From an uncultured Pelagibacteraceae bacterium (GTDB taxonomy: Bacteria; Pseudomonadota; Alphaproteobacteria; Pelagibacterales; Pelagibacteraceae): 55,131 nucleotides of DNA. Shown piece after piece: positions 1-55,131 of this stretch (position 1 is the stretch's first letter; every line of letters begins with the position of its first letter). The notes beneath the pieces were generated by a model. The model was not told the origin of the DNA. It saw only the letters and a list, made by a program, of their open reading frames with translations, and searched no databases. The stretch spans positions 1-55,131 of the forward strand of contig CACGMC010000005.1 of the NCBI GenBank assembly GCA_902574035.1. Direction: 5' to 3'. The position numbers and the translations under genes are program-made.

Positions 1-78
1 GCTTGTTTAGATCTCAATACAAAAAACTTTCCAACAAAAAAAAGTTGGGGAGCGTTAGTCATAGCTCAAAAAAATTAA
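1..78 (+). CDS. C-terminal end of an unidentified gene (partial)
   Basis: The first reading frame is open from the window edge to a TAA at 76-78 and encodes 25 residues ending in SWGALVIAQKN. The TAA shares its last A with the ATG of the next gene (TAATG), the translational-coupling arrangement seen repeatedly in this window, so this is more likely the real end of an upstream gene than chance. The tail could belong to a sugar or methyltransferase enzyme of the same polysaccharide region, but 25 residues are too few to assign a function. The competing frame over the same bases is only the upstream extension of the next gene. Confidence 0.5.
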   Translation, partial: ACLDLNTKNFPTKKSWGALVIAQKN

Positions 79-2006
79 TGAAAAAACACATAGGAATCTT
101 TGTAGACTCCAAAAGAAAGTCTGGTGGAGCATACCAGGAGCTTTTGTATATTATCAAAAATTTTGAAATGCACGAAAATGACTATAAAGTTTCAATTATT
201 TTTGCAAATCAAAACTTAGATATCGATATTAAAAAATTTAATTTTGATATTCATTATTTAAATATGAACATATTAGATAGATATATTAGCTATCTTAGAA
301 ACTACAATAGATTTTTTAGAAAATTCAAAAAAATTTTTTTATTTAAAAATAAGTTTGAAAAACTTATTAACGAGAAAAAAATAGACCTAATATATTTTAC
401 TGGCCCGTCGCAATATTCTTTGTATTTGGAAAACTCAAAATTTATAATTACAGTGCCTGACGTAAGTCATAGAGAAAACTTAGAATTTCCTGAAATGATT
501 AATGACTCAGAATTCGAAAGAAGAGAAGAAACGCTTAAAACAGTTTTGCCAAAGGCAGTAATAATTATTACAAATGCAAACATTATAAAAGAGAGAATTT
601 CTTTTTTTTATAAAGTTTTAAAAGATAGAATTTTAGTTATTAACCATCAACCTAGTTTAGCTATCAGCAATTATCAAAATAAAAGTGGAGGCAAATTAAA
701 GAAATTAGAAAAATATAATTTACCTCCTAAATATCTTTTTTATCCTGCAATGTATTTTCCACATAAAAATCATAAAACTTTAATAGATGCTTTAGCTAAA
801 TTAAAAGATAAAAAAATTGAAAATATTAGTTTAGTATGTTGTGGAAATGATAATGGTTACTTAAAAAATTTAAAAAAGTATGTAAACAAAAAAAACTTAA
901 GTGAGAAAATAAAATTTTTAGACTACGTTGATGATGAAGATTTACCATCATTATACCTTAACTCATCTATACTAGTTATGACCTCTTTAATTGGCCCAAC
1001 TAATATACCTCCATGGGAAGCATTCAAATTAGGAATACCAGTCATCTATCCTAACTTAGAGGGTATTAGAGAAATATATGGAGAAAGTGTGCTCTACTAT
1101 GATCCTTTAAACGAAGATGATTTAGCAACGAAAATAAAAAATTTATATTTTGATAATGAGCTTCAAAAAAAATTAGTTCTAAATGGAAAGAAAAAAATTG
1201 AGGAAATTGAAAAAAAAGGGGAATTAACGATTTTTTTAAAAAAAATGATCTTTAAGATGATGAAAAAAATTTGTAAAATATTATTGCCTTCTTTTATATT
1301 AAATTATTTAAAAAATATTAAAGAAAAATTAGAGACTCAAAAATATAAAAGTCTTCCAATAAAAGAAGTGTTTGGAAAAATATACAACGAAAAGGTTTGG
1401 ACACCAGAAAATGAAAAAAAAAATTTTAAGTATTATTCTGGATTAGGTTCGCATAAATCAGAATTTACTGACGAATATATATCCAAAACAATTAGTTTTT
1501 TGAAAACATTTGAAAAAAAACCAAGTATAGTAGAATTTGGATGTGGAGATTTCGAGGTATCATCAAAGTTGGTTAACTTTTCTAGCAGCTTTACTGCATG
1601 TGATATTTTTGAAGATTTAATAAAAACTAATCAAGAAAGATTTAAAGATGAAAAACTAAAATTTTTAGTACTGGATATGACTAGAGATCAACTCCCTGAA
1701 GCTGAAATCTGCATAATTAGATGTGTACTACAGCACTTATCTAATCAAATGATTAAAAAATTTTTGAACAGAATTAATGGAAAATTTAGTTATTTATTAA
1801 TTACAGAACATTTCCCAAAAAAAGAAATATTTACTCCTAACAAAGATATTATTACCGGACCTAATATTAGACTTTCTGATGAAAGTGCAGTTGATTTGAC
1901 TAAATCTCCATTTAATCTAAATGTGTTAAACGAAAAAAATATTTGTAAAGTATATTCAAAATCAGTTGATGGTTTTTTAAACACTCAGCTATATAAAATA
2001 AAATGA
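78..2006 (+). CDS. GT4 glycosyltransferase fused to a class I SAM-dependent methyltransferase
   Basis: A 642-residue two-domain enzyme, probably cytoplasmic, acting in surface polysaccharide assembly. Roughly residues 1-390 look like a GT-B, GT4-type glycosyltransferase: an N-terminal SGGAYQELL segment, FPHKNHKTLIDAL at the start of the second half, and the donor-site region PPWEAFKLGIPVIYP followed by GIREIYGESVLYYDP. After a lysine-rich linker the last ~200 residues form a Rossmann methyltransferase with the SAM loop VEFGCGD near residue 485 and an acidic ACDIF strand end. The frame is open further upstream to a TTG at 3, but ATG 78 is preferred because it overlaps the preceding stop and the protein then begins MKKHIGIFVDS, normal for the family. 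Sugar and methyl acceptors are unknown. The FkbM gene downstream suggests a methylated glycan. Confidence 0.8.
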   Translation: MKKHIGIFVDSKRKSGGAYQELLYIIKNFEMHENDYKVSIIFANQNLDIDIKKFNFDIHYLNMNILDRYISYLRNYNRFFRKFKKIFLFKNKFEKLINEKKIDLIYFTGPSQYSLYLENSKFIITVPDVSHRENLEFPEMINDSEFERREETLKTVLPKAVIIITNANIIKERISFFYKVLKDRILVINHQPSLAISNYQNKSGGKLKKLEKYNLPPKYLFYPAMYFPHKNHKTLIDALAKLKDKKIENISLVCCGNDNGYLKNLKKYVNKKNLSEKIKFLDYVDDEDLPSLYLNSSILVMTSLIGPTNIPPWEAFKLGIPVIYPNLEGIREIYGESVLYYDPLNEDDLATKIKNLYFDNELQKKLVLNGKKKIEEIEKKGELTIFLKKMIFKMMKKICKILLPSFILNYLKNIKEKLETQKYKSLPIKEVFGKIYNEKVWTPENEKKNFKYYSGLGSHKSEFTDEYISKTISFLKTFEKKPSIVEFGCGDFEVSSKLVNFSSSFTACDIFEDLIKTNQERFKDEKLKFLVLDMTRDQLPEAEICIIRCVLQHLSNQMIKKFLNRINGKFSYLLITEHFPKKEIFTPNKDIITGPNIRLSDESAVDLTKSPFNLNVLNEKNICKVYSKSVDGFLNTQLYKIK

Positions 2007-2093
2007 AAAATTATCAAAATAGTTTTTTTAGATAAAATTAAATTTTTTTCTAAACTTAGTTTTAAGAAAAAAATTAAAAGAATTTTTACTTTA

Positions 2094-3008
2094 TTGGGAA
2101 TAAGATTTATTTTGTATCAAACTTTATCCAATTTTTTTAAATTTATTTTCAAAAGTAAAAGTCCTTTTATCAGAAGTACATTATTTGATACTTTAAAATT
2201 TAATTCCAACCTTTCGATAATTGAAACTATACATAATGAGAAATTTATTGTTTTTAATAATGACAACATAATTTCAAAAGAAATGTTTGTGACAGGTGAA
2301 TTTGATTTAAAAAAACTAAGGAAATCTCTTAATTTTTTGAATAAAAATTACAAAATTAATACACTTTACGACATCGGGGCTAATATAGGAGTAATTTGTA
2401 TACCAGCTGTTAAAAGAGGACTGGTTAAGAAAGCTTATGCAGTTGAACCTGAAAATAAAAATTTTGATCTTCTAAAAATGAACATAGCAATTAACAATCT
2501 TCAAGATAAAATAAATACTTATAATTATGCTTTATCAGACCAGGACGATAAAAAAATAGAAATGGAGTTAGCTGAAGATAACTCTGGTGATCATAGAATT
2601 AAAAGCATGATTAAGTTTAATACTCATGGTGAAGAAAAAAGAAAAACCACTGAAGTCTTTACAAAAAAATTTGATACTTTGTTTAAAAATATAAACCCTA
2701 AAACTGATTTAATTTGGATTGATACACAAGGATACGAGCCTATAATTTTATCAGGTGCAAAAGACTTAATAAACTCGAGAGCTCCAATAGTATTAGAGTT
2801 TTGGCCATACGCTTTAAAACGAATAGGTTCGTGGGAGCTTATGTTAAAAATAATAGCTAAATTTGATAAATATATTGACTTATCTCAAGAGACAATTGAG
2901 TTACAAGAAATTAGTGAAAAAAGTTTATTGAAACTACAAGATGGTTGGGGTGAGGAAAAAAAAGGGAGTTACTCTCTTTATACTGATTTATTATTGTTAA
3001 ATAATTAG
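2094..3008 (+). CDS. FkbM family methyltransferase, 5' end probably frameshifted
   Basis: The open frame gives 304 residues with an FkbM-type SAM methyltransferase fold: YDIGANIGV (near residues 92-100), AYAVEPENKNF, DLIWIDTQGYEPIILSGA and IVLEFWP near the end. It probably methylates a sugar hydroxyl in the polysaccharide pathway. The only near start in this frame is TTG 2094, yet the frame is open back to the previous stop. An ATG at 2003 (ATGA overlap with the upstream stop) runs into a stop after ten codons. Removing one T from the seven-T run at 2023-2029 joins the two frames into a protein beginning MKNYQNSFLDKIKFF. The true gene is therefore probably 2003-3008 with an indel or slippage site. 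The family call is firm; the start is not. Confidence 0.78.
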   Translation: MGIRFILYQTLSNFFKFIFKSKSPFIRSTLFDTLKFNSNLSIIETIHNEKFIVFNNDNIISKEMFVTGEFDLKKLRKSLNFLNKNYKINTLYDIGANIGVICIPAVKRGLVKKAYAVEPENKNFDLLKMNIAINNLQDKINTYNYALSDQDDKKIEMELAEDNSGDHRIKSMIKFNTHGEEKRKTTEVFTKKFDTLFKNINPKTDLIWIDTQGYEPIILSGAKDLINSRAPIVLEFWPYALKRIGSWELMLKIIAKFDKYIDLSQETIELQEISEKSLLKLQDGWGEEKKGSYSLYTDLLLLNN

Positions 3009-3009
3009 A

Positions 3010-4116
3010 ATGTTAACATTTAAAAAATATTTTAAAAGTAAAAAAATTTTAATTACAGGTCATACAGGATTTAAAGGCTCCTGGTTGACTCTATGGTGCT
3101 ACCTTCTAGGTGCTAAAGTTTTTGGTATTTCAAATAATATTACAAGCAACCCCTCACATTTTTTAAAACTTAGCCTGCAAAACAAAGTAAAAAATTTTAA
3201 TTGTGATATTAGAAATTTGAAAAAAGTAAAAAAAATATTTACAAAAGTTCAGCCTGATTTTATTTTTCATTTAGCAGCACAATCTCTTGTAAAAAAATCT
3301 TATGATAATCCTGAAGAAACTTTTACAAGTAATACTGTTGGAACATTAAATATACTTGAGTCTTTTTTGCAAATTAAAAAAAGATGTCATGCAGTAATAA
3401 TAACTAGTGACAAAAGTTACAAAAATTTAGAAATTAAAAGAGGTTATAAGGAAAACGATCTTTTAGGGGGCGATGATCCCTATAGCGGGTCAAAAGGTGC
3501 AGCAGAAATTATTTTAAATTCTTACTTTAAATCATTAGTTTCAAAAAGAAAAAATCTCTCGTTAACAATTTCAAGAGCAGGTAATGTGATAGGTGGGGGT
3601 GACTGGTCAAAAGATAGAATCATACCTGACTGTGTTAAATCCTGGACAAAAAATAGAAATGCAATAATTAGAAACCCTAATTCAACAAGACCTTGGCAAC
3701 ATGTACTTGAGGTGATTAGAGGATATCTTCATTCTGCTATAATGGGGAAAAGAAATTCAAAAAAAATAAATGGTGAAGCTTTTAATTTTGGACCAAGTAA
3801 TTATCAAAACAGAAGTGTTATTCAACTAGTAAAATTAATGAAAAAAAACTGGAACTTAGTATCGTGGAAAATAAAAAAAGAAAAAAATAATAAAAAGGAA
3901 TCTAAATTACTCAAATTAAATTCAAATAAATCAAAACATCTTCTTTACTGGGAGCCAATACTTAAATTTAATGAAAGTGTAAAGCTTACGGCAGATTGGT
4001 ATAAATTGTATTACTCCAAAAAAACAAATGTTTTCAATATTTCAAAACAACAGATTTTAAATTACGATAAAAAAATTAATGTACATTTTAAAAAAAGAAA
4101 ATTAGGTATTTTTTAA
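3010..4116 (+). CDS. rfbG: CDP-glucose 4,6-dehydratase
   Basis: An extended short-chain dehydrogenase of 368 residues that converts CDP-glucose to CDP-4-keto-6-deoxyglucose. The NAD-binding loop is GHTGFKGSW (residues 17-25), the HLAAQSLV strand follows, TSDKSY carries the active-site Thr/Asp/Lys of 4,6-dehydratases, and YSGSK (Tyr158, Lys162) is the catalytic YxxxK. The segments SRAGNVIGGGDW and IIPDC and the overall length match RfbG rather than the dTDP enzyme RmlB. The stop abuts the ATG of the cytidylyltransferase that makes its substrate, which strongly supports the assignment. The first base after the FkbM stop region begins this gene, so the cluster is co-transcribed. Confidence 0.88.
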   Translation: MLTFKKYFKSKKILITGHTGFKGSWLTLWCYLLGAKVFGISNNITSNPSHFLKLSLQNKVKNFNCDIRNLKKVKKIFTKVQPDFIFHLAAQSLVKKSYDNPEETFTSNTVGTLNILESFLQIKKRCHAVIITSDKSYKNLEIKRGYKENDLLGGDDPYSGSKGAAEIILNSYFKSLVSKRKNLSLTISRAGNVIGGGDWSKDRIIPDCVKSWTKNRNAIIRNPNSTRPWQHVLEVIRGYLHSAIMGKRNSKKINGEAFNFGPSNYQNRSVIQLVKLMKKNWNLVSWKIKKEKNNKKESKLLKLNSNKSKHLLYWEPILKFNESVKLTADWYKLYYSKKTNVFNISKQQILNYDKKINVHFKKRKLGIF

Positions 4117-4800
4117 ATGAAAGTAGTTATTTTAGCCGGTGGACTCGGAACAAGATTGTCAGAATATACAAAAACGATACCCAAACCAATGGTCCAAATT
4201 AACGGAAAACCTATTTTAGTAAGAATAATGAATTTTTATGCTAAACAAGGATACCAAAATTTTTACATTGCGCTTGGTTATAAAGGTGACGTAATAAAAA
4301 AATATTTCAAAAAAAATAAATTTGGGTGGCAAATCAATCTTATCGATACAGGCAGAAATACTATGACAGGAGGTAGGCTTAAAAGACTTAAAAAATATTT
4401 AAAAGGTGAAACTTTTATGATGACTTACGGAGATGGAATATCAAATATAAATTTAAAGAAATTGCTAAATTTTCATAATAAAAATAAAAAAATGGTCACA
4501 ATTTCTGCAGTAAGACCTCCTGCAAGATTTGGTTTTTTGAAAATTAAAAATAATACAGTCAATTATTTTAAAGAAAAATCTTCTATGGACCATGGATGGA
4601 TCAATGGAGGCTTTTTTGTTATGAATGCTAAATTCTTAGATCTTATCAAAAATGATAAAACGTATTTAGAAAGAGAACCTTTAGAGACAATTACAAAAAA
4701 AAAACAATTGTCTGCCTTCAAACATAAAGGATTTTGGCAATGCATGGATACTTTAAGAGATAAAGAAAATATTGAAAAAATTTTAAGAAAAAAACAATAA
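4117..4800 (+). CDS. rfbF: glucose-1-phosphate cytidylyltransferase
   Basis: Makes CDP-glucose from CTP and glucose 1-phosphate, the first step of the CDP-deoxyhexose route. The N-terminus carries the nucleotidyltransferase signature LAGGLGTRLSEYT and PKPMVQINGKPIL. MTYGDGISNI is the metal-binding aspartate region, and the tail WQCMDTLRD is typical of RfbF. At 227 residues it is shorter than the roughly 257 of enterobacterial RfbF, as many SAR11 proteins are. It begins at the base after the rfbG stop and is followed two bases later by an SDR gene. The order rfbG-rfbF is reversed from the classical rfbF-rfbG cluster. Confidence 0.87.
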   Translation: MKVVILAGGLGTRLSEYTKTIPKPMVQINGKPILVRIMNFYAKQGYQNFYIALGYKGDVIKKYFKKNKFGWQINLIDTGRNTMTGGRLKRLKKYLKGETFMMTYGDGISNINLKKLLNFHNKNKKMVTISAVRPPARFGFLKIKNNTVNYFKEKSSMDHGWINGGFFVMNAKFLDLIKNDKTYLEREPLETITKKKQLSAFKHKGFWQCMDTLRDKENIEKILRKKQ

Positions 4801-4801
4801 A

Positions 4802-5704
4802 ATGAAAAAAAAAATTTTAATTGTTGGTGGAACTGGTTTTATTGGTTTTCATTTATTAAAAAGTTTAAAAAATAAATGTGATGTCTATTCGCTATCAAAA
4901 AACAAACCTAACAAAGAAAGAAAAATTGAGGGCGTAAAATATTTATTTTGTGATATTTTTAATAAAAACCTCTTATACAAAAAATTAAAAAAAAAAAGTT
5001 TTAACTATGTTATTAATTTAGGCGGCTATGTAGATCACTCAAACAAAAAAAAAACATTAGAAAGTCATTATTACGGCTGTAAAAACTTAATTGATTATTT
5101 TAAAAATAAAAATATAAAAAAATTTATTCAAATTGGTAGCAGTTTAGAATACGGAAAAAAAAGATCACCACATAGTGAAAGCTTAAAAGGCAAGCCAATA
5201 GGTGTTTACGGAAAATCAAAATTGAAATCGACCAAGTACCTTATAAAAAGTAATAAAAGAAATAATTTTCCTTTTATAGTTCTCAGATTATATCAAGTTT
5301 ATGGACCAAATCAAAGTGTAAATAGACTTATTCCAATAGTAATTACATCTTGTTTAAAAAATCAAAAATTTAAATGTTCAAACGGCAAACAGCTAAGAGA
5401 TTTTATTTATGTAAAGGATTTAATAAATTTAATAAACAAAATAATTTTTGTTAAAAAAAAGATTACAGGAATATTTAACGTAGGTTCTGGTAAACCAGTA
5501 AGTGTCAAAAGTATCATAAGACTAATAAATAAAAGAATTAAAAAGGGATTCCCACAATACGGTAAAGTTAAAATGAGAAAAGATGAATCTGATAATTATT
5601 ATCCAAGACTAAATAAAATAAAGAATTCTTTAAAGTGGAAAGCTACAACCTCTTTGAATTTTGGTTTGTTTAAAACGATTAAATTTTATAATGAGTTTAG
5701 ATAA
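4802..5704 (+). CDS. NAD(P)-dependent nucleotide-sugar epimerase/reductase (extended SDR)
   Basis: A 300-residue SDR with the cofactor loop GGTGFIG (residues 9-15), IGSSLEYG, and the catalytic YGKSK motif (Tyr136, Lys140). The C-terminal part RDFIYVKDL and GIFNVGSGKPVSV is typical of sugar-nucleotide epimerases and reductases. From context it should act on the product of rfbG, reducing or epimerising CDP-4-keto-6-deoxyglucose, as CDP-abequose or CDP-paratose synthases do in enterobacteria. That is inference, because no RfbH-type 3-dehydratase is visible here and the sequence alone does not fix substrate or stereochemistry. Its last 14 bases overlap the next gene. Confidence 0.75.
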   Translation: MKKKILIVGGTGFIGFHLLKSLKNKCDVYSLSKNKPNKERKIEGVKYLFCDIFNKNLLYKKLKKKSFNYVINLGGYVDHSNKKKTLESHYYGCKNLIDYFKNKNIKKFIQIGSSLEYGKKRSPHSESLKGKPIGVYGKSKLKSTKYLIKSNKRNNFPFIVLRLYQVYGPNQSVNRLIPIVITSCLKNQKFKCSNGKQLRDFIYVKDLINLINKIIFVKKKITGIFNVGSGKPVSVKSIIRLINKRIKKGFPQYGKVKMRKDESDNYYPRLNKIKNSLKWKATTSLNFGLFKTIKFYNEFR

Positions 5705-6476
5705 AAATTTGCCAAAAATTTCAGTTGTAATGAATTGTTATAATGGAGAAAAATATCTTTATAAGAGTATTAAAAGTGTTGTAGGTCAAACTTATAAAAA
5801 TTGGGAATTAATATTCTGGGATAATAATTCAAGTGACAATAGTTATAAAATTTTTAAAACATTTAAAGATAAAAGATTGAAATACTTTAGATCAAAAAGT
5901 TATCAAAAGTTATATCAAGCAAGAAACAAAGCTATAAAAAAATGTAAAGGTCAATATATAACTTTTATAGATACTGATGACTGGTGGCTTAAAACAAAAT
6001 TAAAAAAACAGGTTTATACTCTCAAAAAACATAAGGATTATAAAATAATTTATTCAAATTGGTTTGTTTACAATGAAATAAAAAAAACCAAAAAAATTTT
6101 TAACTCCATAGGATTACCTTTTGGAGAAATATCCCAGCAACTTTTAAATAATTATGAATTAAACATTGGGACTATGATGTTAAAAAGAGATCTTTTCGCG
6201 AAATACAATTTTAATGTATCATATGAAATTATAGGTGATTTTGATTTATTTATAAGGTTGAGTTTAAAATATAAATTTTATGCAATTCAAGAGCCACTTG
6301 CTTACTATAGGGTGCACAAAAATAACTTTTCAAGAAATGCTAATTTATATGCTTACGAGCTAAACAAATGGATAATTAAAAATAGAAACAAACTAACTAA
6401 TAAAAATATTGATATTAAAAATCAGAAAATTTATTTATTAAAGTTAAAGTTAAAAAGTTTTTTAAATTTGAACTAG
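5691..6476 (+). CDS. family 2 glycosyltransferase
   Basis: A 261-residue GT-A fold inverting glycosyltransferase. PKISVVMNCYNGEKYLYKSI is the usual nucleotide-binding N-terminus, FWDNNSSDNSY follows, and FIDTDDWW contains the metal-binding DxD. IGDFDLFIRLSLKY with a downstream YYRVH resembles the acceptor-side motif of the family. The protein is soluble, without predicted membrane segments. The frame is open upstream to a TTG at 5661, but ATG 5691 gives the normal N-terminus and a 14-base overlap with the previous gene. It is the last plus-strand gene before a convergent tRNA. Donor and acceptor are unknown, though a CDP-deoxyhexose donor is possible from the neighbours. Confidence 0.82.
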   Translation: MSLDKNLPKISVVMNCYNGEKYLYKSIKSVVGQTYKNWELIFWDNNSSDNSYKIFKTFKDKRLKYFRSKSYQKLYQARNKAIKKCKGQYITFIDTDDWWLKTKLKKQVYTLKKHKDYKIIYSNWFVYNEIKKTKKIFNSIGLPFGEISQQLLNNYELNIGTMMLKRDLFAKYNFNVSYEIIGDFDLFIRLSLKYKFYAIQEPLAYYRVHKNNFSRNANLYAYELNKWIIKNRNKLTNKNIDIKNQKIYLLKLKLKSFLNLN

Positions 6477-6528
6477 AGTATTCAAAGAACTAGAATACTA
6501 AGTCCTATAACAAGAAAATCCAAATCTT

Positions 6529-6555
6529 AAATATTTTAAATTCATTAAAATATTT
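6529..6555. terminator. all-AT hairpin between convergent units, possible bidirectional terminator
   Basis: An 11-bp perfect stem (6529-6539 with 6545-6555) closes a 5-base loop and is followed on the plus strand by a T-rich stretch. It sits between the glycosyltransferase stop (6476) and the 3' end of the opposing tRNA-Val gene, where a terminator for both would be useful. The stem has no G-C pairs, so its strength is doubtful in a genome this AT-rich. Confidence 0.4.
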
Positions 6556-6598
6556 TACTTTTCAGCACTATTTTAATCTATAGAAAACACAGTCGTAA

Positions 6599-6673
6599 TG
6601 GTGGGTGTGATAAGAATTGAACTTATGACCTCTACGATGTCAACGTAGCGTTCTACCACTGAACTACACACCC
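6599..6673 (-). tRNA. tRNA-Val (anticodon GAC), CCA encoded
   Basis: On the minus strand the sequence folds as a complete cloverleaf: acceptor GGGTGTG pairs with CACACCC, the D-arm is GTTC...GAAC, the anticodon stem CTACG/CGTAG encloses loop TTGACAT (anticodon GAC, valine), and the T-arm carries TTCAATT. Discriminator A is at 6602 and the CCA end is encoded at 6599-6601. It lies inside the polysaccharide region, divergent from the O-antigen ligase gene and convergent with the GT2 gene. Confidence 0.93.
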
Positions 6674-6714
6674 ATCAATTTAATAATTTCCAAAAATCAA
6701 ATTTCTATACTAAA

Positions 6715-8103
6715 ATGTCCTTCATGACAATTTCAAATAATTATTTTTTAAAAACTTTACAATTTTTGTTTTACTTGCTTCCAGTTTGTTTTGTTTTAGG
6801 AAATTTAGCTATTAATTTAACAGTCTTTTTAATTATTGGTATTGGTTCAATTTATTATAAAAAAGAACTATTTAAGATGCAAAAATATTATCTATTTTAT
6901 ATTTTACTTTTTTTTTTCTTAGTAGTTTTAATCTCAACTTATTTTAACTATTTTTTTGTTAAAGAAAATCAAGACGCTATAAAATCATTGCTATATTTAA
7001 GATATTTGTTTTTTTTATTGGTAATACGAGCTTTAGTCATAAACCATCATATAAATATTAATTATTTTTTAAATATTTGTTTCCTTGTCTCTTTTTTAAT
7101 TTCTTTAGACATAATAATACAATCAATAATTGGTAAAAATATATTAGGTAATAGCGTTATTGAGTTTGCAGGCGGAATAAAATATCATACTGGTATTTTT
7201 GGTTCAGAATTAATTGCTGGTGGTTTTTTGTTTATGTTTTCTACAATTGGAATATTTGCAATATTCAATATTTTTAAAATCGAAAGAAAGATTATAAATA
7301 TTATATTTTTTTTTATTTTTATATTATTTTTTCTTACAGCGATTATTTTATCCGGTAATCGAATGCCATTATTAATGTTCAGTTTTTTTATAATATTATT
7401 TGCTATAATTTACAAAAAAAAAGAAAAAATTTATTTTTTTTCTTTTGCTGTAGTTACAATTGTTTCTTTAAGTTTCATAATTTTAAATTCTCAAAACTTG
7501 ATTAAAAGATTAGGAAGTTTTTATGAAGGCATACCCAATCCGGTTCTTATAGTTGATGAATTAAAAAAGGATTATCCAAATTTAAAAAAATATGAAAATT
7601 CCGGATTACAATTTCATAATTTAAAAGAGTTTAAATCAACTGAAAATTATACAAAATATCCATTTTATACAGGACATTTGTCAATTTATATTACATCCAT
7701 AGATCTTTTTATGGACAGACCTTTGTTGGGTGGAGGAATTAAATCTTTTAGAAACAATTGCTCTAATAAAGTTCATCTGCCCAATAGAGTATGTGAAAAT
7801 CACCCACATAACTTTATACTTGAAATTTTAAATGATACTGGATTGATAGGTTTGTTATCAATAATTTGTTTTGTAATTTTTATTTTGTTTAATAATTACA
7901 AAGATTACAGATTAAACGATCAAGAAAAATTAAAAATATCTAATTGGATTTATCTTGCAATAATTTTAAGTATTTGTATGCATTTTTTCCCAATTAAAAG
8001 CACTGGAAGTTTTTTTTCGACTTTTAACTCATCATTTATTTTTTTAATACTAGGTATTTCTCTTGGAATAAATGATTTAAAATATAAAAAAGCCTCAAAA
8101 TAA
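6715..8103 (+). CDS. O-antigen ligase / polymerase family membrane protein (Wzy_C-like)
   Basis: A 462-residue polytopic membrane protein with roughly ten to twelve hydrophobic segments. A large extracytoplasmic loop (about residues 265-360) ends in GGGIKSFRNNC and then HPHNFILEILNDTGLIG, the conserved His-containing segment of the WaaL/Wzy ligase-polymerase superfamily. Such proteins join undecaprenyl-linked glycan to lipid A core, or polymerise it, on the periplasmic side of the inner membrane. Sequence alone does not separate ligase from polymerase. ATG 6715 lies in the short divergent gap after tRNA-Val. It is the last gene of the variable region before 5S rRNA, consistent with a role in finishing the surface polysaccharide made by the preceding genes. 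Confidence 0.8.
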   Translation: MSFMTISNNYFLKTLQFLFYLLPVCFVLGNLAINLTVFLIIGIGSIYYKKELFKMQKYYLFYILLFFFLVVLISTYFNYFFVKENQDAIKSLLYLRYLFFLLVIRALVINHHININYFLNICFLVSFLISLDIIIQSIIGKNILGNSVIEFAGGIKYHTGIFGSELIAGGFLFMFSTIGIFAIFNIFKIERKIINIIFFFIFILFFLTAIILSGNRMPLLMFSFFIILFAIIYKKKEKIYFFSFAVVTIVSLSFIILNSQNLIKRLGSFYEGIPNPVLIVDELKKDYPNLKKYENSGLQFHNLKEFKSTENYTKYPFYTGHLSIYITSIDLFMDRPLLGGGIKSFRNNCSNKVHLPNRVCENHPHNFILEILNDTGLIGLLSIICFVIFILFNNYKDYRLNDQEKLKISNWIYLAIILSICMHFFPIKSTGSFFSTFNSSFIFLILGISLGINDLKYKKASK

Positions 8104-8137
8104 GTTACTTTTTATAAATATTTAGCATTTTTTATTA

Positions 8138-8166
8138 TTTACAAATAATTTGTAAAATAATATAAA
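8138..8166 (+). promoter_or_regulatory. sigma-70-type promoter of the 5S rRNA gene
   Basis: TTTACA at 8138-8143 (five of six bases of the -35 consensus) and TATAAA at 8161-8166 (five of six of the -10 consensus) are separated by exactly 17 bases. Transcription would start near 8172-8173, essentially at the mature 5' end of 5S rRNA. The spacer overlaps a 9-bp inverted repeat (8138-8146 with 8148-8156), whose one-base centre makes it more likely a protein site or a by-product than an RNA hairpin. Confidence 0.6.
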
Positions 8167-8170
8167 GCAT

Positions 8171-8288
8171 TGCCTGGTAATTATTGCGAAGGGGCAATAC
8201 CCGATTCCATTCCGAACTCGGAAGTCAAGTCCTTCAGCGCCGATGGTACTTTGTCTTAAGGCACGGGAGAGTAGGACGTTGCCAGGCT
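8171..8288 (+). rRNA. rrf: 5S ribosomal RNA
   Basis: About 118 bases with the 5S landmarks: terminal helix GCCTGG (8172-8177) pairing with CCAGGC (8282-8287), the conserved CCGATTCCATTCCGAACTCG loop region, AAGTC...CGCCGATGGTAC in the middle and GGGAGAGTAGG near the 3' end. No 16S or 23S gene lies within the 8 kb upstream in this window; surface-polysaccharide genes do. In SAR11 genomes the 5S gene is separated from 16S-23S by hypervariable region 2, which this arrangement reproduces. End points are good to a base or two. Confidence 0.95.
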
Positions 8289-8297
8289 TGATAAATT

Positions 8298-8423
8298 ATG
8301 AAAGTAGCTAGCTCATTAAAATCGTTAAAAAAAAGAGACTTAAACTCAAAATTGGTTAAAAGAAGAGGAAAAGTTTACATTATTAATAAAAAAAATCCAA
8401 AATTTAAAGCGCGCCAAGGTTAA
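8298..8423 (+). CDS. rpmJ: 50S ribosomal protein L36 (bL36)
   Basis: A 41-residue basic protein, [14 protein letters not shown] at the start and [12 protein letters not shown] at the end, matching alphaproteobacterial bL36. The Cys/Cys/Cys/His zinc ribbon of classical L36 is absent, so this is the zinc-independent form. The ATG is ten bases after the end of 5S rRNA, leaving no room for a separate promoter, so the gene is probably transcribed on the 5S transcript. It is too short for most automatic gene callers' default limits. Confidence 0.92.
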
Positions 8424-8429
8424 TCATCA

Positions 8430-8540
8430 ATGGATAATAATGATCATAAAAACACCTGGGAAGGTTTTACTAAATTTGTTCTCTGGGGAACAATAGCAAT
8501 AATAGTTATTCTTGTAATTTTAGCTATAACTTTGTTATAA
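8430..8540 (+). CDS. aa3-type cytochrome c oxidase subunit IV
   Basis: A 36-residue protein: a short polar N-terminus with the aromatic signature NTWEGFTKFVLWGT, then one hydrophobic transmembrane helix to the C-terminus. This is the pattern of the tiny alphaproteobacterial aa3 oxidase subunit IV (COX4_pro_2 family), a peripheral single-helix subunit of the respiratory oxidase. The start is ATG 8430, six bases after the rpmJ stop, and the stop is ten bases before pntAA, so it sits in an rpmJ-pnt transcription unit and not with the other oxidase subunits. In alphaproteobacteria this small gene is, from memory, often found just upstream of the transhydrogenase genes. Confidence 0.82.
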   Translation: MDNNDHKNTWEGFTKFVLWGTIAIIVILVILAITLL

Positions 8541-8549
8541 AAAATTATT

Positions 8550-9644
8550 ATGATTATTGGTTCTACAAAAGAAGATTTAACCTTAGAGAAAAGAGTTGCT
8601 TTAACCCCAGATACTGTCAAAAATTACATTGGACTTGGACTCAAGGTTTGCATAGAGAAAGATTACGCTATTCATATTGGAATTAAAGATGATGACTATA
8701 AAAAAAATGGGGTAGAGATAAAAAACTCTGCGAATGAAGTTTTAGGCATTAGTAATTTATTAATAAAGGTTAATTGTCCCTCAGAAAGTGAAATCAATAA
8801 TTTAAAAGAAAGTACAATTCTTATAGGAATGTTTAATCCCACTCAAAACAATAAAAGGATAAATGAAATTTTAAAAAAAAAGATTAGTATTTTTTCTTTA
8901 GAACTTTTACCTCGTATTACAAGAGCACAATCAATGGACGTGTTATCATCTCAGTCTAACCTAGCTGGCTACAGAGCGGTAGTCGACTCTATATTTGAAT
9001 TTGAAAAAGCAATACCAATGATGATGACAGCAGCAGGAACAGTTCCAGCTGCAAAAGTTTTGGTTATTGGAGCTGGAGTGGCTGGATTACAAGCTGTTGC
9101 GACTGCAAAAAGATTAGGCGCAATAGTTTCTGCAACTGATGTTAGGTCTGCATCAAAAGAACAAGTTGAAAGTCTTGGTGGAAAGTTTTTAACTGTTGAT
9201 CAATCGGAAGATATGGAAACCTCAGGAGGTTATGCAAAAGAAGTTGGAGAAGATTATAAAAAAAAACAAGCCGAAATGATGCAAGAAGCTCTAAAAAAAA
9301 ATGATATAGTAATTTGCACAGCACTAATACCTGGAAAACCTGCACCGAAAATTTTGACTGAAAAATTAGTAAAACTAATGAAGCCTGGTTCTGTCATTTA
9401 TGATTTAGCCGCAGAGCAAGGTGGAAATTCCGCCTTTTCAGAACCGGGGAAAATAAACTCTGTAGAGGGAATAAAAGTCATTGGTGTGAAAAGTCTAATG
9501 AATAAATTGCCCTTAACAGCATCCAGCTTATATGCAAAAAACTTGTTCAGCTTCATTCGAAATTTATATAGTAAAGACAAAAAAGATTTTTTTATTAACT
9601 TAGAAGACGAAATTATAAATAAAACCCTTATTAAGGAGATTTAA
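8550..9644 (+). CDS. pntAA: NAD(P) transhydrogenase, alpha subunit part 1 (NAD-binding domain I)
   Basis: The soluble NAD(H)-binding component of proton-translocating transhydrogenase, 364 residues. The N-terminus MIIGSTKEDLTLEKRVALTP is of the alanine dehydrogenase/PNT type. VIGAGVAGLQAVATAKRLG near residue 172 is the dinucleotide-binding loop, with ATDVR as the acidic strand end, and YDLAAEQGGN follows. The enzyme uses the proton gradient to make NADPH from NADH. The alpha subunit is split in two, as in Rhodospirillum and other alphaproteobacteria, with the membrane part encoded next. Three pnt genes follow with two-base and overlapping junctions, which points to coupled translation. Confidence 0.95.
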   Translation: MIIGSTKEDLTLEKRVALTPDTVKNYIGLGLKVCIEKDYAIHIGIKDDDYKKNGVEIKNSANEVLGISNLLIKVNCPSESEINNLKESTILIGMFNPTQNNKRINEILKKKISIFSLELLPRITRAQSMDVLSSQSNLAGYRAVVDSIFEFEKAIPMMMTAAGTVPAAKVLVIGAGVAGLQAVATAKRLGAIVSATDVRSASKEQVESLGGKFLTVDQSEDMETSGGYAKEVGEDYKKKQAEMMQEALKKNDIVICTALIPGKPAPKILTEKLVKLMKPGSVIYDLAAEQGGNSAFSEPGKINSVEGIKVIGVKSLMNKLPLTASSLYAKNLFSFIRNLYSKDKKDFFINLEDEIINKTLIKEI

Positions 9645-9646
9645 TT

Positions 9647-9955
9647 ATGGAAATTGATCCTTTTATATTTAGATTAAGTATTTTTATTCTGTCTATTTTT
9701 GTTGGTTATTATGTTGTTTGGAGTGTTACCCCATCTCTACACACACCATTGATGTCAGTAACTAATGCAATATCATCAGTAATTATTGTTGGAGCAATAA
9801 TTGCCGCTTTAGCATCCACATCTGAAAATGGTTTCAATTCTTCAAGTATTTTTGGTTTTTTAGCTATTGTATTGGCAGCTGTAAATATTTTTGGAGGTTT
9901 TCTAGTAACTCAAAGAATGCTTCAAATGTATAAAAAAAAGAAAGGTAAAAAATAA
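9647..9955 (+). CDS. pntAB: NAD(P) transhydrogenase, alpha subunit part 2 (membrane domain)
   Basis: A 102-residue membrane protein with three hydrophobic segments (roughly residues 8-26, 38-58 and 64-85) and a lysine-rich C-terminal tail. HTPLMSVTNAISSVIIVGA is the conserved first half of transhydrogenase domain II. Together with the membrane half of PntB it forms the proton channel in the inner membrane. It starts two bases after pntAA and its TAA shares one base with the pntB ATG, ensuring matched synthesis of the two membrane components. Confidence 0.94.
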   Translation: MEIDPFIFRLSIFILSIFVGYYVVWSVTPSLHTPLMSVTNAISSVIIVGAIIAALASTSENGFNSSSIFGFLAIVLAAVNIFGGFLVTQRMLQMYKKKKGKK

Positions 9956-11358
9956 TGATTTCTCAAAATCTTTCAGCAATTTTTTACTTAATTTCTGGAA
10001 TTTTATTTATTCTTGCATTAAGGGGTTTATCTTCACCAGACACCTCAAGACAAGGTAATTATTTTGGTATTGCTGGGATGATAATTGCAGTAATAGTAAC
10101 TTTTTTATCTATTGGTAATTTTTCTAATACTTTCATTTATGTATTGCTTTTGTTGCTATTTGGCGGAACTATTGGAGCTTTCATAGCCTTTAGAATTCCA
10201 ATGACAGCTATGCCAGAGTTAGTAGCAGGATTTCACAGTTTAGTTGGACTGGCTGCAGTATTCGTTGCTATAGCAGCTTTTTTAAATCCAGAGGTTTTCA
10301 ATCTGGGATTTTCTGGAAATATAAAATTAGCAAGTTTAATTGAAATGTCCATTGGAGCTGCAGTAGGAGCTATAACTTTTTCAGGATCAATTATAGCTTT
10401 TTTAAAATTAAGAGGAATAATGTCAGGAGCTCCAATAACATTCTTTGGACAACATTATTTAAATCTTTTTTTAGGTGTAGGAATTTTTATTTTAATATTT
10501 TATTTATGCAAAACACAATCAGAGGACATTTTTTGGACTGTAATCATAATTTCTTTCTTGATTGGAGTTTTATTAATAATACCAATTGGTGGTGCAGACA
10601 TGCCAGTCGTAATATCTATGTTAAACTCTTATTCTGGTTGGGCAGCAGCCGGAATTGGTTTTACACTAGAAAATACAGCTTTAATAATTACTGGAGCTTT
10701 AGTTGGATCATCGGGTGCAATTCTTTCATATATAATGTGTAGGGCAATGAATAGATCTTTTTTTAGCGTCATACTTGGGGGATTTGGCGCAGATAACTCT
10801 CAGAGTGACTCTAAAGATAAAAAGGATCAAAAGCCCGTCAAAAGTGGGAACGCTGAAGACGCTGCTTTTTTAATGAAGAATGCTTCATCAGTAATAATAG
10901 TTCCTGGATATGGTATGGCAGTAGCTCAAGCACAGCACGCTCTTAGAGAAATGGTAGATAAGTTAAAAAAAAATGATATTAAGGTTACTTATGCAATACA
11001 TCCTGTAGCTGGGAGAATGCCTGGTCATATGAATGTTCTTTTAGCCGAAGCAAATGTACCATACGATGAAGTATTTGAGCTAGAAGATATTAATAACGAT
11101 TTTGCAAATTCAGATGTTGCTTTTGTAATTGGAGCAAATGATGTAACCAATCCAATTGCTAAAACAGATCCAAAAAGTCCAATATTCGGTATGCCTGTAT
11201 TGGACGTTGAAAAATGCAAATCCGTGTTATTTGTTAAAAGAAGTCTATCTCCTGGATATGCAGGTATAGACAATGAATTGTTCTACCGTGATAATACACT
11301 TATGCTTTTTGCTGATGCAAAAAAAATGACTGAGGATATTGTTAAAAATTTAGATTAA
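9955..11358 (+). CDS. pntB: NAD(P) transhydrogenase, beta subunit
   Basis: A 467-residue protein with about eight to nine membrane helices in the first ~265 residues, then a charged linker (SDSKDKKDQKP) and the NADP(H)-binding domain III. Diagnostic segments are GFHSLVGLAAVFVAIA, GGADMPVVISMLNSYSGWAAA, IVPGYGMAVAQAQHA and HPVAGRMPGHMNVLLAEA. It completes the inner-membrane proton-driven NADPH generator. The gene overlaps pntAB by one base at its start and the transaldolase gene by one base at its end (TAATG at both), so an NADPH-producing enzyme and a pentose-phosphate enzyme share a transcript. Confidence 0.95.
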   Translation: MISQNLSAIFYLISGILFILALRGLSSPDTSRQGNYFGIAGMIIAVIVTFLSIGNFSNTFIYVLLLLLFGGTIGAFIAFRIPMTAMPELVAGFHSLVGLAAVFVAIAAFLNPEVFNLGFSGNIKLASLIEMSIGAAVGAITFSGSIIAFLKLRGIMSGAPITFFGQHYLNLFLGVGIFILIFYLCKTQSEDIFWTVIIISFLIGVLLIIPIGGADMPVVISMLNSYSGWAAAGIGFTLENTALIITGALVGSSGAILSYIMCRAMNRSFFSVILGGFGADNSQSDSKDKKDQKPVKSGNAEDAAFLMKNASSVIIVPGYGMAVAQAQHALREMVDKLKKNDIKVTYAIHPVAGRMPGHMNVLLAEANVPYDEVFELEDINNDFANSDVAFVIGANDVTNPIAKTDPKSPIFGMPVLDVEKCKSVLFVKRSLSPGYAGIDNELFYRDNTLMLFADAKKMTEDIVKNLD

Positions 11359-12056
11359 TGAAAACAAAAATATTTTGTGACATTGCCGATTTTAAAACAA
11401 TAAAATTTTTCAATAAAAAGAAAATTGTTGATGGATTTACTACAAATCCAAGCCTTATGAGACTTGCTGGAGCTAAAAACTATAAAGATTACTCAAAGAA
11501 AATACTTAATTTTTGTAAAAAAAAACCTATATCATTTGAAGTTTTCGCAGACAATCCAAAAGATATGTTAAAACAAGCCTATATAATAAATTCATGGGGT
11601 AAAAATGTTTATGTTAAAATTCCAGTTATGAATTCAAAAGGAATTTTTATGGGCCCGGTAATAAAAGAATTGAGTTTTAAAGGAATTAAATTAAATATAA
11701 CTGCAGTTTACACTTATGAACAAGTAAAAAAGATATTTAAAAATTTAAATAAAAAAACAAAATCTATAATATCGATTTTTGCTGGAAGAATGGCTGATAA
11801 AGGCAAAGATCCTATCCCTATATTTAAAAACAGTATAAATTTAACAAAAAAAAATAAAAATATAGAGATACTTTGGGCTAGCACAAGGGAAGCTTATAAT
11901 TACACTCAAGCAAAAAAATTAAAGTGCAATATTATTACAATGCCACCAAAAATTATAAATCAGATCGATTCCTTCGGAAAAAGTTTTAAATTAATGACAC
12001 TTGACACAGTAAAAGGTTTTTTATCTGATAGTAAAAAATCTAAATTTAATCTTTAG
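11358..12056 (+). CDS. tal: transaldolase, short (TalC-like) family
   Basis: A 232-residue TIM-barrel aldolase. CDIAD (Asp9), GFTTNPSLM (residues 26-34) and VYVKIPVMN carrying the Schiff-base lysine (Lys87) are the marks of the small transaldolase / fructose-6-phosphate aldolase group. NITAVYTYEQ and SIFAGRMADKGKDP follow in the right order. In the non-oxidative pentose phosphate pathway it would exchange three-carbon units between sedoheptulose 7-phosphate and glyceraldehyde 3-phosphate, working with the transketolase encoded at 17.7-19.7 kb. Some small members cleave fructose 6-phosphate instead, so transaldolase is the likelier but not certain activity. It is the last gene of the pnt unit. 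Confidence 0.8.
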   Translation: MKTKIFCDIADFKTIKFFNKKKIVDGFTTNPSLMRLAGAKNYKDYSKKILNFCKKKPISFEVFADNPKDMLKQAYIINSWGKNVYVKIPVMNSKGIFMGPVIKELSFKGIKLNITAVYTYEQVKKIFKNLNKKTKSIISIFAGRMADKGKDPIPIFKNSINLTKKNKNIEILWASTREAYNYTQAKKLKCNIITMPPKIINQIDSFGKSFKLMTLDTVKGFLSDSKKSKFNL

Positions 12057-12080
12057 TATTAATATTTTTTATAATGTTTT

Positions 12081-12157
<77 letters not shown>

Positions 12158-12162
12158 ATAGT

Positions 12163-12366
12163 CTAAATTTTCTTGAGGTTAATAGCTTGGAGCTTTTCTT
12201 TATCCTCTTTTATATCAAATTTCAAAATTTGATTTTCCTTCAAGACACGCAACTTAGAGCTCTCTAAAGCTGAGACGTGTAAAAAAATATCTCTTTCTTT
12301 TTCATCCTCTCTAATAAATCCGTATCCTTTTTTTGCGCTGAACCATTTTACTTTTCCTTGCGGCAT
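12163..12366 (-). CDS. csp: cold-shock domain RNA chaperone (CspA family)
   Basis: A 67-residue single cold-shock domain. GKVKWFSAKKGYGFI holds RNP1 (residues 13-18) and IFLHVS (27-32) is RNP2; both contribute aromatic residues that stack on single-stranded RNA or DNA. Such proteins melt mRNA structure and act as transcription antiterminators. The gene is 19 bases downstream of rpsU, with an AGGGAG ribosome site before the ATG, and five bases upstream of initiator tRNA, so three translation-related products share one transcript. The C-terminal half is more diverged than in E. coli CspA (LKFDIKEDKEKLQA), but the fold is clear. Confidence 0.92.
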   Translation of the reverse strand: MPQGKVKWFSAKKGYGFIREDEKERDIFLHVSALESSKLRVLKENQILKFDIKEDKEKLQAINLKKI

Positions 12367-12385
12367 AAATCTCCCTAGAATAAAA

Positions 12386-12580
12386 TTAATATCTACTTCT
12401 TAATTTTTGTTGTTTTTTTATTCTTTTTAAATTTTCAGTTCTAATTCTTTTTTTCTTTTCAGATGGTTTTTCATAAGTGCTTTTCATTTTCATCACTTTG
12501 AAGAAACCCTCTTTTTGCAATTTTCTTTTTAAAACTCTTATTGCTTGCTCAACGTTATTATCTTTGACTTCTATTTTAAT
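12386..12580 (-). CDS. rpsU: 30S ribosomal protein S21 (bS21), apparent ATT start
   Basis: The frame reads (start)-KIEVKDNNVEQAIRVLKRK, then EGFFKVMKMKSTYEKPSEKKK, 64 residues in all, matching bS21 from its first residue. The codon aligned with the family's first methionine is ATT at 12578-12580. An in-frame TAA lies two codons upstream and the next ATG is at codon 30, inside the conserved core, so no ordinary start is available. A perfect AGGAGG stands six bases before the ATT, an ideal distance. S21 binds the 3' end of 16S rRNA and assists initiation. The gene lies between a DUF1013 regulator and a cold-shock gene on the same strand. Confidence 0.9.
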   Translation of the reverse strand: MKIEVKDNNVEQAIRVLKRKLQKEGFFKVMKMKSTYEKPSEKKKRIRTENLKRIKKQQKLRSRY

Positions 12581-12586
12581 AAATTA

Positions 12587-12592
12587 CCTCCT
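12587..12592 (-). promoter_or_regulatory. perfect Shine-Dalgarno site that decides the rpsU start
   Basis: AGGAGG on the minus strand, six bases from the ATT start codon of rpsU. Most genes in this window have weak or no recognisable Shine-Dalgarno site, so a full six-base match here probably compensates for the rare start codon. It immediately follows the leader hairpin at 12604-12620. Confidence 0.75.
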
Positions 12593-12603
12593 GTTTTGAT
12601 TGG

Positions 12604-12620
12604 TAGTTAACATTTAACTA
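12604..12620 (-). promoter_or_regulatory. inverted repeat in the rpsU leader
   Basis: A 7-bp perfect inverted repeat (12604-12610 with 12614-12620) around a three-base centre lies in the 86-base gap between the DUF1013 gene and rpsU, eleven bases upstream of the rpsU Shine-Dalgarno site. It could be an RNA hairpin controlling rpsU translation or an operator. All but two of its pairs are A-T, so the structure may be marginal. No convincing promoter was seen in this gap. Confidence 0.3.
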
Positions 12621-12666
12621 AAGAATTGTCTATATTATTACTTATGAATTTTAAGGATTTTAATAC

Positions 12667-13266
12667 TTAATCTATTTGGTCTTGTGTGTTTTCTTTTTTT
12701 TGCTTTTTTTCCTCTCTCAATAATCTTTTTTTCTCTCTTTCAACTCTTCTTTTTGCTTTGTCCCATGCCTTTTGGAAAGTCTCTTGAGTGCATAAAGCTA
12801 AAATGACTGGGTCTCTAGGTTTTAGGTTAGAAAAATTCCAATAACTTCTTTTTCTAATTAAAGAAACTGTCCCTTTAGTACTTCCTACTAATTTAGAAAT
12901 TTGACCATCAGTTAATTCAGCAGCGTTTTTACATAACCAAAGTATGGCGTCCGGTCTATCCTGTCTTTTTGATAAAGGTGTATATTTCGGTTTCTTTCTC
13001 TCTTTGATTTGTATGTTACTATCTTTTTTAATTAAGTTTAGATTTCTTTCAGGGTTTTTTGAACATTCATCTATTTCGTTACGTGATAGTTGACCAGCTA
13101 AAATTGGATTATAAGCTTTAATACCTTTTGCAACATCACCATCCGCTATACCTTTAACCTCAAGTTCATGTAAATTACAAAACTTTGCTATTTGTCTAAA
13201 AGTTAAATTCGTATTTTCTACCAGCCATACAGCAGTAGCTTTTGGCATAAATGGATATTCTTGCAT
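12667..13266 (-). CDS. DUF1013 family DNA-binding regulator (TrcR-like)
   Basis: A 199-residue protein restricted, as far as I know, to alphaproteobacteria (DUF1013; called cell cycle regulator TrcR in some annotations). The N-terminal PFMPKATAVWLVENTNLTFRQIAKFCNLHELEV and the central RPDAILWLCKNAAELTDGQISKLVGST both look like helix-turn-helix units, and KRSYWNFSNLKPRDPVILALC is highly typical of the family. The last ~30 residues are a run of lysine and glutamate. It begins two bases after the rpmE stop, so it is co-transcribed with ribosomal protein L31, an association I recall from other alphaproteobacteria. Its targets are not evident from the sequence. Confidence 0.8.
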   Translation of the reverse strand: MQEYPFMPKATAVWLVENTNLTFRQIAKFCNLHELEVKGIADGDVAKGIKAYNPILAGQLSRNEIDECSKNPERNLNLIKKDSNIQIKERKKPKYTPLSKRQDRPDAILWLCKNAAELTDGQISKLVGSTKGTVSLIRKRSYWNFSNLKPRDPVILALCTQETFQKAWDKAKRRVEREKKRLLREEKKQKKENTQDQID

Positions 13267-13268
13267 AA

Positions 13269-13490
13269 TTATTTTTTTCTTAAATTACTAAATTTTTTGT
13301 TGTAGCGGCTAACTCTACCTTTATCGAGTATTTTTTGTGAACCTCCGGTCCATGCAAAATGCGATTTTGGGTCAATATCAAGTTTAAGAGTATCGTTTTC
13401 TTTACCCCAAGTAGACATAGTTTCAAACTCAGAGCCGTCAGTCATCACAACTTTGATTTTGTGGTAGTTTGGATGTATGTTTTTTTTCAT
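13269..13490 (-). CDS. rpmE: 50S ribosomal protein L31 (bL31), zinc-independent form
   Basis: A 73-residue basic protein beginning [19 protein letters not shown], with [20 protein letters not shown] and a C-terminal [13 protein letters not shown], matching bL31. It contains no cysteine, so the CxxC zinc site of the classical form is missing. It lies between suhB (21-base gap) and the DUF1013 gene (two-base gap) in a minus-strand run. Confidence 0.93.
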
Positions 13491-13511
13491 GCTCGACTAA
13501 TATAATATAAA

Positions 13512-14321
13512 TTAATTTTTCTCAATATTTTTTTTTTTAATTAAGTCTAATAATTCTTTATGAATTAATGAATTTGAAGCTACTAAATTCCTTTTTTTAG
13601 TTTCATTAACGTCATTGTCCAAAAAATCAGTAAATCCTCCTGCTTCTTTGACTAAAATAATTCCTGCGGCAATATCCCAGTAACTTAATTCTCGCTGCCA
13701 AAAACCATCAAATCTTCCGCAAGCTACGCTCGCAAGATCTAAAGAGGCACTTCCAAATTTTCTTAAAGGAATATCAATACTTTTAGAAACTTTTAAAAAT
13801 TCAAGGTAAATTTCGTCCTTCAATTTACTATTACTTTTAGGCCCACCTGTTCCTATTAATGATTGTTTTAAATTCTTTTTTTTGGATACGCGTATTCTTG
13901 AATTATTCAAAAAAGCACCGCTACCAGTTTCAGCAAAAAAAAGTTCATTTTTTATAGGATCATAAATTATACCTGTTTTAATTTCTTTATCTTCTTCATA
14001 ACCTATGGAAATAGCAAATTGAGGTATACCATTTAAAAAATTGCTCGTTCCATCTATAGGGTCAACAATCCATCTATTGTTCTCATTTTTTTCGTTAATT
14101 TTTCCTGTCTCCTCACTGAGGACTCCATAATCAGGATATGCTTTGAGCAATTCGTCAATTATAATTTTTTCAGTTCTTTTATCAGCAGAGGAAACAAAAT
14201 CTCCAGGACCTTTTGACGAAACTTGTAAATTTTCAATTTCTCCAAAATCTCTTATCAAAGACTTAGATGCTTTCATACAGGCTTTATACATAATATTTAA
14301 TTTAGGTGAGTTTATTCGCAT
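13512..14321 (-). CDS. suhB: inositol monophosphatase family phosphatase (SuhB-like)
   Basis: A 269-residue member of the lithium-sensitive, magnesium-dependent phosphatase family. WIVDPIDGTSNFLNGIP is the family's metal-binding motif 1, GVLSEETG carries the upstream metal-binding glutamate, and YWDIAAGIILVKEAGG is motif 2. It hydrolyses inositol phosphates or related sugar phosphates. E. coli SuhB also works in rRNA antitermination, and placement between efp and rpmE, among translation genes, would fit such a second role, though that is inference. One base separates it from the efp stop. Confidence 0.88.
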   Translation of the reverse strand: MRINSPKLNIMYKACMKASKSLIRDFGEIENLQVSSKGPGDFVSSADKRTEKIIIDELLKAYPDYGVLSEETGKINEKNENNRWIVDPIDGTSNFLNGIPQFAISIGYEEDKEIKTGIIYDPIKNELFFAETGSGAFLNNSRIRVSKKKNLKQSLIGTGGPKSNSKLKDEIYLEFLKVSKSIDIPLRKFGSASLDLASVACGRFDGFWQRELSYWDIAAGIILVKEAGGFTDFLDNDVNETKKRNLVASNSLIHKELLDLIKKKNIEKN

Positions 14322-14322
14322 G

Positions 14323-14886
14323 TTAACTATTTTTTTTTACGTATTCTAAATTTCTTGAGTCTATTACTATTTTATCCCCGCTTTCTATAAATGGAGGTAC
14401 TGAAATTGTTAAACCATTATCAAGTTTTGCAGGTTTATAAGATGATGCAGCGGTTTGACCTTTGACTACAGCATCAGTTGACTCCACAATACAATTTATA
14501 TTTTTAGGAAGTTCAATTGAAAGCGGTTTTTCTTCAAGCATTGAAATTGTAACTTCTAAATTTTCTTTTAAAAGCTTGAATTTATCTCCAATAAGTTTGT
14601 TCAACATGGATATTTGTTCGAAAGAAACGTTATCCATAAAATATGAAAATTTATCGTCCGAATACAAAAAATTAAACTTTTTTTCGTCAACTTCTGCTTT
14701 CTCTACATTCTCACTTGATCGAAATCTTTCGTTCAATTTTGTTCCTTTAATAACACTTTTTAATTCAACTTGATTAAAAGCGCCACCCTTACCTGGCTTA
14801 ACATGTTGAGTTTTTAAAACATTCCATAAATCATTTTTGTGTTCAATGATCATTCCTGGTTTAATTTCATTAGCTGTAATTTTCAT
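14323..14886 (-). CDS. efp: translation elongation factor P
   Basis: A 187-residue three-domain factor that relieves ribosome stalling at consecutive prolines. The loop PGKGGAF places Lys33 at the position of the residue modified by EpmA/EpmB in E. coli. VEKAEVDEKKFNFLYSD and the C-terminal GLTISVPPFIESGDKIVID are diagnostic. No modification gene is in this window. The ATG overlaps the thiE stop (ATGA), so translation of efp is probably coupled to a thiamin gene upstream. Confidence 0.95.
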   Translation of the reverse strand: MKITANEIKPGMIIEHKNDLWNVLKTQHVKPGKGGAFNQVELKSVIKGTKLNERFRSSENVEKAEVDEKKFNFLYSDDKFSYFMDNVSFEQISMLNKLIGDKFKLLKENLEVTISMLEEKPLSIELPKNINCIVESTDAVVKGQTAASSYKPAKLDNGLTISVPPFIESGDKIVIDSRNLEYVKKNS

Positions 14887-15482
14887 TTAAACTTCCTTAT
14901 AGCAATTTCTGGTTTAAGCTTCGGGTTATCCCAAATAAAACTTGATATTGCAATATATTTTGCTCCCAATTTTATTAATTTTTTATAATTTAAATTATTA
15001 ATTCCTCCAATAACAACAATCGGCTTCTCAACTCTTCTTATTTGCTTTAAAATTCTAACATTTGCTTTTTTGGCTTTCGGTTTAAGTTTTGATTTAAAGA
15101 ATGAACCAAAAGCTAAATAATTGACATTACATCTTACTGCTTCTCTAGCTAAAGTAATTGAACCATGGCAAGTCACACCAAGAATTTTTTTCTTAAGTTT
15201 TTTTTTTACAATTTTAATTGAACCGTCAAGTTGGCCAATATGACAACCATCAGCTTTCATTTTTGAAACTAAATTATAGTAATCATTAATTATAAATTTA
15301 ACTTTATGTTTAAGCGTTATTTTTCTAATTTTTTTTGCTATGAATAAAAGTCTTCTTGTTTTGATTTTTTTAAGTCTTAATTGAAAAAACTTCACATTTC
15401 CGTAAGCTAAAACTCTGTCAAGATCTTTGTAAAAATTTTTATTAATTTCATTAGGAGAAATTAAATATACTAATTTTTTCAA
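14883..15482 (-). CDS. thiE: thiamine-phosphate synthase
   Basis: A 199-residue TIM barrel joining HMP pyrophosphate to thiazole phosphate. FFQLRLK, INDYYNLVSKMKADGCHIGQ, GVTCHGS, AFGSFFKSKLKPKAK and VIGGIN appear in the order expected for ThiE. It starts with TTG (15480-15482), four bases after the fba stop, and its TGA overlaps the efp start. The TenI paralogue is a possible alternative, but the substrate-binding motifs favour ThiE. SAR11 is known to lack thiC and to need an external pyrimidine precursor; thiE here and thiD at 33.4 kb fit salvage from that precursor. Confidence 0.82.
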   Translation of the reverse strand: MKKLVYLISPNEINKNFYKDLDRVLAYGNVKFFQLRLKKIKTRRLLFIAKKIRKITLKHKVKFIINDYYNLVSKMKADGCHIGQLDGSIKIVKKKLKKKILGVTCHGSITLAREAVRCNVNYLAFGSFFKSKLKPKAKKANVRILKQIRRVEKPIVVIGGINNLNYKKLIKLGAKYIAISSFIWDNPKLKPEIAIRKFK

Positions 15483-15486
15483 AGTT

Positions 15487-16503
15487 CTAAGCCGCTGATT
15501 CTTTTTCTAAATTTTCTGACCACTTTCCTTTTGATGAAAGACCATTCATTTTTGCTCTGTGATTAAAAGCTTTTTGTATATTATCAGTATTTTGTTGATC
15601 TTTACCAAACTCCTTTAACGCACTGGCTTGAAGCCCTCTTCCATAAGAAAAAGTTATTAAAAAGCTTGTATCATTGATTTTATTTATTTCGTTTAAATTT
15701 TTACTTGCCTCAATTTCTGATTGTCCACCTGATAAAAAAGCGATTCCAGGAACTTTATTAGGAACATTTTTTTTAAGGCAGTCCAAGGTTTTATTGGCAA
15801 TTTCTTCTGGACTTGATTTATTTTTACACTCAGAGCCAGGTATAATCATATTGGGTTTTAAAACAGTTCCTTTTAAATTTATTTTGTGAATTTCAAGTTC
15901 ATTATAACATTCATTAAGCACATTTGTTGTTACCTGGTAGCATTTCTGAATATCATGTGTGCCATCCATCAATACTTCCGGTTCAATAATTGGAACCATT
16001 TGAATTTCTTGCACTAAGGCTGCGTATCTAGCTAAAGCGTGCGCATTGGATTTTATTGATTGTACAGATGGATACTTATCACTAATTTTATATACAGCTC
16101 TCCATTTAGTAAATCTTGCTCCAAGATCATAATACTCTTTTAATCTCTCTCTTAAACCATCTAATCCCTCTGTAATTGTTTCTTCCTTTGAGCCTGCCAG
16201 GGGCTTTGCACCCTTATCAACTTTAATTCCTGGTATCGCACCATGTTTTGAAATTAATTCTGGTATGGTAGGACCTAGAGTAGATTTTTGCTTAATTGTT
16301 TCATCGAAAAGAATTACGCCTCCAATATAATCTTTCATTCCGCTTGAGTTAAATAAAGTTTGTCTAAAATTTAATCTATTTTTTTCTAAATTTTCTACGT
16401 TTATACTTTTAAATCTTTTAGCTATTGTGCCTGTGCTTTCGTCTGCTGCAAGTATTCCTTTGCCTTTGGCGCACATTTTTTTTGCAATTTCTTCAATATT
16501 CAT
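15487..16503 (-). CDS. fba: fructose-bisphosphate aldolase, class I
   Basis: A 338-residue Schiff-base aldolase of the animal/plant type. AKGKGILAADESTGTIAKR at the start, KVDKGAKPLAG, RFTKWRAVYKI, IIEPEVLMDG and VLKPNM carrying the catalytic lysine (Lys216) are all present, as are GIAFLSGGQSE and FSYGRGLQ. It interconverts fructose 1,6-bisphosphate and triose phosphates without a metal, which may suit an iron- and zinc-poor ocean. It follows pgk by nine bases in the tkt-pgk-fba run. Such class I enzymes normally end near a tyrosine; this one ends in ESAA. Confidence 0.93.
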   Translation of the reverse strand: MNIEEIAKKMCAKGKGILAADESTGTIAKRFKSINVENLEKNRLNFRQTLFNSSGMKDYIGGVILFDETIKQKSTLGPTIPELISKHGAIPGIKVDKGAKPLAGSKEETITEGLDGLRERLKEYYDLGARFTKWRAVYKISDKYPSVQSIKSNAHALARYAALVQEIQMVPIIEPEVLMDGTHDIQKCYQVTTNVLNECYNELEIHKINLKGTVLKPNMIIPGSECKNKSSPEEIANKTLDCLKKNVPNKVPGIAFLSGGQSEIEASKNLNEINKINDTSFLITFSYGRGLQASALKEFGKDQQNTDNIQKAFNHRAKMNGLSSKGKWSENLEKESAA

Positions 16504-16512
16504 AATAGGTTT

Positions 16513-17703
16513 TTATTTTAAAACTTCTATCCCAGGCAAGTTTTTTCCCTCAATATATTCTAAAAATGCACCTCCTGCTGTTGATAAGTGAGTAAAATTT
16601 AAATCTTGAACATTATTTTTTATAGCAGAAATGGTGTCTCCACCACCTACAATTGATATTAATGAACTTGTACTGGTGTTCTGAGAAATTTTTTTTGCTA
16701 TTGAAATAGTTCCATTTGCAAAATGTTTATTCTCAAAATATCCTGCTGGTCCATTCCATAAAACCGTTTTTGATGAGTCAATAATTTCAAATATTTTTTT
16801 TATTGTTTTTGGACCAATATCTAAAATCCTATCATTTTCTGTTAAGCTATACAATTGCTTTAATTTTGCTTTACCATCTGTTGTCTCAGAAACACCAACA
16901 TCTATTGGAATAAAAATTCTGCAACCATCTTCTTCTGCATTATCAAAGATTTTTTTGACTATCTTTTCTGAGTTGGATTCCACCAAAGACTTTCCAACTT
17001 TGTTTCCCTTAAATTTTATAAAATTGTTTGCCATAGCTCCTACAATAATTATATTATCAACTTTTTTAATTAAAGATGTAATTACTCCAATTTTGGTTGA
17101 AATCTTTGACCCTCCTATAATACAAGTTATTGGTTTTTTTTTGTCACTAAATACCATGTTTATTGAGGAAAGTTCTTTCATAAGTAGTGGGCCAGCATAA
17201 CAATTATTAATATATTTTGTAATTTTATGAACAGATGTTTGTTTTCTATGTGAGCAAGAAAAAGCATCATTAATATAAATTTCTCCTATTGAAGACAGAA
17301 CTTTAGCGAAATTATCATTATTTTCAATCTCACCATGATTAAATCTTATATTTTCAAAAAAAATTAATTCACCAGAATTCAAATATGATATTTTATCTTT
17401 TATTCCATCAACAATTTTGTCAGAATGAAAATATATTTTGTTGTCAATTTTATCTTTTAAATAATTATATACTGGTTTCAAAGATAATTTATTATCTTTT
17501 TCATTTCTTGGTCTACCTAGGTGCGAAATTAACAATAATTTCGCTTTTCTCTCTAATAAATTTTTTATTACTGGCAAACTTAAATTAATTCTAGTTTTAT
17601 CTTGAATAACCCCATTAATAATAGGAACATTAAAGTCGGATCTAAGTATAACTTTTTTATTTTCTACATCTATACTGTCAACAAAACTCCTTATTTTTTC
17701 CAT
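16513..17703 (-). CDS. pgk: phosphoglycerate kinase
   Basis: A 396-residue two-domain kinase transferring phosphate between 1,3-bisphosphoglycerate and ADP. LRSDFNVPI, SHLGRPRN, FFENIRFNHGE, IINDAFSCSHR, GPLLMKEL, LWNGPAGYFE and VGGGDTISAI occur in family order. The sequence SCSHR replaces the common GTAHR, while the catalytic histidine and arginine are kept. It lies between tkt (12-base gap) and fba (nine-base gap). The glyceraldehyde-3-phosphate dehydrogenase gene that usually separates tkt from pgk in alphaproteobacteria is absent. Confidence 0.95.
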   Translation of the reverse strand: MEKIRSFVDSIDVENKKVILRSDFNVPIINGVIQDKTRINLSLPVIKNLLERKAKLLLISHLGRPRNEKDNKLSLKPVYNYLKDKIDNKIYFHSDKIVDGIKDKISYLNSGELIFFENIRFNHGEIENNDNFAKVLSSIGEIYINDAFSCSHRKQTSVHKITKYINNCYAGPLLMKELSSINMVFSDKKKPITCIIGGSKISTKIGVITSLIKKVDNIIIVGAMANNFIKFKGNKVGKSLVESNSEKIVKKIFDNAEEDGCRIFIPIDVGVSETTDGKAKLKQLYSLTENDRILDIGPKTIKKIFEIIDSSKTVLWNGPAGYFENKHFANGTISIAKKISQNTSTSSLISIVGGGDTISAIKNNVQDLNFTHLSTAGGAFLEYIEGKNLPGIEVLK

Positions 17704-17715
17704 ATATTTAAATTT

Positions 17716-19698
17716 TTATTTTCTTAATTTTTTTTGAATAATTGAAACTATTTTATTGGAGGTTAAATTCGTTTCCTCAAAGATTTCTTTGTAAGGAGCA
17801 CTTTTTCCAAATTTATCAATTCCAATCGCAACATCGTTTTTTTTTAAGTATTTATACCAACAACATACGCTTCCCGCCTCCAATGAAACAATAAGATTTT
17901 CGCTTTCCAAAATTTTATTTCTGTACTCTTCGCTTTGTTTATCAAATAGTTCCTGACATGGCATTGAAACAACTTTAGACTCAATTTCTAATTCTTTTAA
18001 CATTTCTTGTGTAGAAAGTGCCAATTCAACTTCTGAACCAGATGCTATTAAAGTAACTTTATTGTCGTGACCAGAAATATTAATTTCATAAGCGCCCATA
18101 AGACATTTGTTCTTTTTATCAGGAAATTTGCTAATATAATTTAATTTTTGCCTTGAAAGAATAATTGCACTTGGACCCTTTTCATTATTAAGAGATGCTT
18201 CCCAACATTCTAAAGTTTCATTCATGTCAGCTGGTCTAAAAACATTTAAATTTGGTATTGCTCTTAAACTAGATAAATGTTCTATAGGTTGATGTGTTGG
18301 TCCATCCTCACCTAAACCAATAGAGTCGTGAGAAAAAATATAAATAACACGTAATCCCATTAAAGCAGAAAGTCTTATAGCAGGCTTACAATAATCAGAA
18401 AAAACTAAAAATGTACCGCCATATGGAATAAGATTATGATATAAAGCCATACCGTTCATAGCTGCCGCCATGCCATGCTCCCGCACACCGAAATGCAAAT
18501 AATTTCCGCCATAATTTTTTGAACTAAAAATTGTAGAATTTGAAGTTTTTGTGTTATTTGAGCCACTCAAATCCGCAGACCCACCAACTAAATTTGGAAT
18601 TAAATTATTAAGCGCCTCAATTACTTTCATTGAGCATTGTCTAGTAGCCATAGCTGGTTTATCTTTAAAGTACTTTTCTTTTTCCGAAAATATTATTTCG
18701 TTTAACTTATCCCTAAAAATTGTATTATTTAAATTATTAAAATCTTCTTTAATTTTTGTCTTAGATTTGTTGAGTTCTTTCAACCATTCTTTTTCAAGAG
18801 CTTCGCCCTTATCACCAATCTTTTTCCATTCGTTTAAAATTTCATCAGGTATCTCAAATGGAGGGTGAGACCATTTTAATTTTTTTCTAACTAATTTTAT
18901 TTCTTCTTCGCCCAAAGGAGCTCCATGTGAAGATGACTTTCCAGATTTATTAGGTGATCCAAATCCAATTATAGTTTTACAGGAAATTAAAGTTGGTTTA
19001 TTGGAATTTTGAGCTTTTTTAATAGCAGAGTTAATTTGCTTTTCGTTGTGACCATTAATTTCAATAAAATTCCATCCGTAAGACTCGAATCTTTTTTTAT
19101 AATTATCTGATACACTTAAAGACGTTGAACCATCAATTGATATTTTGTTGTTGTCAAAAAAAACTATTAAATTTTTTAGTTTTAAATGTCCAGCCAAACT
19201 CATTGACTCATGACTTATACCTTCCATAAAGTCTCCATCACTGGCTATAACATATGTTTTATGGTTAATAATTCTTGTACCGAATTTTTTTTTATAAATT
19301 TCAGCAGCTATCGCCAAACCCACTGAATTTGCTAGTCCTTGTCCTAATGGACCTGTTGTAGTTTCTATACCTGAATTATTAACGTATTCAGGATGTCCAG
19401 CACAAATAGAATTCATTTGTCTAAAATTTTTAATATCGTTTAATCTTACTTTTTCATAACCGGTTAAATAGAGCAAAGAGTATAAAAGCATAGACCCATG
19501 ACCTGCAGATAAAATAAATCTATCTCTATTTATCCAAGATGGATTTTTAGGATTAAACCTCAGGTGGAATTTAAACAACACCGTGGCAACGTCAGCCATA
19601 CCCATCGGCATTCCAGGATGCCCTGAATTGGCTTTTTGAACAGCATCGATAGATAAAAATCTAACTGCGTTTGCTAATTGATTAACTTTTATTTTCAC
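17716..19698 (-). CDS. tkt: transketolase
   Basis: A 660-residue thiamin diphosphate enzyme moving two-carbon units between sugar phosphates. NSGHPGMPMGMADVATVLF opens the protein, SAGHGSMLLYSLLYLTGY and YVIASDGDFMEGISHE carry the cofactor and metal ligands, GVREHGMAAAMNGMA includes the catalytic glutamate, and GLGEDGPTHQPIEHLSSLRAIPNL the substrate site. The start is GTG at 19696-19698, in a 59-base divergent gap with the DUF4164 gene. It heads a minus-strand series that continues through pgk and fba. It depends on thiamin, which links it to the nearby thiE. Confidence 0.95.
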   Translation of the reverse strand: MKIKVNQLANAVRFLSIDAVQKANSGHPGMPMGMADVATVLFKFHLRFNPKNPSWINRDRFILSAGHGSMLLYSLLYLTGYEKVRLNDIKNFRQMNSICAGHPEYVNNSGIETTTGPLGQGLANSVGLAIAAEIYKKKFGTRIINHKTYVIASDGDFMEGISHESMSLAGHLKLKNLIVFFDNNKISIDGSTSLSVSDNYKKRFESYGWNFIEINGHNEKQINSAIKKAQNSNKPTLISCKTIIGFGSPNKSGKSSSHGAPLGEEEIKLVRKKLKWSHPPFEIPDEILNEWKKIGDKGEALEKEWLKELNKSKTKIKEDFNNLNNTIFRDKLNEIIFSEKEKYFKDKPAMATRQCSMKVIEALNNLIPNLVGGSADLSGSNNTKTSNSTIFSSKNYGGNYLHFGVREHGMAAAMNGMALYHNLIPYGGTFLVFSDYCKPAIRLSALMGLRVIYIFSHDSIGLGEDGPTHQPIEHLSSLRAIPNLNVFRPADMNETLECWEASLNNEKGPSAIILSRQKLNYISKFPDKKNKCLMGAYEINISGHDNKVTLIASGSEVELALSTQEMLKELEIESKVVSMPCQELFDKQSEEYRNKILESENLIVSLEAGSVCCWYKYLKKNDVAIGIDKFGKSAPYKEIFEETNLTSNKIVSIIQKKLRK

Positions 19699-19757
19699 TA
19701 TTTATTTACCTATATAGACTTAGAGTAAGTATATCAATATTATGATACATTAACATA

Positions 19758-20081
19758 ATGAAAAATTTTGAGAAAAAAGAAACTAATTTAAATCAGTTAA
19801 TTGAAAAATTAGGAAGATTAAATACAAGTTATTCACAGCACAGTTTTGATAACAAGTCAATTGAGAGAGAGAAAAATTTAATTAAGATAGAAAAAGATGA
19901 ATTAGAAAAGAAAAATCAAGAAATTCTAAGAGAGCATAAATATTTGACAGAAAGGGTCAAAAAACTTGAGCAAGAATTAAAATCTAAAAAAGAGCTTGAG
20001 AAAAAATTCAACCAAGATATTAATGATTTAAACCAAGAAACCCAAAGTTTAGTTGAAGAAATAGAAAAATGGCAAATGTAA
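19758..20081 (+). CDS. small coiled-coil protein, DUF4164-like
   Basis: A 107-residue, very polar, glutamate- and lysine-rich protein predicted to be almost entirely coiled coil; it has no signal peptide or membrane segment. I cannot assign a biochemical role. Its position immediately before zapA, with a 13-base overlap, is the place where many alphaproteobacteria encode a DUF4164 coiled-coil protein, so I infer the same family and a role connected with cell division. Codon use matches its neighbours. Confidence 0.65.
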   Translation: MKNFEKKETNLNQLIEKLGRLNTSYSQHSFDNKSIEREKNLIKIEKDELEKKNQEILREHKYLTERVKKLEQELKSKKELEKKFNQDINDLNQETQSLVEEIEKWQM

Positions 20082-20515
20082 ATATAAAATTTAATGGGAA
20101 AGACTATCTTCTCTCTTGTGATGATGGACAAGAGGAGTCTTTAAAAAAGCTAACTTCTTTTTTAGATAATAAATACCTTGAATTAAAAAAAAAATTGGGA
20201 AATATCGGTGAAAATAAACTTTTGTTAATCACTTCAATTAAATTGATAGATGAACACTTTGATTTAAGAAGAAGAATAAGTGAACAAAAAAATAAGTTAG
20301 ACGATTTATCAAAAAAATTTAAAGAACTTAAGTCACTAGCAATTAAATACAAAGACATAAAAGAAGTAGAGATAAAAGATTTAAATATAGAGATAGATAA
20401 GATTAAGAAGAATATTGAGGAAGCCAACACTATGTACGAGAATATGCTTGATAAAACCACAGAGTCCCTTGAAAAAATAATTAAAAATGCTGAAACATCC
20501 TCTCATATTCAGTAA
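20069..20515 (+). CDS. zapA: cell division protein ZapA
   Basis: 148 residues. The N-terminal ~90 residues (NVNIKFNGKDYLLSCDDGQEESL, then LLITSIKLIDEHFDLRRR) match the ZapA globular domain, followed by a long charged coiled coil. ZapA crosslinks FtsZ filaments at the division ring. The ATG lies inside the end of the preceding coiled-coil gene and its TAA shares a base with the ATG of the cyclo-ligase gene. In E. coli 6S RNA sits between zapA and the cyclo-ligase gene; here the two overlap and no RNA fits. Confidence 0.82.
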   Translation: MANVNIKFNGKDYLLSCDDGQEESLKKLTSFLDNKYLELKKKLGNIGENKLLLITSIKLIDEHFDLRRRISEQKNKLDDLSKKFKELKSLAIKYKDIKEVEIKDLNIEIDKIKKNIEEANTMYENMLDKTTESLEKIIKNAETSSHIQ

Positions 20516-21075
20516 TGAAAAAAAAAGATCAATTGAGAAAAAAATTTTTAGCTTTGAGAAAAAAAAAATATTTTGATGTATCTGTTGATATATTTAATAA
20601 ACTCACAAACTACATTAAAAAAAAAAATAAATCCAAAAAAAATTTTTATGTCGCTTTATACTATCCGTCTAATCATGAAATGAATGTTTTAAAAATTATC
20701 AATAATTTTCAAAAATCAAAAATAACACTCCTCTTACCAAAAATTCTAGATAAAAATTTGTTAAAATTTTATGCATGGAACGAAAGGGACGTTTTATTAG
20801 TTAATAAATTTGGCATACCAGAACCTTTTAAAACGCAAAGAAGCTATTTACCTGACATAGTACTTGTTCCTTTGTTAGCTTTTGACAGAAACAAAAATAG
20901 ACTAGGATATGGCAAAGGTTTTTACGACAAATATTTAAATAGATTAAAAAAATTGAATAAAAAAATGGAAGCTATCGGAATAGCTTTTTCATTTCAAAAA
21001 TATAAAAAATTACCATCATCAAATTTTGATTATAAACTAAATTATATTTTTACAGAGAAAGGTTTTTTATATTGA
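20515..21075 (+). CDS. ygfA: 5-formyltetrahydrofolate cyclo-ligase
   Basis: A 186-residue enzyme converting 5-formyltetrahydrofolate to methenyltetrahydrofolate with ATP. YYPSNHEMNVLKI, LVPLLAFDRNKNRLGYGKGFYDKYL and IGIAFSFQ are the conserved segments, the GYGKGFYDKYL stretch being the ATP/substrate loop. The N-terminus is exceptionally lysine-rich. The gene overlaps zapA by one base at its start and ymdB by four at its end (TTGA), so it is translationally coupled on both sides. Confidence 0.9.
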   Translation: MKKKDQLRKKFLALRKKKYFDVSVDIFNKLTNYIKKKNKSKKNFYVALYYPSNHEMNVLKIINNFQKSKITLLLPKILDKNLLKFYAWNERDVLLVNKFGIPEPFKTQRSYLPDIVLVPLLAFDRNKNRLGYGKGFYDKYLNRLKKLNKKMEAIGIAFSFQKYKKLPSSNFDYKLNYIFTEKGFLY

Positions 21076-21878
21076 GAATACTTTTACTAGGTGATGTTTG
21101 TGGACCTGCCGGGATGGCAATTATAAAATTGAGGCTTAAAGAATTAATTAAAGAAAAAGAAATTGATTTTACGATTGTAAATGGTGAAAATGCAGCAGAA
21201 AATGGCAAAGGGATAACAAAAAAAAATGTTGAGGATCTTATTAATTCTGGTGTTGATGTAATTACATCTGGAAATCACATATGGGATCAAAAAGAAATAT
21301 TAGAGATTATTGACAAAGAAAAAAAATTAATAAGACCTGCCAACTTTTTAGACGGACAACCTGGAAGCGGTTACGGTATCTATGAAATTAATAGTAAAAA
21401 AATTGCGGTAATTAATTTAATTGGAAATGTATTTATGAAAAAGAGCCAGGATTTATTCCCGTTTGCAGAAAAAATAATAAAAAAAATTAAATTAAAAAAA
21501 GATGCGGACTTTGTTATTATTGATATACATGGAGAGATAACGAGTGAAAAAATGGCTTTAGGTCATTTTTTAGATGGCAGAGTAACAACAGTTGTAGGCA
21601 CACATACTCATGTGCCAACATCTGATACTACCATTTTAAAAAATGGAACAGCATATCAAACAGATTTAGGCATGTGCGGAGATTACGATTCTGTAATTGG
21701 AATGAATAAAGAAAATTCTATAAAAAAATTTAAAAAAGATCCATCTGCAAAAAGCCATTTTCCCGCTAATGGACTTGCTTCTATGAGCGGAGTAATTGTT
21801 GAAGCTGACGATCAGACAGGTTTGGCAAAAAATATAAATCAGATAATACTAGGTGGCAATTTAAAACAAAAGATTTGA
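21072..21878 (+). CDS. YmdB-family metallophosphoesterase (TIGR00282)
   Basis: A 268-residue calcineurin-like phosphoesterase of the YmdB type, whose Bacillus member hydrolyses 2',3'-cyclic nucleotides. Metal ligands are visible in LLLGDVCGPAG, VNGENAAENGKGIT, TSGNHIWDQKE, DIHGEITSEK and VVGTHTHVPTSD, and the family tail TDLGMCGDYDSVIGM follows. The start is TTG 21072, overlapping the cyclo-ligase stop. It is a common neighbour of the cyclo-ligase and yebC genes in alphaproteobacteria. Confidence 0.88.
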   Translation: MRILLLGDVCGPAGMAIIKLRLKELIKEKEIDFTIVNGENAAENGKGITKKNVEDLINSGVDVITSGNHIWDQKEILEIIDKEKKLIRPANFLDGQPGSGYGIYEINSKKIAVINLIGNVFMKKSQDLFPFAEKIIKKIKLKKDADFVIIDIHGEITSEKMALGHFLDGRVTTVVGTHTHVPTSDTTILKNGTAYQTDLGMCGDYDSVIGMNKENSIKKFKKDPSAKSHFPANGLASMSGVIVEADDQTGLAKNINQIILGGNLKQKI

Positions 21879-21879
21879 A

Positions 21880-22596
21880 ATGGCTGGACATTCTCATTGG
21901 GCAGGTATTAAGCACAAAAAAGGAAGACAAGACAAGGTGCGATCTAAACTGTTTTCAAAATTATCAAGAGAAATTACTGTTGCAGCAAAACTCGGTGACA
22001 AAGATCCAGATATTAATCCAAGACTAAGATCTGCAATTCAAGCTGCAAAGCAATCAAATATGCCAAAAGAAAATATTAATAGAGCTATAAGCAAATCAAA
22101 TTTAAACACTGGAGAAAATTTTGAAAACTTAAGATATGAGGGTTATGGAGCTCATAATACTGCTTTAATAATTGAAACTTTAACAGACAATAAAAATAGA
22201 ACAGCTTCGACAATAAGAACAATTTTACAAAAAAATGGGGGCAGATTAGGTGAAAATGGATCTACTTCACATCTATTCTATAATTGTGGAGTAATAAAAA
22301 TTGATAAAAAAGTATTAAATGATAATGCTGCACTTGAACTAGCTATAAACTCAGGAGCAAATGAATGTGAAAGCTCGATTAATTATCACGAAATAATTTG
22401 TGAAAAGAAAGATTTCTATAAAGTTAAAAGCAATGTTGAAAAAAAAATAAGTAATTTAATGGACTCTAGTATAGAGTGGAGAGCTCGAGTTAGTTTAAAT
22501 CTATCAAAAGAACAAAACGAAAAAGTTATCACTATGTTAGAAAACCTAGATGAAATTGATGATGTTCAAAATATATTTATTAACTGTAAGTTTTAA
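21880..22596 (+). CDS. yebC: YebC/PmpR/TACO1 family protein
   Basis: 238 residues beginning MAGHSHWAGIKHKKGRQD, the invariant start of the family, followed by SKLSREITVAAKLG, IQAAKQSNMPKENINRAI and the YEGYGAHNTALIIE domain junction. Members have been described as transcription regulators and, more recently, as ribosome-associated factors that help translate difficult proline-containing stretches. The latter fits efp in the same window. It starts one base after the ymdB stop. In proteobacteria yebC usually precedes ruvC, and here a RuvC-like gene follows. Confidence 0.93.
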   Translation: MAGHSHWAGIKHKKGRQDKVRSKLFSKLSREITVAAKLGDKDPDINPRLRSAIQAAKQSNMPKENINRAISKSNLNTGENFENLRYEGYGAHNTALIIETLTDNKNRTASTIRTILQKNGGRLGENGSTSHLFYNCGVIKIDKKVLNDNAALELAINSGANECESSINYHEIICEKKDFYKVKSNVEKKISNLMDSSIEWRARVSLNLSKEQNEKVITMLENLDEIDDVQNIFINCKF

Positions 22597-22610
22597 GGAA
22601 AAAATTGAAT

Positions 22611-23105
22611 ATGAGAATATTTGGAATTGACCCAGGATTAGCAGGAGCGATAGCTATTTTAGACGAAAAAAAAATAGTCGATGTAATAGATCTTCCAACA
22701 ATGTCTGATGGAAAAAAAAATAAAAAACAGCTTAATAGTGCTCATCTATCTCAATATATTTCAAAAAATATTCTAGATATTAACAACACTGTTGTAGTAG
22801 TAGAGCAGGTTAATGCTATGCCAGGTCAAGGAGTGACAAGCATGTTTAATTTTGGTCAAACTTTTGGTGCGATTAAGGGTATTAGCGCAACTCTAAATCT
22901 TCCAATTTTTTTTGTAAGACCATCTAAATGGAAAAAGCATTTTGAATTAATAAACTCCTCTAAAGATGCTAGTAGAACCAAAGTAATAGAGATGTACCCG
23001 TCATTTGCTGATCAACTTTCAAAAAAAAAGGATGTAAATAAGTCAGATGCTATTTTAATTGCAAGATTTTTTAACGAAACCGGCTCGAAAGACGACTTAA
23101 AATAA
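22611..23105 (+). CDS. RuvC-like Holliday junction resolvase, divergent/phage-like
   Basis: A 164-residue RNase H-fold nuclease. MRIFGIDPGLAGAIAIL carries the first catalytic aspartate (Asp7), VVVVEQV the glutamate (Glu65), and KKDVNKSDAILIARF the C-terminal acidic pair (near Asp141 and Asp146). AMPGQGVTSMFNFGQTFGAIKG and WKKHFEL resemble the RuvC-like proteins of phages and some alphaproteobacteria more than E. coli RuvC. An in-frame TTG at 22605 is an alternative start with better-spaced AAGGA. It stands between yebC and tolQ where ruvC-ruvA-ruvB-ybgC would be expected; no ruvA, ruvB or ybgC is here. It probably cuts branched recombination intermediates. Confidence 0.75.
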   Translation: MRIFGIDPGLAGAIAILDEKKIVDVIDLPTMSDGKKNKKQLNSAHLSQYISKNILDINNTVVVVEQVNAMPGQGVTSMFNFGQTFGAIKGISATLNLPIFFVRPSKWKKHFELINSSKDASRTKVIEMYPSFADQLSKKKDVNKSDAILIARFFNETGSKDDLK

Positions 23106-23135
23106 GGCTAAGATTCAATTCCATAAGACAAATTC

Positions 23136-23165
23136 ATGACACAATCTAAAAGTATTGAAATATAA
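23136..23165 (+). other. possible nonapeptide leader ORF before tolQ
   Basis: ATG 23136 opens a nine-codon frame (MTQSKSIEI) whose TAA shares its last base with the tolQ ATG, the same TAATG coupling used between real genes here. It may be a coupling leader, the remnant of a lost ybgC, or chance in AT-rich sequence. Confidence 0.2.
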
Positions 23166-23845
23166 TGGAACAAGAAATTGCATCACAAGTTGTTGGTTTA
23201 GGCGGTAGTACTGACTTTTCCCTTTTAAGCTTGTTTTTAAGAGCCGACGTTGTTGTAAAATCTGTTATAATAATTTTAATAGCAGCTTCAATTTACTCTT
23301 GGGCGTTAATTTTTGACAAATACAGATTGTTTAAAAAGATAAACAGTTCAATATTAGATTTTGAAAATAAGTTTTGGAAAGCAAAGTCTGCTGAAAACTT
23401 TGAAAGTAATCTACCAGTTAAATCAACGGACCCTGCAATTTTAGTTTTTAGGTCAGCTATGACAGAATTAAAAAAAACTCGTTCAAAATCATCCGCTGTG
23501 CAAATGGCAAGAGTAGAAAGAGTTCTTGAAATAAATACAGATAATCAGATTAAAATTATAGAAAAAAATTTTTCCTTCTTAGCAACTGTTGGTGCAACTG
23601 CTCCTTTTATAGGTTTGTTTGGAACTGTGTGGGGTATAATGAATTCTTTTCAATCGATAGCTATTTCAAGAAATACAAGTTTAGCAATCGTTGCTCCTGG
23701 TATTGCCGAAGCTTTATTTGCTACTGCTTTAGGTCTTTTAGCTGCTATACCTGCAGTTATTGCTTATAATAAATTTAATAGTGACTCAAAAAACTATGTT
23801 GCTCGATTAGATAATTTTTCAAAAAGATTCTTATCTATTATTTAA
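23165..23845 (+). CDS. tolQ: Tol-Pal system protein TolQ
   Basis: A 226-residue inner-membrane protein of the TolQ/ExbB/MotA family, with membrane segments near residues 30-50 and two more around 138-160 and 172-195. FLATVGATAPFIGLFGTVWGIM and GIAEALFATALGLLAAIPAVIAYN are the conserved proton-channel helices. With TolR it uses the proton gradient to energise TolA and maintain outer membrane constriction during division. It heads tolQ-tolR-tolA-tolB-pal, with five to seven bases between the first members. Confidence 0.95.
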   Translation: MEQEIASQVVGLGGSTDFSLLSLFLRADVVVKSVIIILIAASIYSWALIFDKYRLFKKINSSILDFENKFWKAKSAENFESNLPVKSTDPAILVFRSAMTELKKTRSKSSAVQMARVERVLEINTDNQIKIIEKNFSFLATVGATAPFIGLFGTVWGIMNSFQSIAISRNTSLAIVAPGIAEALFATALGLLAAIPAVIAYNKFNSDSKNYVARLDNFSKRFLSII

Positions 23846-23850
23846 TTACC

Positions 23851-24264
23851 ATGGCATTTAACTTTAAACGCTCTAAAAACCAACCGATGAGCGAAATAAA
23901 TGTAACACCTTTTGTTGATGTAATGTTAGTTTTATTAATTATTTTTATGGTAACCGCACCTTTACTCACTGTTGGCGTACAAGTAGATTTACCAGAGTCA
24001 GCCGCAGACTCTCTTCCTGACGATCAAGAACCTCTTACACTGTCAATTAATTCAAAGGGTGAAGTTTTCATTCAAGAACATAAGGTAAGCTATAATAAAA
24101 TCATACCAAAATTGCTTGCTATTGCCAAAAATAGAACTGATACGAGAATTTATGTAAGAGGAGACAAAAATATTAATTATGGCCGAGTATTAGAAGTAAT
24201 GGGAACACTTTCTGGCGCAGGATTTTCAAAAGTCGCTTTAATATCTGAGCCATATAAAAATTAA
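23851..24264 (+). CDS. tolR: Tol-Pal system protein TolR
   Basis: 137 residues: a short basic N-terminus, MSEINVTPFVDVMLVLLIIFMVTAPLL with the proton-carrying Asp23 at the start of the single membrane helix, and a periplasmic domain with the GEVFIQEHKVSY strand and IYVRGDKNINYGRVLEVMGTL. It forms the proton-conducting complex with TolQ. Length and motifs are complete. It begins five bases after tolQ. Confidence 0.95.
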   Translation: MAFNFKRSKNQPMSEINVTPFVDVMLVLLIIFMVTAPLLTVGVQVDLPESAADSLPDDQEPLTLSINSKGEVFIQEHKVSYNKIIPKLLAIAKNRTDTRIYVRGDKNINYGRVLEVMGTLSGAGFSKVALISEPYKN

Positions 24265-24271
24265 ATGTTAA

Positions 24272-25078
24272 ATGACAAAAAGTTTATTTTACTCAATAAT
24301 ATTTCATGCAGTGATGATTGTTTTAACAGCCTTATCATTACCCTTCATGTCTAGAGAACCCATTTCATTACCACCTATTGTTTCAGTTGAGCTTATTCAA
24401 ATAACAGATAAAACTAATATTCCCTTTGCTCCAAAAGCAAGAAAGATTATTGACAAAGTTAAAAAAGAGGAAAAAAGAGTAGTTTCAGAGCAAGCACCGC
24501 CTTCTGCAAAAGCTAAAGAAAAACCTGATAGAATACCTTTACCAAATGATCAAAAGGAAAAAAAAGAAATAATTAAAAAAAAACAAAATCCTGAAGAAAT
24601 CAAACCTCAAATAAGACAATCATCAGAGTTTGAAAAAGAAGAACTGATTAACACTAACGAAATAGCCGCATTAATAGATAAAGCTAAAGAGGAAAAAGCT
24701 TTAAAAGAAATAGAGAACAAAAAGTTAACACAAAGCAGTGTTAATAATAGTTTTGCCACTGGACTTTCTCTCTCCGAAGAAGATGCTCTTAGAGCGCAGA
24801 TATTTGGTTGCTGGAGTGTTCCTCTTGGTTTACCTTATGATAAAGACTTACTTGTAAAATTAAAATTGGAGCTAAAAAAAGATGGGACAATACTTAAATC
24901 TGAGATAGTTGATCATCAAAGAATGAATATGCCTGGACAAAAATTTTATAAAATACTTGCCGAAAGTGCCTTAAGAGCTGTAAGACTTTGCCAACCGTTA
25001 AAAGTACCCCCAACAGGATATGAGAAATGGAAGAATATTCAATTAAACTTTGATCCTACTGAGATGTTAAAAGGATAA
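24272..25078 (+). CDS. tolA: Tol-Pal system protein TolA
   Basis: 268 residues, shorter than E. coli TolA (421). An N-terminal membrane anchor (about residues 7-25, SIIFHAVMIVLTALSLPF) is followed by a periplasmic stretch rich in lysine, glutamate and proline (about 55-150) that replaces the long helical domain, and a C-terminal domain from about 165 with ALRAQIFGCWSVPLGLPYD and ALRAVRLCQPLKVPPTGYEKW. It links TolQR to TolB/Pal across the periplasm. The compressed middle region fits a very small cell with a narrow periplasm, though that link is inference. Confidence 0.9.
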   Translation: MTKSLFYSIIFHAVMIVLTALSLPFMSREPISLPPIVSVELIQITDKTNIPFAPKARKIIDKVKKEEKRVVSEQAPPSAKAKEKPDRIPLPNDQKEKKEIIKKKQNPEEIKPQIRQSSEFEKEELINTNEIAALIDKAKEEKALKEIENKKLTQSSVNNSFATGLSLSEEDALRAQIFGCWSVPLGLPYDKDLLVKLKLELKKDGTILKSEIVDHQRMNMPGQKFYKILAESALRAVRLCQPLKVPPTGYEKWKNIQLNFDPTEMLKG

Positions 25079-25084
25079 CTTTAT

Positions 25085-26422
25085 ATGAAGAAATTAATTA
25101 TTATATTTTTTATTTACCTAAACTCATTCTCTATATTAAATGCATTAATTAAAGTTGATATAACAAGAGGTAATTTAGATCCTTTACCTATTGCTGTCTC
25201 CCCATTGCACGTAGAAAACACATCTGATAAACTAGAAAATTTAGACGTTAAAAAACTTGGAATAAACATTTCATCGATTATAGAAAAAAACTTTAAATCA
25301 ACAGGTCTTTTTAATCCTTTAAAAAAAGAAGCATTTGTTCAAAAGCCTGACATAGCACATTTGAAGCCAAGATTTGAAGACTGGAGATTAATAAAAGCTC
25401 AAGCACTGGTAACAGGAAAGCTTTCAGTAAAAAACAACAAATTAAAAGTTGAATTTAGATTATGGGATTTGACAGCTTCAAAAGAAATGATTGCTTTATC
25501 ATTTACAACTACACCAACTAACTGGAGAAGGGTCGCTCATATAATATCAGATAAAATTTATGAAAGATTAACCGGTGAAGCAGGGTATTTTGATACAAGA
25601 ATAATTTATGTAGCAGAAAGTGGACCTAAAAACCAAAGAGTAAAAAAATTGGCTATAATGGATCAAGATGGAGCTAAAACAAAATATTTGACACTTGGAA
25701 ACGAACTAGTTTTAACTCCAAGATTTAACCCTAGCAATCAAATGGTAACATACTTATCTTATTTCAGAAATTTACCAAGAGTTTATTTATTAGATATTGA
25801 GACGGGAAAACAAGAGGTAGTCGGTAATTTTCCAGGAATGACGTTCGCTCCAAGATTTTCACCAGATGGAAAAAAAATAATAATGAGTTTTGCTAAAGAT
25901 GGGAATTCAGATATTTTTACTATGGATTTAGAAACAAGAGTCGTAGAAAGAATAACTGAACATTCGTCCATAGATACTTCACCCTCTTATTCTCCAGATG
26001 GTAAATATATTTGTTTCAATTCAGATAGAAGTGGTCTTCAACAAATTTACGTAATGAAAAGTGATGGCTCAAATGTAAAAAGAATAACTTTTGGCAATGG
26101 AATTTATGGAACTCCAGTTTGGTCGCCAAGAGGAGATTTGATCGCTTTTACTAAAGTAAGAAAGGGTAGATTTTATATAGGTGTTATGAGATCAGATGGG
26201 TCTGGCGAGAGATTGTTAACTGAAAACTTTTATCAGGAAGCTCCGTCCTGGTCACCTAATGGAAGGGTATTAGTTTTTTATAGAGAAACTAAATCTGGGC
26301 CACAAGGAAAAGGATTTAGCGCTAAATTATGGTCTATAGACATCACAGGTTATAATGAGAGAAAAATAAAGACAGAAACCGATGCTTCAGACCCATCTTG
26401 GTCCTCATTGTTATCAAAGTGA
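25085..26422 (+). CDS. tolB: Tol-Pal system protein TolB
   Basis: A 445-residue periplasmic protein. The first ~22 residues form a cleavable signal peptide. An N-terminal domain ([15 protein letters not shown] and GLFNPL) precedes a six-bladed beta-propeller with repeats such as [47 protein letters not shown] and [15 protein letters not shown]. It binds Pal and the C-terminal domain of TolA. The candidate pal promoter lies at its 3' end. Confidence 0.95.
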
Positions 26423-26439
26423 GGTATTTATTGTATAAT
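26411..26439 (+). promoter_or_regulatory. candidate promoter of pal
   Basis: TTATCA at 26411-26416 and a perfect TATAAT at 26434-26439 are separated by 17 bases. The -35 element overlaps the last codons of tolB. A start near 26446 would leave a leader of about 53 bases before the pal ATG. That leader contains a perfect 10-bp palindrome, TTGTCGACAA, at 26473-26482, unusual in such AT-rich sequence, and an AGGGG ribosome site. An extra promoter would allow pal, a very abundant lipoprotein, to exceed tolQRAB. Confidence 0.55.
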
Positions 26440-26498
26440 TTAGGCTTGAATAATGTAGGATAATTTGAAATATTGTCGACAACAACTTAGGGGATACT

Positions 26499-26972
26499 AT
26501 GAAATTTAACAAAAATTTGAGAAACATATTTTTAATAATTTTTGCAACACTTGCACTAAGCGCATGTTCAACTGCAAAAAAATCACAAACATCTGGTGAT
26601 GTATATACTGGAAATGACACAGTTGAATATTTAGCAAGCGGTGTTAAAGATAGAGTGTTTTTTGCTACAAACAAATCATCGCTAACTTCTGCTTCAAGAG
26701 AAACTTTAAGAAAGCAAGCAACTTACTTAAGAAAGAATAAAAAACTTAACGTTACTGTTGAAGGTCACGCTGACGAAAGAGGCACAAGAGAATATAACTT
26801 AGCTTTAGGCGAAAGAAGAGCTAACGCAGTTAAAGATTATTTAATGACTTACGGAATTTCAGGAAAAAGAATTTCAGTTATTAGCTATGGTAAAGAAAGA
26901 CCTGTAAACTCAGAGTCAACTCCATTAGCGTGGTCTCAAAATAGAAGATCAGTTACTGTAAAAGTCAAATAA
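26499..26972 (+). CDS. pal: peptidoglycan-associated lipoprotein Pal
   Basis: 157 residues with a lipoprotein signal peptide ending in the lipobox LSAC (lipidated Cys23), a short linker and an OmpA-type peptidoglycan-binding domain: DRVFFATNKSSL, VEGHADERGTREYNLALGERRA and ISYGKERPVNSES. It anchors the outer membrane to the cell wall and is moved to division sites by Tol. It is preceded by a probable promoter of its own and followed by the clearest intrinsic terminator in the window, so a short abundant mRNA is expected. Confidence 0.96.
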   Translation: MKFNKNLRNIFLIIFATLALSACSTAKKSQTSGDVYTGNDTVEYLASGVKDRVFFATNKSSLTSASRETLRKQATYLRKNKKLNVTVEGHADERGTREYNLALGERRANAVKDYLMTYGISGKRISVISYGKERPVNSESTPLAWSQNRRSVTVKVK

Positions 26973-26993
26973 CCCATAAAATATTAATTTTAT

Positions 26994-27028
26994 AAAGACC
27001 CTTTGGTAAAACAAAGGGTCTTTTTTTT
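26994..27028 (+). terminator. intrinsic terminator after pal
   Basis: A 12-bp perfect stem, AAAGACCCTTTG (26994-27005) with CAAAGGGTCTTT (27012-27023), a six-base loop and an eight-T tail (27021-27028). It starts 21 bases after the pal stop. The T run ends 27 bases before the cpoB ATG, so this should strongly limit read-through into cpoB-tilS-ftsH. Confidence 0.92.
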
Positions 27029-27055
27029 GCCACTATGTCTAATTAAAAAAACAAC

Positions 27056-28009
27056 ATGAATATCTTCAAGAAAAATTATCTATTTTTAATTATAATATTT
27101 TATTTATTTAATTTAAATATTTTAAAATCTGACGAAAAAGTTAATGCAATAATTGATCAAATACAAATAATTTCACAAGATTTAAAAACACTTGAAAAAG
27201 CATTCTATAAAAAATCTGATATAGTTGATAAAAGCAAAACTTCAAATGTTAATAATTTAAATGAAGATGTTCTTACTAAACATTTGCTGCGTCTTAATGA
27301 AATAGAGGAACAATTCAGAGAGCTAACAAATAAATTTGAAGAAGTAAATTTTAAAATGGATAAATTATCTTCAAGAATAACAAAGATGCAATCAGACAAT
27401 CAAATGAGATTTTCAGATTTAGAAAATACTACCCCTAATGAAAATACAAATAAAAAAAAAGCTAAATTACCAGGAACAAGCGAGCCTAAAGACTTTGGAG
27501 CTACACCAGGGTACGATTCAACCAATCTTCCTCAAGAACAAGAAACAAGTTCAATTGGAACTACAGCAGCAGTCACTACAAGTGAAGCAGAAAGATCGGA
27601 GTCTTTACTTCCCAACAAATCTCCAAAAGAACAGTATGACTTTGCAATTAGTTTTATGAAAATTGGAGATTACGAAACTGCAGAATTCGCATTAAAAGAA
27701 TTTATAGATAAAAATAAAGATCATGACTTAGCGGGTAATGCACAATATTGGTATGGAGAAACATTCAGAATTAGACAACTATATTCAGATGCAGCAACAG
27801 CATACTTAGACGGATATCAAAATTATCCCAAAAGCGATAAAGCTCCAGATAATCTTCTTAAATTAGGTATTACAATGGTCCAACTTGGTGAAAAAGAACA
27901 AGGGTGCACAATGATAACAGGTATTAAAAAACAATATCCAAAAGCAAGTAAGTCTGTGTTACAAAAAGCTCAATATGAGCAAAAAAAATTCAATTGTTCT
28001 AAAACGTAA
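27056..28009 (+). CDS. cpoB: Tol-Pal associated coordinator CpoB (YbgF)
   Basis: A 317-residue periplasmic protein. The signal peptide covers about the first 25 residues. A coiled coil follows (roughly 30-125, with ILRLNEIEEQ-like heptads), then a Thr/Ser/Pro-rich linker, and from about 195 three TPR units beginning SPKEQYDFAISFMKIGDYETAEFALKEF and containing AQYWYGETFRIRQLYSDAATAYL. CpoB coordinates outer membrane constriction with cell-wall synthesis. It lies just after a strong terminator, and its last 35 bases overlap tilS in another frame. Confidence 0.88.
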   Translation: MNIFKKNYLFLIIIFYLFNLNILKSDEKVNAIIDQIQIISQDLKTLEKAFYKKSDIVDKSKTSNVNNLNEDVLTKHLLRLNEIEEQFRELTNKFEEVNFKMDKLSSRITKMQSDNQMRFSDLENTTPNENTNKKKAKLPGTSEPKDFGATPGYDSTNLPQEQETSSIGTTAAVTTSEAERSESLLPNKSPKEQYDFAISFMKIGDYETAEFALKEFIDKNKDHDLAGNAQYWYGETFRIRQLYSDAATAYLDGYQNYPKSDKAPDNLLKLGITMVQLGEKEQGCTMITGIKKQYPKASKSVLQKAQYEQKKFNCSKT

Positions 28010-28997
28010 AAATTGCTTTTCAAATTCTAGGCAATTATTAAATATCTATTTAAACTTCAAAAAAAAAATCCTAAAGCTTAGAACAAATAAGTTTTTAGTG
28101 GCAGTTTCGGGGGGACCAGATAGTCTTGCATTATCAGCAATGTGTAAAGCGTTTCAATCAAATGAAAAAAAAAAATTATTTTATTATGTTTATGTAAATC
28201 ATGGGATTAGAAAAAATTCACATTTGGAGGCAAAAAAGGTTCAAAAAATTTTAAATAAACAAAATATTTCATTAAAAATTGTTAATAATCAAAAAAAGAT
28301 AATTAATAATGTCCAGCATAATGCTCGAAAAGAAAGATATTCTCTATTAAATAAAGAATGTAAAAAAAAGAAAATTAAATTTATACTTACTGGGCATCAT
28401 AAAGACGATCAAATTGAGACTTTTTTAATTAGACTTTCTAGAGGGAGTGGAGTCCAAGGCCTTTCTTCTATGGGCAACATTTCATCTTTAAACAGTAAAA
28501 TAAAAATTTTCAGACCTTTTCTCTCCGAAAATAAAAAAGATCTAATTTTTACTTCAAAAAAAGTATTTGGGACTTATATAAAAGATCCAAGTAACAATAG
28601 TAAAAAGTTTTTAAGATCTAGTGTAAGAAAACTTTTACCAATATTAAAAAAACATGGTATAAGCAGCGAACAAATTTTAAAATCAATAAACAATCTAAAA
28701 TCTTCAAGCAAAACGATTAATACTTATTTTAAAGAAGTTTTTAAAAAAATCGTTAAACAAAAAGGTAAAAAGTTTTGTATTAATAAATATGATTTATTTA
28801 CTTTAAATGAAGAACTTCAAATAAAAACATTAGGACATATCATAAAATTTTTAAATCAAAAAGACTACCCTCCGAGATCTAAGAAAATATTGACAGCCCT
28901 TAAATTCTTGAACTCGCCCAAAGAATCAAAACATCAGCTTGGCGGTTGTTTGCTCACAAATAGAAATAACAACATATATGTTCAAAAATCATTATAA
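27975..28997 (+). CDS. tilS: tRNA(Ile)-lysidine synthetase
   Basis: A 340-residue PP-loop ATPase that modifies C34 of tRNA-Ile(CAU) to lysidine so that AUA is read as isoleucine. The ATP loop SGGPDS is at residues 45-50; YVNHGIRKNSHLEAKKV, TGHHKDDQIETFLIRLSRGSGVQGLSSM and FGTYIKDPSN follow. AUA codons are very common in this genome, making the enzyme essential. The start chosen (ATG 27975) lies inside cpoB because no later ATG, GTG or TTG precedes the ATP loop closely enough; the N-terminus is about 20 residues longer than usual. The C-terminal domain is shortened. Confidence 0.88.
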   Translation: MSKKNSIVLKRKNCFSNSRQLLNIYLNFKKKILKLRTNKFLVAVSGGPDSLALSAMCKAFQSNEKKKLFYYVYVNHGIRKNSHLEAKKVQKILNKQNISLKIVNNQKKIINNVQHNARKERYSLLNKECKKKKIKFILTGHHKDDQIETFLIRLSRGSGVQGLSSMGNISSLNSKIKIFRPFLSENKKDLIFTSKKVFGTYIKDPSNNSKKFLRSSVRKLLPILKKHGISSEQILKSINNLKSSSKTINTYFKEVFKKIVKQKGKKFCINKYDLFTLNEELQIKTLGHIIKFLNQKDYPPRSKKILTALKFLNSPKESKHQLGGCLLTNRNNNIYVQKSL

Positions 28998-29028
28998 TAA
29001 AAGGATTTAAGGAAGATATTTTGCCTTA

Positions 29029-29057
29029 TTTACAACTATTTTCTTTTCAAATATTAC
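29029..29057 (+). promoter_or_regulatory. candidate promoter of ftsH
   Basis: TTTACA at 29029-29034 and TATTAC at 29052-29057, 17 bases apart, lie in the 94-base gap before ftsH, giving a leader of about 28 bases. The -35 box is good, the -10 fair. No sigma-32 consensus was recognised, although ftsH is often heat-induced. In AT-rich sequence such matches arise by chance. Confidence 0.35.
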
Positions 29058-29091
29058 TTGTTTATTGTAAAAAAATACTTATTTAAAAATT

Positions 29092-30987
29092 ATGAACTTT
29101 AAAAATTTATTAATGTGGGCCATTATAATTTTCCTTTCAGTAGGATTATTTAATATGTTTCAAGATCCTAAGAAGATCAACTCAAATAATAATAAAATGG
29201 CTTTTTCAAAGTTTTTAACGGAAGTTGATTCTGGAAGAGTTGTTGAAGTCCAAATTCAAGGAAATAATATTTCCGGTGTATTAGCTGATGGAAACAACTT
29301 CACCACATTCTCACCTAATTATCCAAATCTAGTTGAAAAATTATCTGATAAAGGAGTTAGTATAACAGCTTCTCCAAAAGAGGATAAAATGCCTTCTCTA
29401 TTAGGAATACTTCTATCATGGTTTCCAATGCTTTTATTAATTGGAGTGTGGATTTTTTTCATGCGACAAATGCAAGGTGGAAAAGGTGGAGCCATGGGCT
29501 TTGGAAGATCGAAAGCTAAATTATTAAATGAAGCTACGGGAAAAGTTACATTTAATGACGTGGCAGGGGTTGAAGAAGCAAAAGAAGAAGTAGAAGAAAT
29601 AGTTGAATTTTTAAGAGATCCAAAAAAATTTAGTAGACTTGGCGGTAAAATCCCAAAAGGTGCTTTATTAATTGGACCACCAGGAACAGGAAAAACTTTA
29701 TTAGCAAAAGCCATAGCTGGCGAAGCCAATGTTCCTTTTTTTTCCATATCTGGCTCAGACTTTGTTGAAATGTTTGTAGGAGTTGGAGCTTCTAGAGTTA
29801 GAGATATGTTTGAACAAGGTAAAAAAAATTCTCCATGTATTATATTCATAGATGAAATTGATGCTGTGGGAAGAAGTAGAGGCGCGGGTCTAGGTGGCGG
29901 AAATGACGAAAGAGAACAAACTTTAAACCAGTTATTAGTTGAAATGGACGGTTTCGATACTAATGAAGGTATAATTTTAATTGCCGCTACAAATAGACCA
30001 GACGTACTGGATCCAGCATTATTAAGACCAGGGAGATTTGATAGACAAGTAGTTGTCGGAAACCCAGATATTATAGGCAGAGAAGCGATTTTAAAAGTGC
30101 ATATTAAAAAAATTAATACAGGTCCAGATGTAAAATTAAGAACTATAGCGAGAGGGACGCCAGGATTTTCAGGCGCTGATCTAGCAAATCTTGTCAATGA
30201 GGCAGCTCTTTTAGCCGCTAGAAAAAATAAAAGAGTAGTAACAATGTCTGATGTTGAAGATGCTAAAGATAAAGTAATGATGGGTGCTGAAAGAAGATCA
30301 ATGGTTATGAGTGAGGACGAAAAAAAACTTACTGCATATCATGAAGGTGGTCATGCCATAGTAGCTCTCAATGAAAAAGCTTCTGATCCTATTCATAAAG
30401 CTACAATTATTCCGAGAGGAAGAGCATTAGGAATGGTAATGAGATTACCTGAAAGAGACCAATTATCAGTCACAAGAGAAAAAATGCACTCAGATATAGC
30501 TGTTGCTATGGGAGGAAGAATAGCTGAAGAAATTATTTTTGGTCATGATAAAGTTACTTCAGGAGCCTCGTCAGACATTGATATGGTGACAAAAATGGCA
30601 AAAAACATGGTGACCAAATATGGGATGAGCGCAGAATTAGGAACTATAGCATATGGTGAAAATGAGGAAGAAGTCTTTTTAGGCAGATCAGTAACTAAAC
30701 AACAGAATATGTCCGAGGAAACAGCAAGAAAAGTTGACTCAGAAGTAAAAAAAATAGTTGATAAAGGGTATGAAAGGGCTAGAGCAGTGCTTACGGAAAA
30801 AATTGACGATTTACATAAAATTGCAAAAGCTTTGTTGGTTTATGAGACTTTGTCCGGCGATGAAATAAGAGATTTAATCTTAAAAGATAAAAAACCAACT
30901 AGATCATTCGAAAGCGATAAACAAGAAGATACTAAGGAAACTTCAGCTTTAGGAACTATAGGCCTGAAACCTAAACCTGTAGTTTAA
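29092..30987 (+). CDS. ftsH: ATP-dependent zinc metalloprotease FtsH
   Basis: A 631-residue membrane-anchored AAA+ protease that degrades misassembled membrane proteins and regulators. Two membrane helices (about 5-22 and 102-123) flank a periplasmic domain. Walker A GPPGTGKT is at 195-202, Walker B is [11 protein letters not shown], and the second region of homology is [21 protein letters not shown]. The zinc-binding HEGGH is at 417-421, with the third ligand region near [10 protein letters not shown]. The length is normal for alphaproteobacteria. It stands between tilS and folP, an order also found in other alphaproteobacteria, and may receive its own promoter. Confidence 0.97.
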
Positions 30988-30990
30988 TTA

Positions 30991-32052
30991 ATGATAAAAT
31001 ATTACACAAGAGCGTGTAATTTTAAATACGGTTTAACTGCAAAAAAATTAATAAATGCTAAAAAGGCCCTACCTTTGTGTGGAAACAAAAATATATCTTT
31101 TAACGAAATAGAGATAATTACTAGAAATAAAAAAAAAATTAGCACCAAAATAATTAATTACAAAAAAACGAATTTATTAAGTGTTTCCTTAAGAAATAAA
31201 GTACGAAAAGATTTAAAGAATATAACATCAAAAAGAAAAAACTTTCTTAATTTTGTGAATTTTGCTGAGCCATCTATAATGGGCATCTTAAACCTTACTC
31301 CAGATAGTTTCTCAGATGGTGGCAAATATAATAAAAATAATAAATCCTTAAAACGTATTACTGAAATGATACAATATGGGGCAAATATAATTGATGTAGG
31401 TGGAGAGTCTACGAGACCAGGTTCCAAAACTATCAATCCAGAAATTGAATGGAGACGTGTTAAATTTGTATTTAAAAAATTCAAAAAAAGACACAAAAAG
31501 ATTTGTCTGTCTATTGATACAAGAAAATCTGATTTAATGACAAAAAGTATTAAATATGGTGTTGATTTAATTAATGACGTTTCTGGTTTTAATTATGATA
31601 ACAACGCTATAGAAAAATTAAAGAAGTATAACATCGCAAAAGTACTCCACCACATGCAAGGAACACCAAATACAATGCAAAAAAATCCATATTACAAAAA
31701 CGTACTTTTGGATATTTATGATTTTTTTGAAAAGAAAATCAAAAAGAACTTTGACAATAAAAAAATTGTTTTAGATCCTGGTATTGGTTTTGGTAAAAAT
31801 TTGAAACATAATTTGACTTTAATTTCTAAAATATCTTTGTTTCATAGTCTTGGATTTCCTATTTTGGTTGGGACCTCAAGAAAGAGATTTATTAATCAAA
31901 TAGCTGGAAAATATGATAGCAATGATAGAACTGGAGGAACAATAGCTTCAGTTCTTTTTTTACTTTCCCAGGGTGTGCAAGTATTTAGAGTACACAACGT
32001 TAGAGAGGTTAAGCAAGGAATTTTAGTTTTTAAAAAAATTTTGTCTAATTAA
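30991..32052 (+). CDS. folP: dihydropteroate synthase, with N-terminal extension
   Basis: 353 residues. The catalytic TIM barrel begins near residue 90: IMGILNLTPDSFSDGG, IDVGGESTRPGS, SIDTRKS, NDVSGF, HMQGTPNTMQ, VLDPGIGFGK and GTSRKRF are the complete set of DHPS motifs. It condenses p-aminobenzoate with the pterin pyrophosphate in folate synthesis. The first ~90 residues (including ALPLCGNKNISFNEIEIITR) are an extension absent from E. coli FolP but, as I recall, shared by many alphaproteobacterial homologues. Its TAA shares a base with the glmM ATG. Confidence 0.92.
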   Translation: MIKYYTRACNFKYGLTAKKLINAKKALPLCGNKNISFNEIEIITRNKKKISTKIINYKKTNLLSVSLRNKVRKDLKNITSKRKNFLNFVNFAEPSIMGILNLTPDSFSDGGKYNKNNKSLKRITEMIQYGANIIDVGGESTRPGSKTINPEIEWRRVKFVFKKFKKRHKKICLSIDTRKSDLMTKSIKYGVDLINDVSGFNYDNNAIEKLKKYNIAKVLHHMQGTPNTMQKNPYYKNVLLDIYDFFEKKIKKNFDNKKIVLDPGIGFGKNLKHNLTLISKISLFHSLGFPILVGTSRKRFINQIAGKYDSNDRTGGTIASVLFLLSQGVQVFRVHNVREVKQGILVFKKILSN

Positions 32053-33383
32053 TGAAAAATAAATATTTTGGCACTGATGGAATAAGAGGAACTGTTAATA
32101 AAGGTAACATAACTGGTGAGAAATTTTTCAAATTTGGATTGGCATCAGGTACGTATTTTAAAAATCAAAACAAAACAAAACAAATTGCAATTATCGCCAA
32201 AGACACAAGACTATCAGGATACACTTTAGAACCAGCTTTAGTATCTGGATTGGTCTCTGGCGGCATGAATGTATTCACTTTAGGTCCTTTACCAACTAAC
32301 GGACTTGCTATGCTAACCAAATCCATGAAAGCAAATATGGGTATCATGATCACGGCTTCTCACAATCCTTATTATGATAATGGTTTAAAATTATTTGGTC
32401 CAGATGGAATGAAATTGTCTGACAAAATAGAAAAAAAAATAGAAAAATTGATTGATGCAAAAAATACAAAACAACTTACAAATCCTAAATTATTAGGAAG
32501 AGTAAAAAGATTGGAAGACGGAAACGATAAGTATATTAAAATACTTAAAAATAATTTTCCAAAATCCTTTCACCTAAAGGGGACTAAAATAGTTTTAGAT
32601 TGTGCCAATGGAGCTTGCTATAAAGCTGCTCCAAAATTATTGAAAGAATTGGGGGCCAATGTTATTTCAATTGGAATAAAACCAAATGGTTTAAACATTA
32701 ATGAAAAATGTGGATCTACGTGTCCATCAAAAATCAAAACAGCCGTTAAAAAATATAAAGCTAATGTTGGTATCTCATTTGATGGTGATGCGGACAGAAT
32801 TATTATGTGTGACGAAAAAGGAAAAATAGTGGATGGAGATCAAATTATAGCAATGTTAGCTAAAAGATGGAAGTCAAAACGAATTTTAAAAGGAGGAGTT
32901 GTTGGAACTTTGATGTCTAATTATGGATTAGAAAAGTTTTTAACTGATAAAAACATAAAATTCTCAAGATCCAAAGTAGGAGATAGATATGTTAAAGAAA
33001 AAATGAAAAAATTAAATTTTAATTTGGGTGGAGAGCAATCTGGTCATATAATTTTAGGAAAATTTGCTACCACGGGTGATGGATTGTTAGTTGCTTTGGA
33101 AGTTTTATTTTCTCTTAGAAAAGGAAGAAAGGCAAGCAGCTTGCTTAATGTTTTTAAACCATTACCTCAAATATTGGAAAACGTTATTGTTAAAAACAAG
33201 AACATAATTAATAGTTTAAACTGTAAAACTGCTATAAAAAAAGCTAATAAACTTATGGGACAAAAGGGGAGAATTTTAGTTAGAAAATCTGGCACTGAAC
33301 CAAAGATTAGGATAATGGCCGAGTCATATGATAAAAACTTGATTTTGAAATGTATAAAAATAATTAAAAATTCAATAAAATAA
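32052..33383 (+). CDS. glmM: phosphoglucosamine mutase
   Basis: A 443-residue alpha-D-phosphohexomutase converting glucosamine 6-phosphate to the 1-phosphate for UDP-GlcNAc, peptidoglycan and lipid A. KYFGTDGIRGTVN opens the protein, ITASHNPYYDNGLKLF carries the phosphorylated Ser103, GISFDGDADRIIMCDEKG binds magnesium, GGEQSGHII contacts the sugar and RILVRKSGTEPKIRIMAE the phosphate. Complete, starting with a one-base overlap with folP; the next start follows immediately. Confidence 0.95.
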   Translation: MKNKYFGTDGIRGTVNKGNITGEKFFKFGLASGTYFKNQNKTKQIAIIAKDTRLSGYTLEPALVSGLVSGGMNVFTLGPLPTNGLAMLTKSMKANMGIMITASHNPYYDNGLKLFGPDGMKLSDKIEKKIEKLIDAKNTKQLTNPKLLGRVKRLEDGNDKYIKILKNNFPKSFHLKGTKIVLDCANGACYKAAPKLLKELGANVISIGIKPNGLNINEKCGSTCPSKIKTAVKKYKANVGISFDGDADRIIMCDEKGKIVDGDQIIAMLAKRWKSKRILKGGVVGTLMSNYGLEKFLTDKNIKFSRSKVGDRYVKEKMKKLNFNLGGEQSGHIILGKFATTGDGLLVALEVLFSLRKGRKASSLLNVFKPLPQILENVIVKNKNIINSLNCKTAIKKANKLMGQKGRILVRKSGTEPKIRIMAESYDKNLILKCIKIIKNSIK

Positions 33384-35488
<2,105 letters not shown>

Positions 35489-35489
35489 A

Positions 35490-36386
35490 TTAATTTTTAG
35501 GAAGTAAGTTTTTTGATTTACTTGCGTTAATCATGGATTTTTGTAATTTTTCAAAAGCTTTAGTCTCAATCTGCCTTACTCTCTCTCTACTAATTTTAAA
35601 TTTTATACTTAGTTCTTCCAAAGTTTTGGGGTTTTCGCTAAGTCTTCTAGCTTTAAGAATATCTGACTCTCTGTCATCAAGAATATTTATTGCATTATTC
35701 AATAATTCTTTTCTATCCTGAAATTCTTGTTGCTGAGATAATAAAAGTTCTTGATCTAAGTTTTCATCTACTAGCCAATCTTGCCACTCATCGGTTTCCC
35801 CAGCTTTGATAGGAGTATTTAGAGATTTTTCTTGACCCATCATTCTTCGGTTCATATTAATAACTTCCTCAGAGTCCACATCTAACCTCTCAGAAATTTC
35901 TTTTACTTGGTTATCTTTCAAATCCCCTTCTTGTTCCGGTGCAATTTGATTTTTTATTTTTTTAAGATTAAAAAAAAGTTTTTTTTGCGCGGTTGTAGTC
36001 CCCATTTTTACAAGACTCCAAGATCTTAAAACATACTCTTGAATTGCAGCTTTAATCCACCACATTGCATAAGTAGCTAATCTAAATCCTTTGTCTGGGT
36101 CAAATTTTTTCACCGCTTGCATTAAACCTATGTTTCCTTCTGATATTAACTCACTCACCGGTAAGCCATAACCCCTATACCCCATAGCAATTTTTGCAAC
36201 TAGCCGTAAGTGACTGGTTACCAATTTATGCGCAGCTTTTAAATTTCCTCTATCCTTCCAATTTTTTGCTAACATGTATTCTTCCTCTGCATCCAGCATT
36301 GGAAATTTTTTAATTTGAGACAAATATAAAGACAACCCTCCAGAGGTAGGTGAAGGTAAGTTAGTTATTTTTTTGTTTTTTTGCAT
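35490..36386 (-). CDS. rpoH: RNA polymerase sigma-32 (heat-shock) factor
   Basis: 298 residues. Region 1.2 is LSLYLSQIKKFPMLDAEEEYMLA, region 2 is GYGLPVSELISEGNIGLMQAVKKFDP with RLATYAMWWIKAAIQEYVLRSWSLVKMGTT, then the RpoH box QKKLFFNLKKIK that separates sigma-32 from other group-2 factors, and region 4 SIKFKISRERVRQIETKAFEKLQ. SAR11 has very few sigma factors (RpoD and RpoH as I recall), so this may be the only alternative one. It follows rluD by 22 bases, probably in one transcript. Confidence 0.95.
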   Translation of the reverse strand: MQKNKKITNLPSPTSGGLSLYLSQIKKFPMLDAEEEYMLAKNWKDRGNLKAAHKLVTSHLRLVAKIAMGYRGYGLPVSELISEGNIGLMQAVKKFDPDKGFRLATYAMWWIKAAIQEYVLRSWSLVKMGTTTAQKKLFFNLKKIKNQIAPEQEGDLKDNQVKEISERLDVDSEEVINMNRRMMGQEKSLNTPIKAGETDEWQDWLVDENLDQELLLSQQQEFQDRKELLNNAINILDDRESDILKARRLSENPKTLEELSIKFKISRERVRQIETKAFEKLQKSMINASKSKNLLPKN

Positions 36387-36408
36387 ATTTAATTTTTTAT
36401 ATATAATT

Positions 36409-37392
36409 TTAATCCTTTAGATTTTCAAGGTAATCAACTAATTTTTTAAATTTCAAGGGTAATTTTGTATTAAATTCAACCTTTTCCAAATTTCTTGGAT
36501 GAGAAAATCCTAATGTGGCGGCATGCAAAACTTGGCCATTAAAAGAGTTTAAAATCCTCTCAAAAATTTTGTCTATTTTTCTAAATTTAATATTTTTTTT
36601 TCTATATTTTTGATCCCCAAGTATACTTGTACCTTTGTAGATCATGTGAACTCTTATTTGATGAGTTCTGCCAGTTTCTAATTCGAACTCTATGAGACTT
36701 ATTTTAGGAATATTTTTTTTATTAAAAACTTTTAGTATGGAATATTTAGTAATTGCTTTTTTTCCTTTAAATTCATCAGCAGCCATTAATTGTCTATTTT
36801 TTTGGCTTCTTCTTATAAATGTTTTGATAGTTCCTTTTAAAGGTCTTAAAACTCCCCAAATCAGCGCAATATACTTTCTTTTGATTGTATGATCACTAAA
36901 CTGCTTTCCCAAACCTGAGTGGGTTAAATTATTTTTTGCTACTACCAACAATCCACTTGTGTCTTTATCAATTCTATGAACTATTCCAGGACGAGATGAA
37001 CCACCTAAATTAGATAATTTTTTTTTATAGGTACCTACTAAAATATTTACTAAAGTATCTTTTTTATTTCCAGCACCTGGATGCACCACCATTCCTTGAG
37101 GTTTATTAACAATTATTAAGTCCTTATCCTCAAAAATAATATCAATTGGTTTATTAGAAGGAAGAATTTTATTAATTTTTTCCTCTTGATAATTAATTTT
37201 TATTACATCTTGCTTTTTAATTTTTTTAGACTGAGCTTCAACTATAACGCTGTTTACAGTCACTTTTTTTAAATTAATTAATTTTTTAATATTTGACCTT
37301 GTTACTTCTTTTAATTTTTCAGATAAGAAAATATCTATTCTTTTCCCTATATCTGACGGGGAAGATAAAATTTTAATTGTTTTATTTTTCAT
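36409..37392 (-). CDS. rluD: ribosomal large subunit pseudouridine synthase D
   Basis: 327 residues from ATG 37390-37392. An N-terminal S4 RNA-binding domain (KRIDIFLSEKLKEVTRSNIKKLI) precedes the catalytic domain: LIIVNKPQGMVVHPG, GIVHRIDKDTSGLLVVAKN with the catalytic aspartate, and LETGRTHQIRVHM. It modifies helix 69 of 23S rRNA. A longer open frame reaches 37428 but would begin inside tRNA-Arg, so the shorter start is chosen. It precedes rpoH on the same strand, an order I recall from other alphaproteobacteria. Confidence 0.92.
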   Translation of the reverse strand: MKNKTIKILSSPSDIGKRIDIFLSEKLKEVTRSNIKKLINLKKVTVNSVIVEAQSKKIKKQDVIKINYQEEKINKILPSNKPIDIIFEDKDLIIVNKPQGMVVHPGAGNKKDTLVNILVGTYKKKLSNLGGSSRPGIVHRIDKDTSGLLVVAKNNLTHSGLGKQFSDHTIKRKYIALIWGVLRPLKGTIKTFIRRSQKNRQLMAADEFKGKKAITKYSILKVFNKKNIPKISLIEFELETGRTHQIRVHMIYKGTSILGDQKYRKKNIKFRKIDKIFERILNSFNGQVLHAATLGFSHPRNLEKVEFNTKLPLKFKKLVDYLENLKD

Positions 37393-37413
37393 TTGTTTTA
37401 AATTACTACTTGT

Positions 37414-37487
37414 GCGTTCGTAGCTCAACTGGATAGAGCGTCTGACTTCGGATCAGAAGGTTGAGGGTTCAAATCCTTCCGGGCGCA
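37414..37487 (+). tRNA. tRNA-Arg (anticodon TCG)
   Basis: The acceptor GCGTTCG pairs with CGGGCGC with two G-U pairs. The D-arm is GCTC...GAGC, the anticodon stem TCTGA/TCAGA encloses CTTCGGA (anticodon TCG, reads CGN), and the T-loop is TTCAAAT. Discriminator A is at 37487 and CCA is not encoded. The gene is divergent from rluD and convergent with a glycosyltransferase gene that ends five bases away. Confidence 0.94.
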
Positions 37488-37492
37488 TAATT

Positions 37493-38299
37493 TCAAGCAA
37501 TCCAATTTTTTAATAAATCCTGATTATGTTGAATATAGTCTGGAAAAGTATCATCTATACCAATTTTTTTAAGTTTATAACCACGCTCAAATACATCTTC
37601 ACCTTTTTCTATTTTTTCTTTAATATTTTTTTCATCGGCTAAGTGCTCCTTATTAAATTCCCCATGAGCAAAAGATTTTATTTTTTTTGAAATATTTTCT
37701 GCACTTTGTAGATATGCAAAGTGCCAACCTCCATCTTGAATAATTTGTATATTTCTTAGTTTATCAATTCTCCAAAATGGATATCTTTTAAATTTTAAAT
37801 TTCTAAGCCATTGCGGTGATTTTAAATTTTTCTTTAAACAAATTTTTGAACCATGCCAATTATTTTCATCTAGATTTAAAATATTTATTTTGTACATGAA
37901 CATTTTTTGGGAAAAAACTGCATAATTTTTTTTGTTAAATAAATTTAACTTTTTTAAATCCGGAATTTCGTCAACATCTGAAAGAATTACTATATCTTCA
38001 TCATTTGCTTTCTCGAGACCTCTCATTAGAGAGTTTCTTTGATGCTGTTCAACTAACGATTCCCCGCCCTGGTGAGATTTCTTTATATTTTCTGGAGTAT
38101 CATCAACAATAATATATTTAATTTTTTTCTTAAATTTTTGATATTTATTAATATCAAATTGCAACTTTTTCTCTTTACCTTGATGATTAACTGTCGACTC
38201 AACTATTATAAAATAATCTACATACTCATTTAAAATATTAAATCTTAAATCAGCTATATGTTCCTCATTAAAGTATTGAAAGCAATCATATATTGCCAT
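37493..38299 (-). CDS. family 17 glycosyltransferase
   Basis: A 268-residue protein resembling GT17 (the family of beta-1,4-mannosyl-glycoprotein GlcNAc transferase, found in bacteria with unknown acceptors). YDCFQYFNEEHIADLRFNIL and YFIIVESTVNHQGKEK open the protein, HQRNSLMRGLEKANDEDIVILSDVDEIPD contains the probable metal/nucleotide-binding DxDE, and GGWHFAYLQ lies near the end. No signal peptide or membrane segment is visible. It is the last gene of a minus-strand operon and ends five bases from tRNA-Arg. Probably adds a sugar to a surface molecule. Confidence 0.8.
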   Translation of the reverse strand: MAIYDCFQYFNEEHIADLRFNILNEYVDYFIIVESTVNHQGKEKKLQFDINKYQKFKKKIKYIIVDDTPENIKKSHQGGESLVEQHQRNSLMRGLEKANDEDIVILSDVDEIPDLKKLNLFNKKNYAVFSQKMFMYKINILNLDENNWHGSKICLKKNLKSPQWLRNLKFKRYPFWRIDKLRNIQIIQDGGWHFAYLQSAENISKKIKSFAHGEFNKEHLADEKNIKEKIEKGEDVFERGYKLKKIGIDDTFPDYIQHNQDLLKNWIA

Positions 38300-38302
38300 A
38301 AT

Positions 38303-39010
38303 TTATTTTTTTGTAAAAGTAGTTAAACCAATTTTTTTACCCTCAATTTTAGAGGAAGAGCAATGTAAATTAGTCCTATCAAAAATTAGCATTGAACCTA
38401 ATTCCCACTCGTAAACAAGTTCAATTTCAAGTCCGATAAGATTATCTATATTTTCATGTTTTAAATAATTCTCGTGATCTTTAGTATTAAAAGGTTTACT
38501 TCCGAACATTCCGATATGTTTATTAGATCTTAAATTTTGTCCGTAATTAAGTTTAGTTATTTCCAACTCGTTTTTATCAATAGTAAAATTTGTAGATTTT
38601 CCATAATATCTATTCTTAAATATTACGGTGCTTCCAACTGGTGTAAGGGGTATTAAACTTTGTTTATAAATCAAATCTTCAAAATTAAATCCACCATCTA
38701 TATGAAGTCCTATAGGGTTGTAACTCTCCTGAAAAAGTCCGTAAATTTCTTCTCCATTATCCGTTTTCAAATTATCATATTTAAATTCGCCAATTTCATT
38801 TTTTAATTTACTATAAAATAATTCTTCTAGCTCTTTTCCATATTCTTTTAACCATCTTTTTTTTATAACGTTTTGTTTTTTATTATGAACAGTAGTTGGC
38901 AACTGTTCATAAAGATTTAAAAATTTACTAATTTGGTCTTTGTCGAATAGATTTTTTATTACTCTAGGAGAACTTTCATTTTTTTTAATTTCATTAATTT
39001 TATTATGCAT
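38303..39010 (-). CDS. putative 2-oxoglutarate/Fe(II)-dependent oxygenase
   Basis: A 235-residue protein I can place only tentatively. LHIDGG (His103, Asp105) and NLHCSSS (His216) give the HxD...H iron triad with a spacing normal for the fold, and a lysine or arginine at about Lys226 could bind 2-oxoglutarate. PVGSTVIFKNRYYG and LGSMLIFDRTNLH are like the core strands of the jelly roll. It may hydroxylate a sugar, lipid or peptide. It lies between an ABC-2 exporter permease (its ATG directly follows that stop) and a GT17 gene, suggesting work on the exported or glycosylated product. Confidence 0.5.
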   Translation of the reverse strand: MHNKINEIKKNESSPRVIKNLFDKDQISKFLNLYEQLPTTVHNKKQNVIKKRWLKEYGKELEELFYSKLKNEIGEFKYDNLKTDNGEEIYGLFQESYNPIGLHIDGGFNFEDLIYKQSLIPLTPVGSTVIFKNRYYGKSTNFTIDKNELEITKLNYGQNLRSNKHIGMFGSKPFNTKDHENYLKHENIDNLIGLEIELVYEWELGSMLIFDRTNLHCSSSKIEGKKIGLTTFTKK

Positions 39011-39802
39011 TTATTCCCCAACGTTAATTAATGTTCCCCTAATTTTTGCCCCTGCATATGAGAAGTAAAAAACAATGACCCCTAGCACGAAGTAAAAAAT
39101 AGAAATGGCTATTGCTAAAAATATTTGAGTATAACTTATAATATCATTAATTAAAATGTTTCTCATTTCTTCAAAAATATGAACTAAAGGCAGTATTTTT
39201 GCGACAATCTGCAACCACTCGGGCAATATTTCTATAGGGTAATATATACATCCCAATGGAGCTAAAAAAAATAGACTCGCCCAAGCTATATTCTCAAAAG
39301 AAGGACCAAATCTAATTAATCCAGAAGTGACTAATAAACCTAAAGTTATTCCAAAAACATAAAGGCTTAATAACAAAGATATTAACGGTAAACCAATTTT
39401 AAAAATGGAAACCCCAAATAAAGGGATGGCGAGTAATGCAGCGGGCACCATACCTATTAAAGTTCTTACCATTGCTGTTAATGTTAACGCAGCAATAATC
39501 TCTTTAATTTTAATTGGAGAAATAAATAAATTTGTAAAATTTCTGCTCCAGATTTCTTCTAAAAACATCATATTGTAACTTATGCTTGATCGGAAAAGAA
39601 AGTCATAAAGAATAGCAGCAGATAAAATAACCCCAACCGTATTGTTGTAATATGACGAGCTCAAGGTAAAAAATTTTGATATAAATCCCCACAAAAAAAT
39701 TTGAATACTTGGCCAATAAATTAAGTCTAAAATCCTTGGAAAGGAGCTTTTGATCAAATAAAAATGCCTTAAACTAAGGCCGTAAACTTTATTCCAATTC
39801 AT
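39011..39802 (-). CDS. ABC-2 type transporter, permease
   Basis: A 263-residue inner-membrane protein with about six hydrophobic helices. GFISKFF, EEIWSRNFTNLFISPIKIKEII and the C-terminal LPLVHIFEEMRNILI are typical of ABC-2 permeases that export polysaccharide, lipid or drugs. It overlaps the ATPase gene upstream by 14 bases, so the two form one transporter. The substrate cannot be read from the sequence. The glycosyltransferase and oxygenase genes downstream make a glycan or glycolipid plausible. Confidence 0.85.
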   Translation of the reverse strand: MNWNKVYGLSLRHFYLIKSSFPRILDLIYWPSIQIFLWGFISKFFTLSSSYYNNTVGVILSAAILYDFLFRSSISYNMMFLEEIWSRNFTNLFISPIKIKEIIAALTLTAMVRTLIGMVPAALLAIPLFGVSIFKIGLPLISLLLSLYVFGITLGLLVTSGLIRFGPSFENIAWASLFFLAPLGCIYYPIEILPEWLQIVAKILPLVHIFEEMRNILINDIISYTQIFLAIAISIFYFVLGVIVFYFSYAGAKIRGTLINVGE

Positions 39803-40523
39803 TTTTGTTCCTCGCTAATTTTAGAAATGTGTCTTCTAGATTATTTCTACCATGTTTATCAATTAAAGATTTACATGTTCCACTGTCGACTATCTTACCT
39901 TCTTTCATCATTATAACTTGATCGCAAAGTCTTTCTACTTCCCTCATATTATGAGATGCTAGCAATATTGAAATTTTATTCTTTGATTTATATTCTTCAA
40001 TATATTTTCTCACAAAATCCCCAATGTCAGGATCAAGACTAGCAGTTGGCTCATCTAAGAATAAAATTTTAGGATAGTTGATAAGTGATTTCGCCAGCGA
40101 TACTCTATTTTTTTGTCCAGAAGACAATTCTCCAGTTTTCTTATTTAAAAATGACTCTAAATTTAAGTCTTTAGATATTTCTTGTATTCTTTTTGATAAT
40201 TCCTTTACACCGTATAATCTACCATATATTTCTAAATTTTCTTTAACAGTCAATTTTTTTGGTAACTCTACGTAGGGAGATGCAAAGTTAAATTTGCTTA
40301 AAACTTTTTCCCTATTTAAATTTTCAAAATTTTCTTCATCAATTAGAATTTTTCCGTTAGATGGTTTAATTAAACCTAGAAGCATACCAATTGTAGTGGT
40401 TTTTCCACAACCGTTTGGTCCTAGCACACCTAAAGTTTCTCCTTCATTAATACAAAAGCTAACGTTATTTACCGCGGTAAAATTTTTAAACTTTTTTTCT
40501 AAATTTTTAACTTCTAATTTCAT
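39789..40523 (-). CDS. ABC transporter, ATP-binding protein
   Basis: A 244-residue nucleotide-binding subunit. Walker A is GPNGCGKTT (about residues 35-43), the signature LSSGQKNRVSLAKSL, Walker B ILFLDEPTASLDPD, and the switch histidine is in LLASHNMREVERLCDQ. It belongs to the ABC-2 exporter (CcmA/NodI-like) group. Its ATG overlaps the sua5 stop by one base and its end overlaps the permease gene. Confidence 0.9.
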   Translation of the reverse strand: MKLEVKNLEKKFKNFTAVNNVSFCINEGETLGVLGPNGCGKTTTIGMLLGLIKPSNGKILIDEENFENLNREKVLSKFNFASPYVELPKKLTVKENLEIYGRLYGVKELSKRIQEISKDLNLESFLNKKTGELSSGQKNRVSLAKSLINYPKILFLDEPTASLDPDIGDFVRKYIEEYKSKNKISILLASHNMREVERLCDQVIMMKEGKIVDSGTCKSLIDKHGRNNLEDTFLKLARNKNELE

Positions 40524-41473
40524 TAACTTGAAGCTCTTTTTAGCCTATCATTTAAAGCTATTCCTATTCCCTCATTTGGAATTTTAGCAACATAAATTTT
40601 TTTATATCCTTTATTCTTTATACTTCTAAAAAATTTATATAAGTTTTTTGCAGCCTCATTTAGATTAGATTTTTTACTCAAGTTAAAACAATTTCTTGTC
40701 ACAGGGTATTTTTTACCAAAAGTTAAAAACGCATGCTTTTTTGGACATCTTTTTTTATTTATATAGATAGGTATACCAGGCGAGTAATGTTTTTTTAAAG
40801 AACCTGGTGATCTAATGGTATTTTGCCTGGATGGAATTTTAATCTTTATTTTTAAAATGCTCTCAATTTGTTTGGGAGTTATTTTTCCAGGCCTTAAAAT
40901 ACATATACTACCAACCAAATTTAAAACAGTGGACTCTATTCCTATTTTTGAAATACCGCCATCAACTACTTTAACTTTATTCTGAAATTCTTCAAATACG
41001 TCTTCTGCTTTAACTGAGCTTACACTTGATGACTTATTTGCACTTGGCATTGCCAAAGGAAAATTTATTTTTTTAAGTAATTTTCTGATTATTATATTCT
41101 TCGGAAATCTAATTCCCACAGTTTTTAGATTTGAACAGGCAAGAGAATTAATTTTAGAGTTCCTTTTTTTCTTAACAATATAAGTAATTGGTCCTGGGCT
41201 AAATTTTTTATAAATCTTGTAAAAATTACGATCCAAAATGACATCTTTTTTTGCATCATTAAAGCTATAATAATGAATAATAAGTGGATTATTTTTAATT
41301 CTTTTTTTAACCTTGTAGATTTTTTTTATTGCACTACTAGAGTAAGCGTTACCTCCAAGACCATATACTGTTTCTGTGGGCAAACCTATTATGCCATCTT
41401 TTTTGAGAATTTTAATAATTTTTATTAAATTATTTGAATTAAATTTGATTATATTTGGATAGATATTCCTCAT
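40523..41473 (-). CDS. sua5: L-threonylcarbamoyladenylate synthase (Sua5 type)
   Basis: 316 residues: an N-terminal YrdC-like domain (GIIGLPTETVYGLGGNA, KRIKNNPLIIHY, GPITYIVKK, GIRFPKN, AMPSANKSSSVS) and a C-terminal Sua5 domain from about residue 230 (LKKHYSPGIPIY). It makes the intermediate for t6A37 modification of tRNAs reading ANN codons, which dominate in an A-rich genome. It heads the minus-strand operon that continues into the ABC exporter, and is divergent from xseB across 21 bases. Confidence 0.92.
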   Translation of the reverse strand: MRNIYPNIIKFNSNNLIKIIKILKKDGIIGLPTETVYGLGGNAYSSSAIKKIYKVKKRIKNNPLIIHYYSFNDAKKDVILDRNFYKIYKKFSPGPITYIVKKKRNSKINSLACSNLKTVGIRFPKNIIIRKLLKKINFPLAMPSANKSSSVSSVKAEDVFEEFQNKVKVVDGGISKIGIESTVLNLVGSICILRPGKITPKQIESILKIKIKIPSRQNTIRSPGSLKKHYSPGIPIYINKKRCPKKHAFLTFGKKYPVTRNCFNLSKKSNLNEAAKNLYKFFRSIKNKGYKKIYVAKIPNEGIGIALNDRLKRASS

Positions 41474-41494
41474 AATTTATTTAATATATAAAAA

Positions 41495-41719
41495 ATGACT
41501 ATTAAAAATAATTCAGCAGACATTAAGAGTAAATCAATAAAAGAGACTAAAGAAGAAATCAATAAAATTTTAGAAAAAATTGAAAAAAGCGATACAAATC
41601 TTGAAAGTCATAGTCATGAGTACGATAAGCTTTTAAAATTAAACAAACATATGAATGAATTATTTAAGAGAAAACTAAAAGAGATTAACACTCACGACAA
41701 AAAAAATGTTAAAAAATAA
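41495..41719 (+). CDS. xseB: exodeoxyribonuclease VII small subunit
   Basis: A 74-residue two-helix protein; KSIKETKEEINKILEKIEKSDTNLESHSHEYDKLLKLNKHMNELFKRKL-type heptads follow the XseB pattern with the usual LE...L...Y..G region altered to SHSHEYDKL. The xseB-ispA-dxs order is conserved across proteobacteria and supports the call. The end overlaps ispA by 14 bases. Confidence 0.8.
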   Translation: MTIKNNSADIKSKSIKETKEEINKILEKIEKSDTNLESHSHEYDKLLKLNKHMNELFKRKLKEINTHDKKNVKK

Positions 41720-42581
41720 GCTAAAATCTAATGCAAAAAAAATAGACTTTTTTTTAAAAAATTACCTTAATAATCAAAAAAGAAGTTTATTAATTATTCC
41801 AATGAATTACGGCGTATTATCTGGAGGTAAAAAAATAAGATCAAGCGTAATTTTAGCTGCAGGGAAATTATTTAATCTCAGCCAAAATAAATTATTAAAT
41901 ATTTGTGGAGCGGTTGAATGCATTCATTCTTACTCTTTAATTCATGATGATTTACCATGTATGGATAACGACAAACTTAGAAGAGGAAAAGCTACTGCTC
42001 ATATTAAATATGGCGAGTCAACTGCAGTGCTAGCTGGCAATTCTTTATTAACTTTAGCATTTGAAATGATTTCTGACAAAAAATTTAAAATTAAAGATTA
42101 TCATAAAGTTTTACTCATAAAAAAATTAGCCGAATGTTCTGGCCATACCGGGATAGCTGGTGGTCAGGAGCTTGATTTAAAATTTGAAAATAAAAGAAAA
42201 AGATTTAAAGAAATTATAAATATGCAACGGAAAAAAACAGGAAAACTATTTAGCTTTTGCTGTTTTGCTGCTGGGCAGGTAGCTGGGAAAAATAATAAAG
42301 AAAATATTAAATTGATTAAATTAGGAGAAGACATTGGCTTATTATTTCAATTAGCAGACGATTTTTTAGATGTTAAAGGGAAGTCAAAATATACTGGAAA
42401 AACAGTTAATAAAGATAAAAAAAAGGGAAAATCAACTATTATTAATTTAGTAGGATACGATTATGCTTATGAATATGCTATTAATTTAAGAAAAAAAATA
42501 TTGAGAAATCTTGAAAAACATGGAAATAAAGCTAACGATTTAAAAGATATTATTAATTTTATTTTAGAAAGAAAATACTAA
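41706..42581 (+). CDS. ispA: farnesyl (or geranylgeranyl) diphosphate synthase
   Basis: A 291-residue all-helical prenyl synthase. [14 protein letters not shown], the first aspartate-rich motif DDLPCMDND with the extra residues of the farnesyl type, [16 protein letters not shown] and the second motif DDFLD are in place. It condenses isopentenyl diphosphate with allylic substrates to give the C15 precursor for quinone and undecaprenyl carriers. It overlaps xseB and shares one base with dxs (TAATG). Confidence 0.92.
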
Positions 42582-44500
42582 TGACCAAATTACTTGACAA
42601 AATTAATTATCCTTCAGATTTAAGAAAATTCGAAAAAAAAAATTTAAAACAAATTTCAGAAGAACTTAGAACCGAGTTAATTGATGTTGTTTCCGAAACA
42701 GGAGGTCATTTAGGTGCAGGATTAGGTGTTGTGGAATTAACAGTGGCGTTACACTATGTTTTTAATACTCCAAAAGACAAATTAGTATGGGATGTAAGTC
42801 ATCAGTGTTATCCTCATAAAATTATCACAGGAAGAAAAAAAGAAATAAGAACCTTAAGAAAAGGTGGGGGATTATCAGGTTTTACCAAAAGAGAGGAAAG
42901 CGAGTACGATCCATTTGGTGCAGCTCATAGTTCAACTTCTATTTCATCAACTTTAGGGATTTCAGTCGCAAAAAAACTTTCAAATGATAACAACAATGTA
43001 ATAGCTGTTATAGGAGACGGTGCAATGAGCGCTGGAATGGCTTATGAGGCGATGAATAATGCAGGCGCATTAAAATCTAAATTAATAGTTGTTTTAAACG
43101 ATAATAAAATGTCAATAGCTAAACCAGTTGGTGCAATGAGTAAGTATCTAGCAAAACTTTTGTCAGGTAAAATATATTTTAGTTTAAGAGAAACAATTAA
43201 ACTTATTACTTCAGCATTCTCTAAAAGATTTAGTCAAAAGGCCGGAAAAGCAGAGGACATTTTAAGAGGAATTGTAACTGGGGGAACTTTATTTAGTGAA
43301 TTAGGTTTTTATTATATAGGACCTATAGACGGTCATGATGTCGACTATTTAGTTCAAATTCTTGAAAATGTTAAAAAATCAAAACATCAAGGACCAATTT
43401 TAATTCATGTTATTACTCAAAAGGGAAAAGGTTACAAACCAGCGGAGGAGTCTGGAGACAAATATCATGGGGTTTCAAAATTTAATATTTCAACAGGTCA
43501 ACAGAGTAAATCAAAATCTAATGTACCTTCATATACAAAAGTGTTTTCAGAAACATTAATTAAACATGCTGAAAAAGATACTAAAATTATTGGTATTACC
43601 GGAGCTATGCCCTCTGGAACTGGTTTAAACTTATTTGAAAAAAGATTTCCTGATAGGATGTTCGATGTGGGAATAGCCGAGCAGCATGCTGTAACTTTTG
43701 CAGCAGGACTAGCTACCGAAGGATATAAACCATATGCAGCTATTTATTCAACATTTTTACAAAGAGCTTACGATCAAGTTGTTCATGATGTTGCTTTACA
43801 ATCCCTTCCAGTAAGATTTGCTATTGATAGAGCAGGATTAGTTGGAGCAGATGGACCTACACATGCCGGTTCTTTCGATATCACTTATCTAGCTACTTTA
43901 CCAAATTTTATTGTGATGGCTGCAAGTGATGAGTCTGAACTTGTTAAAATGATAAACACTTCAGTAAATATTAATGATAGACCATCTGCATTTAGATACC
44001 CAAGAGGAAATGGTGTTGGTATTGAACTTCCAGGTCTTGATAATGTTTTAGAAATAGGCAAAGGAAGAGTAATATGTGAGGGAAAACAGGCTGCTATATT
44101 AAATTTTGGAGCTAGATTGGATGAGTGTAAAAAAGCTAAAGACCTTTTAGAAAAAAAAGGTATAAAAATATCAATAGTAGATGCTAGATTTGCTAAGCCA
44201 CTAGATGAAAAATTAATTCTTGAGGTAGCTAAAAACCATGAATTGATTTTAACAATAGAGGAAGGTTCAATTGGTGGTTTTGGCTCTCATGTAATGAAAC
44301 TTCTCTCTGATAGAGGTGTCTTTGATAAGGGATTAAAATTTAGATCAATGTTTTTACCTGACATATTTATCGATCAAGACTCTCCAGAAAAAATGTATGA
44401 AAAAGCTGGGATGAACTCGAGTTCCATTGCTGAAAAAATTGAGCAGGCTTTAAAATCTAATATTATATTTGCAAAAAATACAAATAAAATTTCTAATTAA
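42581..44500 (+). CDS. dxs: 1-deoxy-D-xylulose-5-phosphate synthase
   Basis: A 639-residue thiamin diphosphate enzyme making the first intermediate of the MEP isoprenoid pathway from pyruvate and glyceraldehyde 3-phosphate. [59 protein letters not shown] (cofactor motif), [18 protein letters not shown] (catalytic glutamate) and [18 protein letters not shown] are all intact. It is in an operon with ispA. Its last four bases overlap the convergent aroC gene. Confidence 0.96.
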
Positions 44501-45579
44501 CTGCACTGAGCTTTGTTCATCATATAATGATCTAGTATCACACAAGCCAACATTGCTTCTCCAATAGGTACAGCTCTTATTCCAACACATGGATCGTGTC
44601 TACCTTTTACAGAAATTTTTGTATTCCGCCCTTTTTTATTTATTGTCTCTCTACTGTTTAAAATAGACGACGTAGGCTTAACAGCAAATGAAGCTATAAT
44701 ATCTTGTCCAGATGAAATACCACCTAAAATTCCACCAGCTCTATTACTTTTAAATTTAATCTTACCAGCACCGCCTCGTATTTCATCAGAATTTTCTTCT
44801 CCAGTTAAAAAAGCAGAACCCATACCAGCGCCAATATTTACTCCTTTAACAGCGTTAATACTCATAAGCGCAGACGCTATATCTGCATCTAGTTTTGAAT
44901 ATATCGGAGCTCCTAATCCAACAGGAATACCTCTTGCCCTAAGTTCAATTACAGCCCCGCAAGAGGATCCAGACTTTCTAATTTCTAATAAATATTTCTC
45001 CCATAAATTTACTGATGATTTATCTGGACAAAAGAATGGATTTTTTCTTATTTCACTGTCATTCCATTTAGAGGCGTCACATCCCATTATTCCTAATTGT
45101 GTTACTGCTCCAACAATACTAATTTTTTTTCCTATTATTTTTTTAAGAACAATTTTAGCTATAGCTCCAGCAGCGACTCTGCTTGCAGTTTCTCTAGCAG
45201 ATTGACGACCACCGCCCCTATAATCCCTTATACCGTACTTTTTAAAATACGTTAAGTCAGCATGTCCCGGCCTAAATTTATCCTTAATTGACTCATAATC
45301 TCTAGATCGTTTGTCCTCGTTATAAATAATCATTGAAATAGGAGTTCCAGTAGTTTTACCTTGGAAGACTCCTGATAAAATGGAAACTTTATCACTTTCT
45401 TTCCTTTGCGTAGTAAATTTAGACTGCCCAGGCCTTCTCTTATCCATATCTTTTTGAATTTCTTTCTCAGAAATAGGAATATTTGGCGGACAACCATCAA
45501 CTATACAGCCAATAGCTGGCCCGTGCGACTCCCCCCAAGTTGTGAACCTAAAAATTTTTCCAAAAGTATTAAAAGACAT
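44497..45579 (-). CDS. aroC: chorismate synthase
   Basis: A 360-residue flavin-dependent enzyme producing chorismate from [25 protein letters not shown] is the first signature; [54 protein letters not shown] and [14 protein letters not shown] complete the family. It begins 34 bases from the divergent pdxH start and its stop overlaps dxs by four bases. Confidence 0.96.
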
Positions 45580-45613
45580 AGTTATTTAATGTATAAATTA
45601 TTTTAAATAAATT

Positions 45614-46243
45614 ATGAATCAAAATAATGGCAAAAACTCTCTAGGTTTGGATAAATGCTTTGAAGAAGCCAAAAATCCAATAGAATTATTCAAAAAATGG
45701 TTCGCTAAAGCCAAGGAGACTGAAATTAATGACCCTAATGCTGTAGCGGTTGCCACAGTGGATGACGACAATCAACCAAGTGTAAGAATGGTCTTGCTTA
45801 AAGGGTTGAGTGATAAAGGATTTGTCTTTTATACAAATTTAAATAGTAAAAAAGGAAGCGATTTAAAGATTAACAAAAAATCATCTATGTGTTTTCATTG
45901 GAAAAGTATTAGAAGACAAGTAAGAGTAGTCGGAGAAGTTGAAAAAGTTACAGATAAAGAGGCGGATGATTATTATAACTCAAGACCATATAAAAATAAA
46001 ATTGGTGCATGGGCTTCCTCTCAATCTGAAATTTTAGATAAGCGGGATGATTTCATAAAAAAAATAAAAACTTATGAAAAAAAATATCCATCTAACAACG
46101 TGCCAAGACCTTCGCATTGGTCTGGATGGAGATTAATGCCATCTCAAATTGAATTTTGGTTAGATGGAGATGGCCGAATACATGAGAGATTAAATTATAA
46201 AAAAGAAAACGGAAGTTGGAAAAAAGAACTTTTATATCCTTAG
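45614..46243 (+). CDS. pdxH: pyridoxamine 5'-phosphate oxidase
   Basis: A 209-residue FMN enzyme that makes pyridoxal phosphate. NAVAVATVDDDNQPSVRMVLLKGL, GFVFYTNLNSKKGSDL, RRQVRVVGEVEKV, SRPYKNKIGAWASSQS and WSGWRLMPSQIEFWLDGDGRIHERLNY are the known motifs in order. It is a lone gene, divergent from aroC and convergent with the polyprenyl synthase gene, with which it overlaps by four bases. Confidence 0.95.
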   Translation: MNQNNGKNSLGLDKCFEEAKNPIELFKKWFAKAKETEINDPNAVAVATVDDDNQPSVRMVLLKGLSDKGFVFYTNLNSKKGSDLKINKKSSMCFHWKSIRRQVRVVGEVEKVTDKEADDYYNSRPYKNKIGAWASSQSEILDKRDDFIKKIKTYEKKYPSNNVPRPSHWSGWRLMPSQIEFWLDGDGRIHERLNYKKENGSWKKELLYP

Positions 46244-47253
46244 AACGATCTATTTAAACTAAAACTTGATAAGTTTTGTAAAATATTTTTTTCTCTACTA
46301 TTTGGAAAAATAGCTAAAGCGTCTCTTGAAACGTTTACAAAGTATTCAGCTCTTTTTAAACTTTCTTCTACTGCTTTATATTTATTAATAAGTGATAATA
46401 CTTCGCTAAAATCATCTTCAGTTCTTTTTTCTTTCTTAAATATTTCTTTTAAAAAATCTCTTTCCTCATCATTTGCTCTTTGAAAAATAATTATTAATGG
46501 TAAGGTTGTTTTGCCCTCGTAAAAATCTTTTCCAACTTCTTTTCCGAATAAAATTTCCTTAGCGAAGTAATCCAAAGCATCGTCAGCAATTTGAAAAGCT
46601 AGACCAAGATTTTTTCCATAAGAAGCTAAAGCCTCCTTTTCTTTAATGTCAAGTTTACCTAAACAAGCACCTGTTTTAGTTGCTGCAGAAAATAAAGCAG
46701 CTGTTTTTAAATTGATAATTTTTGTATATGTCTCTTCCAAAAGATCTGCTTCACCTTTATGTTGTAATTGCAAAACCTCTCCCTGTGCAATTTTGGAAGA
46801 AGTAGAAGATAATAATTTTAATATTTCTAAATCTCCATCGTCTACCATAATTTCAAAACATCTGCTTAATAGATAATCTCCAGTTAAAATTGAAGATTGA
46901 TTACCCCAAATATTGTTTGTAGTTTTATTTCCTCTTCTTAAATCGCTCTCATCAATTACGTCGTCGTGTAATAAAGTTGCAGAATGAATTAATTCAACAC
47001 AACTAGCTAGATTAATATCTCTGTCCCCCAAATCATAACCAGCCAATTTAGCTGAGCCTAAAGTTAAAAGAGCCCTTAGTCTTTTGCCACCTGAGTTTAA
47101 ATGATGTTTTGTCATTTTCTGAATAAGATCAACCTTACTCTCAAGTTTAAGATTAATTAATTTCTCAACCTTATCTAGTTTGTTAGCTACTAGATTTCTT
47201 AAATCTAGGTAAGCAGAATTAGCAGAATTTTTAAGCGGAATTACTGACCCCAT
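46240..47253 (-). CDS. ispB: long-chain polyprenyl diphosphate synthase (octaprenyl type)
   Basis: A 337-residue prenyl synthase making the side chain of ubiquinone. HHLNSGGKRLRALLTLGSAKL precedes the first aspartate motif LHDDVIDESDLRRG (DDxxD without the farnesyl-type insertion, as in chain-elongating enzymes), GEVLQL and the second motif FQIADDALDY follow. Chain length (C40 to C50) cannot be read directly. ATG 47251-47253 follows a 142-base divergent gap shared with the S49 peptidase gene, in which I saw no clear promoter. Confidence 0.9.
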   Translation of the reverse strand: MGSVIPLKNSANSAYLDLRNLVANKLDKVEKLINLKLESKVDLIQKMTKHHLNSGGKRLRALLTLGSAKLAGYDLGDRDINLASCVELIHSATLLHDDVIDESDLRRGNKTTNNIWGNQSSILTGDYLLSRCFEIMVDDGDLEILKLLSSTSSKIAQGEVLQLQHKGEADLLEETYTKIINLKTAALFSAATKTGACLGKLDIKEKEALASYGKNLGLAFQIADDALDYFAKEILFGKEVGKDFYEGKTTLPLIIIFQRANDEERDFLKEIFKKEKRTEDDFSEVLSLINKYKAVEESLKRAEYFVNVSRDALAIFPNSREKNILQNLSSFSLNRSF

Positions 47254-47395
47254 AGTTAGTTTTTACACAACCTAACCGAAATATTATATTCTTATTTAAA
47301 ACCTGTTGCCGCACCTTCAATTCAACTAGGAGTAGCGTAATAATTGATTAAAATTTTTTATAGTATTGATATAAGTAAAATATTAATACTCATTT

Positions 47396-48208
47396 ATGTT
47401 TTCATTATTTAAAAAAAAAATAATTATACCTCATGTCAGGATGACTGGAGTGATAGGGTCTGTTGGAAGATTTAAACAAGGTATAGATTTAGCTAATCAG
47501 CAGGAAATTCTTAAGAAAGCATTTTCTTACAAAAAGGCAAAAACTGTTGCGATCTCAATTAATTCTCCAGGAGGATCACCAGTTCAATCACATTTGATTT
47601 ATAGCTATATCAGACAATTAGCAAAAAAAAACAAGACTAAAGTTATTATATTTGCTGAGGATGTAGCTGCATCGGGTGGTTATTTTATTGCATGCGCTGG
47701 AGACGAAATCTACGCAAATTCAAGTTCTATAATTGGATCTATTGGTGTGATATCGGCGTCATTTGGTTTCAAAGATCTAATTAAAAAGATTGGAGTTGAA
47801 AGAAGAATTTATACAGCAGGTAAAAATAAAAGCACTCTAGATCCTTTTGTAGAAGAGAAGCAAGAGGATGTTGAAAGATTGAAAAAAATACAATTAGACT
47901 TGCATTCAGACTTCATAAAAATCGTAAAGCAAAGTAGGGGAGATAAAATTAAAGACCCAGAAAAAAATAATATATTTACTGGTGAATTTTGGGCAGGATC
48001 GGTGGCACATAAACTTGGATTAGTTGATGGGATAGGAAATGCAGATCAAGTATTAAGAGAAAAATTTGGAGATAAAGTAATTATTAAAAAATTTGAAAAA
48101 CAAAAGGGATTTTTAGCAAAAAAATTATCTTCATCGATTGATAATCAAATTGAAAGTATTCTAGACAACCTCGAAGAAAAGAGTTTATGGCAAAGATTTG
48201 GCTTATAA
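47396..48208 (+). CDS. S49 family serine peptidase (SppA/SohB-like)
   Basis: A 270-residue peptidase. ISINSPGGSPVQS and FAEDVAASGGYFIACAGDEIYAN contain the oxyanion region and the nucleophile Ser93; AGKNKSTLDPF supplies the general-base Lys145. It matches the short alphaproteobacterial S49 group that resembles signal peptide peptidase. No N-terminal membrane anchor or signal peptide is evident (MFSLFKKKIII is short), so the protein may be cytoplasmic or peripheral. It directly precedes glyQ with no gap. Confidence 0.87.
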   Translation: MFSLFKKKIIIPHVRMTGVIGSVGRFKQGIDLANQQEILKKAFSYKKAKTVAISINSPGGSPVQSHLIYSYIRQLAKKNKTKVIIFAEDVAASGGYFIACAGDEIYANSSSIIGSIGVISASFGFKDLIKKIGVERRIYTAGKNKSTLDPFVEEKQEDVERLKKIQLDLHSDFIKIVKQSRGDKIKDPEKNNIFTGEFWAGSVAHKLGLVDGIGNADQVLREKFGDKVIIKKFEKQKGFLAKKLSSSIDNQIESILDNLEEKSLWQRFGL

Positions 48209-49087
48209 ATGCTAAAAAAGAAAAAAAACGATAATTCTAAAGGTCAGACATTTCAAGAAATAGTAATGAGTCTGCAAAAGTTCTGGGTAAAATATGGATG
48301 TGTGTTGCTTCAACCCTATGATTTAGAAGTAGGCGCAGGAACCTTTCATCCCGCAACCACACTAAGATCTTTAGGTCCTAATCCATGGAAAGCGGCTTAT
48401 GTGCAACCATCAAGACGACCTACAGATGGAAGATATGGAGAAAATCCAAATAGATTACAACATTATTACCAATTTCAAGTAATCATAAAACCTTCACCAA
48501 AAAATATTAAAAATATTTATTTAAAAAGTCTAGCGGCTATTGGAATAGATGTAAAAAAACATGACATAAGATTTGTGGAAGATGATTGGGAAAGCCCTAC
48601 TCTAGGAGCTGCTGGATTAGGTTGGGAGGTTTGGTGTGATGGTATGGAGATAACTCAATTTACTTATTTTCAGCAAATGACTGGTATAGACTGCAAACCT
48701 GTTCCGGTTGAACTTACATATGGTTTAGAAAGACTATGTATGTTTGTGCAAGGGAAGAAAAATGTCTTTGACATTAAATGGAATAGTGAGGGAGTAAAAT
48801 ATAAAGATATTTTTCATCAATCAGAAAAAGAATATTCAGCATATAATTTTGAATATGCAGATACTAAAATTTTACTTTCAAATTTTGAGCATGCCGAAAA
48901 AGAATGTAAATCTCTTTTGAATAAAAAACTTCCTCTTCCAGCATATGACCAATGTTTAAAGGCTAGTCATATATTCAATTTACTAGACGCAAGGGGAGTA
49001 ATAGGAGTAGCAGAAAGAGCAAACTACATTGACAGAATAAGAGAACTATCTAAAGGTTCCGGAAAATTATGGTTAGAAAGTCAGTGA
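48209..49087 (+). CDS. glyQ: glycyl-tRNA synthetase alpha subunit
   Basis: A 292-residue class II catalytic subunit of the bacterial alpha2beta2 enzyme. [65 protein letters not shown] and [10 protein letters not shown] are characteristic motif 1-3 regions. It is immediately after the peptidase stop and four bases before glyS. SAR11 requires glycine or a source of it, but no glycine riboswitch lies here. Confidence 0.96.
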
Positions 49088-49091
49088 TATT

Positions 49092-51149
49092 ATGTCAGAA
49101 TTTATATTAGAACTTTATAGTGAAGAGATACCGCCTAATTTACAAGTCAATGCAAGAAATGATCTAGAAAAAAAAATTAAAAGCTCTTTAATAGAGGAAA
49201 ACTTAAAATTTGGATCTTTACAAGCTTTTTCATCACCAACAAGACTCACAATATTTCTCAAAGATTTTTCGGAAAAAATAAAAATTCCATCTAAGGAGAT
49301 AAGAGGTCCAAAAGTCGGTGTCATGGAAGATGTCATAAATAATTTCTTAAAAGCGCATAATTCATCTCGAAAAGATCTTATGGAAAAGCAGAACGATAAA
49401 GGAAAATTTTATTACATTAAAACTAAAAGCAAAGAAACTCTAACTTCAGAGGTGTTAAAAAAAATAGTTGTAAATAGCATAGCTTCAATCAAGTGGAAAA
49501 AGTCAATGAGATGGTCTGATACAGACTTATTATGGGGAAGACCTTTAAGATCTATTTTAGCAGTATATAATAAGAAAATACTTACTTTTAGCTATGGCCA
49601 TTTAAGAGCTAGTGATTGTACTATAATAGAAAAAGACCTAGATACTAAAGTTATTAAAGTGACAACTGTTAAGGATTATCAAAAATTGTTATTTAAAAAT
49701 AATATAATACTTAATCATGAAGAAAGAGAGCAAAAAATAATCAAAAAATTCGAAAGTTTTTATAAAGTTAAAAATTTTAAGAATCATTACGACGTTAATC
49801 TTTTAAAAGAGGTAACCAACATTGTAGAAGACCCACAAGTACTTTTAATTGATTTTGACAAAAAATATTTAGAATTACCAAAAGAAATTATTATTTCCAC
49901 ATTACAAAATCATCAGAGATATTTTCCTATCTTAGACAAAAAAGATAAAGTCACTAATTTCTTTTTGGTTGTCACAAATAAAAAGGATACAAACAATCTT
50001 ATTAAAGACGGAAACAAAAGAGTAGTTGAGGCAAGATTAGCAGATGCCAAATTCTTTTGGGATAAAGATAAATCAAAAAATTTAATTAAACAAATTGCAA
50101 AACTTAAAGATATAAAATTTTATGAGGGACTTGGTTCTGTTTATGACAAAACCCAAAGATTAAGAAAATTGAGTGGTATATTGGCTGATGAATTTAGTTT
50201 AAATAAAGAAAAAGCAGAGATTGCAGCATCCATCTCTAAATCAGATTTATGCTCGGACTTGGTAAATGAATATCCTGATCTACAAGGACTTATGGGAAAA
50301 TATTTTGCTTTAAGTCAGGGTTTTGAGGAGGATGTATCAAATGCAGTAAGTGATCATTATCTACCTTTAGGAAATAATTCTATGACTTCTAAAAAACCAA
50401 TCAGCTATGTTGTGGCAATATCAGATAAAATTGATACTTTAGTTGGATTTTTTCTTATTAATGAAAAACCAACCAGTTCAAAAGATCCTTTTGCATTGAG
50501 GAGATCCGCTATTGGTTTATTACGAACTATTATAGACAATAAATTAAACTTAAAACTCAGAAATTTAATAAGTTACAATATAAAATTACTTGAGGAACAA
50601 GGAGTAACAAAGACTAATGAAAATTCTGAAAATGAAATATTAAATTTTCTTAAAGAAAGAATGAAAAATATTTTAAAAGACAAAAATATAAAAAATGATA
50701 TTATTGAAGCATCTATAAGTTCATATTTTAGTGATAATTATTTTGACCTCTACAAAAAAAACACTTTAATGAACAAATATATAAACAAAGAAGCAGGAAT
50801 AAATGCAATTAGTTCTTACAAAAGAGCATTTAATATAGTGGAAAGTGCAAAAGAAGATTTATCAGGTAGGCCAGATGCTGTTTTATTTAGAAAGGACGAA
50901 GAAAAACATTTATTTGAAAAGCTTAATGAGATTCGAAAATCTTTTACAGTAAATGAGCAAGATAAAGATTATGAAAAATTACTCTTAAGCCTATCAGAAA
51001 TTAAGATATTCACCGATAAATTTTTTGATAATGTTATTGTAAATGATGACAATAGTGATATTAAAAATAACAGACTGGAGTTGTTAAAAATGTTTTGTAA
51101 TACTTTTAACAATTTTATTAATTTTTCTAAATTAGAAGGAATATCGTGA
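49092..51149 (+). CDS. glyS: glycyl-tRNA synthetase beta subunit
   Basis: The 685-residue tRNA-binding subunit. FILELYSEEIPPNLQVNAR opens it, GPKVGV, KSMRWSDTDLLWGRPLRSILAVY, STLQNHQRYFPILDKK and EARLADAKFFWDKD follow, then an HD-like part with KSDLCSDLVNEYPDLQGLMGKYFAL and a C-terminal anticodon-binding region. The C-terminus overlaps the ppdK start by four bases (GTGA). Confidence 0.95.
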   Translation: MSEFILELYSEEIPPNLQVNARNDLEKKIKSSLIEENLKFGSLQAFSSPTRLTIFLKDFSEKIKIPSKEIRGPKVGVMEDVINNFLKAHNSSRKDLMEKQNDKGKFYYIKTKSKETLTSEVLKKIVVNSIASIKWKKSMRWSDTDLLWGRPLRSILAVYNKKILTFSYGHLRASDCTIIEKDLDTKVIKVTTVKDYQKLLFKNNIILNHEEREQKIIKKFESFYKVKNFKNHYDVNLLKEVTNIVEDPQVLLIDFDKKYLELPKEIIISTLQNHQRYFPILDKKDKVTNFFLVVTNKKDTNNLIKDGNKRVVEARLADAKFFWDKDKSKNLIKQIAKLKDIKFYEGLGSVYDKTQRLRKLSGILADEFSLNKEKAEIAASISKSDLCSDLVNEYPDLQGLMGKYFALSQGFEEDVSNAVSDHYLPLGNNSMTSKKPISYVVAISDKIDTLVGFFLINEKPTSSKDPFALRRSAIGLLRTIIDNKLNLKLRNLISYNIKLLEEQGVTKTNENSENEILNFLKERMKNILKDKNIKNDIIEASISSYFSDNYFDLYKKNTLMNKYINKEAGINAISSYKRAFNIVESAKEDLSGRPDAVLFRKDEEKHLFEKLNEIRKSFTVNEQDKDYEKLLLSLSEIKIFTDKFFDNVIVNDDNSDIKNNRLELLKMFCNTFNNFINFSKLEGIS

Positions 51150-53806
51150 AACAATTTATTTTCAGTTTTGATGATAAAAAGATTAGTAAACTTAAAAATA
51201 AAAAAAACTTGTTAGGTGGTAAAGGAACTAATTTAGCTGAAATGGGTAAGCTTGGCTTACCTGTGCCTCCAGGTTTTACAATTACCACACAAGTCTGTGA
51301 TATTTTTTATTCAAATAAAAAAAAATTACCTACTAAAATTTTATCTCAAATTAAGGCTGAGATTAAAAGAATTGAAAAAAAAACATTAAAAAAATTTGGA
51401 GATTTGAAAAATCCACTTTTAGTTTCCGTTAGGTCTGGTGCAAGAATTTCGATGCCAGGGATGATGGATACTATTTTAAATTTAGGTTTAAATGATAAAA
51501 CAGTAAATGCGCTAGCCACAAAATCTAATAATCCTCGCTTTGCAAAAGATAGTTATAGAAGATTTATTCAAATGTTCAGCAATGTAGTAATGGGAGTAGA
51601 AGGCCACCTATTTGAAGAAATGATAGACAATTTCAAACTTACAAAAGGTGTTCTGCAAGATACAGAAATTGATGCCTCTGACTGGGATGGATTAATTGAA
51701 AATTTTAAAAAATTAATAAAAGAAAAAACTGGTAAAAATTTTCCTCAAGATGTTAATGAACAATTAATTGAGGCAATTAGCTCAGTATTTAGATCTTGGG
51801 AAAGTCAAAGAGCAAAAACTTACAGAAAACTAAATAGAATACCCGATGAATGGGGAACAGCTGTAAATGTTCAAGCTATGGTCTTTGGAAACATGGGTAG
51901 TGACTGTGCTACTGGAGTAGCTTTCACAAGAAACCCGTCTACAGGTGAAAATTCATTTTTCGGGGAATATTTAATTAATGCTCAAGGTGAGGATGTGGTT
52001 GCTGGCACAAGAACACCACAATATATTACAAAAAAATCAAAAAAAGAGTCAGGTTCAAAAGAACTTTCAATGCAAGAAGCAATGCCCAATGCTTATAAAG
52101 AATTAGAAAAAGTTTTTATAAAATTAGAAAAACATTATAGAGATATGCAAGACATTGAATTTACAGTTGAAAACAATAAACTATGGATGCTTCAAACAAG
52201 ATCGGGAAAAAGAACTGCTAAAGCAGCAATTAAAATTGCAGTTGATATGGTTAAGGAAAAATTAATTTCTAGAAAAGAAGCAATACTAAGAATAGATCCA
52301 AATACTATTGATACACTTTTACATCCCACTTTAGATGACAAAGTTAAAAAAGAGATAATAGCATCTGGTTTACCTGCATCACCTGGTGCAGCGAGTGGTA
52401 AAGTTGTTTTTACTGCTGACGAAGCGGAAAAATTAAATAATATGATGCAAGATACAATTTTGGTTAGATTAGAAACATCACCAGAGGATATCCATGGAAT
52501 GCATGCTGCAAAAGGTATTTTAACTGCGAGAGGTGGAATGACTAGTCATGCTGCTGTAGTCGCAAGGGGAATGGGTCGACCTTGTGTTTCAGGATCAAGC
52601 GAGATAACGATTGATTATGAGAACAAAAAATTTAAAGCAGGCAACGAGATTATAAAAGAAGGTGAAATCATAACAATTGACGGGGGAAGCGGCAAGGTTA
52701 TGAAAGGCTTAGTTCCAACAGTAAAACCTGAAATTTCTGGATATTTTTCAACAATAATGAAATGGGCAGATGGTTTCAGAAAATTAAAAATAAGAACTAA
52801 TGCTGAGACTGAACAAGATAGCAAAACAGCTATAGATTTTGGTGCAGAAGGAATAGGTCTATGTAGAACTGAACACATGTTTTTTGATGAAGATAGAATA
52901 TTATCAGTAAGACAAATGATTCTTTCCAAATCAAATGAAGACAGAAACCATGCATTATCAAAACTTTTGCCTTATCAAAAAGAAGATTTCAAAAAAATCT
53001 TTAAAGTAATGTCAGGCCTACCTGTAACTGTAAGATTATTAGATCCGCCATTACATGAATTTTTACCTAGGGCAGACAAAGACGTTGACGAAGTAGCTAG
53101 ATCCTTAAATTTAGCATCTAAAGAAATTCGAGATAGAATATCAGAACTACACGAGGAAAATCCGATGCTTGGCCACAGAGGTTGTAGACTAGGTATATCT
53201 TTCCCTGAGATTTATGAAATGCAGTGTAGAGCTATTTTCGAAGCAATAACAGAACTTAAAAAAGAGAAAATAAAATCTGCTTTTGTAGAAATTATGATTC
53301 CGTTAGTTTCAACAGAATCTGAATTAAGAATTATGCGTTCGCTAGTAAACCGAGTCGCTCATCAAATTGAGACACAAAACAAAATTAAATTAAATTATAT
53401 TGTAGGAACAATGATTGAACTACCTAGGGCAGCATTACAAGCAAAAGATATATCTAAGCATGCAGATTTTTTTAGTTTTGGTACTAATGATTTAACCCAA
53501 ACTACTTTTGGTATTAGCAGGGACGACTCTGGTAAGTTTTTAAATGACTACATAAACAATAAAATTTTCGATGTTGATCCTTTTGTGAGCATAGATCAAA
53601 GTGGTGTTGGTGAACTTGTTGAGATTGCATCTTCTAGAGGAAGAAAAACAAATAAAAAGATTAAACTCGGCATTTGCGGTGAGCATGGTGGCGATCCTAA
53701 AAGTATTGAATTTTGTTCTAAGACTGGTTTAGATTATGTTTCTTGCTCTCCTTTTCGAGTACCGGTAGCTAGACTCGCTGCAGCACAAGCAGAGTTATCC
53801 AAGTAA
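51146..53806 (+). CDS. ppdK: pyruvate, phosphate dikinase
   Basis: An 886-residue enzyme interconverting pyruvate and phosphoenolpyruvate using ATP and phosphate. The N-terminal ATP-grasp domain starts LLGGKGTNLAEMGKLGLPVPPGFTI and includes VRSGARISMPGMMDTILNLG. The swivelling domain carries the phosphorylated histidine (His468) in GGMTSHAAVVARGMGRPCV. The C-terminal PEP/pyruvate barrel has IGLCRTEHMFF, FFSFGTNDLTQTTFG and the cysteine motif GICGEHGG. Start is GTG 51146, overlapping glyS. SAR11 lacks ordinary phosphofructokinase and pyruvate kinase as I recall, so this is likely the main pyruvate/PEP enzyme. Confidence 0.96.
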   Translation: MKQFIFSFDDKKISKLKNKKNLLGGKGTNLAEMGKLGLPVPPGFTITTQVCDIFYSNKKKLPTKILSQIKAEIKRIEKKTLKKFGDLKNPLLVSVRSGARISMPGMMDTILNLGLNDKTVNALATKSNNPRFAKDSYRRFIQMFSNVVMGVEGHLFEEMIDNFKLTKGVLQDTEIDASDWDGLIENFKKLIKEKTGKNFPQDVNEQLIEAISSVFRSWESQRAKTYRKLNRIPDEWGTAVNVQAMVFGNMGSDCATGVAFTRNPSTGENSFFGEYLINAQGEDVVAGTRTPQYITKKSKKESGSKELSMQEAMPNAYKELEKVFIKLEKHYRDMQDIEFTVENNKLWMLQTRSGKRTAKAAIKIAVDMVKEKLISRKEAILRIDPNTIDTLLHPTLDDKVKKEIIASGLPASPGAASGKVVFTADEAEKLNNMMQDTILVRLETSPEDIHGMHAAKGILTARGGMTSHAAVVARGMGRPCVSGSSEITIDYENKKFKAGNEIIKEGEIITIDGGSGKVMKGLVPTVKPEISGYFSTIMKWADGFRKLKIRTNAETEQDSKTAIDFGAEGIGLCRTEHMFFDEDRILSVRQMILSKSNEDRNHALSKLLPYQKEDFKKIFKVMSGLPVTVRLLDPPLHEFLPRADKDVDEVARSLNLASKEIRDRISELHEENPMLGHRGCRLGISFPEIYEMQCRAIFEAITELKKEKIKSAFVEIMIPLVSTESELRIMRSLVNRVAHQIETQNKIKLNYIVGTMIELPRAALQAKDISKHADFFSFGTNDLTQTTFGISRDDSGKFLNDYINNKIFDVDPFVSIDQSGVGELVEIASSRGRKTNKKIKLGICGEHGGDPKSIEFCSKTGLDYVSCSPFRVPVARLAAAQAELSK

Positions 53807-54625
53807 TAAACTAGTGTCAAAAGTTTTAGCGCTATGAGTAATAGCACCAACTGAGATCCTATTTACTCCAGTTCTTGAAATTTTTTTAATATTTCCTAAA
53901 TTAGCATTTCCAGAGTATTCAGTTTCGTATTTTTTGTTACAGAGTTTTAAACATTTTTTTAGTTGAGATATACTCATATTGTCAAAAAGTATTCTTTTAA
54001 ACTTTAATCCTAATATCTTTTTTAATTGACCTATATTTTCAATTTCAACCGTAACAACCTTTGTAGATTTGGATGCTCTTGATACAAGTTTTGTTAAATT
54101 TCTAGACGCATTTATATGATTGTCTTTAATCAAAACTTCATCACTTAAATTGTATCTATGATTAAAACCTCCACCTTTTTTAACAGCATACTTTTCTAAT
54201 AATCTTAAGTTTGGAGTTGTTTTTCTTGTGCAACAAATTTTCGTTTTTTTTCCTACTTTTTTAACAAAGTTGTTAGTAGCTGTAGAAATACCTGATGCAT
54301 GGTTTAAAAAATTTAAAGCTGTTCTTTCAGCCGTAAGAATTGTTTTTGTATTTGCTAAAATTTCAGCTATCACTTTATTTTTTTTTATAAACTTTCCGTC
54401 TTTTATTTTTGATTTAAAAATTGTCTCTTTTCCAATTATTTTAAACGCTTGTTTACAGAAATCTATCCCGGATATTACTCCATTCTGTTTGGCTATTATT
54501 TTAGCTTTAATTTTCTTATTATTAAATTTTATAAGTTTTGTTGTAACATCGCCCATGGGTTTAAGATCTTCATCTAGGGCTTTTTTAACTACATAACTGA
54601 TATACTTTTGATTTAATTTTTGCAC
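53795..54625 (-). CDS. nadC: nicotinate-nucleotide pyrophosphorylase (quinolinate phosphoribosyltransferase)
   Basis: A 276-residue enzyme converting quinolinate and PRPP to nicotinate mononucleotide. ALDEDLKPMGDVTTKL, AKQNGVISGID, ERTALNFLNHASGISTAT, CCTRKTTPNLRLLEKYAVKKGGGFNHRYNLSD, VEIENIGQL, ILFDNMS and TGVNRISVGAITHSAK complete the family motifs. GTG 54625 is chosen because it follows the nadA stop by four bases; TTG 54640, overlapping nadA, is possible. The 3' end overlaps the convergent ppdK by 12 bases. Confidence 0.92.
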   Translation of the reverse strand: MQKLNQKYISYVVKKALDEDLKPMGDVTTKLIKFNNKKIKAKIIAKQNGVISGIDFCKQAFKIIGKETIFKSKIKDGKFIKKNKVIAEILANTKTILTAERTALNFLNHASGISTATNNFVKKVGKKTKICCTRKTTPNLRLLEKYAVKKGGGFNHRYNLSDEVLIKDNHINASRNLTKLVSRASKSTKVVTVEIENIGQLKKILGLKFKRILFDNMSISQLKKCLKLCNKKYETEYSGNANLGNIKKISRTGVNRISVGAITHSAKTFDTSLLLG

Positions 54626-54629
54626 TGAT

Positions 54630-55131
54630 CTAACGACCAATTTCAGTCATTCTTATTACAGATTTTCTTGCAGCCTCGATTGTTCTATCATCCAATATAA
54701 TTTCATTAGTTTCATTTTCTAAACAATCAAGTATTTTCTTTAAATCTATTTTCTTCATATATGGACAAAGATTACAAGGTTTAATGAAATTTACATTTGG
54801 ATTATCTGCTTCAACGTTATCACTCATGGAACATTCTGTTACCAACATTACTTTCTTCGGTTGATTGTCTTTTACATAGTTTATCATTCCAGAGGTTGAT
54901 CCAGTAAAATCGGAAGCTTTAATTACATCTGGAGGACATTCCGGGTGAGCAATTACTTTGATGCCGGGATTTTGTTTTTTTATATCTTGTATTTCTTTTG
55001 CGCTAAATTGTTCGTGAACTATACAAGTTCCTTTCCAGGATATAATTTTGACTTTTGTATTTTTTGAAACGTAGTCAGCTAAATATTGATCTGGTAAAAA
55101 AATTACTTTTTCAACATTAAGAGATTCAACA
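54630..55131 (-). CDS. nadA: quinolinate synthase, C-terminal part (cut by window end)
   Basis: 167 codons remain; the 5' end lies beyond 55131. The frame continues past the internal Met at 54887 without a stop to the window edge. VEKVIFLPDQYLADYVSK, IVHEQFSAKEI, AHPECPPDVIKASDFTGSTSGM (substrate-binding STSGM) and ECSMSDNVEADNP with PCNLCPYMKKIDLKKIL are NadA motifs, the cysteines serving the 4Fe-4S cluster that dehydrates iminoaspartate and dihydroxyacetone phosphate into quinolinate. It is in an operon with nadC; the enzyme providing iminoaspartate is not in view. Confidence 0.95.
   Translation of the reverse strand, partial: VESLNVEKVIFLPDQYLADYVSKNTKVKIISWKGTCIVHEQFSAKEIQDIKKQNPGIKVIAHPECPPDVIKASDFTGSTSGMINYVKDNQPKKVMLVTECSMSDNVEADNPNVNFIKPCNLCPYMKKIDLKKILDCLENETNEIILDDRTIEAARKSVIRMTEIGR

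Follow-up and report, generated by a model that had tools for sequence, protein, structure and literature searches.

How a gene for a ribosomal protein could come to start with ATT, and whether it truly does so, is the question raised by rpsU in an uncultured Pelagibacteraceae bacterium, which we analysed within a window of 55,131 nucleotides (the whole stretch of DNA considered here, on contig CACGMC010000005.1). Read from ATT, the gene occupies 12386..12580 of the minus strand (stop codon 12388-12386) and encodes 64 residues of bS21, which match PF01165 at 57.9 bits (cut-off 27; E 8.5e-16); this is the single match in the source assembly (1.04 Mb, 92% complete), so rpsU is single-copy there. 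On the minus strand, a Shine-Dalgarno (SD) sequence AGGAGG (12587..12592) is followed by TAA (12584..12586), TTT, the ATT (12578..12580) and then AAA ATA GAA GTC, the spacer between SD and ATT being 6 nt. The TAA, in frame and two codons 5' of ATT as the initial annotation had it, rules out an upstream start in the window, no ATG, GTG or TTG standing in frame between it and ATT. The claim that no ATG lies near downstream was also correct: the first in-frame ATG, GTG or TTG past ATT is a TTG 20 codons into rpsU, and calling restricted to these three codons yields a longest frame of 44 residues inside the gene. Retention of the ATT across many other assemblies rules out a sequencing error. The start codon of rpsU in the window is very probably AUU. 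The gene located 5' of rpsU (12667-13266, minus strand) belongs to the TrcR transcriptional cell cycle regulator family (PF06242, E 5.4e-56).

The initial annotation had called for a comparison with other SAR11 genomes for a conserved ATT or ATA, and this comparison supports it. PF01165 matched 134 of 169 genomes in a genus search and 252 of 297 in a family search, and part of these were fetched, giving 186 loci, 180 of them distinct over 200 bases around the start. We counted 178, leaving out L069, a divergent copy whose genome shows 8% contamination, and the frame-shifted L074, and keeping L296, a family-like sequence titled as a Rhodospirillaceae MAG. Codon 1 is ATT in 165 of these loci, ATC in three, ATA in two, ACG in one and ATG in seven, i.e. 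it differs from ATG, GTG and TTG in 171/178. A strong SD (AGGAGG, GGAGG, AGGAG or, in three loci, GGGGG) stands 3-12 nt before the start in all 171 non-ATG loci and its core in none of the seven ATG loci, one of which (L329) has a GGA remnant. The same pairing extends to the sister family: its 40 distinct loci have ATA (39) or ATC (1) as codon 1, followed by GTN GAA, all behind a strong SD (AGGAGG in 39, GGGGG in one), the locus counts of both families being phylogenetically non-independent. Across the two families, codon 1 drifts among AUU, AUA and AUC (hereafter AUH) while staying non-canonical. This conservation, this drift and the lack of a strong SD wherever ATG is used strongly support, as far as comparative sequence can, that the ATT start of rpsU is more than an accident.

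Five of the ATG loci come from genus g4 and two are records named Pelagibacteraceae or Pelagibacter that cluster with them. A protein tree of 1,373 columns from the upstream genes, used instead of an earlier tree from 0.76-kb pieces that was confused by variable flanks, places the seven loci in two clades (supports 0.55 to 1.00) and the ACG locus as sister to one of them. The switch to ATG may have occurred in two events, or in one accompanied by recombination. These seven Pelagibacter-type loci lack the arrangement of weak start and strong SD, which is thus dispensable. The ACG-start genome, also Pelagibacter-type (L208 / L460), has an intact rpsU SD. Three near-complete genomes (94-99%), G179 and G197 of genus g12 and G126 of genus g1, gave no PF01165 match, and their bS21 may be missing or unassembled.

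Translation could instead begin at another in-frame codon, namely a TTG overlapping the SD, the ATA at codon 3 or the TTG at codon 21. Some in-frame ATG, GTG or TTG lies upstream in 95 of the 178 family loci, mostly the SD-overlapping TTG of one genus, in which many loci read TTG GAG GTA GTT ATT; an in-frame ATG also stands well 5' of the SD in 3 of the 40 sister-family loci. However, the window itself has its stop two codons upstream, and in some loci, of this genus or of named records close to it, the SD-overlapping TTG is replaced by TAG (L197, L327), CTG (L161, L308), ACG (L162) or AAG (L333), which together rule out the upstream start. A start at codon 3 is ruled out by the ATG alleles, which fall precisely on codon 1. 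Codons 2-19 vary mainly at the third position (mean entropy 0.84 bits, vs 0.28 at position 1 and 0.03 at position 2), so the N-terminus is translated and conserved as protein, which also argues against an internal start. Taken as a whole, a start elsewhere than codon 1 is highly improbable. Among 177 loci compared for their isoleucine codons, codon 1 is ATT in 164, although at the remaining isoleucine positions ATA (373) is used more often than ATT (344) and ATC (41).

The initial annotation had described the AGGAGG as exceptional in this genome. As a bare word it is not, since the window holds 15 matches for 11.8 expected; as an SD placed before genes it is. We compared the window (52 other genes) with two stretches of 200 kb each, one from the Pelagibacter-type genome G171 (172 genes) and one from the sister-family genome G363 (165 genes). 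With gene starts predicted by rule rather than known, a strong SD by the rule used for rpsU precedes 2/52, 11/172 and 10/165 genes, respectively, or 3, 14 and 11 when all candidate starts within the first 50 codons are admitted. GGAGG serves as SD in 0/52, 4/172 and 1/165 genes and AGGAG in 1/52, 7/172 and 8/165; over the window plus 41 rpsU loci, which repeat one neighbourhood, GGAGG precedes 4 of 717 genes. The rpsU gene therefore carries an extended SD in an SD-poor genome. AGGAG nevertheless exceeds its internal controls (7 vs 0 in G171, 8 vs 0 in G363), so that SD recognition probably works in SAR11.

A blind scan of the window and of these 400 kb looked for ATT, ATA, ATC or CTG behind an SD, opening a frame of at least 55 codons with no canonical start upstream. 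It returned eight frames: one in the window (rpsU), six in G363 (rpsU, infC and four more) and one in G171. Of these, Pfam recognised only the two rpsU frames and the G363 gene for IF3; the remaining five gave no match at E 0.01. The frame from G171 (L483, 145 residues) was rejected: an AGGAG of its own precedes a TTG/ATG close by, and it is among the frames with no Pfam match. The infC gene, the classical example of an AUU-type start, was read by eye in 18 Pelagibacteraceae loci, where it begins with GTG in 13, probably with ATT in three and with ATG in two; the classical IF3 loop is thus not itself kept there. The 13 GTG starts, that of the source genome included (L139), lie at or near a stop codon, and the three probable ATT starts (L142, L143 and L152) belong to genera g5 and g12. 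All three sister-family loci read (L138, L145, L148) have ATA. Thus rpsU has retained an AUH start in lineages where infC has not.

The region upstream of rpsU looks like a promoter. A -35-like TAGACA (12627..12632, minus strand; coordinates from the window sequence) is kept in relatives, and an extended -10-like element, TG-T-TAACTA (12604..12612, minus strand), overlaps a hairpin to which the initial annotation had attributed possible leader control. The motif TGNTA is found at -27 to -40 in 184/184 loci (not de-duplicated), vs about 40 expected from shuffles, and in 177 of 178 loci the spacing between TAGACA/TGGACA (170 loci) or TAGACT/TGGACT (7) and the -10-like hexamer is exactly 17 bp. 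From these positions we infer that the rpsU transcript would start near 12597, with a leader of about 17 nt. The hairpin at 12604-12620 is a 7-bp palindrome of -3 kcal/mol, a value equalled by 14 of 200 shuffles, and conservation was not found for it, a stem of at least 7 bp occurring in 11 of 178 loci. Since the promoter-like element spans 12604-12620, the hairpin is promoter-like DNA, lying 5' of the putative transcript start. Predicted folds of the rpsU start region were no better than those of shuffles. Control by a leader hairpin was accordingly rejected.

Downstream of rpsU, on the same strand, lie a cold-shock protein gene, csp (12163..12366; PF00313, E 9.6e-22), and, 5 nt past its stop, a tRNA-Met(CAT) at 12081..12157, of which no other close copy occurs in the assembly. 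We take this tRNA to be the initiator because its first base is a C opposite A, a hallmark of initiator tRNAs. Of 37 Pelagibacteraceae loci scanned, 32 (two of them ATG loci) carry it on the same strand downstream of rpsU, vs none of seven from the sister family; at L065, a Pelagibacter-type locus, it begins 6 nt past the rpsU stop. A single copy with at least 95% identity is present in each of 12 genomes, and in nine of them it follows rpsU by no more than about 450 bases; five additional hits are 74-77% identical. rpsU, with or without csp, and the initiator tRNA are probably co-transcribed. A dependence of the AUH start on the initiator tRNA was considered and rejected, as the linkage does not follow the start codon.

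Non-canonical rpsU starts recur beyond these two families, in five to seven other alphaproteobacterial families. A class search matched 147 of 153 genomes; the 89 other alphaproteobacterial loci that we retrieved and read start with GTG (45), ATG (23) or TTG (13), or offer AUH only (8, from seven families), i.e. ATT, ATA or ATC behind an SD of at least GGAG with no canonical codon near. In two of these eight (L228, L269) a TTG lies in frame 11-15 codons upstream, leaving five families without any alternative. For L131 and L133, the sole alternative to AUH is a GTG overlapping the SD. An AUH start was found in none of 27 further loci of the phylum (ATG 18, GTG 7, TTG 2). Among viral bS21 genes, whatever the host, 78 of 80 loci were readable, with ATG in 46, TTG in 30, GTG in one and none of these in one (L413); for instance, the Pelagibacter phages HTVC008M and Mosig have ATG and TTG, respectively. 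A group of viral genes (e.g. L399, L400, L403, L406-L410) has AGGAGG followed by TTG, echoing the host SD with a weak canonical start.

The closest known parallel is the autoregulation of infC through its AUU, AUC or AUA start. As in infC, an AUH-kind start is kept over long distances with an SD in front, the product is part of the initiation machinery, and the sister family has ATA on both genes; unlike in infC, the product is bS21 and not IF3, so any loop would be indirect. According to the accessible parts of the corresponding reports, translation is also limited by a conserved non-canonical start behind a strong or extended SD in Streptomyces sigR, which has a GTC start (PMC5472188), and in Staphylococcus aureus ccpN (AUA) and cvfC1 (AUU) (PMC13009471). 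For Escherichia coli pcnB, the likeness considered is an AUU start that limits translation. None of sigR, ccpN, cvfC1 and pcnB encodes a ribosomal protein. The same reports indicate that non-canonical starts are repressed by IF3 (PMC5472188) and that, with extended SDs, they give about 10% of the expression of an AUG reporter in poor medium (PMC13009471).

A weak start combined with an unusually strong SD suggests that rpsU translation is deliberately kept low and tuned to the condition of the initiation machinery. The explanation that fits best, and towards which we lean slightly, is an infC-like control gated at initiation. Comparing sequences establishes the position of the start, its conservation, its pairing with the SD, the ATG loci that lack one, the promoter-like element and the order of the genes, whereas IF3 sensitivity and the feedback are parts that we infer. 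The start codon, which is AUU in the window and AUA or AUC in relatives, would be kept weak by selection, and the extended SD would make it usable, in a lineage otherwise seldom using extended SDs. That the start varies among codons discriminated by IF3, and becomes ATG only without a strong SD, fits a selected weak, SD-dependent start. By analogy with infC, IF3 would keep most 30S subunits from accepting fMet-tRNA paired with AUU, and bS21 synthesis would stay low until IF3 becomes short relative to 30S subunits; the trigger might alternatively be a build-up of 30S subunits with altered initiation, e.g. lacking bS21. Either way, the supply of bS21 would be coupled to the demand of the 30S pool.

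The same arrangement could act as a mere throttle, weak start and strong SD setting a constant low translation with no feedback, for example because the transcript also bears the initiator tRNA and must be abundant. The clustering of rpsU, csp and the sole close copy of this tRNA on one strand speaks for such a throttle, as do the ATG loci without a strong SD, as if two routes gave a similar rate; but five AUH loci from two genera and all seven sister-family loci scanned have no such tRNA nearby, whereas both ATG loci scanned do, and we regard this explanation as rather unlikely. We give similarly little credence to a feedback resembling that of Flavobacterium johnsoniae and its relatives, in which 30S subunits lacking bS21 favour extended SDs, so that the SD would be the sensor and AUU would deepen the dependence on it. 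The accessible part of the Flavobacterium study describes bS21 feedback through an extended SD (PMC9976891), and the likeness to SAR11 is in the gene, in its extended SD and in the few strong SDs of the genome, as in Flavobacteriales; on the SAR11 side the start is AUU, AUA or AUC. In control of the Flavobacterium type, bS21 together with bS18 and bS6 sequesters the 16S 3' tail, and ribosomes lacking bS21 are relieved of this; such sequestration by bS21 has been described for Bacteroidia and not for SAR11. In general, the loss of bS21 disturbs initiation, according to the portion available of PMC9723584, and the enrichment of SD motifs in SAR11 suggests that the anti-SD is probably accessible to other mRNAs. 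A search for the 16S gene gave no RF00177 match in G000 and no 3'-end pattern in 12 genomes, but the stretches concerned may be absent from the assemblies, so this is not readable as a loss.

Beyond infC-like gating, we tentatively consider a broader possibility, on balance doubtful: SAR11 and several other alphaproteobacterial lineages may share a bS21 fidelity circuit, in which the 30S subunits that are short of IF3 or without bS21 accept AUH behind an extended SD and thereby sense a shortage of bS21. Under such a circuit, the rpsU transcript of most Pelagibacteraceae would be the source of the sole initiator tRNA as well, which would link two initiation components, and phages with their own bS21 would escape the gate, 77 of 78 viral loci offering ATG, GTG or TTG.

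To our knowledge, AUU-type starts are documented in just a handful of bacterial genes. Among the matches listed in a search of open-licence literature, covering titles and the openings of abstracts, we found no description of an AUH-start rpsU in SAR11. Gene finders restricted to ATG, GTG and TTG would shorten or overlook rpsU in SAR11. A ribosomal protein keeping an AUU-type start through two very abundant marine families would carry infC-type control over to the ribosome itself, and SAR11 rpsU offers a testable case of bS21 control beyond Bacteroidota.
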